A stretch of 64,000 bases of DNA from the NCBI GenBank assembly GCA_025361185.1, contig JANYAR010000001.1, forward strand, positions 1 through 64,000, given 5' to 3'. Shown piece after piece: positions 1 through 64,000 of this stretch (the stretch's first letter is position 1; the number at the start of each line of letters is the position of its first letter). This stretch comes from Alphaproteobacteria bacterium (lineage in GTDB: Bacteria; Pseudomonadota; Alphaproteobacteria; Micropepsales; Micropepsaceae). The translations under genes were made by a program, and so were the position numbers. Under the pieces are notes generated by a model. The model searched no databases, was not told where the DNA came from, and was given only the letters and a program-made list of their open reading frames with translations.

Positions 1-1143
1 GTCAATAACCACGATCTGGGGCCTGGCAGTACGCCATGTCTCACTGATCTCGGCGACACGATTGGCAGGATTGACGGCGGGACCCGCGATGCGGCTGCCA
101 TCGGCGAAATGGAACGCCGCCGCGTGATCGCCCAGCCACGCCTGCTGCTCCGCGTCGTGCTGCACCTTGTGGGCAACATTTGGCCCGGCAGAAAGCAGTG
201 CACCAGCCCCATAGGTGAGTTCGGCGTGGCGGGTGAAACACGCGAAGGCTTGGTCTAATCGGCCGTTTTCCTCAAGGACCATGCCAAGATGTTTATGGCC
301 CTCGGCATAATCGGGGATAAGGCGGATCGCCTCGCGATAGCAGGCTTCCGCCTCTGTCAGTTTCCCCCGCTCGCGCAAGGCGTTGCCCAGCGCGTTATGA
401 CATTCCGGCGTTGCAGGGCTCAGCCGTACCGCATCGGCGGCGGCGGCTTCGGCATCCAAAATTTTACCCTGCTCAAACAGGCTGGCGGAAAGATTGACGT
501 AGGCGTCGGCATAGCCTGGCGCCAATCGTATGGCGGAGCGGAATGCGGCCTGGGCCTCGCCAGCGCGGTCAAGCTTGTGGAGTGCGTTACCCAGGTTGTT
601 GTGCGCTTCGGCGTAACCGGGGGCGATGGCGATGGCGCGGGCGAAAGCTGTCTGGGCCTCCTCGAAATGGCCACTGCGCAGATGGATGTGACCGAGATTG
701 TTATGGCCTTGCGCGAAATCGGGTTTGAGTGCGACCGCCTTTCGGTAAGCCGCCCCAGCCTGATCAATATCACCCAGAAGCAGCAGGGCATTGCCCAGAT
801 TATTATAGGCTTCGGTATAGTCCGGCTTCAGCCGCACCGCGCGTCGGTACGCCGCGACCGCATCCCCGAAGCGTTGCTGAAAGCTCAAGGCGTCGCCCAT
901 GTGAAAATGCGCTTTGGCAAGGCCGGGCTGGGCGGCGATGGCGCGCTCCAGGGAGGCTTGCGCCTCGCCATGCTTGCCTTGGCCGAATTGTGCAAGCGCA
1001 CAATTGACATGCACCTCGGCAAGATCGGGCCGGAAAGCCAGGACTTGGCGGTAAAGCGCTTCGGCCTCGGCGAGGCGGCGGGCCTGGTGCAGGCCCAGGG
1101 CCTGACGCAGCTGGGCGTCGAGCAGAGAGGGTTGTGCGGGCAT
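1..1143 (-). CDS. TPR-repeat protein, partial (runs off left edge)
   Basis: Reverse-strand translation from ATG at 1143 is open to base 1: MPAQPSLLDAQLRQALGLHQARRLAEAEALYRQVLAFRPDLAEVHVN..., with repeated AxAYNNLGNALLxxG / AEAHNNLGNALHKLDRAGEAQAAFRSAIRLAPGYADAY TPR units. Not in the ORF track because it lacks a stop in the window. Confidence 0.85.
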   Translation of the reverse strand, partial: MPAQPSLLDAQLRQALGLHQARRLAEAEALYRQVLAFRPDLAEVHVNCALAQFGQGKHGEAQASLERAIAAQPGLAKAHFHMGDALSFQQRFGDAVAAYRRAVRLKPDYTEAYNNLGNALLLLGDIDQAGAAYRKAVALKPDFAQGHNNLGHIHLRSGHFEEAQTAFARAIAIAPGYAEAHNNLGNALHKLDRAGEAQAAFRSAIRLAPGYADAYVNLSASLFEQGKILDAEAAAADAVRLSPATPECHNALGNALRERGKLTEAEACYREAIRLIPDYAEGHKHLGMVLEENGRLDQAFACFTRHAELTYGAGALLSAGPNVAHKVQHDAEQQAWLGDHAAAFHFADGSRIAGPAVNPANRVAEISETWRTARPQIVVID

Positions 1144-1660
1144 GGCGTCCTTCCGGACTTAGTTTAGGGGCACTAGGCTCCGCAGGCCATAGAGCCCCGG
1201 AAGTGGACGCGACCGGGCTAACCTTGATCGGCGATAGTCGAACGGGTGTCAGCGGAATGTCAGGCCTCGAGAGCAAGCCTGATGACGCAAACCATGTGAT
1301 TGTCGGATGTTGCGCAGCAACAGAACATCTCTGCTCGACGTCCTTCCTGAAGAGAGCATGCCTGGTCTGGGAAATCCGAGATTTAAGTGGGTATGGCATG
1401 AACGGCCGGATTTCCGACACGAAATGCCTATTGATAGGTGATTTTTCCGCGTTGAGGGGCAACTTCCCCCTGTTTTTTGGTCAAAATTGGCTGAGACTGG
1501 CTCGATCCGGACTGCCCTCAACACCAGCTTTTCATGGACTTATCGGGGAGTGGATTTTTCTTGTGCACGCACTGGGCACGCAAGATTCACCCCGGATAGG
1601 GCTGAAGATGTTCAAGTCCAAACTGACCGTTGTGAACTCTGATATTTTGTCGACGAAAAA

Positions 1661-2650
1661 ATGACGATTGGCGCGGCTTCGTCATCGAGGAGGGGAAAAT
1701 TGATCAAGCGGAGAAAGTTTGTGAGCCTCGGAGCTTTGCTGCCTGTCACAGTATTGGCTGGGGCGCGCGCAGCTGTGGCGCAACGAGCGGGAAGCAATGC
1801 AGCCTTGCCAACGGCAGTACCGCTTCGCGAATCGGGGCCCGTGGAAGTCGTCTTCAAGGCCCCGCACGGTCAGCCGAATGGCTTGGCCCAAGGTCCGAAC
1901 CCCGGAGAGCTTTGGGTGCAGGATCGCGGCGTCGGCCGGCAGGTTACATTGATCCACGCCACGAGTGGCGCGGTCATCCGGGAAATTCAGGCTGAGGCGA
2001 TCGGGCCAAGCGGCCTGACCATGGACGATGACGGCGTGATGTGGACATCAGATACACATGGCGTGATGCTGGTCGCATTCGACGCCAACGACGGACACAC
2101 CCTCGGCAAATACTTCGTCCCCGGCGCTTGCCGCATGTATGAAAAGGCGGGCGACGCGCCGCACCGCAACAGCCCCCTCAAGCTCGCCTATCCCAATGAG
2201 TCGCGCGTTATGGGCGATTCACTCTCCCACAATGAAGGCAATGACACGGGTTCAGGCTTGGGGCCCGGCAGGGTCCCGCCAGGCACCGACCATTTCTGGA
2301 GCGGCACGGGCCCCTCCGGCATCATCGCCAAGGGCGATTTACTGATCTATTCCTGTCTGCCTGCCCGGGCGATCTTCACTATTCATAAGAAAACATGGCA
2401 AGTGCAGGATGTGTGGCCCACGCTTGGCAACCGTGCGCTCGGCTTGTGCTGGGCGGAAAAGGCCCGAACCAGTTTTTGGAGCGCCGACGCCAATCTGCAG
2501 ACCCTCTATCGCTATGACGCTGCGTCGGGGACGATTCACGAAGGCGTCACTTTGCCAGCAAACGCACCCGTTCTGCATGGTTGCCAACTCGTCGGCGAAT
2601 ATATGTATTTTACGGATGATATGGGCTGGATTTGCCGTTTCAGGATGTGA
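1661..2650 (+). CDS. Exported SMP-30/NHL-like beta-propeller protein
   Basis: N-terminal KRRKFVSLGALLPVTVLAGARAAVA signal (Tat-like); GQPNGLAQGPNPGELWVQDRG, IGPSGLTMDDDGVMWTSDTHGVMLVAFD propeller-like blades. Confidence 0.65.
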   Translation: MTIGAASSSRRGKLIKRRKFVSLGALLPVTVLAGARAAVAQRAGSNAALPTAVPLRESGPVEVVFKAPHGQPNGLAQGPNPGELWVQDRGVGRQVTLIHATSGAVIREIQAEAIGPSGLTMDDDGVMWTSDTHGVMLVAFDANDGHTLGKYFVPGACRMYEKAGDAPHRNSPLKLAYPNESRVMGDSLSHNEGNDTGSGLGPGRVPPGTDHFWSGTGPSGIIAKGDLLIYSCLPARAIFTIHKKTWQVQDVWPTLGNRALGLCWAEKARTSFWSADANLQTLYRYDAASGTIHEGVTLPANAPVLHGCQLVGEYMYFTDDMGWICRFRM

Positions 2651-2698
2651 CGACTCCAAAGTGCCCTGCGCTGAGTAGTATTCGTGGAGGAAAGAGTT

Positions 2699-4900
2699 AT
2701 GGAAATAAATCGTCGCGACGTTACCTTGAATGGCGCGGCCATGACTGCCGCGACCTTGGCTGGCCAGGGCCTTGCAGAGGCAGCGCCGGCCGCAACGCCA
2801 CGGACCAAGTTCGATCCAAACGCTTGGCATCAACGCATCAAGCGGATCATGCAAGTCAATTTCGACGAACGGGATGCCGAGGCGCTCGACATTGAAAAAT
2901 ATGCCGACTATCTCGCCTCGATCAAGGCGCAGGCTACTTATCTCAGCATCACGAACCAGACGGCTTTTTATCCCACCAAGATTCCGGATCTGATTACCAG
3001 CCGCTGGTTGAACGGCCGTGATTTTTTTGGCGAATGTGTAATAGCCTTGCGGGCCCGCAACATCCGCATCCTGGGCAGGCTGAGCATCGATCTGGCGCCG
3101 ACCGCCATGGTGGGAAAACATCCCGACTGGTTTTTGCGCAACAAGGACGGGTCCATTCCCGATCGCGGCGGCTTGCCAGGGTTTTCGCCGCGCTTCAAGC
3201 CGACTTGTCAGTTCACCAGCTATTTTTCCGAATTCATTCCCCAGGTAATCGAGGAAGTGGTCACGCGCTACGATATCGACGCGGTTTACTCCAACGGTTG
3301 GCCGGGAACGAACGCCACGGTCTGCTATTGCCAGGCCTGCCAGAAGATCGGCGATCCGACCAGCCTGGCCTACAAGGAAGCTTATCTTAAGCGGGCCAAG
3401 GAGCTTTGGGGTCTCTATGACGGCATCGTCGCCCGCATCAAGCCCAACATGTTCTTCACCGGAAATCTGGGCGGCGGCTTCAGCGCTGGCGACCTGGATC
3501 TGAAGAACCTGACCGAATATGCCGCCTGGTTCGTCGCCGACAATCAGGGGCGCGGTGGTTACGGTGCGCCGGCCTGGGATGCCGCGCAGCAGGGCCGCAT
3601 CGCCAAGGCGATCATGACGGAACGTCTTGTGCCCAATGCGACGGGGTCATATGCCATTTGCGGCGAAGCGCGCTGGCGCGGCAGCGTGACGGGCAATCCG
3701 ATTGAAGTCAGGTCCCGTCTCTATCAGACCCTGGCGACCGGTACGACGATGTTCGTCACTTGGATCAATGGTACGGCTGGATTCAAGGAAGACCGCCGTT
3801 GGCAAGACGTGATCCGCCCGGTTTTTCTCTTCCAGGCGGCTAACGACAAACACTTCCACACCAAGCGCTCCATCGCCAGCGTCGCGCTGCTGGTGGGACA
3901 GCGCTCGAACCGTCTCTACAAGGAGCCACCCGGAACCAGCGGTCTGGATTCCATCAACGGCATGTACCAGATCCTGACCGAGGCCCGGATTCCTTTCGAC
4001 GTCATTCTCGAAAGTGATCTGGTGCCGGAACGGCTCAGCCGATATTCCGTGCTGGTATTGTCGAATATTGCCCTGATGAGCGATGCACAGGCCCTGCAGA
4101 TCGAGGCGTTCGCGGCCAAGGGTGGTTCGGTTCTGGCCACGTTCGAGACTGGCACCTACGATGAGAATGGGGCTCAGCGGTCCGATTTTGCTCTGGCGAA
4201 GCTGTTCAACATGAAACTCGCTGGCAAGCGCCTGGGGTATGGTTCGGTCGACAGCCGTGGCCGCCATCCTGGCCAGATTTCGTTTCAGCGTATCGAGAAG
4301 CCGCACCCCATCGTCGAAAGCTTCCAGAACACCAACTGGATCAAAGGCTCGAGCTGGATCGTGCCGATGACTGCGGATGGTCCGCCCATTCTCACCTATA
4401 TTCCGCAATTCCCGTGGTACCCGGTCGAGGCCACCTTTCCGGATCCTGACCACACCGACGTCAAATCAGCGGTGGCACGGGACAATGGCGCGTCCAAGCT
4501 GGTCTACCTTGCGGAAGACATTGAGGCCACCTATTGGCGCACAGGTGGTGATGATCTGGGCGATCTTGTCACCAACGCTCTGCGCTGGATGATTGGCAAT
4601 AACACGCCGCTGCAGGTTGAAGGCAATGGACTGGTGGAGACCTATGGTTGGGAAACCGAGGTCGGTTATGCCGTCCACCTGATCAACTACACCAACCCGA
4701 ACTTCCGCACCACAGGATCACGCCAGATGTATCCCGTGGGCGGTCAAAAGGTGCGTCTGACGCTGCCGGATTTGAAACCGATCAAGAAGGCTACACTTTT
4801 GCATTCCGGCCAGCCGCTGACTTTCGAGCAACGCGGTAACGTTGTGGAGTTCACCATTCCCAATCTGGTGGACTATGAGGCCGCAGGGCTAGAGGTCTAG
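2699..4900 (+). CDS. Tat-exported glycoside-hydrolase-like protein (GHL6 / beta-galactosidase trimerisation-like)
   Basis: NRRDVTLNGAAMTAATLAG Tat-like signal, SD GGAGG upstream of ATG 2699; DAVYSNGWPGTNATVCYCQACQKIG motif and C-terminal amidotransferase-like fold region typical of these putative glycosyl hydrolases. Confidence 0.6.
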   Translation: MEINRRDVTLNGAAMTAATLAGQGLAEAAPAATPRTKFDPNAWHQRIKRIMQVNFDERDAEALDIEKYADYLASIKAQATYLSITNQTAFYPTKIPDLITSRWLNGRDFFGECVIALRARNIRILGRLSIDLAPTAMVGKHPDWFLRNKDGSIPDRGGLPGFSPRFKPTCQFTSYFSEFIPQVIEEVVTRYDIDAVYSNGWPGTNATVCYCQACQKIGDPTSLAYKEAYLKRAKELWGLYDGIVARIKPNMFFTGNLGGGFSAGDLDLKNLTEYAAWFVADNQGRGGYGAPAWDAAQQGRIAKAIMTERLVPNATGSYAICGEARWRGSVTGNPIEVRSRLYQTLATGTTMFVTWINGTAGFKEDRRWQDVIRPVFLFQAANDKHFHTKRSIASVALLVGQRSNRLYKEPPGTSGLDSINGMYQILTEARIPFDVILESDLVPERLSRYSVLVLSNIALMSDAQALQIEAFAAKGGSVLATFETGTYDENGAQRSDFALAKLFNMKLAGKRLGYGSVDSRGRHPGQISFQRIEKPHPIVESFQNTNWIKGSSWIVPMTADGPPILTYIPQFPWYPVEATFPDPDHTDVKSAVARDNGASKLVYLAEDIEATYWRTGGDDLGDLVTNALRWMIGNNTPLQVEGNGLVETYGWETEVGYAVHLINYTNPNFRTTGSRQMYPVGGQKVRLTLPDLKPIKKATLLHSGQPLTFEQRGNVVEFTIPNLVDYEAAGLEV

Positions 4901-5054
4901 GGTAGCCGCAAGCACTATTTCATTAACGCTGAGGCGCGCTTGGCTTGCGGGATATTCCCCGTGCCACCCTATGAAGGCAAGTGCGAAGGGGCGGGCATTT
5001 GCGCTTCCCCCAAAAGGGCATAAAACGGCCCATAACAGCAAACGCGGAGCAATC

Positions 5055-6095
5055 ATGCGGTACGCCACGGCACTCGGCCTTGTTCTGATCTGCGGTTTTG
5101 CCGGGACCGTCCTGGCGGACGATCTGGCCTTGCCCGAAAGGACGCTCCCTGCTCCCAAGAGTGACGATATCAGCCCGGAGATGCAGGCAATCATCGCCAA
5201 CAAACCCAATCCCAACGCCAATCCGCTGTGGAAGACCGGCGAGGAGGCGCGCGTCAGCGCCGATGCGGGCGCGGTGGCTGCAATCGGGCGCATCCCCGAC
5301 CTTCTGACACGCCTGAACCTGACCATGACGGCCCAGACGATGGACGGTGTGCGGGTGCATGTGATCACGCCCAAGACCCTTCCCGCGGAGAACCGCGGCC
5401 GCTTGCTGATGCACGTGCATGGCGGCTGTTATGTGCTGTCGCCGGGCGAGGCGGGAACCATCGAAGCCATCCTGATGGCCGGGGTCGGTCATTACAAAGT
5501 GATCTCGGTCGATTATCGCATGCCGCCGGAGGCCTATTTTCCCGCCGCTTTGGACGATGCCGTTACGGTCTATCGCGCCATAATCAAGGTAGCGGGCGCC
5601 AAGCGGGTCGCAGTGTTCGGCACATCAGCCGGTGGGGCACTGACCTTGGAGACGATGCTGAAGCTGAAGGCATTGCATTTGCCCATGCCGGGCGCGATCG
5701 GTGTCGGCACACCCATGGCGGACGCGACCAAAACCGGCGACAGTTTCTATACCAATGAGGGCATCGACAATGTGCTGGTGTCGCGCGACGGCTTCTGCGA
5801 CGCGGCGACAAGTGTGTATGCCCATGGCCATGACCTCAAGGACCCGCTCATCTCGCCAATCTATGGCGACATGCACGGATTTCCGCCGGCGATTTTGACC
5901 ACCGGCACGCGCGACCTGCTTCTGAGCAATACGGTGCGCACCCACCGCAAGCTGCGCCGCGCTGGCGTCGAAGCCGATCTCAACGTCTATGAAGGCCAGA
6001 GTCACGCCCAGTATGGCCGCGGCGACACTATTCCCGAAACCCGCGAAGCCTTTGGCGAAATTGCCGCCTTTTTCGCAAAGCATTTGGCCAAATAG
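5055..6095 (+). CDS. Secreted alpha/beta hydrolase (hormone-sensitive-lipase type esterase)
   Basis: Signal peptide MRYATALGLVLICGFAGTVLA; MHVHGGCYVLSPGE oxyanion motif and VFGTSAGGALT (GxSxG). ORF track start 4971 is upstream of the signal peptide. Confidence 0.85.
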   Translation: MRYATALGLVLICGFAGTVLADDLALPERTLPAPKSDDISPEMQAIIANKPNPNANPLWKTGEEARVSADAGAVAAIGRIPDLLTRLNLTMTAQTMDGVRVHVITPKTLPAENRGRLLMHVHGGCYVLSPGEAGTIEAILMAGVGHYKVISVDYRMPPEAYFPAALDDAVTVYRAIIKVAGAKRVAVFGTSAGGALTLETMLKLKALHLPMPGAIGVGTPMADATKTGDSFYTNEGIDNVLVSRDGFCDAATSVYAHGHDLKDPLISPIYGDMHGFPPAILTTGTRDLLLSNTVRTHRKLRRAGVEADLNVYEGQSHAQYGRGDTIPETREAFGEIAAFFAKHLAK

Positions 6096-6483
6096 AACTC
6101 AACATGGAAAAATCCGGAAAAAAATCGCAAGAATAATAATGAAAAAAAGCCGGGTTAAGTTCTGGCAACGATACATTGTTGCATTGCAGCGGTGTCCCAT
6201 GCCGAAGCAGCGGTGATCAGCACTGCGGCGACAAGAAATTTTGCTGTTGTTCTGTTGAATATGTTCCAGATTTCCCTTCGTTGGCCTAGCCCGGCCCAAG
6301 GCTGATGAGGCGCAGAAAGAACGCGCGGGTCCATCGCCGGTGATGGAGGGAAAATATGGCAAAAACAAATACTTAGCTGATGGGTCCCAACCCCAGCGGC
6401 CGCCGGATCGTTGCTAAGCTGCGGTTTCGGATTACAGTCCGCACTGATGATATTGCTCGCAGGTGGCTGGGCCACCGAGAAGA

Positions 6484-9400
6484 ATGCATTGCGTCGACAT
6501 GGTCAGGGGTAGGACGACATTGGCGGTTTCGGCGATCCTTGTGATCGCGGCGCTTGGCGTGACGGGCACCACGGTGTTTCGCCAGCACCAATCCAGTTCC
6601 GTGCAGCGCGTGGACTTCAATCGCGACATCCGTCCCATCTTCAACAGCAACTGCATGGCCTGTCACGGCGGCGTGAAGCAGGCCAGCAATGTTTCCTTTT
6701 CTTATCGCCAGCAGGTTCTGGGCAAAGGCAAGTCGGGCCGTGTGATTGTGGTGCCCGGCAATCCTCGCGCATCAGAACTCATGGCAAGGGTCACTTCCAA
6801 CGATCCCGAAATACGCATGCCGTTGCATGCGGCGCCTTTGCGGCCGCCGCAAATCACCCTGCTGCGCCAATGGATCAAGGAAGGCGCCGTGTGGCAAGAC
6901 TATTGGGCTTTTGTTGCGCCCAAACCGCTCGCGTTGCCTGCGGTGGAACACGTGGGGTGGGTACGTCAGCCCCTCGATCGGTTCATCCTCGCGCGGCTCG
7001 AAAAAGAATCGCTGCTGCCATCGCCGGAAGCCGACACACCCGCCTTGTTGCGCCGGGTGTCTCTCGATCTGACCGGCATGCCGCCCACGCCGGACGAACT
7101 GGCGGCTTTTCTTGCCGATACGTCCAAGGATGCATACGAAAAACAGGTGGACCGCCTGCTCGCCTCGCCGCGCTACGGCGAGCGTTGGGCATCGATGTGG
7201 CTGGACCTGGCCCGCTATGGCGACAGCAAGGGCTTTGAAAAGGACAAGAGCCGCCTGGGTGTGTGGCCCTATCGCGACTGGGTCATCGAGGCCTTCAACA
7301 AAAACCTGCCCTATGACCAGTTCGTGATCAAGCAGCTGGCGGGCGATCTGCTTCCGGGCGCCGATTTCGAAGACCGGATCGCCACGTCCTTTCATCGCCA
7401 GACCGCGGCCAATGATGAAGGCGGAACGGATGACGAGGAATTCCGCCTTGCCGCGGTGATGGATCGCACAGCCACGACCTGGTCCGTCCTCAATGGCGTC
7501 AGCTTCAACTGCGTGCAATGCCACTCCCATCCCTATGATCCGATCCGGCACAGCGAATATTATAAATTCCTGGCCTTCTTCAACACATCGCGCGATGCCG
7601 ATATCGCTTTCGATGCGGCCCTGGACGATGACTGGCCAGTTCTGCACATACCCAAGGACAAGGCTGACTATGCACAAGCCGACCGCCTCCAGCGCGAGCG
7701 TGAGACGCTGAGCAACACGCTGGTCGCGGCAAGCCGGGCTGCGGCATCCGGCGATGGCCAGTGGAAACTGCTGCCGATCCGGGAGGGCGGTATCAGCGAG
7801 ACATTGGCAATAGAGCACGACTTGTCCGAGTTGGCGGCCCGGCCGCCGACCAAGAAACTGACCGATCAAATTGCACATTTGCGCGGGGAGCTGGCGAAGG
7901 CGAAGCCGCCGGCGGCGGCGATCCGCATACAGGCTGGCATGGCGGAATATACTGGCACGGTACCGATAAGATCCGTGTTCGATCTGACGGCTGCGGTGGA
8001 TGTGCCGCTGGTGACGGCGCTGCGCATCGAAGTGCCGCCGGCGGATGCCGCCAAAGCCCGGCACTCGCCGGAGAAAGGGTTTGTCGTCAATCGTATTGAC
8101 GCCTGGATCGTCCAGCCCGACGGCCGCTCGGACAAGATCGCGTTCCGCCTCCTGGCGCCGGATTCGGTGGAGAATCTGGAAGGAAACATCGCACGCATGC
8201 TGCGAAATGCGCCGGATCGCAAAGCGCGTTCGCCGGGCGAGGTGGCCAAAAGCCTTGCCGCCAACAGCGGCTTCATGGCTGATCCAAACCTGTTTCGCAC
8301 CCGTTGGATGGTGGGGGTGCCGGCCGCACCCCTGCATTTGTCGCCGGGCGCGCGCTTGCGAATACAATTGACCCAGACAGAGCCCATCAATGCGTCATTC
8401 TCGCCGGTGCCGCGTGTGCGCCTGTGGGCGAGCGGCGATGCGCGCTGGACGGCATTTGCGCAGACATCCGCATTCGAAAAAAATATCGCAAGCCTGGAAC
8501 AGCTGACGCGCCGCATCCAGGACATGCCCAGTGTGCCGTTGCCGGTCATGGCCGACCAGGCGGGTTATGAGCAACGTTCCACGTTGGAGTTTGAACGTGG
8601 AAGTTTTCTCAGCCAGATCGGTCCGGATCTTCCGGCCGATACCCCAGCGCTGTTTCCCAAACTGCCGTCCAACGCGCCGCGCAATCGTTTGACCCTGGCG
8701 CGCTGGTTCTTTTCTCCGGACCAGCCCTTGACGGCGCGCGTGGCGGTGAATCGCTATTGGGAACAGCTGTTCGGCACCGGCATCGTGGAGACATTGGAGG
8801 ATTTCGGCAGTGCTGGAGAGCTCCCCAGCCATCCCGAACTGCTCGACTGGCTGGCCTTGCATTTCCAGAATGACCTGCACTGGAATATGAAGGCGCTGCT
8901 GCGGGAAATGGTCACCAGTGCCACCTACCGCCAAAGCGCCAAAACGGGGCCCGCTTTGCGCGAGAAGGACCCGCGCAATCGGCTGCTGGCCCGTGGCCCG
9001 GCGCAACGTCTCAGTGCTGAGATGGTTCGTGACCAGGCACTGCTGGCCAGCGGGTTGCTCAATCCCAAAATGGGGGGGCCGCCGGTAATGCCGCTTCAGC
9101 CCAATGGCGTTTGGAATGTGGAAGCCAACAACCCGGAACGCTGGGTCGATTCCACGGGAGCGGATCGCAATCGACGGGCTATCTATACGTTCATCAAGCG
9201 CACCGCGACTTATCCCAGCTTTGTCACTTTCGATGCCGCGGACCGTCAATTGAGCGTGCCGCGCCGCATTCCCACCAACACGCCGTTGCAGGCGCTGGTG
9301 ACCCTGAACGATCCCGTGTACCAACAGGCAGCCGAAGCCCTGGCCAGACGGATGATCAAAGAAGTTTCACAAGGCGTCGAGGCCAATCTTCTGGACGCCA

Positions 9401-9573
9401 ATCTTCTAAACGAGCGTCTGAATCGTGGCGCGCAGTTGGTGCTGTCGCGCAATCTCACACCAAGCGAGACGGCCTCCCTGCGCCGGCTCTATAGTCATTT
9501 TTCGAATGCCATGAGCGGATATACGGCGGTGGCGAGCGCGTTGCTCAATCTCGATGCCGCGTTGACAAGGTGA
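6484..9573 (+). CDS. Planctomycete-type cytochrome c / DUF1549 / DUF1553 protein
   Basis: VDFNRDIRPIFNSNCMACHGG (PSCyt1 haem site), LARYGDSKGFEKD and CVQCHSHPYDPI (DUF1549/PSCyt2), C-terminal LTLARWFFSPDQPLTARVAVNRYWEQLFGTGIVETLEDFGSAGELPSHPELLDWLA (DUF1553/PSD1). Confidence 0.9.
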   Translation: MHCVDMVRGRTTLAVSAILVIAALGVTGTTVFRQHQSSSVQRVDFNRDIRPIFNSNCMACHGGVKQASNVSFSYRQQVLGKGKSGRVIVVPGNPRASELMARVTSNDPEIRMPLHAAPLRPPQITLLRQWIKEGAVWQDYWAFVAPKPLALPAVEHVGWVRQPLDRFILARLEKESLLPSPEADTPALLRRVSLDLTGMPPTPDELAAFLADTSKDAYEKQVDRLLASPRYGERWASMWLDLARYGDSKGFEKDKSRLGVWPYRDWVIEAFNKNLPYDQFVIKQLAGDLLPGADFEDRIATSFHRQTAANDEGGTDDEEFRLAAVMDRTATTWSVLNGVSFNCVQCHSHPYDPIRHSEYYKFLAFFNTSRDADIAFDAALDDDWPVLHIPKDKADYAQADRLQRERETLSNTLVAASRAAASGDGQWKLLPIREGGISETLAIEHDLSELAARPPTKKLTDQIAHLRGELAKAKPPAAAIRIQAGMAEYTGTVPIRSVFDLTAAVDVPLVTALRIEVPPADAAKARHSPEKGFVVNRIDAWIVQPDGRSDKIAFRLLAPDSVENLEGNIARMLRNAPDRKARSPGEVAKSLAANSGFMADPNLFRTRWMVGVPAAPLHLSPGARLRIQLTQTEPINASFSPVPRVRLWASGDARWTAFAQTSAFEKNIASLEQLTRRIQDMPSVPLPVMADQAGYEQRSTLEFERGSFLSQIGPDLPADTPALFPKLPSNAPRNRLTLARWFFSPDQPLTARVAVNRYWEQLFGTGIVETLEDFGSAGELPSHPELLDWLALHFQNDLHWNMKALLREMVTSATYRQSAKTGPALREKDPRNRLLARGPAQRLSAEMVRDQALLASGLLNPKMGGPPVMPLQPNGVWNVEANNPERWVDSTGADRNRRAIYTFIKRTATYPSFVTFDAADRQLSVPRRIPTNTPLQALVTLNDPVYQQAAEALARRMIKEVSQGVEANLLDANLLNERLNRGAQLVLSRNLTPSETASLRRLYSHFSNAMSGYTAVASALLNLDAALTR

Positions 9574-9577
9574 CGAT

Positions 9578-11077
9578 ATGACCGCAGATCCCGTACCGCT
9601 GATAGAGTTCCTGCAACGCCAGGCCCAGACCCGCCGCCAATTTGTAGGCTGGGGCGCGGGCGGGCTGGGTGCTTTTTTTCTGAACGCGGCCAACGCAAAA
9701 ACGCTGCCCGTGGCCTCCGCCGGCCTGAATTTCACGCGTGATCCCGCCACGCCGCTGTCGGTATTGCCGCCGCAATTTCCCGCCAAGGCCAAGCGGGTGA
9801 TCTACCTGCACATGGGAGGCGCTCCCAGCCAACTTGAACTGTTCGAGCACAAGCCGATGCTGACACGGTTCAACGGCCATGACTGCCCGGAATCGTTTCT
9901 CAAGGGCAAGCGCTTTGCCTTTATCACCGGCATACCGAAGATGCTGGGCGCACAATTTCCCTTTCACCAGACGGGGCAGAACGGCACCTGGATCTCCGAC
10001 CGCATGCCGCATCTGGAACGCGCCATCGATGGACTGTGCATCATCAAGTCCATGAAGACCGACCAGTTCAATCACGCCCCGGCCCAGCTTCTGGTGCAGA
10101 CCGGCGATCAGCGCACCGGACATGCCTCTTTGGGGTCGTGGGTCACTTATGGTCTGGGAACGGAAAACCAGAATTTGCCGGGGTTCATCGTCCTGATTTC
10201 CAACGGAGGCACCACGGCCAATGCGGGCAAGCCGCTTTGGGGCTCCGGCTTCCTGCCCAGCGTCTATCAGGGCGTGCCCTGCCGTTCGGCCGGTGAGCCG
10301 GTGCTGTATCTGCAAAACCCCAAGGGCGTCAGCCGTGCGGCGCGGCGCCAGGTCCTGGACGCGGTCGATGAAATCAATCGTCACAGTTATGAGGAATTCG
10401 GCAATCCCGAAACCGTCACCCGGATCGCCCAATATGAAATGGCGTTTCGCATGCAACTGGAAGCCAGCGACGCCATGGATATCCACCGCGAGCCGCAGGC
10501 GGTACTGGAACGCTATGGTGCCCAGCCGGGCAAGACGAGCTACGCCAACAACTGCCTGGTGGCGCGCCGCCTGGCCGAGCGGGGGGTGCGCTTCATTCAG
10601 CTCTATCATTGGGGATGGGATTCACACGGCTCACCGACGGACGAAGGGTTGAATGTCGGGCTGGTCAAGCAGTGCAAGGAAACCGACCAGCCGACGGCTG
10701 CCTTGCTTGCGGACCTCAAGGAGCGTGGCCTGTTGGAGGACACGCTGGTGGTATGGGGAGGCGAATTTGGCCGTACGCCCATGCAGGACAATCATGCGGG
10801 AGGAGAGGAGACCAAGTTCATTGGCCGCGACCATCACCCTTCCGCATTTACCATCTGGATGGCGGGTGGTGGTGTAAAAGCGGGAATGAGTTACGGCGAG
10901 ACGGACGATATGGGCTACGAGATCGTCAAGGATCCGGTGGAGGTGCGCGATCTGCATGCAACGATGCTGTATCTGCTCGGCTTCGACTATCGCAAGTTCA
11001 GCTATACCTACCAAGGGCTGGATCAAAAGCTAACCGGGGTAAAACCCGCCCGCATCGTCTCCGAAGTGCTGGCATAA
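9578..11077 (+). CDS. DUF1501 domain protein (sulfatase-like fold)
   Basis: TRRQFVGWGAGGLGAFF signal; YLHMGGAPSQLELFEHKP, LVVWGGEFGRTPMQDN..GRDHHPSAFTIWMAGGGVKAG diagnostic of DUF1501; directly follows DUF1549/1553 gene. Confidence 0.9.
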   Translation: MTADPVPLIEFLQRQAQTRRQFVGWGAGGLGAFFLNAANAKTLPVASAGLNFTRDPATPLSVLPPQFPAKAKRVIYLHMGGAPSQLELFEHKPMLTRFNGHDCPESFLKGKRFAFITGIPKMLGAQFPFHQTGQNGTWISDRMPHLERAIDGLCIIKSMKTDQFNHAPAQLLVQTGDQRTGHASLGSWVTYGLGTENQNLPGFIVLISNGGTTANAGKPLWGSGFLPSVYQGVPCRSAGEPVLYLQNPKGVSRAARRQVLDAVDEINRHSYEEFGNPETVTRIAQYEMAFRMQLEASDAMDIHREPQAVLERYGAQPGKTSYANNCLVARRLAERGVRFIQLYHWGWDSHGSPTDEGLNVGLVKQCKETDQPTAALLADLKERGLLEDTLVVWGGEFGRTPMQDNHAGGEETKFIGRDHHPSAFTIWMAGGGVKAGMSYGETDDMGYEIVKDPVEVRDLHATMLYLLGFDYRKFSYTYQGLDQKLTGVKPARIVSEVLA

Positions 11078-11092
11078 CGGGTTTATGGGGCG

Positions 11093-12043
11093 ATGGCCGG
11101 TTCAGTGCGCATGTCCGGACGTTTGTCAGCCTTGGCTTATTTCAGTTGTGTTGCCCTGGTGACCGCATTGGGATTTGCCGCTGCGATGCAGTTGCGCCCC
11201 CCGTTTGGGCATAGTATGCGGCAACTGCTGGGATTGGAGCAGGTACCCCAGGCCAATCCCGGCTCCTTCTACGCCCTGCGTGTGGCTCCCTTGCTGGAGT
11301 CCAATTGCACCGGCTGTCATGGCGCCAGAATGCAAAAGGCCCAACTGCGCCTGGACAGTTTCGCCGCGGTGATGCGGGGGGCGCGGCACGGCGCGGTGGT
11401 CCGGCCGGGCGACGCGAAGCACAGCGAGTTATTCTTGCGCATCGTCTTGCCGGCGTCAGACGACAAGGCCATGCCGCCCAGCGGCAAAACAGCTCTGACA
11501 CAGGACGAGATCACCGTCTTCAAGCTCTGGATTGCCGCCGGGGCGTCCGGCGCGCAACGCACGATCAAGGGCGCTCCCAAACTCGTGGTGCCTGTCAAAA
11601 TCCCCGAGGTCGATTCAGGTAGGGTACAAAGGCTGCGCGCCCCGCTCGCTGGGGCCGTTCGGCAATTGCAAAATCGCTTTCCCGGAATCATCGTCTATGA
11701 GTCGCGTGCCTCCGCCGATCTGGAAATCCATGCGTCGCTCAAGGGTGTGTCGTTCGGCGATGTCGAGCTTCACGCGCTGGCGCCGCTGCAGAGTCGCATT
11801 GTGCGGGCGGATTTCTCGGGCACGGCCATCACGGACGCCTCGGCGCCAACGCTCGCCGCCATGAATTCGTTACGGGTGCTGCGGCTGATGAACACCAAAG
11901 TCAGTGATGCGACGATCCGGGCGCTAGCCCCCTTGAAGTCATTGCACGCTCTGACAGTGGGAGGCACGGCCGTGACCAGGAATGCGCTGGCGCCGCTTCG
12001 GCAAAAGGGCGTTGCCATTTACGGGGGCGACGATGCGCAATGA
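11093..12043 (+). CDS. Membrane-anchored cytochrome c domain protein with C-terminal LRR-like segment
   Basis: N-terminal TM segment; LLESNCTGCHGARMQKAQLRLDSF (PSCyt1); C-term TAITDASAPTLAAMNSLRVLRLMNTKVSDATIRALAPLKSLHALTVGGTAVT (LRR-like). Confidence 0.8.
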   Translation: MAGSVRMSGRLSALAYFSCVALVTALGFAAAMQLRPPFGHSMRQLLGLEQVPQANPGSFYALRVAPLLESNCTGCHGARMQKAQLRLDSFAAVMRGARHGAVVRPGDAKHSELFLRIVLPASDDKAMPPSGKTALTQDEITVFKLWIAAGASGAQRTIKGAPKLVVPVKIPEVDSGRVQRLRAPLAGAVRQLQNRFPGIIVYESRASADLEIHASLKGVSFGDVELHALAPLQSRIVRADFSGTAITDASAPTLAAMNSLRVLRLMNTKVSDATIRALAPLKSLHALTVGGTAVTRNALAPLRQKGVAIYGGDDAQ

Positions 12044-12731
12044 CCCCCCGGCGGACAATAGGGGGTCCGTTGCCCATGTGCTTGTATGGGATATTCCGAC
12101 ACGGTTGTTTCACTGGAGCATCGTGCTGCTGCTATTTATCTCCTGGCTGAGCGCGGATCAGGGCTTCATGACGGTGCATCTATGGTCGGGATCGGCCCTG
12201 TTGGCGCTGCTGCTGTTTCGCATCGCCTGGGGTATTGTGGGATCCACCACGTCGCGCTTCAGGGACTTTATTCATCCGCCCCGCAAGATTGCCGGATATC
12301 TGAAAGCCATGGCCAGTGGCGAAAAACCCCTCCATGCGGGCCACAATCCTGCCGGTGGGTTGATGGTCGCCATTCTGATCGCGGTCCTGCTGGCGCAGGC
12401 CCTGACCGGCCTGTTGGCCAATGATGGCATGCATTTCAGTGGCCCGTTCGCCAATTGGGTCAGCGAAGAGGGTTCAGCCCAGGCCACCACACTCCATAGA
12501 ATGATCTTCAACGTCATTCTGCTCCTGATCTGGTGCCATATCGTGGCCGTGGGCTTCTATCTGTTCGTCAAGGGTGACAATCTGGTCCGGCCAATGTTCA
12601 CCGGCAAGAAACCGCACACCCATGTTCCGGCTGGGCTGCAGATCAAATTCACCCGTCTTTACATTGCGCTGCTGTTGCTGATCCTGACGGTCGGTGTTGT
12701 CGCGTGGATCGCAATCCAGGGGGCTTTCTGA
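12033..12731 (+). CDS. Cytochrome b561 family protein
   Basis: VLVWDIPTRLFHWSIVLLLFISW..., LTGLLANDGMHFSGPF, LHRMIFNVILLLIWCHIVAVGFYLFVKGDNLVRPMFTGKK; overlaps preceding stop (ATGCGCAATGA). Confidence 0.9.
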   Translation: MRNDPPADNRGSVAHVLVWDIPTRLFHWSIVLLLFISWLSADQGFMTVHLWSGSALLALLLFRIAWGIVGSTTSRFRDFIHPPRKIAGYLKAMASGEKPLHAGHNPAGGLMVAILIAVLLAQALTGLLANDGMHFSGPFANWVSEEGSAQATTLHRMIFNVILLLIWCHIVAVGFYLFVKGDNLVRPMFTGKKPHTHVPAGLQIKFTRLYIALLLLILTVGVVAWIAIQGAF

Positions 12732-13720
12732 TGAAAAAATTGCTTTGCGGTCTGGTATTCTTGATAGCCCTGTGCCCGGCGACGGCACCCCAGGCGGCCG
12801 GGAGGTTGCCGGCATTTACAATGGACTCGCAATTTCTGACGCCGCCCGAAGGCATGGCGACGATCGGCGATTCCCATGGCGATATCGCGATTTCACCGGC
12901 AGGTGAGATTTATGTCAGCGTCCAAGGCGGCGACCATTCCGGCATCCAGGTCTACAGCGCCAAGGGGCGTTACCTGCGCAATGTGCCGGGGGCGCCCACA
13001 GACCTGCACGGTTTCATCGTTGCCCGCGCCCCCGATGGCACACCCAGAATTTTTGGCGTCAGCAGGCTGGCGCAGCATATTGTCGAGCTCGCTTTGGATG
13101 GGCGCGTGGAGCTGGATATCCCGGCGGCGGTGATCCCTGACCAATATAAGGAGCATGGCGAGGGCAAGCCGGCAACCAACCTGACCGGGATTGCCGTGGC
13201 GCCCAACGGCGACATCTACGTCGTCGACGGCTATGGGCTCGACTACATCCATCGCTTTGACAAAAACGGGAAGTATATTTCCTCGTTCGGCGGCAAGGGC
13301 GCACCGTGGAACTTTGATCAGGCCCACAAGATCGCTATCGATACACGCTTCACGCCAGTGCGGCTTTTGTGCACCGACCGGCGCCACCGTCGCCTGGTTC
13401 AAATGGATCTGAATGGAAATATATTGGGCGTATTTGGTGAAGGGCTGCGGCTGCCGAGTGCGTTGGCCGTACGGGGAAATGAACTAGCGGTAGGCGAACT
13501 GGAGGGCCGGGTCACCATCCTGGGCCTTAAGGGCGAAGTGATTGCCACGATCGGCGCCAACGACAATGCCGCGGAGGTACATGTCAACACAACGCCCCCC
13601 ACGGTATGGCGCGAGGGCCTGTTCTACGAGCCCCACGGCATTACTTACGACGCTGCCGGCAACCTGTTTGTGACAGAATTCAACCAGTGGGGCCGGGTCA
13701 CGCGTGTGACTCGTAAGTGA
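12731..13720 (+). CDS. Secreted NHL-repeat beta-propeller protein
   Basis: Signal MKKLLCGLVFLIALCPATAPQAAG; TGIAVAPNGDIYVVDGYGLDYIHRFDKNGKYISSFGGKG NHL blade; TGATG overlap with preceding gene. Confidence 0.85.
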   Translation: MKKLLCGLVFLIALCPATAPQAAGRLPAFTMDSQFLTPPEGMATIGDSHGDIAISPAGEIYVSVQGGDHSGIQVYSAKGRYLRNVPGAPTDLHGFIVARAPDGTPRIFGVSRLAQHIVELALDGRVELDIPAAVIPDQYKEHGEGKPATNLTGIAVAPNGDIYVVDGYGLDYIHRFDKNGKYISSFGGKGAPWNFDQAHKIAIDTRFTPVRLLCTDRRHRRLVQMDLNGNILGVFGEGLRLPSALAVRGNELAVGELEGRVTILGLKGEVIATIGANDNAAEVHVNTTPPTVWREGLFYEPHGITYDAAGNLFVTEFNQWGRVTRVTRK

Positions 13721-13739
13721 CTGATTTGGGCCATCGTGC

Positions 13740-14888
13740 TCAGGGGTGGGTAATCGCGAGGTCATTGTCCAGCGCCCGCACATCGCGTTGGCCTGTCAGC
13801 GCCATGGCCACTTCCAGTTCCTCTTTGACGATAGCGAGCATTGCGGTGACGCCGGCCTCGCCTCTTGCCGCCAGCGCCCAGGCCCAGGCTCGTCCCAACA
13901 GAACGGCGTCCGCGCCCAGCGCCAGGGCGCGCAGCACGTCCAGTCCAGAGCGGACACCGCCATCCAGCATGACCGTCATTCGTCCTGCAACCGCGTCGCG
14001 CACGGCCGGGAGCGCGGCAATGCTGGACAATGATCCATCCAGCTGACGTCCGCCATGGTTGGAAACCACGATCCCGTCCATGCCTTCCTCGGCGGCACGC
14101 GCGGCATCTCCCGGATCGGTGATCCCTTTCAGCACCAGCTTGCCTTTCCAATGCTCGCGCAGCCAGGCGATGTCCTTATAGGTAACCGAAGAATCGAAAT
14201 TGCGCGCGACCCAGGCCTGAAATTGTTTCAGGCCCGCGCCGTTCGGCATTGCGGGCGCGACATTGCCGATGGTCAGCGGCTGGCCCATCAACCCGACGTC
14301 CCACGCCCAGGCCGGGTGAGACAGGATGTCGAACAGCCGGTCGGGCCGTTGCAGGAGACTTTGCGATCCCGCCAGCCCACCGATCCGGTCGCGATAGCGT
14401 ATGCCGTTGATCGCCAGATCGACGGTCAGGAACAGCGTGTCGATTCCGGCTTGTTCCATGCGCTTCAGAAAGTCTTTCATGAAGCCGCGGTCGCGGATGA
14501 TGTAGAGTTGCATCCAGAAGGGATGAGCGCTGGCCGCGCGCACTTCCTCCAGCGGGCAGCAGGACATGGTGGAAAGAACCATGGGTATGCCGGCCGCTTC
14601 GGCGGCCCTGATCGCCTGCACTTCGCCCCGGCGGCGATAAAAGCCCGCAATGCCGATCGGCGCCAGCGCGATGGGCAGCGCCATGTCGCGGCCGAAAAGG
14701 CGCGTCGTGGTGTTGATGTTGGAAACGTCGCGCAGCACCTTCTGGCGCAAGGTCACGGCCTTGAAGTCTTCGACATTGCGGCGCAGCGTGTGCTCGTCAT
14801 AGCTGCCGCCATCGATATATTCGAAGATGAAGCGGGGCAGGCGCTTTTGGGCCGCGTCGCGGAATCCGGTGAAATTGACGATCTTCAT
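13740..14888 (-). CDS. FMN-dependent alpha-hydroxy-acid oxidase/dehydrogenase (LldD family)
   Basis: MKIVNFTGFRDAAQKRLPRFIFEYIDGGSYDEHTLRRN, LSTMSCCPLEEV, IVVSNHGGRQLDGS active-site motif. Confidence 0.9.
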   Translation of the reverse strand: MKIVNFTGFRDAAQKRLPRFIFEYIDGGSYDEHTLRRNVEDFKAVTLRQKVLRDVSNINTTTRLFGRDMALPIALAPIGIAGFYRRRGEVQAIRAAEAAGIPMVLSTMSCCPLEEVRAASAHPFWMQLYIIRDRGFMKDFLKRMEQAGIDTLFLTVDLAINGIRYRDRIGGLAGSQSLLQRPDRLFDILSHPAWAWDVGLMGQPLTIGNVAPAMPNGAGLKQFQAWVARNFDSSVTYKDIAWLREHWKGKLVLKGITDPGDAARAAEEGMDGIVVSNHGGRQLDGSLSSIAALPAVRDAVAGRMTVMLDGGVRSGLDVLRALALGADAVLLGRAWAWALAARGEAGVTAMLAIVKEELEVAMALTGQRDVRALDNDLAITHP

Positions 14889-14892
14889 GGCA

Positions 14893-16170
14893 TCAGGCTG
14901 CTGGTTCGCGGATAGATTCGCGGGGGGTGAGCGGCGCAATATCTTCTATCACAAACAGGTAGACGGCGGCGCCCAGAATACAAAAGCCTCCCGCCACGAT
15001 CAGCGGTATGACAAAGGAGCCGCTGGTGATGGTCAGCATCAGTCCCGTGAATGTGGTGGTGACAATGCCGGCGAGATTGGCGGCAAAATTCTGGATGCCG
15101 CCGATGGACGCGACATGCGCGGGCGAGGGCGCCACGTCGGCCGGCAAGGACCAGATGCTGGCGGCGGTGAAGGCAAGGCTGCCATAGGCCACTGCAAAAA
15201 AAGCGAGCGCGACATAGGCATTGGGCGCGAAGACCGACAGGGTGATGACCGACGACATCAACATGCCCCCGACCAGGCAGGTCTTGCGCGCCGCGGTCAG
15301 GCTCCAGCCACGGCGGTACAGCGCATCGGAGGTGAAGCCGCCCAGCCAGCCGCAGGGGATCGAAACCAGCCCCGGCAGAAGGCCCAGGGTGCCGAGCTGC
15401 GCCAGCGAGAAGCCCCGGGCCTGGATCAGATAGGTGGGAAACCAGGTGATGAAAAAGTAGATGACGAAATTCAGGCAGAAGAAGCCAATCATCATGCCCC
15501 AGATGGTGCGGTACCCGAACAGAGACGACCAGGCCACTTTGGGCCCCGCCGGCGTCGTGCCGCGCTCGGCCTGAAGGGCCGCGAGCTGCTGCGGCGTCAC
15601 CGACGGATGGTTTTCCGGATCGCGGTAGATGACCAGCCAGGCGACCACCCAGACGATGCCCAGCAGCCCGGTCACCGCAAAGGACGTCCGCCAGCCGAAG
15701 CTGCCGATGATCCATGCGACCAGCGGCAGCGACAGGGCCGCGCCGATCCGCGAGCCGCTGTCGAAGATGCTGGCCGCGATGGCCCGTTCGCTACGGGGAA
15801 ACCAGGCTATATTGATCTTGGTGCCGGACGGATAAGCGCCCGCCTCGCCGACGCCCAACAGCAGCCGGAAGCCCGTCAGTGACGCGATGCTATGAGCCGT
15901 GGCGGTGAGGACAGTGGCAATCGACCACCATGTCACGGCGACCGCCAGAGCGATGCGCGCGCCGACCTTGTCGGCGAACCAGCCGAACGGCAATTGCATG
16001 GAGGCATAGGTCCAGAAGAAGGCGCCGAGGATCACCCCCATCACGGTGGCGTCGATGCCGAGTTCTTTGCGGATGAAGGGGGCGGCGACGGCGAGATTGG
16101 CGCGATCGATGTAATTGATCGACATCGCCGCGCAGCCCATGAACATCATGGTCCATCGAATCCTGGGCAT
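14893..16170 (-). CDS. MFS transporter, anion:cation symporter type (sugar-acid transporter-like)
   Basis: MRWTMMFMGCAAMSINYIDRANLAVAAPFIRKELGIDATVMGVILGAFFWTYASMQLPFGWFADKVGAR. Confidence 0.85.
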   Translation of the reverse strand: MPRIRWTMMFMGCAAMSINYIDRANLAVAAPFIRKELGIDATVMGVILGAFFWTYASMQLPFGWFADKVGARIALAVAVTWWSIATVLTATAHSIASLTGFRLLLGVGEAGAYPSGTKINIAWFPRSERAIAASIFDSGSRIGAALSLPLVAWIIGSFGWRTSFAVTGLLGIVWVVAWLVIYRDPENHPSVTPQQLAALQAERGTTPAGPKVAWSSLFGYRTIWGMMIGFFCLNFVIYFFITWFPTYLIQARGFSLAQLGTLGLLPGLVSIPCGWLGGFTSDALYRRGWSLTAARKTCLVGGMLMSSVITLSVFAPNAYVALAFFAVAYGSLAFTAASIWSLPADVAPSPAHVASIGGIQNFAANLAGIVTTTFTGLMLTITSGSFVIPLIVAGGFCILGAAVYLFVIEDIAPLTPRESIREPAA

Positions 16171-16283
16171 GTGCGTTCCCCCTTGTTCTTATTATGCCCT
16201 AGGGAACATCAAAATGCGGCGGGCAGGCAAGTTCTTTCGCATGCCGGACCGGTCCGCTCGCGAGAAGACGCGGTTTTGCCCGT

Positions 16284-17438
16284 TCAGCTTGCGATCTTTG
16301 TCCAGACATTCGTCGGATCCATGGCGAAGTGCCTCACTTTCTCTTCGTCGAAAGCAAAACCCAGGCCCGGCGTCTTGTGCAGCATAAGACGCCCGTCCTT
16401 GAAGTCCAATTGGCGGTCCAGAAGCTTGCGGAAATTCAGCACCTGGCTGTCCCAGAAGCATTCCACCATGCGCGCGTTGGGGGTTGCTGCGACCAGTGGC
16501 GCATGGAGATCGTGGAACCAATGCGGATACATGGGAATCGCATATCCCGCCGCCATTGCAGCGATGCGCCGCCACTCCGTAATGCCGCCACAGACGGCTG
16601 CGTCACTTTGCAGGACCGCTGCCGCCCTTTTGTCGAGCAATTCCTTGTGCCTCCAGCGGCCCGCCTCGATTTCACCGGTGGCAACGGGAATGGACGTGGC
16701 GCGCGCCAGTGCGGCGTGGCTGTCTATGTCATCAGGGGAAAAAGGCTCTTCGACAAAGAAAGGAGAATATTTCTCCAGGCGGCGAACCGTCTGCAAGGCG
16801 TCAATGACGTCTTTCCAGGCATTGTTCGCATCCATCATCAACGCGATATCGGGACCGATGCGTTCCCGGACCGCACGGACCCGGTCTTCCTCGTCTCGGG
16901 GAGACAAACGGCCGATCTTTAACTTGACGGCCTTGAAACCCAGCGAGACATAGTGCGCCATCTCCGCCGCCAGATCATCCGGCGTCTTGCCGTCGAGATA
17001 GTAGCCGCCGCTCGCGTATGCAGCGACGCTGTCGGCTTGTGAGGCGCCCATATATTTGTGCAGCGGCAGGCTCGCAGAGCGGGCATTCAGATCCCAGAGC
17101 GCCATATCCAGAATGGACAGCGCCCGCATGACTATTCCGGCCCGGCCCTGCAGCAGGACTTCCTGGTAGAGCTCCGACCAGAGTGCCTCGACATCCAACG
17201 AGTCGCGGCCAATCAAAAGTGGGGCCAACAGCTTTGCAACCGCAAGAGGCAGTAACTCGCCGCCGCGGGTTCCCACATAGCAAAATCCGATCCCCTCTGC
17301 GCCACCGTCTGCGACGATTTTCACCAGCCCATAGTCGCGGTGGCTCACGGCGCGATTTGAGAAGTAGGTGACCTTGTCCAGCGGGATGCGCGGGGCGGCC
17401 ACGCTCACGGAAATGATCTTTGCCAGATTTTCCTCCAT
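16284..17438 (-). CDS. Mandelate racemase/muconate lactonizing (enolase superfamily) enzyme
   Basis: AVKLKIGR (KxK), LMMDANNAW, PFFVEEPFSPDD, PVATGEIEAG, QSDAAVCGGITEWRRIA, PHWFHDLHAPLVAA. Confidence 0.9.
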   Translation of the reverse strand: MEENLAKIISVSVAAPRIPLDKVTYFSNRAVSHRDYGLVKIVADGGAEGIGFCYVGTRGGELLPLAVAKLLAPLLIGRDSLDVEALWSELYQEVLLQGRAGIVMRALSILDMALWDLNARSASLPLHKYMGASQADSVAAYASGGYYLDGKTPDDLAAEMAHYVSLGFKAVKLKIGRLSPRDEEDRVRAVRERIGPDIALMMDANNAWKDVIDALQTVRRLEKYSPFFVEEPFSPDDIDSHAALARATSIPVATGEIEAGRWRHKELLDKRAAAVLQSDAAVCGGITEWRRIAAMAAGYAIPMYPHWFHDLHAPLVAATPNARMVECFWDSQVLNFRKLLDRQLDFKDGRLMLHKTPGLGFAFDEEKVRHFAMDPTNVWTKIAS

Positions 17439-17667
17439 GGCCCTGAAGCCGTAATTCGCAAGGGTTGCTCAGGGCTAGGATGTATAATCTAGAGACCGAC
17501 GGCCCTCCAGCTCGAACCGCTAAATACCGCTTTTGGCGCAAAGCGGACATGTGGTCTTTGTTGCAATTCGGCTTGCCGATTGCGCCAGTCGGTTGAAAAA
17601 GGCTTGTTGGTATATGTGTTGGTATGGCCGCTTTGCTGCCCCAGTAACGACTTGATATGCCGGAACT

Positions 17668-18771
17668 CTAGTATCCCAGCTTCAGCACGGCATTGGATTG
17701 ATCGTTCACCGTGCCTTTTTCCAGCCATTCCAGCGAAGCCTTGAACAGAAGCAGATGGTTCCTTTCCCACATGGCATTGTGGGACGAGCAGGCCAGGTCG
17801 ATGAAGACCTTCTGCGGGCTGCCGATGTCGGCATAGAAGTCGTGCACGCGTTCGGGGTTCACCTGCTTATCGTTGATGCCGCTGACCATCAGGGTGGGCG
17901 TGGTCATGGCTTTCACTTTTTCTTGCGTCCAACCCCAGCCCGAGGAGGCGATGGGCGCACGCCGCACCGCTGGGGTCCAGGTTGCGCCGACGGGATCGGA
18001 CTTCAGCATTTCCGACCATACCGAGGCCGCCGCCGCCGGATCATATTGATTGGGACAGGGCGCCTGGCGGTCCCAGTTGGCGATGAACTCATCATGGCTT
18101 TGGGTATTGAACACCGCTCCCGCCAAAGGCAGCACCGCCGGGGCATCCTTCTTGGTGGCGCGGTTATAGGCGGGCGCCAGCAGGATCAGTTTGTTCACTT
18201 GGTCGGGATGCTGCGCCGTCCAGCCGCCGGCGCGCGGGCCGCCCTGCGACCAGCCGATCAGATTGAGCTTTTTCACATGGCGCAGCTTTTTGATGAAATC
18301 CACCGCCGCCGAAATATCGTTCCAGTCCGAATTGATGTTGGTCAGCGAACCCGGATAGGTCTGAGCGCAAGCGGCGCCAAAGATCTTCTGCTGTTCGGCC
18401 GACAGATTGCACTTGTCGGTCATGGGAAGGGGGCGCGCCGAGCGGCCATAGCCGGTCATGTCGACCGCGAACACGTCATAGCCGGCGGCGGCCAGATATC
18501 CCATCCAGCTGTAATCCTGATAGGGAACATCGAAGCTGACTTCGGCGGGGGTGCCCGCGCCGTGCACGAACAGCACCACCTTGTCGCCGGCACCCTTGCG
18601 CAGGATCTGCGGCAAGGCGCGCTCGCGCAGATAGAGCTTGGACTTCTTGCCGGCGATGACCGGGACAATGGAGGTGACCGTGACACTGTGGTCGCGGGCC
18701 GGTGTTTCTTGCGCGAGAGCCGGTGCGGCTAGCCCGGCCAGCAGCGGCAGCAATATCCAAAAACGGTTCAT
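17668..18771 (-). CDS. Secreted alpha/beta hydrolase
   Basis: Signal MNRFWILLPLLAGLAAPALAQ; VVLFVHGAGTPAEVSFD, NLIGWSQGGPRAG nucleophile elbow. Confidence 0.85.
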   Translation of the reverse strand: MNRFWILLPLLAGLAAPALAQETPARDHSVTVTSIVPVIAGKKSKLYLRERALPQILRKGAGDKVVLFVHGAGTPAEVSFDVPYQDYSWMGYLAAAGYDVFAVDMTGYGRSARPLPMTDKCNLSAEQQKIFGAACAQTYPGSLTNINSDWNDISAAVDFIKKLRHVKKLNLIGWSQGGPRAGGWTAQHPDQVNKLILLAPAYNRATKKDAPAVLPLAGAVFNTQSHDEFIANWDRQAPCPNQYDPAAAASVWSEMLKSDPVGATWTPAVRRAPIASSGWGWTQEKVKAMTTPTLMVSGINDKQVNPERVHDFYADIGSPQKVFIDLACSSHNAMWERNHLLLFKASLEWLEKGTVNDQSNAVLKLGY

Positions 18772-18855
18772 ATCGTTCTCCCCTTTATTTGGCGGGAAGT
18801 ATTGTCCGAAGCTGCCCTTCGCGAAAGACCCCCAAAGCCCCCTAAAAGAGAGATG

Positions 18856-19890
18856 TCAGCGGGTGAAAAGCTGGTTTGTCAGCGGCTTGCCCTTATAAAT
18901 TTCGGGGAAGCGCGAGGGATGAATAAGTTCATCCCGGAACCACGGATATTGGTGCGGATCGAATGATTGCGCGGTCCAGTCGATTGTCTTGCGAATGCGT
19001 GCAATCCGCTTGGCGTCCGAACGATAGGTCAGCCAGATTTCGTGTTTGTGGATCACGCCGATATCCAACGGAACCAGAGCGGAGCCGAGCGCCTGAACAT
19101 AGGTGGGAAGAATGCCGATACCGCAGCCTTTGACGACAGACCAGAAATGCGCGCTGCTCACATTGTTGCGAAGGGCCACCAGTCCGGAGGGTGAGATTCC
19201 GCCCAAGGCCTTTTGATAAGCGTTTTCCCATTTTCCTTGATCATCCGTAAGGATCACGAGGCGGTGATTTTCGAGATCGGCGACAGTCTTCGGAGATCCG
19301 TGGGCATCCAAATAGGACCGGGATGCAAAAAACATCATGTGCAGATGGCCAAGCTTCACGACCTTCAGGTCGGGCTCCTTGGGGCGTACCAACTGCACCG
19401 AAACATCCGCTTCGAGCCGAAGCAGATCGGGAGGGTTTTGTGTACATCTCAGATTGAGCGTCAGCCTGGGATTGTAGCGTTGGAATTCGACCAGTTGGGG
19501 TATGAGCCAATAGGCTCCCAATCCTTCCGTGACGGAAAGATTCACTTCTCCCTCGGCCTGCTTCTCGGAAAGATCGCGCGCCTGCAAAAGCTCGAACGAA
19601 GCGCTCTCCATGCGCAATGCGGCGTTATAAATCCTGGAGCCTTCGTCGGTAAGCCGGACGCCGTTGACGTGTCGCACCAGCAGGGGAACACCGAGATCCT
19701 GCTCCACCGCATCAACCTTTCGCCTAAGGGCGTTGACCGATTGCCGCAATTTTTGCGCCGCCGCACGAAAACTGCCGCATCGCGCGACTTCCAGGAATAT
19801 GTGCGCTGCTTCCCAGTCAGGCACCGTGGGCAATTCAACCACGGCCCATTGATCACCATGCGACTTGTTCTTTTTTCCTGATGATCGCAT
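18856..19890 (-). CDS. LysR family transcriptional regulator
   Basis: PDWEAAHIFLEVARCGSFRAAAQKLRQSVNALRRKVDAVEQDLGVPLLVRHVNGVRLTDEG HTH; substrate-binding domain follows. Confidence 0.9.
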   Translation of the reverse strand: MRSSGKKNKSHGDQWAVVELPTVPDWEAAHIFLEVARCGSFRAAAQKLRQSVNALRRKVDAVEQDLGVPLLVRHVNGVRLTDEGSRIYNAALRMESASFELLQARDLSEKQAEGEVNLSVTEGLGAYWLIPQLVEFQRYNPRLTLNLRCTQNPPDLLRLEADVSVQLVRPKEPDLKVVKLGHLHMMFFASRSYLDAHGSPKTVADLENHRLVILTDDQGKWENAYQKALGGISPSGLVALRNNVSSAHFWSVVKGCGIGILPTYVQALGSALVPLDIGVIHKHEIWLTYRSDAKRIARIRKTIDWTAQSFDPHQYPWFRDELIHPSRFPEIYKGKPLTNQLFTR

Positions 19891-20052
19891 GCGATACTGA
19901 TACCAAACTCATCGTCCGGTTCTACGCCGGACCTGGGGGTGATCCGACCTTGATTCTGACGGACTGGCAAGGTTGCCCCTGCCGATATGACAAATTGTCA
20001 TTATCCGCATCGCCCGGCAGGACGTCACCGCGCCGCGTCGCGCGGGCGCACC

Positions 20053-23000
20053 CTATTTGTGATGCTGCAGCCGTGTGTTGATCAACTGGAAGAAGACCGG
20101 CACGAAGAAGATCGCCAGGACCGTCGCGGTGATCATCCCGCCCACCACGCCGGTGCCGATGGCGTTCTGGCTGCCCGCGCCCGCGCCATGCGCCAGCGCC
20201 AGCGGTGTGACGCCGGCGACGAAGGCGATGGATGTCATCAGAATGGGGCGCAGCCGCAGCCGTGCCGCTTCCATGGCGGCGTCGAAGGCGGATGCACCTT
20301 TCTTCTCCGCATCGACCGCGAATTCCACGATCAGAATGGCGTTCTTGGCCGACAGGCCGATGGTGGTCAGCAACCCGACCTGGAAATAAATATCGTTGAA
20401 CAGTCCGCGCGACCAGGTCGCCAGCAACGCGCCCACCACGCCCAGCGGGATCACCATCATCACCGACAGGGGAATGGCCCAGCTTTCATACAGCGCCGCC
20501 AGACAAAGATAGATCACCAGAATGGACAGGGCGTAGAGCGCCGGCGCCTGTGAGCCGCTCAGCTCTTCCTGATAGGACAGGCCGGTGGCCTCGATGCCGA
20601 CGTCCTTGGGCAGCTGTTGGGCCAGCTTGCGCATTTCGGCTAGCGCGGTGCCGGTGGAAATGCCCGGTGCGCCCTGACCCTGCAGTTCGATAGCCTCCAG
20701 GCCGTTGTAGCGGGTGAGCGAGGCCGGGCCGGTCGTCCAGCGCGAGGTCGCAAAGGATGAAAACGGCGCCATGGTACCGCCGGTGTTGCGCACATACCAG
20801 CGGTCCAGGTCTTGTGGCGTCATGCGATAGGGCGCATCGCCTTGTATATAGACGCGCTTGACGCGGCCGCGATCGATGAAGTCGTTAATGTAGGTCGAGC
20901 CCCAGGCGGCGCTCAGCGTTGAATTGATGTTGGCCAGCGATATGCCCAGTGCGCTGGCCTTGGACTGGTCGATGTCGACATGCAGTTGCGGCGTGTCATC
21001 CAGGCTGTTGGGGCGCACGCCGTTCAGCAGCGGATCGCGCGCCGCCAGGCCCAGCAATTGATTGCGTGCCGCCACCAATCCGGCATGACCGATATTGCCG
21101 CGGTCCTCCAGCTCCAGGTCGAAGCCGGTGGCGTTGCCAAGCTCTTGCACCGAGGGCGGCACCACGGGATAGATCATGGCATCCTTGATGGGAAAGAAAC
21201 TCATCATCGCGCGGTTGGCGATCGAAACTGATTTGTTTTTGTCGCCCTTGCGCTCACTCCAGTCCTTCAGATGGGTGAAGGCCATGCCGGTGTTCTGGCC
21301 CGATCCCGCGAAGGAGAAGCCCGCCACGGCAAAGACAAAGTCGACATTGTTGCTCTCTTTATCCAGGTAATATTTGGCGACGTTCTGCGCCACCTTGAGC
21401 GTTGCCGGCTGGGTGGTGCCAGCGGGCAAGGTGATCAGGTTGAAGATGAAGCCCTGATCCTCATCCGGCAGAAAGCCGGTGGGAAGGCGAACGAACAATA
21501 CGGCCAGGACAGCGACGATCCCCCCATAGGCAGCCATGGTGCCCCAGGTGCGCCCTAGGAACCATGCCGTGCTGCCGTGATACCAGCTGCGGAAGGCGTC
21601 GAAATTGCGGTTGAACCCGTCGAAGAAGCGGCCGCGGCTGAGATGGCCTGTACCTTCGACGGGTTTCAGCAAGGTTGCGCACAGCGACGGCGATAGCACC
21701 AGCGCCACCATGATGGACAGCGACATGGCCGATACGATGGTGACGGAAAACTGGCGATAGATGACGCCGGTCGAGCCGCCGAAGAAAGCCATCGGCAGGA
21801 ACACCGCCGTCAGCACCAGCCCGATGCCGATCAGGGCGCCGGTAATTTCCTGCATGCTTTTGAGGGTCGCCTCGCGTGGCGGCAATCGCTCCTCATGCAT
21901 GATACGTTCGACATTCTCGACCACCACGATGGCGTCGTCGACCAGAAGGCCGATCACCAGCACCAGCGCGAACAAAGTGAGGGTATTGATGGAGTATCCG
22001 GCTACCGCCAGCACACCGAAGGTGCCCAGCAGCACCACTGGCACGGCGATGGCCGGAATCAGCGTCGCCCGCCAGTCCTGCAGGAAGACGTACATCACCA
22101 GCACCACCAGGGCGATGGCTTCGATCAGCGTCACCACCACGTCATGGATCGAGAGGCGGATGAAGGTGGTGTTGTCGATCGGGTACACCATCTTCATGCC
22201 CGGCGGCAGCGACGCTTTCAGTTCCTCGCATTTGGCCTTGACCGCATCCACGGTTTTGAGGGCGTTGGCGCCGGGCGCCAGCATGACGGGAATACCGGCG
22301 GCGGGATAGCCGTTGAACAGGCTGGCAATGGCATAGGTTTCCGCGCCCAGTTCAATACGGGCGACATCGCCCAGCCGCACCACCGCGCCGCTGGGAGAGG
22401 TTTTGAGAATGATGTCGCGGAACTGCTGAGGTGTTTGCAGCCGCGACTGGGCCGTGACGGTGGCGTTGATCGCCGCGCCCGCAACCGTGGGCTGGGCGCC
22501 GATCTGACCCGCTGAAACCTGGACATTCTGGGTCTGCACAGCGGCGGTGACATCGGACGGTTGCAGATTGAAATTGTGCAGCTTGAAGGGATCCAGCCAG
22601 ATGCGCATGGCGTATTGCGCGCCGAACACGCGCGTGTTGCCCACGCCGGGCACGCGGCTCAAGGGATCGCGCAATTTGGAGGTAATGTAGTCGGAAATGT
22701 CCACATTGGTGTAACGGCCGGTATCGTCATAGATGCCGACCACCACGATGAAGTTGACCATGTTCTTGGCCACCGTCACGCCCAGCTGCTGCACGGCGCT
22801 GGGCAACAGCGGCACGGCGGCCTGAACCTTGTTCTGGACCTGCACCTGGGCGATGTCGGGATTGGTCCCGGCGGCAAAGGTGGCGGTAATCAGCACCGTG
22901 CCGTCGGCGTTGGATTGGGACGAGAAGTAAAGCAGATTGTCCAACCCGGTCAGCTGCTGTTCGATGACCTGGGTAACGGAGCTCTGCAAGCTTTCGGAGT

Positions 23001-23163
23001 CGGCGCCGGGGTAGGTGGCGCTGATCACCACCGAGGGTGGCGCAATGGTGGGATATTGCTCGATCGGCAGGCTGAAGGCGGCGATGCCGCCCGCCAGCAT
23101 GATAACCACGGCGATGACCCATGCAAAAACCGGACGGTCGATGAAAAAGCGCGATAGGCTCAT
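20053..23163 (-). CDS. RND (HAE1) multidrug efflux inner-membrane permease, AcrB-like
   Basis: MSLSRFFIDRPVFAWVIAVVIMLAGGIAAFSLPIEQYPTIAPPSVVISATYPGA...; 1036 aa; classic NPDIAQVQVQNKVQ. Confidence 0.95.
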   Translation of the reverse strand: MSLSRFFIDRPVFAWVIAVVIMLAGGIAAFSLPIEQYPTIAPPSVVISATYPGADSESLQSSVTQVIEQQLTGLDNLLYFSSQSNADGTVLITATFAAGTNPDIAQVQVQNKVQAAVPLLPSAVQQLGVTVAKNMVNFIVVVGIYDDTGRYTNVDISDYITSKLRDPLSRVPGVGNTRVFGAQYAMRIWLDPFKLHNFNLQPSDVTAAVQTQNVQVSAGQIGAQPTVAGAAINATVTAQSRLQTPQQFRDIILKTSPSGAVVRLGDVARIELGAETYAIASLFNGYPAAGIPVMLAPGANALKTVDAVKAKCEELKASLPPGMKMVYPIDNTTFIRLSIHDVVVTLIEAIALVVLVMYVFLQDWRATLIPAIAVPVVLLGTFGVLAVAGYSINTLTLFALVLVIGLLVDDAIVVVENVERIMHEERLPPREATLKSMQEITGALIGIGLVLTAVFLPMAFFGGSTGVIYRQFSVTIVSAMSLSIMVALVLSPSLCATLLKPVEGTGHLSRGRFFDGFNRNFDAFRSWYHGSTAWFLGRTWGTMAAYGGIVAVLAVLFVRLPTGFLPDEDQGFIFNLITLPAGTTQPATLKVAQNVAKYYLDKESNNVDFVFAVAGFSFAGSGQNTGMAFTHLKDWSERKGDKNKSVSIANRAMMSFFPIKDAMIYPVVPPSVQELGNATGFDLELEDRGNIGHAGLVAARNQLLGLAARDPLLNGVRPNSLDDTPQLHVDIDQSKASALGISLANINSTLSAAWGSTYINDFIDRGRVKRVYIQGDAPYRMTPQDLDRWYVRNTGGTMAPFSSFATSRWTTGPASLTRYNGLEAIELQGQGAPGISTGTALAEMRKLAQQLPKDVGIEATGLSYQEELSGSQAPALYALSILVIYLCLAALYESWAIPLSVMMVIPLGVVGALLATWSRGLFNDIYFQVGLLTTIGLSAKNAILIVEFAVDAEKKGASAFDAAMEAARLRLRPILMTSIAFVAGVTPLALAHGAGAGSQNAIGTGVVGGMITATVLAIFFVPVFFQLINTRLQHHK

Positions 23164-24263
23164 CAGCGCGCCGCCTGGGGGTTGGCCGCCGCGCTCGCGG
23201 GCTGCGGATTGACCGGCATGTCCGGCATGGCCTTTGCCAGGCCTTCGGTGATCAACTTGTCACCCGGCTTGAGTCCTTCCAGCACCTGCCAGGTGTTGCC
23301 GATGGCGCGGCCGGTCTTGAGGACGCGCAGCCGGGCGACATTCTTTTCGTCCACCACCAGCGCGGTGGGGTCGCCCTTCTGGTTGTGGTTGACGGCGCTC
23401 TGCGGCACCAGAATGCCGTGCGGGTCCACCCCTTGATTGATCACGGCCCGAACATAGAGACCGGGCAGCAGAAGATTTTCGGGATTGGGGAAAAGCGCGC
23501 GCAACCGCACCGCGCCGGTGGCCGGGTCCACCGTTACGTCGGTCATTTGCAGCTTGCCTTTCAACAAATAGGGACTGCCGTCGTCCAGTTTCAGCGTGAC
23601 TTCCGCCGTCAGCGGACCGCCGGAATTGACGCTGCCGGCCTGCACCGCGCGCCTCAGCGCCACCAGCTCGGCGCTGGACTGATCCACATCGACATAGATG
23701 GGATCCAGGGTGGAGACAGTGGTGAGCGCGGTAGCCTGTTGCGCCGTCACCAGCGCGCCTTCGGTCACGGTGGAAGCGCCGATGCGCCCGGTGATGGCCG
23801 CCATGATGCGGGTATAGTCCAGGTTGATGCGGGCGCTGTCGGCGTTGGCCTTGGCCTGGAGATAGGCGGCGCGGGCGTCGTCGGCGTCCTGGGGTGCGAT
23901 GGCACGCTCAGACAACAAACGGGCATAGCGCTCCGCCTTGACCTTGGTGGAAGCCAGGGTGGCGAGCATGCTGTCATAGGTTGCGCGATAGGGGGCGGGG
24001 TCGATCTGATAAAGCGGTTGTCCGCGCTTGACGGTCGAACCTTCGACGAACAACCGCTTTTGAACGATGCCGGATATCTGGGGGCGGATCTCGGACACGG
24101 CATAAGGGGTTGTGCGCCCCGGCAGCTCAACGCTCAGCGGCACCGGCTGTTCGGCGATGGTGATGAAGCCGACATCGGCTGGTGGCATCTGATTCTGCGG
24201 CGGCCGGCCGCAAGCTGCCAGGATGAGGCCGGCGGCCAAAGCGGTCATGACAAAACGCGGCAT
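23163..24263 (-). CDS. RND efflux periplasmic adaptor (AcrA-like lipoprotein)
   Basis: MPRFVMTALAAGLILAACGRPPQNQ lipobox; VELPGRTTPYAVSEIRPQISGIVQKRLFVEGSTVKRGQPLYQIDP; overlaps permease start by 1 nt. Confidence 0.95.
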   Translation of the reverse strand: MPRFVMTALAAGLILAACGRPPQNQMPPADVGFITIAEQPVPLSVELPGRTTPYAVSEIRPQISGIVQKRLFVEGSTVKRGQPLYQIDPAPYRATYDSMLATLASTKVKAERYARLLSERAIAPQDADDARAAYLQAKANADSARINLDYTRIMAAITGRIGASTVTEGALVTAQQATALTTVSTLDPIYVDVDQSSAELVALRRAVQAGSVNSGGPLTAEVTLKLDDGSPYLLKGKLQMTDVTVDPATGAVRLRALFPNPENLLLPGLYVRAVINQGVDPHGILVPQSAVNHNQKGDPTALVVDEKNVARLRVLKTGRAIGNTWQVLEGLKPGDKLITEGLAKAMPDMPVNPQPASAAANPQAAR

Positions 24264-24364
24264 CGATCCCCCAAAACAATCATGGATAAAGATGACGATC
24301 GGCGAAATTCGCCACAGACATCCCAAAGCAAATAAAATTCCGGGCGAGAAGCTCGCACCGCCCC

Positions 24365-25405
24365 TTACATATGCGCAGGTGCGAGAATTGGAAGGGCAGA
24401 ATGGGACGAAAGTTCGGCCCAAAGTGAAGTTAAGGCCGATTCTACGCCGCTGGCGCTGTCAATTTGACACAGCCGCGCCCTGGTGGCGCGTCTTTGGGCA
24501 GGGTCAGCAGGACATAAAGCCTGTTCGACATACCAGCTCAGGTGCTTGCGGAATATTTTCAGCCCCAGGGCATCGCCATAAAAGCGCAACGTGTCTGTAA
24601 AATGTTCAAGCGCGATGCCCAAACGAGAGGCAAGATCGGGTTCTGACATTTCCTCACCGGTATACAGCGCACGATCCAACGCCGCGGCGATCCAGGGCCG
24701 TCCATAGGCGCCGCGTCCGATCATCACCGCATCGGCGCCGGATTGTTCCAGCGCGGCGCGGGCGGATGGCGCATCGGTGATGTCGCCATTGACGATCACC
24801 GGCAGGTTGGTGGCCTGCTTGACCTGCGCCACCGCGCGCCAATCGGCGCATCCGCCATAGAATTGCTGGCGTGTGCGGCCATGCACGGTGATGGCTTTCA
24901 CACCCAACCGTTCGGCCAGCGTCGCGATTTGCGGCGCATTGCGGTTGTTGTCGTCCCAGCCGAGCCGCATTTTCAAAGTGACGGGACGTGACGTGGCATT
25001 GACCGCGGCCTCGATCAATCGCGCCGCCAGTTCCGGTTCGCGCATCAGGGCCGAGCCCGACAGCGCGCCGGTCACCTCTTTTGCGGGGCAGCCCATGTTG
25101 AAATCGATGATGTCGGCGCCGGCCTGCTCGGCCAGCTTTGCGCCCTTGGCGATCCATTCGGGCGTGCGGCCCACCAGTTGGATTACCATCAAGGGCAAGC
25201 CGTCCCCGATCGCCGCACGACGCACCACATCGGGGCGGCCGCGGGCAAAGCTGTCGCAGGCCACCATCTCGGTCGCCACATAGGGCGCGCCGCAACGGCT
25301 GGCGATACGGCGGAACGGCAGGTCGGAAACGCCCGTCATGGGCGCGGTGAGTACCCGGCCGGGAATGGTGACGTCACCGATTTGCAGGGACCCAAGAGAC
25401 GACAT
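24365..25405 (-). CDS. dusB: tRNA-dihydrouridine synthase B
   Basis: VLTAPMTGVSDLPFRRIA, DFNMGCPAKEVTGALSGSALM, VHGRTRQQFYGG, VIVNGDITD, GADAVMIGRGAYGRPW. Confidence 0.85.
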   Translation of the reverse strand: MSSLGSLQIGDVTIPGRVLTAPMTGVSDLPFRRIASRCGAPYVATEMVACDSFARGRPDVVRRAAIGDGLPLMVIQLVGRTPEWIAKGAKLAEQAGADIIDFNMGCPAKEVTGALSGSALMREPELAARLIEAAVNATSRPVTLKMRLGWDDNNRNAPQIATLAERLGVKAITVHGRTRQQFYGGCADWRAVAQVKQATNLPVIVNGDITDAPSARAALEQSGADAVMIGRGAYGRPWIAAALDRALYTGEEMSEPDLASRLGIALEHFTDTLRFYGDALGLKIFRKHLSWYVEQALCPADPAQRRATRARLCQIDSASGVESALTSLWAELSSHSALPILAPAHM

Positions 25406-25444
25406 GGGGGCGGGACATAGCCCCACCCGCCATATTTGTCGAGA

Positions 25445-26398
25445 TCAGCTACCAGAGCCGAGCCTGTGGATCCGGCCTGATCCGCTGATATCGGTTTCCA
25501 GCCGCTTGGGACTGCTGTGCAGGTTGACGTCGCCCGATCCGCTAATTTCGACCTTTGCCTCGTCGCTGGGGGCGATATCGACATTGCCGTGGCCGCCGAT
25601 CTCCACCTTGGCGATACGCGTTGTCACCTCACCGAAGTCCGCGCGTCCCGAGCCCTCGATCTCGATGTTGAGGTCATCGATACTGCCTTTGGCCCTGACA
25701 GACCCGGAGCCCGCGATCCCGACTTCGGCTTGACGCGCGGTGAGTTGGTCGAATTCAGCGTCGCCTGATCCCGCGATATCCATTTTGAGAGTATCGATCT
25801 TGCCGTTGGCCTTGACGGAGCCCGAGCCTGCGATTTCGATCTTGACCTGGCGCGCCGTTATCTGGTCGAGATCGGCCTTGCCCGATCCTGCGACATCGAT
25901 TTTGAGATCGTCGATCCGGCCGTTGGCCTTGACCGAGCCCGATCCCGCGATATCGATCTTCAAGCTGGATTGATCGAGCCTGTCCAGGATCAGATTGCCG
26001 CCACCGGCAATGTCGAACTTGCGGAATTCGCGGCCGGGAAGGGTTATCGTCAGGTCTTTCGTGCGATCGCGCCAGCCGCGGCAGTCCATCTCGATATCGC
26101 CATCATGTACGCGCAGGTGCGCCACGATTTGGGGATCGCCGGAAATATGCACCTTGTTGTCACCGCCGGGCACATAGCTGGCACGGCCATTCACCGACAG
26201 GCCGGCATGATTGCTGCCGTCCCAGTCCAGCTCGCGGCTGGTAGCGGTGGCGCCCGCGACCGCCTCACAGCGCGGCCGGCCATCGAACAGGGAAAAGCCC
26301 TCCAGTCCCTCCCTGCCGCCGATGGCGGCGGCAGCTCCCATGCAGGCGGCGGACGCGGTCAGACCAATGACGGCGATGATGGTAAGCTTATGCGCCAC
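25445..26398 (-). CDS. DUF2807 (GIN, adhesin-like beta-helix) protein with triplicated repeat; GTG start
   Basis: Signal-like N-term (GTG)AHKLTIIAVIGLTASAACMGAAAAIGG shared with two downstream-listed paralogues; xIAGSGSVKANG repeats. ORF track start at 26569 is upstream of the shared signal. Confidence 0.8.
   Translation of the reverse strand: MAHKLTIIAVIGLTASAACMGAAAAIGGREGLEGFSLFDGRPRCEAVAGATATSRELDWDGSNHAGLSVNGRASYVPGGDNKVHISGDPQIVAHLRVHDGDIEMDCRGWRDRTKDLTITLPGREFRKFDIAGGGNLILDRLDQSSLKIDIAGSGSVKANGRIDDLKIDVAGSGKADLDQITARQVKIEIAGSGSVKANGKIDTLKMDIAGSGDAEFDQLTARQAEVGIAGSGSVRAKGSIDDLNIEIEGSGRADFGEVTTRIAKVEIGGHGNVDIAPSDEAKVEISGSGDVNLHSSPKRLETDISGSGRIHRLGSGS
25583..25933 (-). repeat. Three tandem ~117-bp (39-aa) coding repeats
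   Basis: VKANGRIDDLKIDVAGSGKADLDQITARQVKIEIAGSGS / VKANGKIDTLKMDIAGSGDAEFDQLTARQAEVGIAGSGS / VRAKGSIDDLNIEIEGSGRADFGEVTTRIAKVEIGGHGN read directly. Confidence 0.9.
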
Positions 26399-26423
26399 GA
26401 TGTATCTCCTTGTTGAATTCTGC

Positions 26424-27143
26424 TCAGCCGTTGGGGGCGAGTTTGTGGAGCTGGCCGGGACCGGCAATGTTGGTGTCCAGCTCCTTGGGGTTGCTGTACA
26501 GATTGACGGTGCTTGGTCCGGCAATCTTGATCTTGGCCGATTCCGTGGGCGCGATGTCGGCGCTGGCAACGCCGGCGAGCGTTACCTTGGCGCTGCGGCC
26601 CGTGACCTTCCCGAAATCGGCATGGCCGACACCCGCGACATCGATCCTGAGATCGTCGATCCTGCCATCGGCCGTGATGGTGCCTGTGCCCGCGATCTTC
26701 GCTTTCATACTGGCCTTGTTCATCCGCTCCAGCTTCAGGTCGCTGCGGCCGGCAATGGCGAATTCGCGAAATTCCAGACCGGGCAAGGTGAGATTGATCT
26801 TGTCGCGATCGCGCCAGCCACGGCAGTCCAGATCGATCTTGCCGTCATGGATGCGCAGGTGCGCCAGCACCTGGGGATCGCCGCTGGCATGGAGCTTGTT
26901 GTCGGACCCGGGTGTATAGCGGGCGTTGCTATACGCCACCAATTGCACCTTGTCGCTTCCGTCCCAGTTCAGATCGCGGCTGGTCGCCGTGGCGCCGTCA
27001 ATCCTGTGGCAGCGCGGGCCTTCACCAAACAGCCCGTCGAGCCCGTCACCGAAATTGCCGCCCCCGATGGCGGCGGCAGCCCCCAGGCAGACGGCTGAGG
27101 CGGAAAGACCGATGACGGCGATGATGGCCAGCTTGTGCGCCAT
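26424..27143 (-). CDS. DUF2807 (GIN) protein
   Basis: MAHKLAIIAVIGLSASAVCLGAAAAIGG signal; LTLPGLEFREFAIAGRSDLKLERMN..., paralogous to neighbours. Confidence 0.8.
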   Translation of the reverse strand: MAHKLAIIAVIGLSASAVCLGAAAAIGGGNFGDGLDGLFGEGPRCHRIDGATATSRDLNWDGSDKVQLVAYSNARYTPGSDNKLHASGDPQVLAHLRIHDGKIDLDCRGWRDRDKINLTLPGLEFREFAIAGRSDLKLERMNKASMKAKIAGTGTITADGRIDDLRIDVAGVGHADFGKVTGRSAKVTLAGVASADIAPTESAKIKIAGPSTVNLYSNPKELDTNIAGPGQLHKLAPNG

Positions 27144-27172
27144 GATGATGTCTTCTTCCCTGAGGTATGCGG

Positions 27173-27910
27173 TCAGCCGCCGGAGCTGATGTTGTGGATA
27201 CGGCCCGATCCGGCGATATGGGTTTCCAGCTTCCTGGGATTGGAATGCAGATTGACGTCGCCGCTGCCGGCGATATGGATGTCGGCCTCGTCGGTGGGCG
27301 CGATGTCGGTATTGCCGCTGCCGGCGATATGCACCTCGGTGATTTGCGAGGCCACATGGCCCAGGTCGGCGTCACCCGATCCGGCGATGTGAATCTCGGC
27401 ATGTTCCACCTTGCCGTCGGCCTTGATCGAACCGGAGCCGGCGATGCTGACCGTCAGCCGCTCCTGGTCAAGGTTCTGCAGCACCAGATTGCCGCTGCCG
27501 GCGATGCCGAATTTCTTGAACTCCCGGCCCGGCAGGGTGATTTCAAGGCTGTCCCGCCGGTCGCGCCAGCCGCCACGGCAGTCCAGCTCAATCCTGCCGT
27601 CACGCACCCGCACATGCGGCACCAGTTGGGGATCGCCGGTGACATGAAGCTTGTCGTCGCTGCCCGGCGTGTAGCGGGCATGGCCGCCGACCGACAGGCC
27701 GACATGGTCGCTGCCATCCCAGTCCAGATCGCGGCTGGTGGCACTGGCGCCCTGCACCGCTTCGCAGCGCGGGCGGTCACCGAACAGGGAAAAGTCGAAG
27801 CCGTCAAAGTCCTTGCCGAATTGATTGCCGCCGATGGCGGCGGCAGCGCCCATGCAGACAGCGGAACCGGTAAGCCCAATGACGGCGACGATGGCGAGCT
27901 TGTGCACCAT
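27173..27910 (-). CDS. DUF2807 (GIN) protein
   Basis: MVHKLAIVAVIGLTGSAVCMGAAAAIGG signal; ITLPGREFKKFGIAGSGNLVLQNLDQ..., HIAGSGNTDIAPTDEADIHIAGSGDVNLHSNP. Confidence 0.8.
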   Translation of the reverse strand: MVHKLAIVAVIGLTGSAVCMGAAAAIGGNQFGKDFDGFDFSLFGDRPRCEAVQGASATSRDLDWDGSDHVGLSVGGHARYTPGSDDKLHVTGDPQLVPHVRVRDGRIELDCRGGWRDRRDSLEITLPGREFKKFGIAGSGNLVLQNLDQERLTVSIAGSGSIKADGKVEHAEIHIAGSGDADLGHVASQITEVHIAGSGNTDIAPTDEADIHIAGSGDVNLHSNPRKLETHIAGSGRIHNISSGG

Positions 27911-27920
27911 GGTTTTTCTC

Positions 27921-28493
27921 CTAGATGGATTTGTTGGCGGTATCGAACAGGCGGAAATGCAACCGCGCATAGCGGATCAGCAGTTTGGCGATGATGTCCA
28001 TCAGCATCAGCAGCAGTGCGCCGCCGCCGATGGCGCCGCTGATCAGGCTCAACCCCACCAGCAGCTGCATCGGGAGATTGCTCATCACGCCGTGCCAGCC
28101 GAAGGGCAGCAGATTGAACAAAAGGAACGAGCCGCCCACAACGAACGCAAGACAAGCCACCGACAGGCCGAAGAAGATCGCGGCCAGGCCGCAGAGCAGG
28201 GGCAGCAATATGATGAAGTCGATGGTCGCCAGTCCCAGCAGCGCCAGCACCACGCCCATGAAATTTCCCGCGTTGCGGTTTTCTTCCCAGCGGCGAAAGC
28301 CGATCTCGGCGCGCAGTTCGCGCGCCAGGCGCACGGGATCGCCCAGGGCGGCGGCGACTTCTTCCGGGGTGCGGCCGTCGGCGGCGCCATCGGCGAAATG
28401 CGTTTCGTAGTCAGCCACGATGTCGTTGATGTCGCTGTGATGCAGGCCCGCCAAGCCGTCGCGAAGCTGCGTCATGAAATGTGCGCGGTTCAT
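27921..28493 (-). CDS. DUF1700 (HAAS-type) membrane protein
   Basis: MNRAHFMTQLRDGLAGLHHSDINDIVADYETHFADGAADGRTPEEVAAALGDPVRLARELRAE then multiple TM segments. Confidence 0.85.
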   Translation of the reverse strand: MNRAHFMTQLRDGLAGLHHSDINDIVADYETHFADGAADGRTPEEVAAALGDPVRLARELRAEIGFRRWEENRNAGNFMGVVLALLGLATIDFIILLPLLCGLAAIFFGLSVACLAFVVGGSFLLFNLLPFGWHGVMSNLPMQLLVGLSLISGAIGGGALLLMLMDIIAKLLIRYARLHFRLFDTANKSI

Positions 28494-28816
28494 GTTGCGT
28501 CTCCCAGGATTTTGCGCACGGCCGCCTCGAAGACGAGCCACTCGGCGGATTGTGATTTCAGCGCCTGCGCACCGCTTTTGGTGAGTTTGTAATATTTGCG
28601 CGGCGGACCGCTGCCCGATTCCTGCAGATAGGTCGAAACCAGACCGTCATTCTGCATGCGGCGCATCAAGGGATAGATGGTGCCTTCGCCCATGCCCACC
28701 GCTTCGGCCATGCGGCTGGCGATGTCGTAGGCGTAGTTGTCGCCCTTGGAGAGCAGTGCCAGCACGCACATCTCCAGGACGCCTTTCTTGAGCTGGATTT
28801 GAAGGGATTCGACCAT
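28490..28816 (-). CDS. PadR family transcriptional regulator
   Basis: VLEMCVLALLSKGDNYAYDIASRMAEAVGMGEGTIYPLMRRMQNDGLVSTYLQESGSGPPRKYYKLTKSG; ATGA overlap with DUF1700 gene. Confidence 0.92.
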   Translation of the reverse strand: MVESLQIQLKKGVLEMCVLALLSKGDNYAYDIASRMAEAVGMGEGTIYPLMRRMQNDGLVSTYLQESGSGPPRKYYKLTKSGAQALKSQSAEWLVFEAAVRKILGDAT

Positions 28817-28906
28817 GCGCTAGTGTCTATCACATGGTACCTTGTCTTGCAAGGTACTATTTGCCCCGTTACCGGGCTTTTAGGCTTTTCTCCCTTAAAA
28901 CCGGCC

Positions 28907-29659
28907 ATGGCCCTGGCAAACCACCTGAAGACCAAGCTGACCAGCTTGTTGGCGCGCAGCTTGGTGGCGCGGCCTGCCCGCCTGGCTGGGCACAAGCCGG
29001 TGGCCAGCATCACATTTGACGATTTTCCCAAGAATGCCTGGACGTTGGGCGGGCCGGTGCTGGCCCATCATGGGGTGCGCGGCACTTATTATACGGCAGG
29101 CGGTTTTTGTGGCCGCACCGTCGACGGCGCCGCGTTCTACGACGAGGGTGACCTGACTTCACTGGCGGCGGCCGGCCACGAGATCGGCTGCCACGGTTTC
29201 GCCCACCAGCCGACACCGAGCTTGACCGACGACGAACTTGCGGCGGATGCAACGCGCAACCGGCAATTCCTCCAGCCCTTTCTGAACGGTGGCGCGCCGG
29301 TGAGCTACGCCTTTCCGTTCGGCCGGGTAAGCCCACGCACCAAGCGCTTCTATGCCTCGCGCTTCAAATCGGCGCGCGGGTCGCATTGCGGCATCAATAT
29401 CGGCCGCGTCGACTTGGCGCAGCTCAATGTCGTTTCGCTGGAAACCCGTTGCTGGAACGAGAAAGCCATCGAGGCCGATATCCAGCGTGTGTTGCACAGC
29501 CATGGCTGGCTGATCCTCTATACCCATGACATATCGGATACCCCGTCGCGCTATGGCTCCACGCCGGCGATGCTGGATTGGGCGCTGGGCCGCGTCGCCG
29601 CGGCGCGGATCGAAGTCCTGCCCGTGCACGAAGCGCTGGCGGTGGCGCTAGGACTCTAG
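28907..29659 (+). CDS. Polysaccharide deacetylase (NodB-like) family protein
   Basis: ASITFDDFPKNAW (TFDD motif 1), GCHGFAHQ (HxxxH), YAFPFGRVS. Confidence 0.8.
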   Translation: MALANHLKTKLTSLLARSLVARPARLAGHKPVASITFDDFPKNAWTLGGPVLAHHGVRGTYYTAGGFCGRTVDGAAFYDEGDLTSLAAAGHEIGCHGFAHQPTPSLTDDELAADATRNRQFLQPFLNGGAPVSYAFPFGRVSPRTKRFYASRFKSARGSHCGINIGRVDLAQLNVVSLETRCWNEKAIEADIQRVLHSHGWLILYTHDISDTPSRYGSTPAMLDWALGRVAAARIEVLPVHEALAVALGL

Positions 29660-31336
29660 CGCTTTCTTTCGGATTGCCGACAGGGTGGTGGTGGGCGTGA
29701 TGCCTTCGGCGTCGAACTTCACATGGATGATGGATGGCAGACCACTGGCCTCAGCTTCCAGGAAAGCGGGTGCGAAATCCGCCGTCTTCTCCACCATCGC
29801 GCCAAAGCCGCCGAAACTCCTGGCCATGGCGGCGAAATCCGGATTGATCAGATTGGTGGCGCTGACGCGGCCGGGGTATTCGCGCTCCTGATGCATGCGG
29901 ATGGTGCCCAAACTTGCATTGTCGAACACCACCACCAGGATCGGCAGTTTGTATTGAACGGCAGTTGCGAATTCCTGGCCGGTCATCAGGAAGTCGCCGT
30001 CGCCGGCAATGGCGACAATTTTGCGCTGCGGATAAAGCGTTTTCATCGCCACCGCGGCGGGCACGCCATAGCCCATGAAGCCGCAGACCGTCGCCATCTG
30101 GGTGTTGAAATTGCGGAAGCGATAAAAGCGGTGGATCCAGCCGGAATAATTTCCCGCGCCATTGCACACAATCGCGTCAGCGGGCAGATGATCGCGCAGC
30201 CAGATCATGATCTGCGAAAGATTGACGTTGCCCGGCTGGGGCAGGGAGCCTTGCGACCAATCCAGATAATCGCGGTGCGCGGCGCTGACATCGGGCGGTG
30301 TGTGGCGCGGCTTATGACTTTTAGGTTTAAGATTGGCCAAGGCGGCGGCAAAAGCCTGCGGCGCGGCATGAATGCCCAGATGGGGCCGGTAAACCCGGCC
30401 GATTTCCTCCGCGCCGGGATAGGCATGCACCAATTTCATCTGGGGCACGGGGATGTCGAACAGGGTGTAGCCCTGGGATGTGAGCTCGTTAAGGCGCGCG
30501 CCCGCCGCGATCACCAGGTCACTGGCCTTCACGCGCGCCACCAGCTTGGGGTTCGCTGCCAGTCCCAGATCGCCGGCATAATTGGAATGCAGGGCATCGA
30601 ACAAATGGGCACGGCGGAATGAGGTGCAGACCGGCACGCCAAAGGCTTGCGCAAAGCGGGCGACCGCCGCCAAGGCCGATTCATGCCAGCGCCCGCCGCC
30701 CAGAATCAGCAGGGGCCGGGCGCTGCGTGCCAGCAGCTCTCCCAGTTCGGCCATCTGTTCGCTGCTTGGCGCGGTTTGAAGTGCTTCGGCAAAGGGCGCG
30801 TCGGGCGATTGCGAGGCCAAGGGCAGCATGTCATGGGGCAGTGACAGCACCACCGGGCCGCAGCGGCCCGCCATGGCGGTCGAGAAGGCACGGCCGACCA
30901 TCTCGCCCATGCGGTCGGGTTCGTTCACTTCCGCGACCCATTTGGCCATGCCGCCAAAAAAGGCGCGATAGTCCATCTCCTGGAAGGCGTCGCGGCCGCG
31001 ATTTTCCCGCTCCACCTGGCCCACGAACAGAATCATCGGCGTGGAATCCTGCTGGGCGATATGAATACCGCCTGACGCATTGGTGGCGCCCGGACCGCGG
31101 GTGACAAAACAGATGCCGGGCCGCCCCGTTTGCTTGCCATAGGCCTCCGCCATCATCGACGCGCCGCCTTCGTTGCGGCACACCGTGATGGCGATGCCGC
31201 TGTCGTGCAGCGCATCCAGCACCGGCAGATAGGATTCGCCCGGCACGCAGAAGACATGGCGCACCCCTTGGATGCGCAATTGGTCCACCAGCACCTTTGC
31301 GGCGGTGCGGGTGGCGGTCTCGGCGTGCATGTTCAT
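29648..31336 (-). CDS. Thiamine-diphosphate enzyme, acetolactate synthase-like
   Basis: GVRHVFCVPGESYLPVLDALHDSGIAITVCRNEGGASMMAEAYGKQTGRPGICFVTRGPGATNA; IAGDGDFLMTGQEFATAVQYKLPILVVVFDN (GDG...N TPP motif). Confidence 0.9.
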   Translation of the reverse strand: MNMHAETATRTAAKVLVDQLRIQGVRHVFCVPGESYLPVLDALHDSGIAITVCRNEGGASMMAEAYGKQTGRPGICFVTRGPGATNASGGIHIAQQDSTPMILFVGQVERENRGRDAFQEMDYRAFFGGMAKWVAEVNEPDRMGEMVGRAFSTAMAGRCGPVVLSLPHDMLPLASQSPDAPFAEALQTAPSSEQMAELGELLARSARPLLILGGGRWHESALAAVARFAQAFGVPVCTSFRRAHLFDALHSNYAGDLGLAANPKLVARVKASDLVIAAGARLNELTSQGYTLFDIPVPQMKLVHAYPGAEEIGRVYRPHLGIHAAPQAFAAALANLKPKSHKPRHTPPDVSAAHRDYLDWSQGSLPQPGNVNLSQIMIWLRDHLPADAIVCNGAGNYSGWIHRFYRFRNFNTQMATVCGFMGYGVPAAVAMKTLYPQRKIVAIAGDGDFLMTGQEFATAVQYKLPILVVVFDNASLGTIRMHQEREYPGRVSATNLINPDFAAMARSFGGFGAMVEKTADFAPAFLEAEASGLPSIIHVKFDAEGITPTTTLSAIRKKALES

Positions 31337-32163
31337 CCGAACAGGGCTTTCTCGGTATAGGCAAGATCACCGAGAATGGGCCTGTAAGGGCCCTTATAGT
31401 ATCGCGGTTCCTTGCCTTCGACATAGTGCGACAACATCGCGTCCATGTCACCGTCGATCAGAAAGCCCAGGCTGCCGCGGGTGAGAAAATGTCTGGCCAG
31501 CGCGGGCGCGCAGCGGCGCAGATCCTCGGCGCCGCGGCAGAACATCACGTCCATGACCGGCGCCGACGGCTTGTCCAGGCGGCGCGGCTGAAACACGAAG
31601 GGCGATACGATGCCGTCCTTTTCCACCGTCAGGCTGACCCAGCCCATCGCGCGATGATCGCGCAGCAACTGCGCCTCCGCAAGGTCGTCCGCAATGACAT
31701 CGCTGACCACGCCGCGCCCCGGCAGGGCGAAATAAGCGCTGCGGCCGAAATTATAGGGCGCAAAGCCCTGCGCCTGCAGCGTGCGCCAGGTATGCGGGGC
31801 CGGCGAGGCGTTGAGATAGGTGACGTGTTTGAGTCTGGTCGCCATCGAGATCAACAGCGTGGAGTGGGTGCGCCATTGCGGCTCGACATACCAGCTCGAC
31901 AGGTTGGAAACGATCCGGTCGCCGCGCATTGACGAGATCAGCAAGACCACGCCCACCGGGCCGAAGCCCCCATCCAGCACATAGCCGTAGCGCGGGACGC
32001 CTTCGATCACGGGCAGGTTTTTCCAGCGGGCAAAGCCGCGCGTCCAGGTGCCGCGGCAGGTGCGGGGGAAGCCGCGTGTCAAAAGATCGGCCAAGCCGTC
32101 CAGATCGCCTCCGGCGATCGGGCGGCATCGCGCACGATTGGCTTGCTGGGGGTCAATTGTCAT
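31333..32163 (-). CDS. GNAT-like acyltransferase / hypothetical protein
   Basis: CRPIAGGDLDGLADLLTRGFPRTCRGTWTRGFARWKNL...YVLDGGFGPVGVVLLISS..SSWYVEPQWR; ATGA overlap with TPP-enzyme gene. Confidence 0.55.
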   Translation of the reverse strand: MTIDPQQANRARCRPIAGGDLDGLADLLTRGFPRTCRGTWTRGFARWKNLPVIEGVPRYGYVLDGGFGPVGVVLLISSMRGDRIVSNLSSWYVEPQWRTHSTLLISMATRLKHVTYLNASPAPHTWRTLQAQGFAPYNFGRSAYFALPGRGVVSDVIADDLAEAQLLRDHRAMGWVSLTVEKDGIVSPFVFQPRRLDKPSAPVMDVMFCRGAEDLRRCAPALARHFLTRGSLGFLIDGDMDAMLSHYVEGKEPRYYKGPYRPILGDLAYTEKALFG

Positions 32164-32270
32164 GACCGCACGAAAGGCCCCTGTTCCCGGGCTTTTATGC
32201 GCCATTTGCCATTAGCGGACCGTTAAAGCGGGCAAGACTATATTAACGCGCGGAACGGGCGGGACTTGCC

Positions 32271-32519
32271 ATGACTGTCGCCACCATTGTGCGTGCCGAA
32301 TTCGAACAGGTGGCACGCGAACAGGAAAAGACCCTGGCCGGCCTGGCGGACGAGATGCTGCTGCTGGATTGCGGATTGGACTCGCTGTGTTTGGCCATCA
32401 TCGTGGCGCGGCTGGAAGATCAGCTTGGCATCGATCCCTTCACTGCTTCGGACGATGTCTATCTTCCGGTGACCCTGGGTGACTTCATCAAGTTCTACCA
32501 GGATGCCGCCACCGCCTGA
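32271..32519 (+). CDS. Free-standing acyl carrier protein
   Basis: 82 aa; LLLDCGLDSLCLAIIVARLEDQLGIDPF phosphopantetheine attachment (DSL) context. Confidence 0.85.
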   Translation: MTVATIVRAEFEQVAREQEKTLAGLADEMLLLDCGLDSLCLAIIVARLEDQLGIDPFTASDDVYLPVTLGDFIKFYQDAATA

Positions 32520-32729
32520 GACATAGCGGGCGCGCGATTGGCGCCCTTGTGTCCGCCTCCATGCCTTGGAAGATCACGCCGGCATTCCGCACCGCAAAGG
32601 ATGAGGCGGGCCATTCTTGGTAAGCAGGCTGTTAATTCGAACGCGCAATTTGGTGCGGTTTTCCGCGCAACAAATGCTTTACGGGTGAGAGTTAGATTGG
32701 CGGCAGTCTTTGAGGCCTTGATTTTTCCG

Positions 32730-32757
32730 GGCCGCAAAAGCGGCCTGATTTTATTGG
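32730..32757 (+). terminator. Rho-independent-terminator-like hairpin
   Basis: GGCCGC-AAAA-GCGGCC followed by TGATTTTATT. Confidence 0.5.
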
Positions 32758-32794
32758 ATTGGCGTTTCAGCGAAAACGCCCACAGGAAACCTGC

Positions 32795-33796
32795 ATGCCT
32801 CTAGACCGTTATGCCTCCCGTTTTCTCGAAATGCTCGTTGCCGCGGGACAATGCCGCGGCCGCTATGAGGATGTGGAGGTGCGCCGCGCCGCCCTCACCA
32901 ACCTGGCGATCCTGGTGGACCCACCCGGCAGTGAAGAGATTGGCGGCGTGCGCGATCAGCTGATGCCGGTCGACAATGGCCATATCACGCTTCGTGTCTA
33001 TTCGCCCTTGGGCGAGCCGGCGCGCACACTGCCCGGCATCTTGTTCTTTCATGGCGGCGGCTGGGTTGCCGGCAGCCTGGAGACCCATGACGGATTGTGC
33101 CGCAGGTTGAGCAACGAGACCGGCTGCCGGGTGATTGCCGTGGACTACCGGCTGGCGCCCGAACATCCCTTCCCCTACGGCCTGTCCGATGCTGTCGCCG
33201 CCCTGAATCACGTGACGCGAAATCCAGGCGTGTTTGGCGTGGATTTGCAGCGGCTGGGGGTGGCGGGCGACAGCGCGGGCGCCACCTTGGCCGCTACATT
33301 GTGCCGTATCGTCCGGGACGCCGGCAGTTCGGCGATTGCTTTCCAGCTGCTGCTTTGTCCCATCCTGGATGTGCACAGTGAATCCGCCGCGCGCCGCGAA
33401 CTGGCCAAGGGCTATTTTCTGGACAGCGAGACCTTGCGGCGCGATCTGGAACTCTATGTGCCGCCGGGCTCTGAACTGTCCGATCCGTGCCTGTCGCCGC
33501 TGCGCGCCGAGGAATTTGCGGGCCTGCCCCAGGCCTTCATTCACACCGCCCAGTTCGATCCGTTCGGCGAGGAAGGCGAGGCCTATGCCCAGCGTCTGGG
33601 CGGTTTTGGCGTACCGGTGCATGGCCGCTGCCATCCCGGCATGATTCACTATTTCTACTGCATGCCGCGCATGATCCCCCATGCGGCGCAGGCTCTACGC
33701 ATCATCGGAACGGAAATCCGTTATGCGGTAAGACTGCCCCCGCTACCGGAGCGCCGAGGGCACCGGCGGATCAGGCCGGAATTGGTCCGGGTTTGA
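32795..33796 (+). CDS. Alpha/beta hydrolase (HSL family esterase)
   Basis: GILFFHGGGWVAGSLETHDGLCRRLSNETGCRVIAVDYRLAPEHPFP, VAGDSAGATLAA. Confidence 0.92.
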   Translation: MPLDRYASRFLEMLVAAGQCRGRYEDVEVRRAALTNLAILVDPPGSEEIGGVRDQLMPVDNGHITLRVYSPLGEPARTLPGILFFHGGGWVAGSLETHDGLCRRLSNETGCRVIAVDYRLAPEHPFPYGLSDAVAALNHVTRNPGVFGVDLQRLGVAGDSAGATLAATLCRIVRDAGSSAIAFQLLLCPILDVHSESAARRELAKGYFLDSETLRRDLELYVPPGSELSDPCLSPLRAEEFAGLPQAFIHTAQFDPFGEEGEAYAQRLGGFGVPVHGRCHPGMIHYFYCMPRMIPHAAQALRIIGTEIRYAVRLPPLPERRGHRRIRPELVRV

Positions 33797-34018
33797 GCCC
33801 GTCCAACGCCGCCATGCCGCACAGTCTTTCCTGAAAAAACGGCAGCGCCCATGCCTGTCTTGAATTGGTACGGTTCGCGGCGGGCAGATCGGGAGAATAC
33901 GGCGCTTTGCGGTGAGGTGACGTTAATACAGTTGCCCTGCCGCTCCAGCATTGCGCCGATATTTTGTTAATCCACCTGCGGCTAAATTGACGACCTTGGG
34001 GGCATTTTTCAGGTTCTT

Positions 34019-34163
34019 CATGCGCGACGAGACATTCGCATTGCACGCCGGTTTTGACGCCGATCCTGCCACAAACGCCGTGGCGTCGCCGATTCATCGG
34101 ATGGCGACGTATCCGTTTGACGCCGTCGCCAATCGCAGCGATTTTTCTCAGGTGGCGCGATGA
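34019..34163 (+). pseudogene. N-terminal fragment (47 codons) of an O-acetylhomoserine sulfhydrylase (MetY)-like protein
   Basis: MRDETFALHAGFDADPATNAVASPIHRMATYPFDAVANRSDFSQVAR* resembles MetY N-termini (ET.A.HAG...DP.T.AVA.PI....TY.FD) and then stops, overlapping the next ATG. Confidence 0.6.
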
Positions 34164-35161
34164 GCGTGGTCGAACAGTTTTTGCTGGGCAGCGGCCGTTT
34201 CTCGACGGTAGAAGGCGCGCGCGCCGCCATCCATGTCGGGTTGGTCAACAACATGCCCGATGCGGACCTGCGCGCCACCGAACTGCAATTCGCGCGGTTG
34301 CTGAAGGATGCGGCGGGCCCTTTGGATGTGCGCTTGCGGCTTTTCTCGCTACGCTCCATCCCGCGCAGCGAAGATGCGCGCGCGCGCATGGCCGGTTTCT
34401 ATGACGATGCCGCTTTCCTGCAGGCCGCCAATATCGATGCGCTGATTGTCACCGGCGCCCAGGCGGGCGCGGAAGAGTTGCGCGAGGAACCCTATTGGGC
34501 CGAGCTGGCGCATCTGGTCGACTGGGCCGAGATCGGCACCATCTCCACCTTGTTTTCGTCCCTGGCGGCTCATGCGGCGGTGCTGCACCTGGACGGCATC
34601 GCGCAGCGCAAGCTGACAAGAAAATTGGCGGGGGTCTATGAGAGTTCCCGGGTGGAGGACGATCCGCTGTTCTTCAACGCCGCCTCCACGGTTCCCATGC
34701 CGCATTCGCGCCGCAACGATATCGCGGAGCGCGATCTTGCGGCAAAGGGCTATCGCGTGCTGGCGCGTCTGGGCAATGACCAGGTTGACATCTTTACCCG
34801 TGAGCCGGCCGGTCACAGCCGTTTTGTCTTTCTGCAGGGCCATCCGGAATATGATCCTGCCACGTTGGGCCGGGACTATCTGCGAGACATGGCGCGGTTC
34901 CTGGGGGGCGAGACGTCCGAACGCCCCGCCGTTCCGGAACATTATTTCGACCGCGCCACCGAGAACCGGCTGAGCGAACTCGTGGCTAAAGGCGAGACCA
35001 GCCTGTCGCGCTATCAGGAGGTCGTGCTGGGCGCCTTGCCGCGCCAGATCTGGCGGCCCAACACGGTGCGGTTGATCGGAAACTGGTTGATGCTGGTGGC
35101 GGCCGCCAAGGCCCGCCGTGCCGCATCCAAGGCCGTTCCGACACGCCGCCGCGCCTCTTGA
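34160..35161 (+). CDS. Homoserine O-succinyltransferase (MetA/HTS) family protein lacking the catalytic cysteine
   Basis: IHVGLVNNMPDADLRATELQFARLL, LIVTGAQAGAEELREEPYWAEL, TISTLFSSLAAHAAVLHLDGI..RKLAGVYE, FLQGHPEYDPATLGRDYLRD. Confidence 0.85.
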   Translation: MSVVEQFLLGSGRFSTVEGARAAIHVGLVNNMPDADLRATELQFARLLKDAAGPLDVRLRLFSLRSIPRSEDARARMAGFYDDAAFLQAANIDALIVTGAQAGAEELREEPYWAELAHLVDWAEIGTISTLFSSLAAHAAVLHLDGIAQRKLTRKLAGVYESSRVEDDPLFFNAASTVPMPHSRRNDIAERDLAAKGYRVLARLGNDQVDIFTREPAGHSRFVFLQGHPEYDPATLGRDYLRDMARFLGGETSERPAVPEHYFDRATENRLSELVAKGETSLSRYQEVVLGALPRQIWRPNTVRLIGNWLMLVAAAKARRAASKAVPTRRRAS

Positions 35162-35174
35162 TTGGTGAGGAGCG

Positions 35175-35214
35175 GTTCGCCCAAGGCGAACGAAACGGTC
35201 CGGTGGACCGTTTC
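35175..35214. repeat. Double palindrome, copy 1 of a shared intergenic element
   Basis: GTTCGCC-CAA-GGCGAAC then GAAACGGTCC-GGT-GGACCGTTTC (perfect 7- and 10-bp stems) in a convergent gap. Confidence 0.7.
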
Positions 35215-35274
35215 GAGCGACGAACGGTTCGTAGCGACAGCGTGCGAACGGCTTAAGCGAGCGGCAGGCCAGTT

Positions 35275-37095
35275 TTAGTCTTTTGGCACGACGTCAAACG
35301 CTATCGTCGTGCGCGGATGCGCATCGCGGAACGGTATGGTGCCGTGCCACATATAGGACGGAAAAAGCACTAGCCGTCCGGGCCGGGGCTGAATGGCGCG
35401 GCGGATCGGGTCTTTCAGCGTGACATCCAGCGCCGGTTCGCCGAACTTGATCCAGCCTTGCCGGCCTTGCGCGTCCTCTACTGCCGGCGGCAAGGCGACA
35501 TAGTAGCAGGAACTGATCCACCCCTCGGGGTGGACATGGTTGGTGTGAAAGCCGCAATCGCGCAACCGCGACGACCACGAGCCGGTATAGTCGAAATTGC
35601 GCGCGCGCCGCGCCAGGAAGGGATGTTTATCGTCCGCTTTCATGCCCGCGATATAGCGGCCGACCGCCTCGCGAATGCGGATCTGGAGCCGCTCCACCAG
35701 ATCGTGGCCCACCCCGAACAACTTGTTGGGCGTCTGGGTGCCGTTGCGCAGCGATTGTTCCAGATACTCCCGGGTCGCGGGATGGGCCCGCTCCAGCCAG
35801 GCATTGAGCTCGGCGTTAAAGCTTTCCATGTCGGAAAAGCCCTTGGGCGGATCGAGGTCGTAGATCTGGATCAGCGAATCATAGCCGTTCAGCACCTCGT
35901 CGCGTTCATCCTCCAGCATGCGCCAGGCCGTTCCCAGGATCGCCAGCGCCACCTGGTCGTTCGGCGCCAGTGCCACGCTGCGCTCACACAGGGCGGCCGC
36001 CTTCCCGGCATCGCCGGCGGATATCGCGGCCTCGGCGGCGCAGCTGAGCAGGTCCGGCTCATCGCCGTGCCGTGTCAGCAAGCCATCAAGCACCTTCTGC
36101 GCTTCGCCGTGCCGTTTCATCATCTTCAGCGTGTTGCCGACGCCGATGGCGGCGATCTTGTTGTCCGGATCCAGCCGCAACGCTTCGCGGTAGACCCGAT
36201 GGGCTTCCTCGCCGCGTTTTTCGTGACTAAGGAAATGGGCCTTGGACAGCAGCAGCCCCACCGTCTTGGGCGCGCGGTCATAGGATTTCAGATAATCGTC
36301 GCGGCCCAGCCGGTACATCAGGTCGTTGTGGAATTGGTGCCATTGCGGATTGGCGGGATCGCGCGCAATCAGACCGCTGCTTAGCTCGGCCGCGTCATCA
36401 TAGCGTTTGAGCTTCTGCAAAATCTCCGCGCGCGAGGCGTCGGTGACGAGTTCCGGGTTGATCGCTGCGGACTTGTCGTAATTCTCCAAGGCCTCCTGGT
36501 CCTTGCCCTGGCGATAGAGCGCCAGGCCCAGCGATCGATGCAGGATGGCGCGCATCTGCGGCGGGACGTCTTGCTGCAGGGCTTCGCGCAACAAGGGTTC
36601 GGCTTCTTTCGGCCGCTGAGTGGCGAGCAGCACTTCGCCCAAGGCCAGCTTGGCGCGGGCATTGTCCGGCAAGTTCTGAAGCCACTGGCGGAATATGGCC
36701 TCGGCCTGACCCTGCTCACCCAGCTGCTGCAGTGTGGTGCCCGCCTCATAATAGGCCTCGGCATAGTCGGGCTTGAGCGCGATGGCGTGCTTGAAGGCCT
36801 CTATCGCCTCGCCATGCCGCTCCAGCCATCGCAGCGCCGTACCGTGACTGAAAGCCAGGACGGCCTCGCGCGGATTGGCGGCGCGGGCTTTTTCGAACTG
36901 CCTGGCAGCCTCCTCGAAGCGCTGCTGATGCATCCGCACCAGCCCGGCCACGTGCAGCAGCCGCGGGTCGTCGGCGAAGCGTTCCAGAAGGGGGGCCAGC
37001 GCCGCATCGGCGGCCTCAGCGTCGCCGGCCCGCAGATATTGGTTGGCCAACGCGAGGGTGTGCTGGAGGGCCGGGATGGCTTGGATTGTGACCAT
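35275..37095 (-). CDS. TPR protein with C-terminal 2OG-Fe(II) oxygenase-like domain
   Basis: N-terminal TPR array; C-term GFHTNHVHPEGWISSCYYVALPP...GWIKFGEP...PRPGRLVLFPSYMWHGTIPF...RTTIAFDVVP. Confidence 0.85.
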   Translation of the reverse strand: MVTIQAIPALQHTLALANQYLRAGDAEAADAALAPLLERFADDPRLLHVAGLVRMHQQRFEEAARQFEKARAANPREAVLAFSHGTALRWLERHGEAIEAFKHAIALKPDYAEAYYEAGTTLQQLGEQGQAEAIFRQWLQNLPDNARAKLALGEVLLATQRPKEAEPLLREALQQDVPPQMRAILHRSLGLALYRQGKDQEALENYDKSAAINPELVTDASRAEILQKLKRYDDAAELSSGLIARDPANPQWHQFHNDLMYRLGRDDYLKSYDRAPKTVGLLLSKAHFLSHEKRGEEAHRVYREALRLDPDNKIAAIGVGNTLKMMKRHGEAQKVLDGLLTRHGDEPDLLSCAAEAAISAGDAGKAAALCERSVALAPNDQVALAILGTAWRMLEDERDEVLNGYDSLIQIYDLDPPKGFSDMESFNAELNAWLERAHPATREYLEQSLRNGTQTPNKLFGVGHDLVERLQIRIREAVGRYIAGMKADDKHPFLARRARNFDYTGSWSSRLRDCGFHTNHVHPEGWISSCYYVALPPAVEDAQGRQGWIKFGEPALDVTLKDPIRRAIQPRPGRLVLFPSYMWHGTIPFRDAHPRTTIAFDVVPKD

Positions 37096-37289
37096 ACCGG
37101 CTACCCTACTCGAGAGGCGCCGGGCCTGTCAGGCCCGGAAAAGAGCCAAAATTTTCATGTAAATCCTTTAATTTCAACAAGTTAACTGAATAAAAGAAAA
37201 TGTCTAATTGTCGCAAAATGTCACTGATTAGGCCTTCCCCCCTCGAATATCGATGATCTAATAAGTATCTGCAGGGGGCACTTCGAAAC

Positions 37290-38447
37290 GTGAGCGCGGA
37301 TTTGTATCTCGTTGATGCCGGATGGGTCCTGTCGGCCGTCGCAGTGGCAGGCACGGCCTACACCTTGCTGGCTGCCTTGCTGGTTGGCCGCTTCATGCGC
37401 AAGCCGCCGAGCGCGGTGCGCAGTTGCCCGGCCGTGACCATCCTCAAGCCGCTTCACTTTGGCGAGCCGGATCTTTCGCGCAATCTGGAGACCTTCGTCA
37501 CGCAAGACTATGACGGCCCGGTTCAGATCGTCTTCGGGGTGCAGGATCCGAACGATCCGGCCTTGGCGGTGGTGCGCGCGTTGCAAGCCAAGTATCCCGC
37601 TTTCGATACCGCCATTGTGGTGGATGGGGCGCGCTATGGCGCCAATGCCAAGGTCTGCAACCTGATCAACATGCTGGCCGCCGCGCGCCATGACACGCTG
37701 GTGCTTTCGGACAGCGACATTTCCGTTGGGGCTTTGTGGCTGTCGCAGGTCACTGCCGCGCTGGCGCGGCCCGGTGTCGGTATCGTGACCTGTCTTTACA
37801 CCGGCGAAGCCGCTGGTGACGGTCACAAGCTGTGGTCGGCGCTCGCGGCCATGGGGACCTCCTATAATTTTCTGCCCAATGCGCTGTTGGGAACGTCGCT
37901 GGGATTGGCCGCGCCGTGCTTCGGCTCCACCATTGCGCTCAAGCGCCAGACGCTGGAGGAAGTGGGAGGGTTTGCCGCTTTCGCCGACCAGCTGGCCGAT
38001 GACCATGAGTTGGGCCGGGCGGTACGCAGCAAGGGCCATGCCTTGGCAATCCCCGCCATGGGCGTGAGCCATACCGCGGCCGAGAACAGTGTCGGCGAGA
38101 TGTTCCGTCATGAACTGCGTTGGACCCGCACGATTCGGATGGTGAACCCCGCCGGTCATTTTGGCAGCTTTGTCACCCATGGTTTCGCCTTTGCGCTGAT
38201 GGGCGCAATCTTGCTTGGTTTTAACCCTGTCAGCCTGGGCATCCTGGCAACGGCTTTGGCGGCCCGGCTGGTCCTGAAAAACCGGGTTGACGGGCATTTC
38301 GGCACCTATGCCGGACCTTATTGGCTAATGCCATTGCGCGATCTGTTAAGCTTCGCGGTGTTCGTGGTCTCGCTGTCCGGCGAAACCGTGCATTGGCGCG
38401 GGACTCACTTTGCGGTAGAGCCTTCCGGCGCGATGTCCCGGGTCTGA
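37290..38447 (+). CDS. hpnI: Hopanoid-associated glycosyltransferase HpnI
   Basis: Ceramide-glucosyltransferase-like GT2: VTILKPLHFGEPDLSRNLETFVTQDYDGPVQIVFGVQDPNDPA, LVLSDSDISV; first gene of hpn locus. Confidence 0.88.
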   Translation: MSADLYLVDAGWVLSAVAVAGTAYTLLAALLVGRFMRKPPSAVRSCPAVTILKPLHFGEPDLSRNLETFVTQDYDGPVQIVFGVQDPNDPALAVVRALQAKYPAFDTAIVVDGARYGANAKVCNLINMLAAARHDTLVLSDSDISVGALWLSQVTAALARPGVGIVTCLYTGEAAGDGHKLWSALAAMGTSYNFLPNALLGTSLGLAAPCFGSTIALKRQTLEEVGGFAAFADQLADDHELGRAVRSKGHALAIPAMGVSHTAAENSVGEMFRHELRWTRTIRMVNPAGHFGSFVTHGFAFALMGAILLGFNPVSLGILATALAARLVLKNRVDGHFGTYAGPYWLMPLRDLLSFAVFVVSLSGETVHWRGTHFAVEPSGAMSRV

Positions 38448-38500
38448 GACCTGAAATGTTTCACGACGTTCCCGCACTTTTGCGGGCATGAGGTTTGACG

Positions 38501-39928
38501 ATGATGAAGTCCCTTTTCCTCCAGGCTCCGTCCTTCGACGGCTATGACGGCGGCGCCGGCGCGCGCTATCAGATGAAGCGGGAAGTGAAGAGCTTCTGGT
38601 TTCCCACCTGGCTGGCCCAGGCCGCCGCGATGGTGCCGGGCGCGCGCCTGATCGACGCCCCGCCGCACAACACCTCCTTCAAGGACATCGAGGAAGACGT
38701 GAAGGCGCATGAGCTGATCGTCATCCACACCTCGACCCCCAGCTTCAAGTCCGACTGCAAGACGGCCGGCATGATCCGTGCCCTCAATCCCACAGCCAAG
38801 ATCGGCTTCATCGGCGCCAAGGTGGCGGTCGAGCCGGTGGAAAGCATGGAAGCCTGCGCCGCGCTCGATTTCGTCTGCCGCAACGAATATGAGTTCACCA
38901 TCCAGGAACTGGCGCGCGGCGATGATTGGGCCGGCATCAAGGGCCTGACCTGGCGCAACGCATCACACGAGATCATTTCCAATCCCGAACGCGAAATCCT
39001 CAAAGATATGGACCAGCTGCCGTCGGTGCTGCCGATGTACAAGCAGTTGAATGTCGAAAAGTATTTCGGTGGCTACCTGCTGCACCCCTACATGTCCTGG
39101 TACACGGGACGGGGCTGCAAATCCCGTTGCACCTTCTGCCTGTGGCCGCAGACCATCGGCGGGCACAATTACCGCTTCAAGTCGATCGAGAAAGTGGTCG
39201 AAGAGGTCAAGTATGTGCAGCGCGAATTCCCGCAAGTGAAGGAAATCTTCTTCGACGACGACACGCTGACCGACAATCACGACCGCGTCGAAGCCCTGGC
39301 CAAGGAATTGGGCAAGCTGGGCATGGCATGGTCGTGCAACGCCAAGGCCAATGTACCGCGCAAGACCTTGGAAGCGATGAAGGCGGGTGGTCTTCGCCTG
39401 CTGCTGGTCGGCTATGAATCCGGCAACCAGCAGATCCTGCACAACATCAAGAAGGGCTTGCTCGTCCCGGTCGCCAAGCGCTTTGCCAAGGATTGCCATG
39501 ACCTGGGCATTGTGGTGCACGGCACTTTCATCCTGGGCCTGCCCGGCGAGACCCGCGAGACCATCCAGGAAACCCTGCGTTTCGCCAAGGAAGTCAATCC
39601 GCACACCATCCAGGTGTCGCTGGCCGCGCCCTATCCCGGCACCTTTCTCTACAAGCAGGCCAAGGAAAATGGCTGGTTCGCGTCCGACGTGGATTTGTTG
39701 ACCGACGACGGCACCCAGATCGCGCCCTTGAACTATCCCCATCTCGGCCACACCGAAATCTTCAACTCGGTGGAGGACTTCTACAAGAAGTTCTACTTCC
39801 GCCCCTCCAAGATCATGGAGATCGTCAAGGAGATGCTGACCTCGCGCGACATGCTGGTGCGCCGTCTGCGCGAAGGCGTGGAGTTCTTCCAGTTCCTCAA
39901 GAACCGCGAAGACATGATCGTTTCCTGA
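38501..39928 (+). CDS. hpnJ: Hopanoid biosynthesis radical SAM protein HpnJ
   Basis: LLHPYMSWYTGRGCKSRCTFCLWPQT (CxxxCxxC), B12-binding-like N-terminus, 476 aa; context hpnI-hpnK. Confidence 0.92.
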   Translation: MMKSLFLQAPSFDGYDGGAGARYQMKREVKSFWFPTWLAQAAAMVPGARLIDAPPHNTSFKDIEEDVKAHELIVIHTSTPSFKSDCKTAGMIRALNPTAKIGFIGAKVAVEPVESMEACAALDFVCRNEYEFTIQELARGDDWAGIKGLTWRNASHEIISNPEREILKDMDQLPSVLPMYKQLNVEKYFGGYLLHPYMSWYTGRGCKSRCTFCLWPQTIGGHNYRFKSIEKVVEEVKYVQREFPQVKEIFFDDDTLTDNHDRVEALAKELGKLGMAWSCNAKANVPRKTLEAMKAGGLRLLLVGYESGNQQILHNIKKGLLVPVAKRFAKDCHDLGIVVHGTFILGLPGETRETIQETLRFAKEVNPHTIQVSLAAPYPGTFLYKQAKENGWFASDVDLLTDDGTQIAPLNYPHLGHTEIFNSVEDFYKKFYFRPSKIMEIVKEMLTSRDMLVRRLREGVEFFQFLKNREDMIVS

Positions 39929-39933
39929 GCGCG

Positions 39934-40785
39934 GTGAAGCAGCTCATCGTCACTGCGGACGACTTCGGCGCCGCCATGGAAGTCAACGAAGCGGTCGAGC
40001 TTGCCCATCGTGGTGGCATTCTATCCGCCGCCAGTCTGATGGTGGGCGGTGCCGCCGCCGCTGATGCGGTGGCGCGGGCCCGCAATCTTCCTTCCCTGCG
40101 TGTTGGACTCCATCTGGTCTTGGTCGAGGGAAAGCCGGTGCTGCCGGCCGCGTCCGTGCCCGACCTGGTGGATTCACGCGGGTTTTTCCGCAGCGACATG
40201 GCGCGCGCCGGCGCCGCGATGTTCTTTTTTCCAAAGCTGCGCCGCCAGCTCGCCGCCGAGATCGACGCCCAGTTCGCCGCCTTCGCCGCCACCGGCCTGA
40301 CACTGGACCATGTCAACGCCCACAAGCATTTCCATCTCCACCCCACCATCGCCGCCCTGATCGTCAAAGCGGCGAAGGCCCATGGCGTGAAAGGGGCGCG
40401 CGTGCCGCTGGAGCCGCAAGCGGTGCTGGGCCGGATCGAAAACCACAAGCCGTCCGGCGTCGTGGCGTTGACCGCGCCGTTTGCCAGAGCCTTGCGCGCC
40501 CGTTTCTGGCGCGCCGGAATCACCGCGCCCGATTCTGTCTTCGGCCTGGCCTGGTCCGGCGCCATGACGCTCCCGCGCCTCGCCGGATTGATCGAACACC
40601 TGCCCGAGGGTCTCAGCGAAATCTATATGCATCCCGCCACCGGCCCTTACCCGGGATCGGCCCCGGGCTACCAGTATGCCGGCGAGCTGGCGGCCCTGAC
40701 CGATCCAAGCCTGCCGTCCCTGCTGGCGGCGCGGGGGGTTCGGACAGGTGGTTTTGGAGACTTTTTCTCTCAATGGATTCAATAG
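39934..40785 (+). CDS. hpnK: Hopanoid biosynthesis deacetylase HpnK (YdjC-like); GTG start
   Basis: KQLIVTADDFGAAMEVNEAVELAHRGGILSAASLMVGG, LDHVNAHKHFHLHPTI. Confidence 0.92.
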   Translation: MKQLIVTADDFGAAMEVNEAVELAHRGGILSAASLMVGGAAAADAVARARNLPSLRVGLHLVLVEGKPVLPAASVPDLVDSRGFFRSDMARAGAAMFFFPKLRRQLAAEIDAQFAAFAATGLTLDHVNAHKHFHLHPTIAALIVKAAKAHGVKGARVPLEPQAVLGRIENHKPSGVVALTAPFARALRARFWRAGITAPDSVFGLAWSGAMTLPRLAGLIEHLPEGLSEIYMHPATGPYPGSAPGYQYAGELAALTDPSLPSLLAARGVRTGGFGDFFSQWIQ

Positions 40786-40885
40786 CTTAAATCAATGTAC
40801 CGGTACTATATTTTGCGGTTCAATTGAGGCCCCCAAAAGGGTAATGCAGTAGCCAGACAGGAGCCCCCGTGAGCAGGTTTGTTCC

Positions 40886-41806
40886 ATGAGTAGTCCGGCC
40901 TTCGCCATTCCGCCCGACCTGACCCGTGACACCGGCGCCTGGCCGGGTGACGGCCCGATCAAGTTCGGCAGCGACGCCCACAAGCGGCTGTTCTGCAAGA
41001 CGCTGCTGGACACCCATGATCCCTACAAGCCGGCGGTGCTGGATTGGCCCAAGCTGGGCGCGGAAGCCGAAAAGCGCATCACGTCGCTGCCCATCTGGGA
41101 CATCGCGGTGCAGACCGAGAACCGCGCCGGGCTGAATGTCTGCACCTATGCCGAAAGCGTGCCGGACCCGCTGTTGCGCAAGGCGATCGAGCTGAACGGC
41201 TTTGAAGAGCGCCGCCACCGCCATGTGCTGGCCAATCTGGTGGAAGCCTATGGCATCAAGCTGGCGCCCGAGCCGGTCTATGAAAAGCCCAAGAACCCGG
41301 AATGGGCTTTCATGGTCACCGGCTACAGCGAGTGCATCGATAGTTTCTTCGCCTTCGGCCTGTTCAAGGCGGCGATGGACACCGGCTTCTTCCCGCCCGA
41401 ATTGATCCAGACCTTCGATCCGGTGGTGAATGAGGAAGGCCGCCACATCCTGTTCTTTGTGAACTGGGTCGCCTGGCACCGCCGCAACATGCCGTGGTGG
41501 CGCAGGCCCTATTTCGAGCTGAAGGTCCTCGCGGTCTGGCTGTTCCTGATTTACGAGCGTATGGGCATCGCCTCCGATGTCTCCAACGGCCAGCAGGACA
41601 ACAATTTCACCGTCACCGGCGCTGAACAGCTGGGATCGGACATCAATGTCGGCGAGCTGATCGCGCTCTGCGTGGCCGAGAATGACCGGCGCCTGGCGCC
41701 CTTTGACGCTCGCCTCAAGCGTCCGCGCTTTGTGCCCTTCATGGCCAGGCTGGCGTTGAAGTTCATCGGGCCCCCCAAAAAAGCAAATAAGCAGAAGGCC
41801 GCGTGA
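40886..41806 (+). CDS. Ferritin-like diiron protein A, hopanoid-locus associated
   Basis: E(NRAG..x28..)F-E-E-RRH and GYSE..x33..NE-E-GRH: two E-x(n)-EE-x2-H half-sites; 34% or so visible similarity to next gene was not computed, but motif spacing is identical. Confidence 0.75.
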   Translation: MSSPAFAIPPDLTRDTGAWPGDGPIKFGSDAHKRLFCKTLLDTHDPYKPAVLDWPKLGAEAEKRITSLPIWDIAVQTENRAGLNVCTYAESVPDPLLRKAIELNGFEERRHRHVLANLVEAYGIKLAPEPVYEKPKNPEWAFMVTGYSECIDSFFAFGLFKAAMDTGFFPPELIQTFDPVVNEEGRHILFFVNWVAWHRRNMPWWRRPYFELKVLAVWLFLIYERMGIASDVSNGQQDNNFTVTGAEQLGSDINVGELIALCVAENDRRLAPFDARLKRPRFVPFMARLALKFIGPPKKANKQKAA

Positions 41807-42654
41807 TGAAAATCGGATCGCCGGAACATCGCGACACCTTCTGCAAGCATTTCATGCAGACCTATACCGAATTCGATCCCGACACATTGCCGTGGCCGGA
41901 TCTGGACGAGGCGGCGCTGACGCGCTTGAAATCCGTGCCCTTCTGGGAAGAGGTCTTCTACACCGAGCGCCGGGCCGGGGCGATCGTGGCGGAGTTCGTC
42001 AAGACCGTGAAGGACCCAGTGATGAAGGAAGCCGTGGCGCTGCAGGGCTTCGAGGAAGCCCGCCACGCCAAGCTGATCCGGGTGATGATCGAGAAATACG
42101 GCATCGATGCGACAGAGCGCCCGCTGGAGGATGTCAGCGACAATGTCGAAACCCGCTTCAAGGATTTCGGTTTCGGCGAATGCATGGACAGCTTTCTGGG
42201 TTTCGGTGTCTTCAAGATCGCCCTGCAGTCACAGTTTTTACCCAAGGAGATGTTCGCCATCTTCGAAACCCTGATGTACGAGGAAACCCGCCACATTGTC
42301 TTCTTCGTCAACTGGATGGCCTATAACCAGGCGCAGAAGGGCGCTCTCGCCAAGCTGATGCTGCCCTTCACGGATTTCCGGTTTTACATGCGCGCCCTGG
42401 GCCGCATGGTCGGCACCGCCAAACGCGGCAAGGAGCTGAACGACGGCAAGGAATTTTCCGCAACCCAGGCATCGGTATTCCTGGACGGCTTTACCTTCCG
42501 CCGTTTCCTGGAAGACTGCTATTCCGAGAACCGCCGCCGCATGGGGGTCTTCGACTCCGAATTGCTGCGTCCCAGCTTCCTGCCCCAACTGGCGGAAACC
42601 GCGCTGGGCGCCATGCGCCTGTGGAGCTTCCGCGCCAAGCCACTGCCCGCGTAA
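41803..42654 (+). CDS. Ferritin-like diiron protein B, paralogue of preceding gene
   Basis: YTERRAG...GFEEARH and GFGECMDSFLGFGVFKIAL...YEETRHIVFFVNWMAY; ATGA overlap with diiron A and TAATG overlap with hpnL. Confidence 0.75.
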   Translation: MMKIGSPEHRDTFCKHFMQTYTEFDPDTLPWPDLDEAALTRLKSVPFWEEVFYTERRAGAIVAEFVKTVKDPVMKEAVALQGFEEARHAKLIRVMIEKYGIDATERPLEDVSDNVETRFKDFGFGECMDSFLGFGVFKIALQSQFLPKEMFAIFETLMYEETRHIVFFVNWMAYNQAQKGALAKLMLPFTDFRFYMRALGRMVGTAKRGKELNDGKEFSATQASVFLDGFTFRRFLEDCYSENRRRMGVFDSELLRPSFLPQLAETALGAMRLWSFRAKPLPA

Positions 42655-43631
42655 TGAAGTGGACCCCAAAGATCGGGGTAGCCTTGGCGCTACTGGCCGG
42701 ACTTGTTGCCGCCTTCTATGTGGTCTGGTCGGTCGGCTTCGATCCGATTTTTGCGGCAATCGCCCGTGCCGGTGTTGGAGGACTCGCGCTGCTGTGCCTG
42801 TATGCGCTGGCGGTTTTCGTCAGTCTGGCATTTGCCTGGTATTTCCTGCTGCCGCCGCAACAACGCCATCCTGCCACCCAATTGTATGTCGCCCGGCTGG
42901 TGCGTGACTCCATTGCCGAGATTTCGCCTTTCTCGCCGGTCGGCGGCATGGTCGCGGCGGCGCGGCTGATGACGCTCAAAGGAATGAGCGCAGCCTATGC
43001 GGCGGCTTCCGTTGCCGCCGACGCCACCACCGAGGCGATGGCACAGGTGGTGTTCCTGGCTTTCGGGCTGGGCCTGGGATTCACGCAGTTCCACCATTTG
43101 CAGGGCTCCGGCCACTTGACCGAGGCGATGCTGGCCGTGCTGCTGCTGGCGGTGCCTGGTATCGCGCTGCTGATTTTCATGCAGAAGAGGGGCGCCGGTT
43201 TGGCGGAAAGGATCGCAATGCGCTTCTTTCCGCGAGCACTGGCAGGCGTCTCCTTCCATGCGGCCATCGAAGAACTTTATGATTCCCACGCGCGGCTGGC
43301 GGCGTCCGCGGCGCTGCATCTTGTCGCCTGGATCGGGGCCGGTGGTGGTACCTTCATCGCTTTCCGCCTGGTCGGGGGGCACATCAATCTGCTGAATGCC
43401 ATCGCCCTGGAGGCCCTGCTCAGCACCTTGCGCAGCATCGCCGCCCCGGTCCCGGCGGCCGTCGGGGTGCAGGAATGGGGTTATGCCATGCTGGCGCCTT
43501 TGTTCGGGCTTCCCGCCGAAATGGGGGTGGCGGTATCCCTGCTCAAGCGCGCGCGCGAAATCGTGCTGGGGATTCCCGCATTGATCTATTGGCAAAGTGT
43601 CGAAGGCCGAAAGGCGCTGACCGATGTCTGA
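42654..43631 (+). CDS. hpnL: HpnL, flippase-like (LPG synthase TM-type) membrane protein
   Basis: Multiple TM segments, RDSIAEISPFSPVGGMVAAARLMTLKGMSAAYAAASVAADATTE, PVPAAVGVQEWGYAMLAPLFGLP; context. Confidence 0.88.
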   Translation: MKWTPKIGVALALLAGLVAAFYVVWSVGFDPIFAAIARAGVGGLALLCLYALAVFVSLAFAWYFLLPPQQRHPATQLYVARLVRDSIAEISPFSPVGGMVAAARLMTLKGMSAAYAAASVAADATTEAMAQVVFLAFGLGLGFTQFHHLQGSGHLTEAMLAVLLLAVPGIALLIFMQKRGAGLAERIAMRFFPRALAGVSFHAAIEELYDSHARLAASAALHLVAWIGAGGGTFIAFRLVGGHINLLNAIALEALLSTLRSIAAPVPAAVGVQEWGYAMLAPLFGLPAEMGVAVSLLKRAREIVLGIPALIYWQSVEGRKALTDV

Positions 43632-44613
43632 TATCGCGCTGGTCACGGGAGCATCGGGTTTCGTCGGCTCCGCCGTGGCGCGGGCCCTGGTGGCGCGCGG
43701 CTTGCGCGTGCGGGTGGTGCTGAGGGCCAACGCGTCGCGCCTCAACATCGCGGGTGTGGACTGCGAGCCCGTGATCGGCGACATGCGCGACGAAATTTCC
43801 ATGACCGCCGCCCTGAAGGGTGCGCGCTATCTGTTTCATGTCGCGGCCGACTATCGCCTTTGGGCGCGCGATCCCGGTGAGATCGAGCGCAACAATCTCG
43901 CCGGCGCCCGCGCCACCATGGGCGCGGCCCTAAAATGCGGTGTGGAGCGAGTGGTTTATACCTCCTCGGTTGCGGCCCTGAAGCCCGGGGACAGCGCGGT
44001 CGACGAGACGTCTCGTCATACACCGCAAAGCGTGATCGGCGCCTATAAGCGCAGCAAGTTGGTGGCGGAACGCGAGGTCGAACGTCTTGTGCGGGACGAG
44101 GGGCTGGCCTGCGTGATCGTGGCGCCGTCCACCCCCATCGGTCCGCGCGACATCAAACCCACGCCCACAGGAAGGGTGATTGTGGAAGCCGCCACGGGGC
44201 GCATGCCCGCTTTTGTCGACACCGGGCTCAATCTGGTGCATGTCGATGACGTGGCCCAGGGCCATTTGCTGGCGCTGGACAAGGGGCGCATCGGCGAGAA
44301 TTATATCTTGGGCGGCACGGATGTTGCGTTGGAGACCATGCTGGGGGATATCGCCTTTCTGTCGGGCCGCCGCGCGCCAAGTTTGAAATTGCCCCGCGCA
44401 CCACTCTTCCCCTTGGCCTGGGCGGCGGAAGCCTTCGCGCGCGTCACCGGCAAGGAGCCGTTCCTTACCGCCGACGCGCTGCGCATGTCGCGCTACCGCA
44501 TGTTCTTCAGCTCGGACAAGGCCGTGCGGGAGCTGGGCTATGCGCCGCGCCCCTACAAGGAAGGCTTGACGGACGCGCTGAACTGGTTTGGCGAGAACGG
44601 ATACCTCAAATGA
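43624..44613 (+). CDS. hpnA: Hopanoid-associated sugar epimerase HpnA
   Basis: NAD-binding ALVTGASGFVGSAVARALVARGLRVRVVLR; YKRSKLVAE; context. Confidence 0.93.
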   Translation: MSDIALVTGASGFVGSAVARALVARGLRVRVVLRANASRLNIAGVDCEPVIGDMRDEISMTAALKGARYLFHVAADYRLWARDPGEIERNNLAGARATMGAALKCGVERVVYTSSVAALKPGDSAVDETSRHTPQSVIGAYKRSKLVAEREVERLVRDEGLACVIVAPSTPIGPRDIKPTPTGRVIVEAATGRMPAFVDTGLNLVHVDDVAQGHLLALDKGRIGENYILGGTDVALETMLGDIAFLSGRRAPSLKLPRAPLFPLAWAAEAFARVTGKEPFLTADALRMSRYRMFFSSDKAVRELGYAPRPYKEGLTDALNWFGENGYLK

Positions 44614-45767
44614 TCGCGGGTATTCTGTTCGGCTTTGTGCCGCTGGCGGTGTGGCTGTATCTGCTGCTGTTTCGCGGGGGTTTCTGGCTGCTGCGCGAGC
44701 GCGACACCGCGCCGGTGGACCAGCCCGCATCCTGGCCCTCGGTGGTGGCGGTGGTCCCGGCCCGCAACGAGGCCGATGTGATCGGCCGCAGTATCGGCAG
44801 TCTGCTGGCCCAGGATTATCCGGGGCCTTTGCATATCGTGCTGGTGGATGATCAGTCCGATGACGGCACCGGCCCGTTGGCGCGCAGGTTGAATCCGGAT
44901 CGCCTGACGGTCCTGACGGGCGGCACCCGTCCGCAGGGCTGGACCGGGAAACTCTGGGCCATGAAGCAGGGCAGCGATTATGCCGCGGTTTTTGGATCCG
45001 AATTTCTCTGGTTCACCGACGCCGATATCGTCCATGCCCCCGACAATCTGCGTCATCTGGTGGGCCGCGCCCAGGCTGGAAACAATGTTCTGGTGTCGCT
45101 GATGGCGCGGCTGTCGTGCAAAAACCTCGCCGAGCATTTCCTGATTCCCGCTTTTGTCTTTTTCTTCGACATGCTGTTTCCCTTTGCTGCCGTCAACAAT
45201 CCAGCCAGCAAGGTCGCGGCCGCGGCCGGCGGCTGCATGCTGGTGCGCCGCCAGGCGCTGGAAAAGGCGGGCGGCCTGGCCGCCATCGGCCACAATATCA
45301 TCGACGATTGTGCGCTGGGCCGGGCGATGAAGGCGCAAGGGCCGATCTGGCTGGGCCTGACCGACCGCGCCGTCAGCCTGCGCCCTTATGAACATCTTTC
45401 CGACATCCGCCACATGGTGACGCGCACCGCCTATGCCCAGCTGGGCTATTCCCCGCTGGTTCTGGCGGCAACCTTGTTCGGGCTGGCAATGGTCTATCTT
45501 GCGCCCGTGATGACGGCGCTGTTTGCCTGGGGCATTTCGCAAATGGCCGGCTGGCTGGCCTGGATCATCATGGCGGTGATGTATCAGCCGATTCTGCGTT
45601 TCTATCGGCTGTCTCCGCTCTGGGGGCTGGCGCTGCCGCTTATCGGCCTCTTCTATGCCGGCTTCACATGCCAGTCCGCGATCCTATATTGGTCGGGCAA
45701 GGGCGGCATGTGGAAGGGCAGGGCGCAGGCCCAGGCCAGTGCAAAAAGCGCCGGGAATCAAGCATGA
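44610..45767 (+). CDS. hpnB: Hopanoid-associated glycosyltransferase HpnB
   Basis: GT2: VVAVVPARNEADVIGRSIGSLLAQDYPGPLHIVLVDDQSDDGT; HNIIDDCALGRAMKAQG; context. Confidence 0.92.
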   Translation: MIAGILFGFVPLAVWLYLLLFRGGFWLLRERDTAPVDQPASWPSVVAVVPARNEADVIGRSIGSLLAQDYPGPLHIVLVDDQSDDGTGPLARRLNPDRLTVLTGGTRPQGWTGKLWAMKQGSDYAAVFGSEFLWFTDADIVHAPDNLRHLVGRAQAGNNVLVSLMARLSCKNLAEHFLIPAFVFFFDMLFPFAAVNNPASKVAAAAGGCMLVRRQALEKAGGLAAIGHNIIDDCALGRAMKAQGPIWLGLTDRAVSLRPYEHLSDIRHMVTRTAYAQLGYSPLVLAATLFGLAMVYLAPVMTALFAWGISQMAGWLAWIIMAVMYQPILRFYRLSPLWGLALPLIGLFYAGFTCQSAILYWSGKGGMWKGRAQAQASAKSAGNQA

Positions 45768-46615
45768 GCAGTGTCGCCGAACTGCAATCGGGCAAAGGCC
45801 ATCGCGACGAGAATTTCCCCGTTGCGTCGTTCCTGATCGCGCCTCGGCACCGCGCTCCGGTGCTGGCCTTTTACAATTTCGTGCGCGCCGCCGACGATGT
45901 GGCGGACAATGCGTCTACGCCGCCGGAAGAAAAGCTGGCTCTTCTGGAGCAGATGCGCGCCAGCCTGGTGGGCAAAAGCGAGTGCGTGCCGCAGGGCGTG
46001 GCGTTGCGCGTCATCCTGGAGGAACGCGGCCTGCCCGTGGTGCATGCGTTGGATTTGCTGGAGGCCTTTCGCCGCGACTGCACCAAGCTTCATTATCGCG
46101 ATTGGGATGACCTGATCGATTATTGCCGCTACAGCGCCATGCCGGTGGGCCGTTTTGTCCTGGACGTGCATGGCGAAAACAAAAGCCTGTGGCCGGCCAA
46201 CGACGCGCTATGCGCGGCGCTGCAGGTGATCAACCATCTGCAGGATTGCGCCAAGGATTTTTCCGAGTTGAACCGGGTCTATATTCCGCAAGCCCTATTG
46301 GCCGCAGCCGGGATCGGGACCCAGGCGCTGGGCGAGGACAAGGCCAACCCTGCCCTGGCCGGGGTGATATCCGGCCTGGCGCGCCGGAATGCCGAACTGC
46401 TGGAAATTTCGCGGCCCTTCGCGCGAGGGATAAAAGACGGCCGGCTTGCGCTGGAAGTCGATCTCATCCAAACCCTGGCGGACGATCTGAACACCATGCT
46501 GATGAACCGCGATCCGCTGTCGCAAGCCGTGCATCATTCCAAGATGGATGTCGCCGCTCTATTCATGAAACGTCTTCCCGCCTTTGCCCTGATGCGCCTG
46601 ATGCGCAAAACATAA
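45764..46615 (+). CDS. hpnC: Squalene-synthase-like HpnC
   Basis: NFPVASFLIAPRHRAPVLAFYNFVRAADDVADN, NHLQDCAKDF; ATGA overlap with hpnB. Confidence 0.93.
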   Translation: MSSVAELQSGKGHRDENFPVASFLIAPRHRAPVLAFYNFVRAADDVADNASTPPEEKLALLEQMRASLVGKSECVPQGVALRVILEERGLPVVHALDLLEAFRRDCTKLHYRDWDDLIDYCRYSAMPVGRFVLDVHGENKSLWPANDALCAALQVINHLQDCAKDFSELNRVYIPQALLAAAGIGTQALGEDKANPALAGVISGLARRNAELLEISRPFARGIKDGRLALEVDLIQTLADDLNTMLMNRDPLSQAVHHSKMDVAALFMKRLPAFALMRLMRKT

Positions 46616-46635
46616 AGATCGCCCTAGAGACCAGC

Positions 46636-47493
46636 ATGAACAACGCAGAAAATATCGGTTCTCCGGCCGCAAAGGCGGTGAAGAAAAAGGCCAGCACAAG
46701 CTCCTTCTATATCGCCATGCGCTTGATGCCGGCGGAAGCGCGCGACGCCATGTTCGCGATCTATGCTTTTTGCCGCAAGGTGGACGATATCGCCGATGAC
46801 GGCATCGGCACGCGTGCACAGCGGCACGAGAAGCTGGAGCAGTGGCGCTCCGATCTGCGCCGGCTTTATGCCGGCGATGGGACGCCGCAGGTCCGCTTCC
46901 TGGCGCCGGCGGTGGCGCAATATGGTCTCAGGCTCGAGGATTTTCTCAGTGTTCTGGATGGAATGGAGATGGACGTGGCCGAGGATATCGTCGCGCCCAG
47001 TCTTGCCACGCTGGACCTTTATTGCGACCGGGTGGCCAGCGCGGTGGGGCGTTTATCTATTAAGGTGTTTGGTATGGAGGAGGCGCCGGGTTTCGAATTG
47101 GCGCGGCATCTGGGCCGGGCGCTGCAGCTGACCAATATCCTGCGCGATATCGACGAAGACGCCGAGGTTGGGCGGCTCTATTTGCCGCGGGAATATCTGG
47201 AGGAACTCAATTGCTGCCGCTCGCTCGATCCGCTCGCGATCGTGGCGCGGCCGGAAATCGACGCGGTCTGCCGCCGCGTGGCCGGGCTGGCGCATCATCA
47301 TTACGACCAAGCGCAAGCCATCCTGGCGGCGCGGCCGAAAGGGCGGATCAAGACGCCGCGCCTGATGGGCGCGGTCTATTCCGAGATTTTGCGCGCCAGC
47401 GAGGCACAGGGTTTTGCAGCCCCGCGCCGCCGCGTCTCGCTGCCCAAGAGCAAGCTTCTGTCTCTGGTGCTGCGCCAGGGGCTCTTCTCGTGA
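46636..47493 (+). CDS. hpnD: Presqualene diphosphate synthase HpnD
   Basis: SSFYIAMRLMPAEARDAMFAIYAFCRKVDDIADDG, LTNILRDIDEDAEVGRLYLPREYL. ORF-track start 46123 rejected (reads over hpnC). Confidence 0.94.
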   Translation: MNNAENIGSPAAKAVKKKASTSSFYIAMRLMPAEARDAMFAIYAFCRKVDDIADDGIGTRAQRHEKLEQWRSDLRRLYAGDGTPQVRFLAPAVAQYGLRLEDFLSVLDGMEMDVAEDIVAPSLATLDLYCDRVASAVGRLSIKVFGMEEAPGFELARHLGRALQLTNILRDIDEDAEVGRLYLPREYLEELNCCRSLDPLAIVARPEIDAVCRRVAGLAHHHYDQAQAILAARPKGRIKTPRLMGAVYSEILRASEAQGFAAPRRRVSLPKSKLLSLVLRQGLFS

Positions 47494-47503
47494 GTCCGCG
47501 CGG

Positions 47504-48757
47504 ATGACTGGCAAAGCTTACGTCGTAGGTGCGGGCTTGGCGGGCCTGTCCGCCGCCACCATCCTGGCGGCGCGCGGCGCCGCCGTCACCGTGATCGAGG
47601 CGGCAGGACAGGCCGGTGGACGCTGCCGGTCCTATTTCGATGCCGCCATTGGCGGGGTGATCGACAATGGCAATCACTTGGTGCTTTCGGGGAACCGGGC
47701 GGTTCATGATTATCTGGCGCGCATCGGCGCGCACGACGCTCTGGCCGGCCCGCCGCGCGCCGAATTCGCTTTTGTGGACCTGCGCGATGGCCTTCGTTGG
47801 ACGCTGCGGCCCAATGAAGGCCGCGTGCCCTACTGGATAACACGCGCGTCACGCCGGGTGCCGGGCACAAAGGCGTCCGATTATGCCAAATATGCGCCCC
47901 TGCTGTGGGCGGACAAGAAAACAAGCATCGGCGACAGGATCGCCGATCGGGGCCCCTTGTGGGAAAGACTGATGCGACCCTTTCTGCTGGCCGCACTCAA
48001 TACAGAACCGGAACAATCGTCCGCGGCGTTGGCTGGCGCCGTATTGCGCGAGACTCTGGCCAAGGGCGGGCGGTTCTACCGCCCGCGCATCGCCCATCCC
48101 ACATTGGCCGCCGCCTTTGTCGATCCCGCGCTCCAATTGCTCAGCGGCAAGAACGCATCCTTGCTGATGGGAACGCGCCTACGCGGCCTGACATTCAATG
48201 GCCGTCTTGCGATGGCTCTCAACACCGGGGAGGCGACCTTGCCGGTTTCCTCAGGTGATGTGGTGGTTCTGGCGGTGCCGCCCTGGGCCGCCGCCGACCT
48301 GATTGCCGGCCTTGTCGTGCCCAATGATTTTCGCGCCATCGTCAATGCCCATTTCAAGATGCCGGCGCCTGCCGGCATTCCGCCCATTCTGGGCGTGATT
48401 GGCGGGACCGCGGAGTGGATATTTTCCTTCCATGACCGCATCTCGGTCACGGTGTCGGGGGCGGACGCCATCGTCGACCAGGACCGCGAGGATCTTGCCA
48501 CGCGGATCTGGGCCGATGTCGCCAAGGCGCTGGGTATCACGGCCCCCATGCCGGCGTGGCAGATCGTCAAGGAAAAGCGCGCCACCTTCGCCGCCACGCC
48601 CGCCCAGGATGCCCGCCGCCCGGCGGCCAAAACGCAATGGCGCAACCTGTTTTTGGCGGGCGACTGGACCCAGACGGGCTTGCCGGCAACCATCGAAGGG
48701 GCGTTGCGCTCCGGCGAAGTGGCCGCGGCTTTGGCGTGCCGCCATCTATCTCTATAG
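47504..48757 (+). CDS. hpnE: Hydroxysqualene dehydroxylase HpnE (FAD)
   Basis: MTGKAYVVGAGLAGLSAATILAARGAAVTVIEAAGQAGGRCRSY; C-term LFLAGDWTQTGLPATIEGALRSGEVAAAL. Confidence 0.94.
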   Translation: MTGKAYVVGAGLAGLSAATILAARGAAVTVIEAAGQAGGRCRSYFDAAIGGVIDNGNHLVLSGNRAVHDYLARIGAHDALAGPPRAEFAFVDLRDGLRWTLRPNEGRVPYWITRASRRVPGTKASDYAKYAPLLWADKKTSIGDRIADRGPLWERLMRPFLLAALNTEPEQSSAALAGAVLRETLAKGGRFYRPRIAHPTLAAAFVDPALQLLSGKNASLLMGTRLRGLTFNGRLAMALNTGEATLPVSSGDVVVLAVPPWAAADLIAGLVVPNDFRAIVNAHFKMPAPAGIPPILGVIGGTAEWIFSFHDRISVTVSGADAIVDQDREDLATRIWADVAKALGITAPMPAWQIVKEKRATFAATPAQDARRPAAKTQWRNLFLAGDWTQTGLPATIEGALRSGEVAAALACRHLSL

Positions 48758-48764
48758 TGGCGTG

Positions 48765-50708
48765 ATGAACCAGCTGAACCCCGGCGAATTCAGCGCCCCT
48801 CCCTTGGATGAGGTTGAAGGCGCGATCCGCGCCGCCACCGACGCCATCCTGTCCCAGCAGAAGCCCGACGGCCACTGGGTCTATGAGCTGGAGGCCGACG
48901 CCACCATTCCGGCGGAATATGTGCTTTTGGTGCATTACCTGGCGGAAGAGCCCGACCTGGAGCTGGAGCGCAAGATCGGCGTCTATCTGCGCCGCATCCA
49001 GGGCGCCCATGGCGGCTGGCCGCTCTATCATGACGGCGCCTTCGACATTTCCGCGACGGTGAAAGCCTATTTCGCCCTCAAGATGATTGGCGACGACATT
49101 GACACGCCGCACATGGCGCGGGCCCGCGAAGAAATCCGCAAGCGTGGCGGCGCCATCAAGGCCAATGTCTTCACCCGCATTCTTCTGGCGCTGTATGGCC
49201 AAACCAGTTGGTCAAATGTGCCCACCGTGCCGGTGGAGCTGATCCTGCTGCCGCGCTGGTTCCCGGTGCATCTGTCCAAGATGAGCTATTGGGCTCGTAC
49301 CGTGATCGTGCCGCTGCTGGTGCTGGCGGCGAAAAAGCCGCTGGCACGTAACCCGCGCGGCGTGCATATCCCCGAACTGTTTGTGGCCGGCGTGCCCGCC
49401 GCCTCGCCGCGCGCGCCGCATCAGAGCGCTGGCTGGTCGGCTTTCTTTGCCGTCCTGGACAGGATTTTGAAACTTGTACCCTGGCCCAGGGGCCTGCGGG
49501 CGCGTGCGATTGAAAAGTGCTGCGCCTGGACCACTGAGAGGCTGAACGGCGAAGACGGGCTGGGCGCGATCTATCCCGCCATGGCCAACAGCGTGATGAT
49601 GTATGATGTGCTGGGTTATCCGCCCACTCATCCCGACCGCGCCATCGCCCGCAAATCGGTGGAAAATCTGCTGGTGGTCAAGGATGCGGAAGCCTATTGC
49701 CAGCCCTGCTTTTCGCCCGTTTGGGACACCGCCCTGGTGGCGCATGCGCTGCTGGAGACCAAGGAGGCGCGTGCCGAGGCCGCCGTGGCGCGCGCCCTGG
49801 AATGGCTGAGGCCCCTGCAAGTGCTGGACGTGAAAGGCGACTGGGCCGAGGAAAAGCCCGATGTCCGCCCCGGCGGCTGGGCCTTTCAGTATCGCAACGA
49901 TTATTATCCCGATCTCGATGACACCGCAGTCGTGGTGATGGCGATGGACCGCGCCAAGGAACGCGGCGCCTACAAGGAGGCAATCGCCCGTGGCGCAGAA
50001 TGGGTAGAAGGCCTGCAAAGCCGTGACGGCGGTTGGGGCGCCTTCGATGCCGACAACAGCTATACTTATCTGAACAACATTCCCTTCGCCGATCATGGCG
50101 CGCTGCTCGACCCGCCCACCGAAGATGTGTCGGGGCGCTGCGTCGGCATGATGGCGCAACTGGGCGCGAAAACTGACGATCCGCGCCTGAAGGCAGGCAT
50201 CGATTATCTGATCCGCACCCAGCGCGAGGATGGAAGCTGGTGGGGCCGCTGGGGCGTCAACTATGTCTATGGCACCTGGTCGGCCCTGGCGGGCCTGAAC
50301 GGCGCGGGCCTGGTGGCGGACCATCCCACCATGAAACGCGGCGCCGATTGGCTGGCGGCGATCCAGAATCCCGATGGCGGTTGGGGCGAGAATTGCAACA
50401 GCTACAGGCTGGACTACAAAGGTTATGAGCCCGCGCCTTCCACCGCATCACAGACCGCCTGGGCGCTGCTGGGCCTGATGGCGGCGGGCGCGGTAGATCA
50501 TCCGGCGGTGGCGCGCGGCATCAATTATCTTAAGGCCACGCAAGAAGCCGACGGTTTGTGGAGCCAGGCCCATTACACCGGCGGCGGTTTCCCGCGCGTG
50601 TTCTACCTGAACTATCATGGCTATCCGAAATTCTTCCCGCTCTGGGCCCTGGCGCGCTACCGCAATCTGAAGACCGGCAATTCGCGGCGGGTCGAGTACG
50701 GGCTGTGA
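48765..50708 (+). CDS. shc: Squalene-hopene cyclase
   Basis: QW repeats and DLDDTAVVVMA (DxDD); DGSWWGRWGVNYVYGTWSALAGLNGAG; ~647 aa. Confidence 0.97.
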   Translation: MNQLNPGEFSAPPLDEVEGAIRAATDAILSQQKPDGHWVYELEADATIPAEYVLLVHYLAEEPDLELERKIGVYLRRIQGAHGGWPLYHDGAFDISATVKAYFALKMIGDDIDTPHMARAREEIRKRGGAIKANVFTRILLALYGQTSWSNVPTVPVELILLPRWFPVHLSKMSYWARTVIVPLLVLAAKKPLARNPRGVHIPELFVAGVPAASPRAPHQSAGWSAFFAVLDRILKLVPWPRGLRARAIEKCCAWTTERLNGEDGLGAIYPAMANSVMMYDVLGYPPTHPDRAIARKSVENLLVVKDAEAYCQPCFSPVWDTALVAHALLETKEARAEAAVARALEWLRPLQVLDVKGDWAEEKPDVRPGGWAFQYRNDYYPDLDDTAVVVMAMDRAKERGAYKEAIARGAEWVEGLQSRDGGWGAFDADNSYTYLNNIPFADHGALLDPPTEDVSGRCVGMMAQLGAKTDDPRLKAGIDYLIRTQREDGSWWGRWGVNYVYGTWSALAGLNGAGLVADHPTMKRGADWLAAIQNPDGGWGENCNSYRLDYKGYEPAPSTASQTAWALLGLMAAGAVDHPAVARGINYLKATQEADGLWSQAHYTGGGFPRVFYLNYHGYPKFFPLWALARYRNLKTGNSRRVEYGL

Positions 50709-50718
50709 GAGCGCATCC

Positions 50719-51381
50719 GTGACCATTCTCGCCGTCACAGGCTTGGCGAAGGAAGCCGAGATGGCCGGCGTCGCCGGGGTGGTGGCGGTGGCCGGCGGCG
50801 GCGACGCGGATGGTCTGGCGCAAAAACTCAACGCCCTGCATGGCGATATCCGCGGGGTGATCTCCATCGGCCTGGCGGGCGCCTTGTCGCCACTCCTGCA
50901 GGTCGGCCATGTGGTGATCGCCGACCAGATCATGACCGGCGCCGAGATATGGGACTGCCACGAAACCTGGCGTGTGCGGCTGACATCGCGCCTGCCTTAC
51001 GCCCACCAGGGGCAGATATTCGGCAGCGATGTGATCATCGACAAAGCGGATACCAAGTCCGCCCTGCATGCCGCCACCGGCGCCCTGGCGGTGGATATGG
51101 AAAGCCAGGTGGCGGCCCGCTTTGCCGCCTCTCGCAATGTGCCGCTGGCGGCCTTGCGGGTGATTTCCGACGACGCGACCCATGTGCTGCCGCCCGCGGC
51201 CCTGGTGGCGATGAAGCCGGATGGCGGCATCGCCATCGGCAGGGTGCTGGGGTCGCTGCTGCGCAAGCCGGGGCAAGTGCCGGCGCTGATCCGCACGGCG
51301 CGGACCTCGAACAAGGCGTTTGCGGAATTACTCCGCTGCCTCAATCTCTGTGGTGTTGGAATTGCCGGCCTTGATCTGTGA
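50719..51381 (+). CDS. hpnG: Hopanoid-associated phosphorylase HpnG; GTG start
   Basis: TILAVTGLAKEAEMAGV, GVISIGLAGALSPLLQVGHVVIADQI, AVDMESQVAARFA. Confidence 0.9.
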   Translation: MTILAVTGLAKEAEMAGVAGVVAVAGGGDADGLAQKLNALHGDIRGVISIGLAGALSPLLQVGHVVIADQIMTGAEIWDCHETWRVRLTSRLPYAHQGQIFGSDVIIDKADTKSALHAATGALAVDMESQVAARFAASRNVPLAALRVISDDATHVLPPAALVAMKPDGGIAIGRVLGSLLRKPGQVPALIRTARTSNKAFAELLRCLNLCGVGIAGLDL

Positions 51382-52473
51382 CATCTTGTGCTCGACATGA
51401 CGCGAGAAGGTGAACTCGGCCGGACGCTGCTTTGACAGGTCGATCTCCGGCGCCATCGGGCCTTCGGTCTTCACGCCGCGCATCAGGATCGGCAACATCT
51501 TGAGCGGATGTTTGATGGCGTCGGTGGCCGCCGTGCCTTCGAAGCCGCAATGCACCATGCAGTTGGCGCATTTCTCGTACTTGCCGACGCCGTATTTCTC
51601 CCACTCAGTGCCTTCCATCAGCTCCTTGAAGGTCGCGGCATAGCCTTCGCCGAGCAGGTAGCAGGGCTTCTGCCAGCCGAACACGGTGAGCAGCGGCATG
51701 GACCAGGGGGTGCATTCATAGGTCTGATTGCCGGCCAGGAAGTCCATGAACAGGCTGGAATTGGTGAATTCCCAGTCCTTGCCGCCATGGCCGCGGGCCA
51801 GAATATCGCGGAACATTTTCTTGGTGCGCTCGCGGTTGAGGAAATGCTGCTGGTCGGGCGCGCGTTCATAGGCATAGCCGGGCGACACGGTCATGCCGTC
51901 CACGCCCATCGCCATCATTTCGTCGAAGAACTTTGCGGTGCGCTCCGGGTCTGTACCATCAAAAAGGGTGCAGTTGATCTGGGTGCGGAAGCCCTTGGAC
52001 TTGGCCAGCTTGATGGCGGCAATAGCGCGGTCATAGGTGCCGTCCTGGCACACCGACTTGTCGTGCATCCCCTTGTCGCCGTCCAGATGGATGGACCAGG
52101 TGAAATTGGGATGCGGCTTGTACTGGTCGATCTTCTTGGCCAGCAGCAGCGCGTTGGTGCACAGGATGACGAACTTGTCGCGCGCGATATAGCCTTCCAC
52201 GATCTTGGCCATGTCGCGGTGGAGCAGGGGCTCGCCGCCGGCGATGGAGACGGCGGGCGCGCCGCACTCATCGATCGCATCCATGCACTGCTGATAGGCC
52301 ATGCGCTGGTTCAGGATCTCGTCGGGATAATCGATCTTGCCGCAGCCGGCGCAGGCCAGGTTGCAGCGGAACAGCGGTTCCAGCATCAGCACCAGCGGGT
52401 ACTTCTTGCCCGAGAGTTGTTTCTTGACGACATAGGCGCCGATCTTGGCGGCCTGGCGCAGCGGAAGTCCCAT
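51328..52473 (-). CDS. hpnH: Adenosylhopane synthase-type radical SAM protein HpnH
   Basis: MLEPLFRCNLACAGCGKIDYP (CxxxCxxC), SIAGGEPLLHRDM; SPASM-like C-term. Confidence 0.95.
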   Translation of the reverse strand: MGLPLRQAAKIGAYVVKKQLSGKKYPLVLMLEPLFRCNLACAGCGKIDYPDEILNQRMAYQQCMDAIDECGAPAVSIAGGEPLLHRDMAKIVEGYIARDKFVILCTNALLLAKKIDQYKPHPNFTWSIHLDGDKGMHDKSVCQDGTYDRAIAAIKLAKSKGFRTQINCTLFDGTDPERTAKFFDEMMAMGVDGMTVSPGYAYERAPDQQHFLNRERTKKMFRDILARGHGGKDWEFTNSSLFMDFLAGNQTYECTPWSMPLLTVFGWQKPCYLLGEGYAATFKELMEGTEWEKYGVGKYEKCANCMVHCGFEGTAATDAIKHPLKMLPILMRGVKTEGPMAPEIDLSKQRPAEFTFSRHVEHKMSQIKAGNSNTTEIEAAE

Positions 52474-52476
52474 GGC

Positions 52477-53400
52477 TTAAGCCCTCAACTCGGCGGGAAG
52501 CCGGAACTCGATATGTTCCTTCTTGCCGTCCATCTGTTCCACTTCCACGTCTTCGATGCGGCCCAACGCCTCGATGACATGCTTGACCAGTTCTTCCGGG
52601 GCGGATGCGCCGGCGGTCAATCCCACCACCTGCTTGCCGCGCACCCATTCGGATTTCAGTTCGCTGCCGTCATTGATCAGATAGGAAGGCACGCCTTCCT
52701 CGATGCCGATCTCGCGCAGGCGATTGGAGTTGGAACTGTTGGCCGCGCCCACAACCAGGATGACGTCGGCGATCTTGGCCAGTTCGCGCACCGAAGTCTG
52801 GCGGTTCTGGGTGGCGTAGCAGATGTCGCTGGTTTCCGGGCCGACGATATCGGAGAAGCGCTTCTTCAGCGCCACGATGATGCCCTTGGTGTCGTCGATG
52901 GAAAGCGTGGTCTGGGTGATATAGGCAACGGGTGTGGCGGGCGGAATGGTCATCTCCGCGACATCGGCTTCGTTCTGCACCAGGGTCACCGGCGCGCCGA
53001 CCTGGCCCATGGTGCCTTCCACTTCGGGATGGCCGGCATGGCCGATCAGGATCAAGGTGCGGCCATGGGCGACGTATCGCTTGCCCTGATTGTGCACCTT
53101 GGAGACCAGCGGGCAGGTGGCATCCAGCACCGGCAACCCGCGGTCCTGCGCGGTCTTCACCACCGACTGGGGCACGCCATGGGCGCTGAACACGGTGACG
53201 GCGCCCTCGGGCACTTCGTCCAGTTCCTCGACAAAGCGCGCGCCCTTGTTCTTGAGCGTGTCCACGACATGCTTGTTGTGTACGATCTCATGGCGCACAT
53301 AGACCGGCTCGCCATACTTATCGAGCGCCTTTTCCACGATATCGATGGCGCGCACGACTCCGGCACAGAAGCCGCGCGGCTGGGCAAGAATGACTCGCAT
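52477..53400 (-). CDS. ispH: 4-hydroxy-3-methylbut-2-enyl diphosphate reductase
   Basis: [56 protein letters not shown]. Confidence 0.97.
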
Positions 53401-53723
53401 GTCGGTCCCTGATCCGGCTCCTTCGCCCGGCTATAAGAAAATCTGGCCGCCTCCGGCCAGCTCCTATCCCGGCAAGACCCGGTATAGCGGCGCTGCAACA
53501 TAGCTATTTTCCCCTTTCGGCATAGGGGGTGCAACCCCTTACCCTGCATGGGTAACGCGCCTGGGCGGCAGGGGCTGGAAAAGGCCTGTAAAATGTATGG
53601 GGAACTGGCAGAAAAGCGGCTGGCAAGACGGGCAGTTTCGGGGCTAAAAACGATCCATGAAAGCTTGGCTTGCGGGCTGGCCGGGGGGCCAAACGGCCCC
53701 AGGCGGTCGAAAGATGGGGCGCT

Positions 53724-54677
53724 ATGTCCGATAATTTGCACGGGGCGGTGAAACCGCCTCAGGGGCGAGCCGTGGATACGGTTCAGCTCCCACCTGACTA
53801 TTTGAATGGGGCCATTGCGGCTAGCGCCAAGCTGGTGGACGCCACGCTCGACGCCGTGCTGCCCCAGCCGGCAGGCAGGCAGGCCCGGGTCCAGGAGGCC
53901 ATGCGCTACGCCGTCATGGCGGGGGGCAAGCGCCTGCGGCCCTTCCTGGTGCGGCATTCGGCCCGTCTGTTTGGGGTCGATGATTCGCGGTCCTTGCGGG
54001 TAGGGGCTGCGATCGAGGCGCTGCATACTTACAGCCTGGTGCATGACGATTTGCCCTGCATGGACGATGATGATCTTCGCCGAGGCCGTCCCACCACCCA
54101 CATCGCCTTTGACGAGATGACGGCGGTCTTGGCCGGCGATGCGCTCTTGACCATCGCGTTTGAGATACTGGCCGATGCCCGCACCCATCCATCCGCCGAT
54201 GTGCGCTGCGCGCTGATTGCCAGGCTGGCGGACGCCAGCGGGCATTCGGGCATGATCGGCGGCCAGATCATCGACATGCTGGCCGATAAGAATTTCGGCG
54301 TCGACGACGTGATCGACCTGCAGCGGCGCAAGACCGGCCAGTTGTTTGAGTTCTCCTGCGAGGCCGGCCCTATCCTGGGCCAGGCGGCGGCGGATGACCG
54401 CGCCGGGCTCAAGGCCTATGCGCAGGATATAGGCGTGGTGTTCCAGATCACCGACGATCTGCTGGATGTCACCAGCACTGCCGAAAAGACCGGCAAGGCC
54501 GTGGGCAAGGATGCCGACATGGGCAAGCAAACGCTGGTGACCCTGCTGGGCGTGGAGGGCGCGCGCGCGGAAGCTCAGAAACGCGCCAGACGCGCGGTGG
54601 ACGCTTTGGGCTCCTATGCGGCGCAGGCGCCGGAACTATCGGCGCTGCCGTTCTTTTTACTGGATCGGGACAGTTGA
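53724..54677 (+). CDS. ispA: Polyprenyl (farnesyl) diphosphate synthase
   Basis: MAGGKRLRPFLV, LVHDDLPCMDDDDLRRGRPTTH (FARM), FQITDDLLDVT (SARM). Confidence 0.9.
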   Translation: MSDNLHGAVKPPQGRAVDTVQLPPDYLNGAIAASAKLVDATLDAVLPQPAGRQARVQEAMRYAVMAGGKRLRPFLVRHSARLFGVDDSRSLRVGAAIEALHTYSLVHDDLPCMDDDDLRRGRPTTHIAFDEMTAVLAGDALLTIAFEILADARTHPSADVRCALIARLADASGHSGMIGGQIIDMLADKNFGVDDVIDLQRRKTGQLFEFSCEAGPILGQAAADDRAGLKAYAQDIGVVFQITDDLLDVTSTAEKTGKAVGKDADMGKQTLVTLLGVEGARAEAQKRARRAVDALGSYAAQAPELSALPFFLLDRDS

Positions 54678-54761
54678 TGCCCGTGAAAGGCCGGATTTTC
54701 GCCGCCTTGTTCGGGTACCATTCATATTGCCTGCCCTATACAGGGGCATAAGGAGTTTTCC

Positions 54762-55382
54762 ATGCGTCGTGTTGCGAGCTCTGTATTTCTGGCCTGGATG
54801 CTGGCGGCCGCCCCGGCCGTGGCCGTCATCGCCGCTTCGCCTGCACAGGCGCAGGCTGCTGATCCCGCAGTGGTCCAGGTGCAGGGCTTTTATGACGTTC
54901 TGGTGGCGTCCATGAAGTCGGGCGGGACGCCCAAGTCGCGCTACGAGAAATTGAAGCCGGTGGTGGATAAGGCTTTCGATCTTTCCGCCATGACCGCGAC
55001 CGCCGTGGGTCCGGGCTGGGCGGCGCTACCCGACGCCGACAAGAAGGCGCTGATCGATGCGTTCAGCCGCATGACCATCGCCAACTATGCCAAGAATTTC
55101 GATTCCTATGGCGGCGAGAAATTCACCGTGGAGCCGGCATCCATCGCGCGCGGCAACGATCATTTCGTCAAGAGCAGCATGAAGACCGCCAAGGAAACCA
55201 TCGCCTTCAACTACCGCATGCACCAGGTGGGATCGGACTGGAAGATCACGGATGTCTATCTGGCGGGCAATATCAGTCAGATGGCGCAGAAGCGGTCCGA
55301 TTTTGCCGCGTCTTTTGCCTCTGGCGGCGCGCAAGGGTTGATCAAGCAGATCAACGCGCTGACGGATAAGATGCTGAGCTAG
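54762..55382 (+). CDS. hpnM: HpnM, MlaC/Ttg2D-like periplasmic protein
   Basis: Signal peptide; QVQGFYDVLVASMKSGGTPKSRYEKLKPVVDKAFDLSAM...; context with hpnN. Confidence 0.88.
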   Translation: MRRVASSVFLAWMLAAAPAVAVIAASPAQAQAADPAVVQVQGFYDVLVASMKSGGTPKSRYEKLKPVVDKAFDLSAMTATAVGPGWAALPDADKKALIDAFSRMTIANYAKNFDSYGGEKFTVEPASIARGNDHFVKSSMKTAKETIAFNYRMHQVGSDWKITDVYLAGNISQMAQKRSDFAASFASGGAQGLIKQINALTDKMLS

Positions 55383-55474
55383 GACTGAGCCCGGCCCGCT
55401 TGGCGGGCGTTCGGCCGGAAACATGTTTCCAGAGGCTGGGATGGAGGCACTGCCGCGCGGCTTCGCCGCTTGGC

Positions 55475-55507
55475 GTTCGCCGGGCGAAACCTCCCCCGGA
55501 GGTTTCG
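55475..55507. repeat. Double palindrome, copy 2 of shared intergenic element
   Basis: GTTCGCC-G-GGCGAA followed by CGAAACCTCC-CCC-GGAGGTTTCG (10-bp stem, 3-nt loop) in convergent gap hpnM/hpnN. Confidence 0.65.
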
Positions 55508-55517
55508 CTGATCCGGC

Positions 55518-58121
55518 TCACACCTCCGGATCGTGCATTTGCAAAGTGTGCTCCGGCGCGCCCAGCAGCGCCGGTGACAAGAACAAGGTCGTCGCCAATA
55601 CCCAGAACAGCGAAATCATCAGCAGCTCGCCCATGCTGGCGGTGCCGGGATGAACGCTCAGCCACAGCGTGCCGAAGCCCGACGCGGTGGTGGCGGCGGA
55701 GAAGATCACGGCGCGGGTGAGGCTGGAGGCCAAAAAGCAGCGCTGGCCGTGCCGCCAGGCGACCACAAAATAAATGTTGAAGGCGACGCCGATACCCAGC
55801 AGCAGCGGCAGGGCGATGACATTGGCGAAATTCAATCTAAGACCCAGCACCACACAGGTTGCCAGGGTCAAAAGGCCTGACAGCACCAGCGGCGCCAGGG
55901 TCATCAGCACGTCATGGACGCTCTTCAGCACCAGAGACAGCAGGATGATGATGACCAGGAACGACAGGATGCCGGCTTCAAGGAATGCGCCCACGATCGT
56001 CTTGCCCGATTCGCGGATGGAGATGGGTGCGCCGGTCGCCTGCGGCGCCACGCTCAGCACCTGGTCGGAAAAGGCCGACAAGGCGGCGGAATCGTTGCTG
56101 GTGTCCTTGGGGAAGACCTGGATGCGGGCGGAGCCGTCAGCCGCCACCCAGTCCGAGCGTATGTCGGCGGGCATGGTGGCGGCGGTGACGGGCGCGGCCT
56201 TCAGGGAATCGGACACCTGGCTCAGCATGGTCCTCATGCCCGGAACCGTGGCCCTGCGGGCCCGCTCCAGGGCTCCAGGACCAGCCTTGACCACGGCATC
56301 CAGCGCATCAGCCAGGCGGCGCGCATCCCTGGCGGGCTTGTCTTGGGCATTGCCGGCGGCGGCGCGCAGTTTTTCCGCGGTGCTCCTGAACACAAGGATA
56401 GACTCTGCGTCGGTGGGCCGTGCCGCGACCTCGAACGGGTTGAGAGTGGAGTCCAGAAGATTGTTGGCGTCGGCAATAAGCACTAGTTTTTCTGTCTGCT
56501 GTTCGGGCACCCAGCTGGAGAGGGTGATGGTCTGGCCCACCAGCGGTTCCTGCGCGATGCGCGTGGCGACGGCGTCGGCGACGGCCAGCGATACCGCGGG
56601 CACGTCGATGGTGTTGGGCGAGGTTATGGGATTTTTCATCAGGTCGAGCAGGGTGGAAACCGATTCCACCTTGGGACTGCGAAGATCCAGCGGATTGGAA
56701 TCGAACTTCACAAAAGCCATCAATCCCAGCGACACCGCCCCCGCCGCCACCGCGATGCGGATGACGTTGCGGCGATTGCGGGTCATGAAATCGTCGAGCC
56801 GGCCCAGGCTGCGAAAGCCGACATCCTCGTCCTCACCGGGCGGATTGAGCAACATCAACAAAGCGGGCAGCAATGTGATGGAAAGCAGGAAGGCCACGAT
56901 CATGCCGATGCCGGCCACCTTGCCCAATTCGGCAACGCCGGTGTAGGTGGTGGGCAGGAACGAGAAAAATCCTGCGGCAGTGGCGCCGGCGGCTAGCGCC
57001 AAGGGAATGCCCACGCCGCGCCCGGTAGCGGCCAGCGCGCCCGGCAGATCATCATTGCGGTGGCGTTCGCTGCGATAGCGCACCGAAAATTGGATGCCGA
57101 AGTCGACACCCAAACCGACAAAAAGCGCGATGAAGGCGATGGAGATGATGTTGAACACGCCCACCGCCTTCAGGCCTATGCCCATGGTGATGGCCAGGCC
57201 GACGAACAGGGTGACGAGGATGGCGGAGATGATCTTGAAGCTCTTCAGCGCCAGCCACAGGGTCAACAGCACGCCGCCCATCATCGCCGCCACCATCAGG
57301 CCGGCCCGGTCGGTGAGCGTGGCGAATTCCTCATCCGACAGCGGCACCGGCCCGGTCAGGCGCACCTTCACGCCACGCTCCGGCGTCAGGCCCAGGTCGC
57401 GGGCATGGGCGCGGATGGCCTCATCGGCCTCCAGCCCCGGCTCCAGGGCGTTGAAATCCAGCCTCGGTTTGACATAGATGTAGTCGCGGATTTCCTCCGG
57501 CCGGGGCGGTGCCCCGGTGATCAGGGAGCGCCAGGAGAGATAATCAGTCTTGCCATGCGCGGCGGCGTCGAAAACATCGGCAAAGCGCACCATGGGCATG
57601 TCGATGTCGGCCAGCTTGGCCTGTCCGGCGCTGACCCCCATCAGCACGGTGGAAAGATTGTTCATGATCCCGCGCAAGCTGGGATCGGCCGCCAGTCCGC
57701 CCAGGAAGGGCTGCGCCTTGATCAGTTGCTGGACCGTGTCCTGAACCTCCTTCAGGGACAGAAACAGCAGTCCGTATTGACTGAAGAAGGCGCCGCCATC
57801 GGGACGGCGGACATGGCTGAACAGCTTGGTGTCGTCTGCCAGCGCCTTGGTCAGCCGTGCGGTGGCGGATTCCGTCAGCTCCGGCGTGAGCCCGTCAACC
57901 ACCACCAAGGTCAGGTTGCTTTGTTGCGGGAAGATTGCGTCGAATTGCGCCTGGCGCATGCGCCAACCCACCTTGGCGTCGATCAGCTGCTCGCTGTCGG
58001 TGTTCATGGCGAAATTCTGATAGGTGTACCAGCCCGCGCCACCCGCCAGCAGCAGGCAAATCACGATTACGGCCGTTGGGACCCGGCAGCAAAAGGCGAC
58101 GATTCGCTCAATGACCATCAT
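55518..58121 (-). CDS. hpnN: Hopanoid RND transporter HpnN
   Basis: MMVIERIVAFCCRVPTAVIVICLLLAGGAGWYTYQNFAMNTDSEQLID; FVGLGVDFGIQFSVRYRSER; 867 aa MMPL/RND; context. Confidence 0.94.
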   Translation of the reverse strand: MMVIERIVAFCCRVPTAVIVICLLLAGGAGWYTYQNFAMNTDSEQLIDAKVGWRMRQAQFDAIFPQQSNLTLVVVDGLTPELTESATARLTKALADDTKLFSHVRRPDGGAFFSQYGLLFLSLKEVQDTVQQLIKAQPFLGGLAADPSLRGIMNNLSTVLMGVSAGQAKLADIDMPMVRFADVFDAAAHGKTDYLSWRSLITGAPPRPEEIRDYIYVKPRLDFNALEPGLEADEAIRAHARDLGLTPERGVKVRLTGPVPLSDEEFATLTDRAGLMVAAMMGGVLLTLWLALKSFKIISAILVTLFVGLAITMGIGLKAVGVFNIISIAFIALFVGLGVDFGIQFSVRYRSERHRNDDLPGALAATGRGVGIPLALAAGATAAGFFSFLPTTYTGVAELGKVAGIGMIVAFLLSITLLPALLMLLNPPGEDEDVGFRSLGRLDDFMTRNRRNVIRIAVAAGAVSLGLMAFVKFDSNPLDLRSPKVESVSTLLDLMKNPITSPNTIDVPAVSLAVADAVATRIAQEPLVGQTITLSSWVPEQQTEKLVLIADANNLLDSTLNPFEVAARPTDAESILVFRSTAEKLRAAAGNAQDKPARDARRLADALDAVVKAGPGALERARRATVPGMRTMLSQVSDSLKAAPVTAATMPADIRSDWVAADGSARIQVFPKDTSNDSAALSAFSDQVLSVAPQATGAPISIRESGKTIVGAFLEAGILSFLVIIILLSLVLKSVHDVLMTLAPLVLSGLLTLATCVVLGLRLNFANVIALPLLLGIGVAFNIYFVVAWRHGQRCFLASSLTRAVIFSAATTASGFGTLWLSVHPGTASMGELLMISLFWVLATTLFLSPALLGAPEHTLQMHDPEV

Positions 58122-58163
58122 GAGCCGGTTTAGAGCATTTTTGGTCCATTGTTAAAAGCCAAA

Positions 58164-58886
58164 CTAGAAATCGGGCAATTCCGCGGTCCGAACGCTGCGG
58201 TTCTCGATCAGGCGCGCCCGGCGCTCCAGATACAGGGTTCTGGTGGTGGCGTAAAAGTCCACGCTGGCGCGCTCGACATCGTGAAGGGATGCCATGTTCG
58301 CCGCCCGGTTATCCATGGACCCCAGGGTGGACTTCATCAGCCCGACATAGTTGCGGCCGTCATAGCGCACATAGCGAAGCGGCGTGGCATAGCCGTCGAG
58401 ATAGTTGCCGGCGAAATCGCGCACATCGGTGGACCCGCGAAAGGGCAGGACGAGATAAGGGCCGGCCGGCACGCCATAGGTTCCCATCGTCTCGCCGAAA
58501 TCGCGGTTGCGACCCGGCATGCCCCAATTGGTGGCGACATCGAAGATCCCTGCGACACCGATGGTACTGTTGACTAGGAAGCGTCCCGCCGCGATGCCGG
58601 CATCTTCCAGACGGACCTGCAACAGGCTGTTGGCGACGGTGACCGGACCGCCCAGATTGTCCAGCATATTGTGCAGGCCGCCGCGCACGGACCCCGGCAC
58701 GGTTTCACGATAGGCGGTGACGGCCGGCCGGCCGGCGTGGCGGTCCAGCCGCTGATTAATATCGAAGAAGAAGCGGTTTACATTTTCGAATGGGTCGGAC
58801 ATCGCTTGTGCATCCTGCTGCGGCGTGGCGCAGCCTGCCGCCACCAGCCCTAAAGCAAGAAACCCGATCACGCGGAATATTCGCAT
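58164..58886 (-). CDS. mlaA: MlaA (VacJ) family lipoprotein
   Basis: Lipobox LVAAGCATP; SDPFENVNRFFFDINQRLD; PAGPYLVLPFRGSTDVRDF. Confidence 0.93.
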   Translation of the reverse strand: MRIFRVIGFLALGLVAAGCATPQQDAQAMSDPFENVNRFFFDINQRLDRHAGRPAVTAYRETVPGSVRGGLHNMLDNLGGPVTVANSLLQVRLEDAGIAAGRFLVNSTIGVAGIFDVATNWGMPGRNRDFGETMGTYGVPAGPYLVLPFRGSTDVRDFAGNYLDGYATPLRYVRYDGRNYVGLMKSTLGSMDNRAANMASLHDVERASVDFYATTRTLYLERRARLIENRSVRTAELPDF

Positions 58887-59102
58887 TGCTCCACTTGGCG
58901 CCTGCTTTTTGCAGGTCGCGCAAGCCCCACCATCACGGGGGAAAGCTAATCACCCTGGACCGGGGCGCGGAAGGGGTCTTGCCGCGCCTGTTCACCTTGT
59001 TGGAAGATAAATCGGTCCAGGCGGCATTACTGGCGCGGGCGCACGCTTTCGCTTAAACATATTAAGCCTGGAATTTGTGCAGAGGCGTGTGAAAGGCAAA
59101 CG

Positions 59103-59390
59103 ATGACCCACCCTGAACTGCTGCGTCTGCGAGATAGTATCGACAATATCGATGCCGCGCTGATTCATATGCTGGCGGAGCGGTTCAGATGCACCCAGGC
59201 GGTGGGCGAGTTCAAGGCCGCCCATGACCTGCCGCCGGCCGATCCGTCGCGTGAGGCGGCGCAGATCGCGCGGCTGCGCAAGCTGGCGGAAGACGCCAAG
59301 CTGGATCCGGATTTCGCGGAGAAATTCCTCAACTTCATCGTGAAAGAAGTTATCAGACACCATGAGGCTATAGCGAAGAGCCGGGGTTAA
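59103..59390 (+). CDS. Chorismate mutase (AroQ type)
   Basis: LLRLRDSIDNIDAALIHMLAERFRCTQAVGEFKAAHDLPPADPSREAAQIARL; 95 aa. Confidence 0.92.
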   Translation: MTHPELLRLRDSIDNIDAALIHMLAERFRCTQAVGEFKAAHDLPPADPSREAAQIARLRKLAEDAKLDPDFAEKFLNFIVKEVIRHHEAIAKSRG

Positions 59391-59439
59391 GCTCGAGCGC
59401 CGCACATCGCGGCGCGACCTTCAGCTTCCGCCAGCTTTT

Positions 59440-59474
59440 CTTCCCCCTCGTGGCGAAGCCATACGAGGGGGAAG
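59440..59474. terminator. Perfect 12-bp inverted repeat in convergent gap; possible bidirectional terminator
   Basis: CTTCCCCCTCGT-11 nt-ACGAGGGGGAAG between convergent chorismate mutase and serA. Confidence 0.5.
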
Positions 59475-59525
59475 ATGTCGCAGCGAAGTGTCGGCGGAGC
59501 CGACCTGAGCTGCGACAGATGGGGG

Positions 59526-61118
59526 TCAGAAAACCAACGGCCGCGCATGTTTGACCTGCGGAAGCTTGGCAACAGCTTCGGCAACCGCGGCCGGCACTGG
59601 CCCGTCGACTTCGATCAAGGCAATGGCGTCCTGGCCCGGTGCGCTGCGGCCCAAAGTGAAGTTGGCGATATTGACCTTGGCGTCGCCCAGCATGGTGCCC
59701 AGCTTGCCGATAAAGCCCGGCTTGTCCTCATTGACGATATAGAACATGTGCGGCGCGAATTCGGCGTCCAGGTTGATGTCCTTGATCTGGATCAGGCGCG
59801 GACGGCCGTCGGAGAACACCGTGCCGGCGACGCGGCGGGTGGAATCGTCGCCCTTGGCATCGGTCATGTTCACCACCAGCTTGATGAAGCCTTCATAGAT
59901 TCCTTGCGCATCGCGGCGCGTCTCGCTGACTTTGATGCCGCGTTCCTTGGCGATCACCGGAGCGTTGACCATATTGACCTCCGACAGCATCGGCTTGAGC
60001 AGTCCGGCCAGCGCCGCCTGGGTCAGTGCCCTGGTGTTGAGCAGGGACGGCGTGCCTTCATAGATGATCTCCACCCCGGTCAGGCTGGCGCCGGTAAGCT
60101 GGCCCGCAAACGAACCCAGCTTTTCCGCCAGGGAAATCCAGGGACGCACTTTCTGGGCTTCCGAGGCCGAAATGGATGGCATGTTCAGCGCATTGATGAT
60201 GGCGCCGGTCAGCAGATAATCGGAAATCTGTTCGGCCACCTGCAACGCGACATTTTCCTGCGCTTCGGTGGTGGCTGCGCCCAGATGCGGCGTCGCCACG
60301 ACCTTTTCATTGCCGAACAGGATGTTTTCCTTGGCGGGCTCGGTCTCGAACACGTCCAGCGCCGCGCCGGCGACATGGCCATTGTCGATTGCCGCTTTCA
60401 ACGCATGTTCATCAATCAGCCCGCCACGGGCGCAGTTGATGATGCGCACGCCCTTCTTGGTCTTGGCGATGGCGTCGGCGGAAAGGATATTCTTGGTCTC
60501 CGGCGTCATCGGTACGTGCAGGGTGATGAAATCGGCCCGCGCCAGCAGGTCGTTCAGCTCCACCTTCTCGATGCCCAGATCGTTGGCGCGTTCCTGCGAC
60601 AGATAGGGGTCATAGGCGATGACCCGCATCTTCAGGCCCTTGGCGCGGTCGGCGACGATGCTGCCGATATTGCCGGCGCCGATCAGGCCCAGCACCTTGC
60701 CGGTGATCTCCACGCCCATGAAGCGGTTCTTTTCCCATTTGCCGGCCTGGGTCGAGGCATTGGCGGCCGGCAGTTCGCGCGCCAGCGCCAGCATAAGTGA
60801 GATGGCGTGTTCGGCGGTGGTGATGGAATTGCCGAACGGCGTGTTCATCACGATGACGCCGGCGGCGGTGGCGGCGGGAATGTCGACATTGTCCACGCCG
60901 ATGCCGGCGCGGCCCACAACCTTCAGATTCTTCGCCGCCTTCAGCACATCGGCGGTGAGCTTGGTGGCCGAGCGGATGGCGATGCCGTCATACTGGCCGA
61001 CGATCTTGATCAGCTCTTCCTTGGAAAGGCCGATCTTCACGTCGGCGTCCACCCCGCGTTCGCGGAAGATGGCGACGGCGGCGGGGGACAATTTGTCGGC
61101 GATCAGGACTTTGGGCAT
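59526..61118 (-). CDS. serA: D-3-phosphoglycerate dehydrogenase (with ACT domain)
   Basis: MPKVLIADKLSPAAVAIFRERGVDADVKIG, VGRAGIGVDNVDIPAATAAGVIVMNTPFGNS, ACT at C-term. ORF-track start 61403 reads over upstream gene. Confidence 0.95.
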   Translation of the reverse strand: MPKVLIADKLSPAAVAIFRERGVDADVKIGLSKEELIKIVGQYDGIAIRSATKLTADVLKAAKNLKVVGRAGIGVDNVDIPAATAAGVIVMNTPFGNSITTAEHAISLMLALARELPAANASTQAGKWEKNRFMGVEITGKVLGLIGAGNIGSIVADRAKGLKMRVIAYDPYLSQERANDLGIEKVELNDLLARADFITLHVPMTPETKNILSADAIAKTKKGVRIINCARGGLIDEHALKAAIDNGHVAGAALDVFETEPAKENILFGNEKVVATPHLGAATTEAQENVALQVAEQISDYLLTGAIINALNMPSISASEAQKVRPWISLAEKLGSFAGQLTGASLTGVEIIYEGTPSLLNTRALTQAALAGLLKPMLSEVNMVNAPVIAKERGIKVSETRRDAQGIYEGFIKLVVNMTDAKGDDSTRRVAGTVFSDGRPRLIQIKDINLDAEFAPHMFYIVNEDKPGFIGKLGTMLGDAKVNIANFTLGRSAPGQDAIALIEVDGPVPAAVAEAVAKLPQVKHARPLVF

Positions 61119-61138
61119 GGGGAAATTCCTTCCAGGGA

Positions 61139-61903
61139 TCAATTGAGAGTGGGGCCGCCAGAAGAGCGCGTGCGGCGTTGGTAGAAGGGCGCCACCTGCA
61201 GCAGCGCGTCGGTCAGGCCGATGCGGGTCTTGCGGTCGATGCGCTGTATGTCGAACACCATGCCGGGGATGGTCCCTTCCGCCGCCGCCTCGATGGACTG
61301 GATCAGCGATGGCCAGTCGCCGCCCGCGCTGGAATCCATTTCGATGCCGACCAGCGGATGGGGCTGCTTGGTGCGGTCGGCGAAGGTGACCTGGATCATC
61401 CACGCGGCCTCAATGTCGGGACGGGCGGCAAACACCGTCGTCAGGGTTTCCACCAGCGCCATGGGATAATCCGCTTCGCCGACAATGGTGCGGACGTCTC
61501 CGGGGCGTGGCGGGTCCAGCAATTGGGCAACCTGACTGGCCAAAAACTCTTTGCCGTATTCCGAAGCCGGATTGAGGGTGACCGGCGCGCCGCGCGTCAG
61601 CTCCAACAGGGCACGGCCGTTGATGCTGAGAAATTTGCTTTCTTGCTTCACATAGTCCTGCATGCGCTTCAAACAAGAGAAGACCGGCAGGAACCGGCCG
61701 CCATCCTTGATGCCGGTGACCAGATTCCATTTTCCGCCCGGCGCCTGGGTGAATTTCTCGGTTGCGTCTTCCTTGCCTTCCACCGTGCCCAGCACCAGCA
61801 GATCATGTTCCAGCAGCAGGCGATAAAATTCCGATGCGGTTGCCGGATTTTTCACCGCCGCCACCAGCGCCTGCTCCAGTTCGTTTTCCGGAATGAACGG
61901 CAT
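61139..61903 (-). CDS. SseB (enhanced serine sensitivity) family protein
   Basis: PFIPENELEQALVAAVKNPATASEFYRLLLEHDLLVLG...FLPVFSCLKRMQDYV...LSINGRALLELTRGAPVTLNPASEYGKEF. Confidence 0.75.
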   Translation of the reverse strand: MPFIPENELEQALVAAVKNPATASEFYRLLLEHDLLVLGTVEGKEDATEKFTQAPGGKWNLVTGIKDGGRFLPVFSCLKRMQDYVKQESKFLSINGRALLELTRGAPVTLNPASEYGKEFLASQVAQLLDPPRPGDVRTIVGEADYPMALVETLTTVFAARPDIEAAWMIQVTFADRTKQPHPLVGIEMDSSAGGDWPSLIQSIEAAAEGTIPGMVFDIQRIDRKTRIGLTDALLQVAPFYQRRTRSSGGPTLN

Positions 61904-61915
61904 GGCAAACTCCCT

Positions 61916-63085
61916 TCAGGCCTTGATCTGCTGCCAGGCCCAGTCCAGCCAAGGCGTCAGGGCTTCGATGTCCGCCTTGTCCACGGTGGCGCCGCACCAG
62001 ATGCGCAAGCCTGGCGGCGCGGCGCGGTAGCCGGCGACGTCCAGCGCCACGCCTTCCTTTTCCAGCAGGCCGCACATCTTCTTGATCGCCTCGGCCTTGG
62101 CGTCGTCGGCCAGGGCCATAAAGGCGGGATCGGTGATGGCTATGCAGACGCTGGTGTTGGAACGGATGGTGGCATCTTTTGCCAGGAATCCGGCCCAGTT
62201 GGACTTCTGCACCCATTGCTCCAGCACGCGCAGATTGTCGTTGGAACGCTGGATCAACGCTTTCAATCCGCCCAGGCTTTCCGCCCAGCCCAGCGCGTCG
62301 AGATAATCCTCCACCGCCACCATCGATGGCGTGTTGATGGTCTCGCCCTCGAAAATGCCCTCCACGATCTTGCCGCCTTTGGTCATGCGGAAGATTTTCG
62401 GCAGTGGCCAGGGCGGGGTGTAGCTTTCCAGCCGCGCCACGGCGCGAGGGCTTAAGACCAGGATGCCGTGTGCGGCTTCCCCGCCCAGCACCTTCTGCCA
62501 GGAGAAGGTGGTGACATCGAGCTTGTCCCACGGCAGATCCATCGCAAAGGCGGCCGATGTGGCGTCGCAAATGGTCAGGCCTTCGCGGTCAGCCGCAATC
62601 CAGTCGCCACCCGGAACTTTCACGCCGCTGGTGGTGCCGTTCCACACAAACACCGCGTCATGCGCCGGGTTGTATTGTGTCAGGTCGGGAATTTCGCCGT
62701 ACGCCGCCTTGAAGACGCGCGCGTCTTTCAGCTTGAGCTGCTTGACCGCATCGGTGATCCAATCCTCCGAAAAGCTTTCCCAGGCGAACAGGTCCACGGC
62801 GCGCGCGCCCAGCATCGACCACAGCGCCATCTCGACCGCGCCGGTGTCGGAGGCGGGCACGATACCCAGGCGGTATTCGGCGGGTACGCCGAGCAGCTTT
62901 TTGGTGCGCTCGATTGCGTCCTTGAGCTTGGCCTTGCCGGGCTTGGAGCGGTGGGAGCGTCCCACCAGCGCGCCCTTGAGGGCCTCAGGCGTCCAGCCGG
63001 GGCGCTTGGCGCACGGTCCGGACGAAAAAAAAGGCCGCGCGGGACGCACAGCCGGTTGTTTGCCTTCTTTGGCAACTTCAGTCAT
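61916..63085 (-). CDS. serC: Phosphoserine aminotransferase
   Basis: [95 protein letters not shown]. Confidence 0.94.
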
Positions 63086-63265
63086 CGCGGTTCATTCCTT
63101 CCAGAATGATAGCGCCTCGTTGGGGAGGCGTGGCCCGCCGCCGATATAGGCGTGGGCGATCCGCACGTCAACGCAGGAATCGGCGAAAAATGGGGAGAAA
63201 CTGCAAGCTATTGGCGCGTCTCAAAAAAACGCGGGAACCTGCGGCGATCCAGGATTGAATTGCGA

Positions 63266-64000
63266 TCAGACCTCGATTTCGCCGGTCAGGTAAAGCGCGC
63301 ATTCGCCCTGGATGATGGTGCGATCGCCAGCGTCGGTGCACAGCAGATCGCCGCCGCGTGGCGAGGCCTGGCGCGCCTTCAGGACTTTCTTGCCCAACCG
63401 CTTGGCCCAATAGGGTGTCAGGGTGCAGTGGGCAGAGCCGGTGACGGGATCCTCGGGAATGCCATAGCCGATGGAAAAGAAGCGAGAGACGAAATCATAA
63501 CCTCGATCGCCAGGCGCCGTGACGATCAGGCTCCAAAGACCCAACGCCTCGAGCACTGGCGCGATCGCGCCAGGTCCCGCCAAGCCGCGAATGATGCCGG
63601 GATCATCCCACACCGCCATGAACTTCTGTCCCCGCAACAGCGTGTGGGGCGCAACCACGCCCAGCGCCGCGCCGATTCGCGCTGCCGCATCGGATGGGCC
63701 GTCATAGGGTGTCGCGAGGTCTGCCGGCAGCGACATGCGGCCCCCGCCATCGGGCGCCCGCGTGACAGTCAGTTCGCCCGAGCGCGTCTGGAAGCGCACG
63801 GTTTTCAGATCGGGATCGAGGAGGTGTAACACGACATGGGCGCTGGCCAGGGTTGCGTGACCGCACAGGTCGATCTCGGCCTTGGGCGTAAACCAGCGCA
63901 GGTCATAGGCGCCGGGCGCTGTTTGCACGAAAAAGGCGGTTTCAGAAACATTGTTCTCGCCCGCGATGCGCTGCATCATCTGCGCATCCAGCCAGCTTTC
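63266..64000 (-). CDS. PhzF family epimerase/isomerase, partial (runs off right edge)
   Basis: ...ESWLDAQMMQRIAGENNVSETAFFVQTAPGAYDLRWFTPKAEIDLCGHATLASAHV; frame open to base 64000. Confidence 0.9.
   Translation of the reverse strand, partial: ESWLDAQMMQRIAGENNVSETAFFVQTAPGAYDLRWFTPKAEIDLCGHATLASAHVVLHLLDPDLKTVRFQTRSGELTVTRAPDGGGRMSLPADLATPYDGPSDAAARIGAALGVVAPHTLLRGQKFMAVWDDPGIIRGLAGPGAIAPVLEALGLWSLIVTAPGDRGYDFVSRFFSIGYGIPEDPVTGSAHCTLTPYWAKRLGKKVLKARQASPRGGDLLCTDAGDRTIIQGECALYLTGEIEV

Follow-up and report, generated by a model that had tools for sequence, protein, structure and literature searches.

AurF, the p-aminobenzoate N-oxygenase (PF11583), combines a ferritin-like diiron carboxylate fold with two E...ExxH half-sites. 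Diiron enzymes also include desaturases as well as AcsF, whose lipid-like substrate is oxidised at an aliphatic CH2, and MiaE hydroxylates an alkyl side chain. The enzymes of optional hopanoid tailoring downstream of HpnH or shc, namely HpnO, HpnP, HpnR and HpnIJK, are of the aminotransferase, radical SAM, glycosyltransferase or deacetylase kind and include no oxygenase, and no diiron enzyme tied to hopanoids was found in the open-access literature searched. The genes for bacteriohopanepentol (BHpentol) and bacteriohopanehexol (BHhexol) are stated to be unknown in a survey published in 2025, which covered 54 cultured Alphaproteobacteria and inspected the hpn surroundings without finding a candidate (PMC12583986).

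Here we describe two genes, dfA and dfB (together df), located in an hpn cluster within a 64,000-nucleotide stretch of alphaproteobacterial DNA (contig JANYAR010000001.1, referred to as the window). An initial annotation of the window took them for diiron enzymes carrying out an O2-dependent tailoring of the hopanoid head group after HpnI, HpnJ and HpnK, possibly as a heterodimer. Our analysis points to the side chain instead, and we consider dfA and dfB the leading candidates for the enzymes through which extended hopanoids gain their fifth and sixth hydroxyls.

Organisation of the locus

The open reading frames and the NCBIfam scores of the neighbouring genes agree that two intact paralogous genes lie between hpnK and hpnL (Table 1), as the initial annotation had it. 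The two products share 33% identity over 267 aligned residues, gap-free, and dfB gains one residue (283 aa) if the GTG at 41803 is used rather than the ATG at 41806. With regard to translational coupling, the TAATG junction between dfB and hpnL was described correctly, but dfA and dfB do not meet in the ATGA that was claimed; the actual overlap is TGATG (stop 41804-41806, start 41806-41808). dfA is separated from hpnK by 100 bp, no sigma-70-like promoter was detected in 40700-42800, and no further df copies occur in the source genome.

Table 1. Features of the hpn cluster around dfA and dfB (window coordinates)
Feature	Position	Strand	Product or role	Profile support
hpnI	37290..38447	+	Glycosyltransferase	TIGR03472, 440 bits (cut-off 310)
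hpnJ	38495..39928	+	Radical SAM, cyclitol ether formation	TIGR03471, 740 bits (cut-off 577.6)
hpnK	39934..40785	+	Deacetylase of BHT-N-acetylglucosamine, upstream of dfA	TIGR03473, 359 bits (cut-off 232.6)
dfA	40886..41806	+	306 aa, putative ferritin-like oxygenase with diiron ligands, proposed to hydroxylate bacteriohopanepolyols at C-31	
dfB	41806..42654	+	282 aa, paralogue with all six ligands, proposed to hydroxylate C-30 as the second step	
hpnL	42654..43631	+	Membrane protein, TAATG-coupled to dfB	TIGR03476, 237 bits (cut-off 195.65)
hpnA, hpnB, hpnC	43624..46615	+		TIGR03466, TIGR03469, TIGR03464, above cut-off
hpnD, hpnE, shc, hpnG	46639..51381	+		hpnD: TIGR03465, above cut-off; others by gene order and tblastn conservation across relatives
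hpnH	51328..52473	-	Adenosyl-hopene transferase, bacteriohopanepolyol gateway	TIGR03470, 528 bits, above cut-off

Two further features of the cluster were observed. Divergent from hpnI, a gene on the minus strand (window 35275-37095) encodes a TPR protein that ends in a putative 2OG-Fe(II) oxygenase domain (PF13759) and may represent another oxygenase adjoining the hpn cluster. Moreover, comparison of hpnJ (window 38495-39928) with loci L001-L055 revealed two identity classes, about 83-98% and about 62-72%, that are out of step with the flanking genes. This pattern suggests that hpnJ alleles have been swapped within the genus, and the allele classes might be linked to the unexplained cyclitol ether isomers that have been reported.

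Diiron ligands and predicted fold

The identical spacing of the half-sites in the two proteins was confirmed on recounting: E-x29-E-x2-H followed by E-x34-E-x2-H, formed by E78, E108 and H111 with E149, E184 and H187 in dfA, and by E54, E84 and H87 with E125, E160 and H163 in dfB. None of the six ligands varied among 15 aligned sequences drawn from both paralogues or in a set of 22 diverse sequences, and they were at least 99% conserved over 111 dfA rows, a set that includes some near-identical ones; as judged from these alignments, such conservation is far beyond chance. In the AlphaFold model of dfA, built from the 15-sequence alignment (pLDDT 82, pTM 0.82), each half-site sits on its own helix pair, the four successive helices spanning residues 71-89 (E78), 95-121 (E108/H111), 138-166 (E149) and 178-201 (E184/H187). 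In the model the ligands of dfA are thus distributed over four helices that form a ferritin-like/R2 bundle, as expected for a member of the ferritin-like diiron carboxylate superfamily. Together, the invariant ligands and their modelled helix placement lend support to the suggestion that dfA and dfB are ferritin-like diiron oxygenases of a type outside the named hpn genes.

Relationship and partnership of dfA and dfB

In the phylogenetic tree dfA and dfB form separate clades (support 100/100), which identifies them, on the evidence of their sequences, as ancient paralogues. dfB accompanies dfA in the genus of the source genome, in Rhodospirillales-like genomes and in genomes G125 and G173, and in the genomes examined it always occurred together with a diiron gene, which was dfA except in Methylococcus-like genomes, where a different one takes its place. 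At six loci, L068 among them, dfA and dfB are fused in a single reading frame of ~585 aa; the AlphaFold model of the fusion has a pTM of 0.50 and does not settle how the halves pack. The heterodimer idea is therefore supported as far as a physical or functional partnership is concerned, given the six fusions and the constant diiron partner of dfB, but not every case calls for a heterodimer, since most lineages carry dfA without dfB.

These observations also bear on the reading that only one paralogue is catalytic and that the other has a supporting part, be it structural, regulatory or in electron transfer, with dfB modulating dfA in a heterodimer. The fusions, the translational coupling and the unfailing diiron partner of dfB would fit such an arrangement. 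We nevertheless regard it as unlikely, because dfB keeps all six ligands, because dfA appears to stand alone in most lineages, and because in Methylococcus-like genomes the partner of dfB is not dfA but a diiron gene that looks unrelated. Most simply, dfB would take as its substrate what a first-step diiron enzyme has produced.

In the Methylococcus-like genomes this other diiron gene, here called the second, is of the AurF type and lies directly upstream of the dfB homologue (L162:8870-9628, L161:9973-10776 and four more). Its product has about 253-268 aa, with ETKH and EINH half-sites. Of 81 Methylococcales genomes it occurs in 6, the very ones that have the dfB homologue, and was for that reason rejected as an explanation for the other Methylococcales.

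Other genes were also seen near df. Genes for copper chaperones of the SCO1/SenC and/or PCu(A)C type stand beside or near df in at least three lineages (L162:10486-11193, L160:8924-9346, L071:9353-9967, L156:3955-4407, L156:7395-7988 and L068:6946-7554), which may hint at a link to copper or the respiratory chain or be coincidental. The Burkholderia dfA, distant from the hpn genes, has upstream of it a gene for an NADPH-dependent FMN reductase (L106:8725-9372, L110:366-1013), a possible electron donor.

Presence and loss of df were followed within the genus of the source genome (n=60). dfA was present in 45 genomes, 21 of which also had dfB, and dfB alone in none; presence of df was associated with that of HpnH (Fisher p 0.003). 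Where a complete hpn cluster has no df, hpnK adjoins hpnL, and in three cases remnants of dfA remain between them. df has thus been repeatedly lost, cleanly or by decay, from otherwise intact hpn clusters, and so behaves as an optional tailoring gene.

Distribution of df relative to HpnH and HpnJ

At least 578 loci encoding relatives were found in the genome collection; most of the best 80, which were retained, lie in hpn clusters, including those of Sphingomonas, Novosphingobium, Dyella and Nevskia. In an evenly drawn sample of 289 alphaproteobacterial genomes, 76 of them HpnH-positive, df occurrence was restricted to HpnH genomes: all 18 df carriers had HpnH, and a strong df match was found in none of the 213 genomes lacking it. 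The hypergeometric probability of this association is 7e-12, 1.5e-9 without the source genus and 6e-7 when counted by family. HpnH was likewise present in all three gammaproteobacterial df carriers, one of which was the chosen centre, and in 10 of 11 further carriers, including some with df distant from the hpn genes (Caulobacter S45, Burkholderia). The proposed tie of df to hopanoid biosynthesis is thereby supported, df recurring with hpn genes in other genomes.

HpnJ behaved differently. It scored above cut-off in only 9 of the 18 df-positive Alphaproteobacteria, while 15 HpnJ-positive genomes had no df, and the dfA of Cupriavidus metallidurans has hpnB, hpnA and hpnH as neighbours, with hpnIJK absent from the 28 kb examined. 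These figures weigh directly on the original proposal that the head group, glucosamine or cyclitol, is what dfA and dfB oxidise once HpnI, HpnK and HpnJ have acted. It is true that df adjoins hpnIJK in the source genus, in Sphingomonads and in Dyella, and that df and HpnJ are weakly associated among HpnH-positive genomes (odds 2.9, p 0.08). With half of the df carriers lacking HpnJ, however, a head-group substrate is not supported, and we now hold it to be quite improbable. Since df tracks HpnH and HpnJ is often absent, df appears to follow the making of extended hopanoids and not the cyclitol branch, which makes the polyol side chain the likelier substrate.

Two individual clusters are described here for their layout. 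In G125, a 5.4 Mb single-contig genome (L152/L153), dfB and dfA flank the hpn cluster, and the stretch read contains no hpnIJK. This layout recalls Enhydrobacter aerosaccus, for which 77% pentol plus hexol is given and cyclitol ethers are not among the bacteriohopanepolyols (BHPs) reported in the text consulted (PMC12583986). In Roseomonas marmotae the hpn cluster is on a plasmid (p1318-3; L184) and is followed by phosphonate genes (aepX, aepY, 2-aminoethylphosphonate transaminase and CDP-alcohol phosphatidyltransferase) and an HpnL-like gene, so that a link to phosphonolipids is possible.

df genotypes and published hopanoid phenotypes

The Methylobacterium, Methylococcus, Methylotuvimicrobium-like and Dyella genomes were assigned to genus from an HpnH tree or from PmoA, with PDB entries as the PmoA reference. 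Sphingomonas formosensis and Sphingobium estronivorans, with 23% and 41% pentol plus hexol (PMC12583986, Table 3), both carry dfA. Hyphomicrobiales all have 0-1% (same table), and a Methylobacterium genome, whose HpnH is identical to that of M. bullatum, is HpnJ-positive and has no df. Burkholderia cenocepacia carries dfA, and its strain K56-2 makes BHpentol cyclitol ether (PMC8560942); a df carrier identified as Methylococcus by PmoA has dfB and the second diiron gene, and Methylococcus capsulatus makes mainly aminopentol (PMC5100885), although for both of these pairs genotype and phenotype come from different strains. Methylomicrobium has no or almost no aminopentol (PMC5100885), and the closely placed genome G605 is df-negative. 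The named pairs are few in all, and they mostly match the published pentol phenotypes. Published pentol values are 1% for Rhizomicrobium palustre and 0% for Novosphingobium rosa. Rhodopseudomonas palustris TIE-1 and Methylorubrum extorquens produce derivatives of BHT but no pentols.

The match between df and published pentols also bears on two other roles. One is a different hopanoid-linked function, either defence of membranes against peroxide or O2 stress or formation of a 32-oxo intermediate before hydration. Rubrerythrins are among the ferritin-like folds, the copper chaperone genes noted above lie beside df in several lineages, and BHpentol has been suggested to arise by a 32-oxo route (PMC12583986); yet df depends strictly on HpnH and not on aerobic life in general, and in the named cases the pentol distribution given in the literature agrees with that of df, so that we accord this function little credence. 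The other role, a hopanoid ring desaturase (delta-6 or delta-11), is rejected as very improbable: Burkholderia and acetic acid bacteria make unsaturated and pentol hopanoids alike, but the dfA-positive Sphingomonas formosensis and Sphingobium estronivorans have only 1% and 0% unsaturated BHPs, so unsaturation does not fit.

The proposed side-chain hydroxylation by df can nevertheless not be the only route. df was found in 7 of 121 Methylococcales genomes, and this order has many aminopentol makers, among them Methylomonas, Methylobacter and Methylovulum (PMC6460317, PMC5100885). Because most Methylococcales are without df, another C-30/C-31 route must exist, and the notion of a single universal C-30/C-31 hydroxylase was rejected. 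Other observations also weigh against the proposal. Desulfovibrio grows anaerobically. It makes aminotetrol, as does Methylotuvimicrobium to some extent (both PMC5100885), and df is absent from a Methylotuvimicrobium-like genome. Rhodopila sp. LVNP, which was grown both anaerobically and aerobically, contains BHpentol cyclitol ether, the culture used for LC-MS being unspecified; its pentols may have been made without O2, which would count against an O2-dependent route.

Proposed function and significance

That df encodes a diiron tailoring enzyme of extended hopanoids is a conclusion in which we have considerable confidence. We see about an even chance that dfA and dfB are O2-dependent diiron monooxygenases of the BHP side chain, with dfA hydroxylating C-31 and dfB C-30, and the positions themselves, C-31 and C-30, are an equally balanced proposal. 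The fuller scheme, in which the two act stepwise in Proteobacteria, first at C-31 and then at C-30, and sometimes as one fused two-domain enzyme, is more tentative. The substrate would be the side chain of bacteriohopanetetrol-type lipids, downstream of HpnH. dfA would insert the C-31 hydroxyl to give the bacteriohopanepentol level, and dfB, needing the first-step enzyme, would then insert the C-30 hydroxyl to reach the level of bacteriohopanehexol or aminopentol. With HpnI, HpnJ and HpnK present, as in the window, the expected products would be glucosamine and cyclitol ethers of BHpentol and BHhexol.

The df family sits, in many genomes, where the survey found no BHpentol or BHhexol candidates (PMC12583986), and the failure of its scores to reach any Pfam or NCBIfam cut-off would account for its having been overlooked near hpn clusters. 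If the proposal is correct, these are the genes for bacteriohopanepentol, bacteriohopanehexol and part of the aminopentol biomarkers of methanotrophs, and a measured lipid trait, used as a bacterial and aerobic methane oxidation biomarker, becomes linked to genes whose numbers can be read from genomes and metagenomes. There would then be an O2-dependent step behind these fossil-forming membrane lipids, and penta- and hexafunctional hopanoids would record O2-dependent chemistry wherever the df route is used.

Comparison with known families

In searches of Pfam, NCBIfam and PDB sequences, dfA and dfB remained below every family cut-off. AurF (PF11583) scored 11.7 bits against dfA and 12.5 against dfB (cut-off 29.6), while Ferritin_2 (20.6 against a cut-off of 24.7) and Rubrerythrin (14.2 against 22.8) matched dfB and gave no match for dfA. 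The same was true of AcsF (NF010172), which matched residues 106-172 of dfB (E 4e-4, 19.6 bits, cut-off 391). Weak profile matches in four df-negative Alphaproteobacteria and one gammaproteobacterium, suspected to be AcsF, turned out to be AurF-family proteins of ~370 aa and not df. Profile alignment of dfA/dfB with PF11583 members by hhalign (probability 91%, 145 columns) brought the ligand segments into register, df EEGRH...FFVNW standing opposite DEGRH...FGVNY of the AurF family. The tie to AurF indicated by these alignments is a remote one only: df shares its probable fold and paired half-sites but is shorter, hopanoid-linked and proposed to hydroxylate carbon rather than nitrogen.

The best structural neighbours of the dfA model in a Foldseek search of the PDB were an R2-like ligand-binding oxidase (R2lox) and ribonucleotide reductase R2 (probability 1.0 but E 0.013 and TM 0.52), with the E and ExxH pairs in the same helix order. 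df differs from both in that no sequence relation was found and no dependence on a radical-transfer partner was seen. A MiaE-like tRNA hydroxylase (PDB 5ux1) covers most of the ligand core of the dfA/dfB profile at a non-significant E of 0.23 and differs in substrate class, and AcsF, the aerobic Mg-protoporphyrin monomethyl ester cyclase, differs from dfB in pathway and length. Within hopanoid biosynthesis df resembles HpnO, HpnP, HpnR and HpnIJK as an optional tailoring function downstream of HpnH and shc, and departs from them as a putative oxygenase. df would accordingly form a new branch of the ferritin-like/AurF/R2 diiron oxygenases, with its catalysis predicted from the ligands and the modelled fold: the kind of enzyme is known, whereas the df family and the role proposed for it are new.
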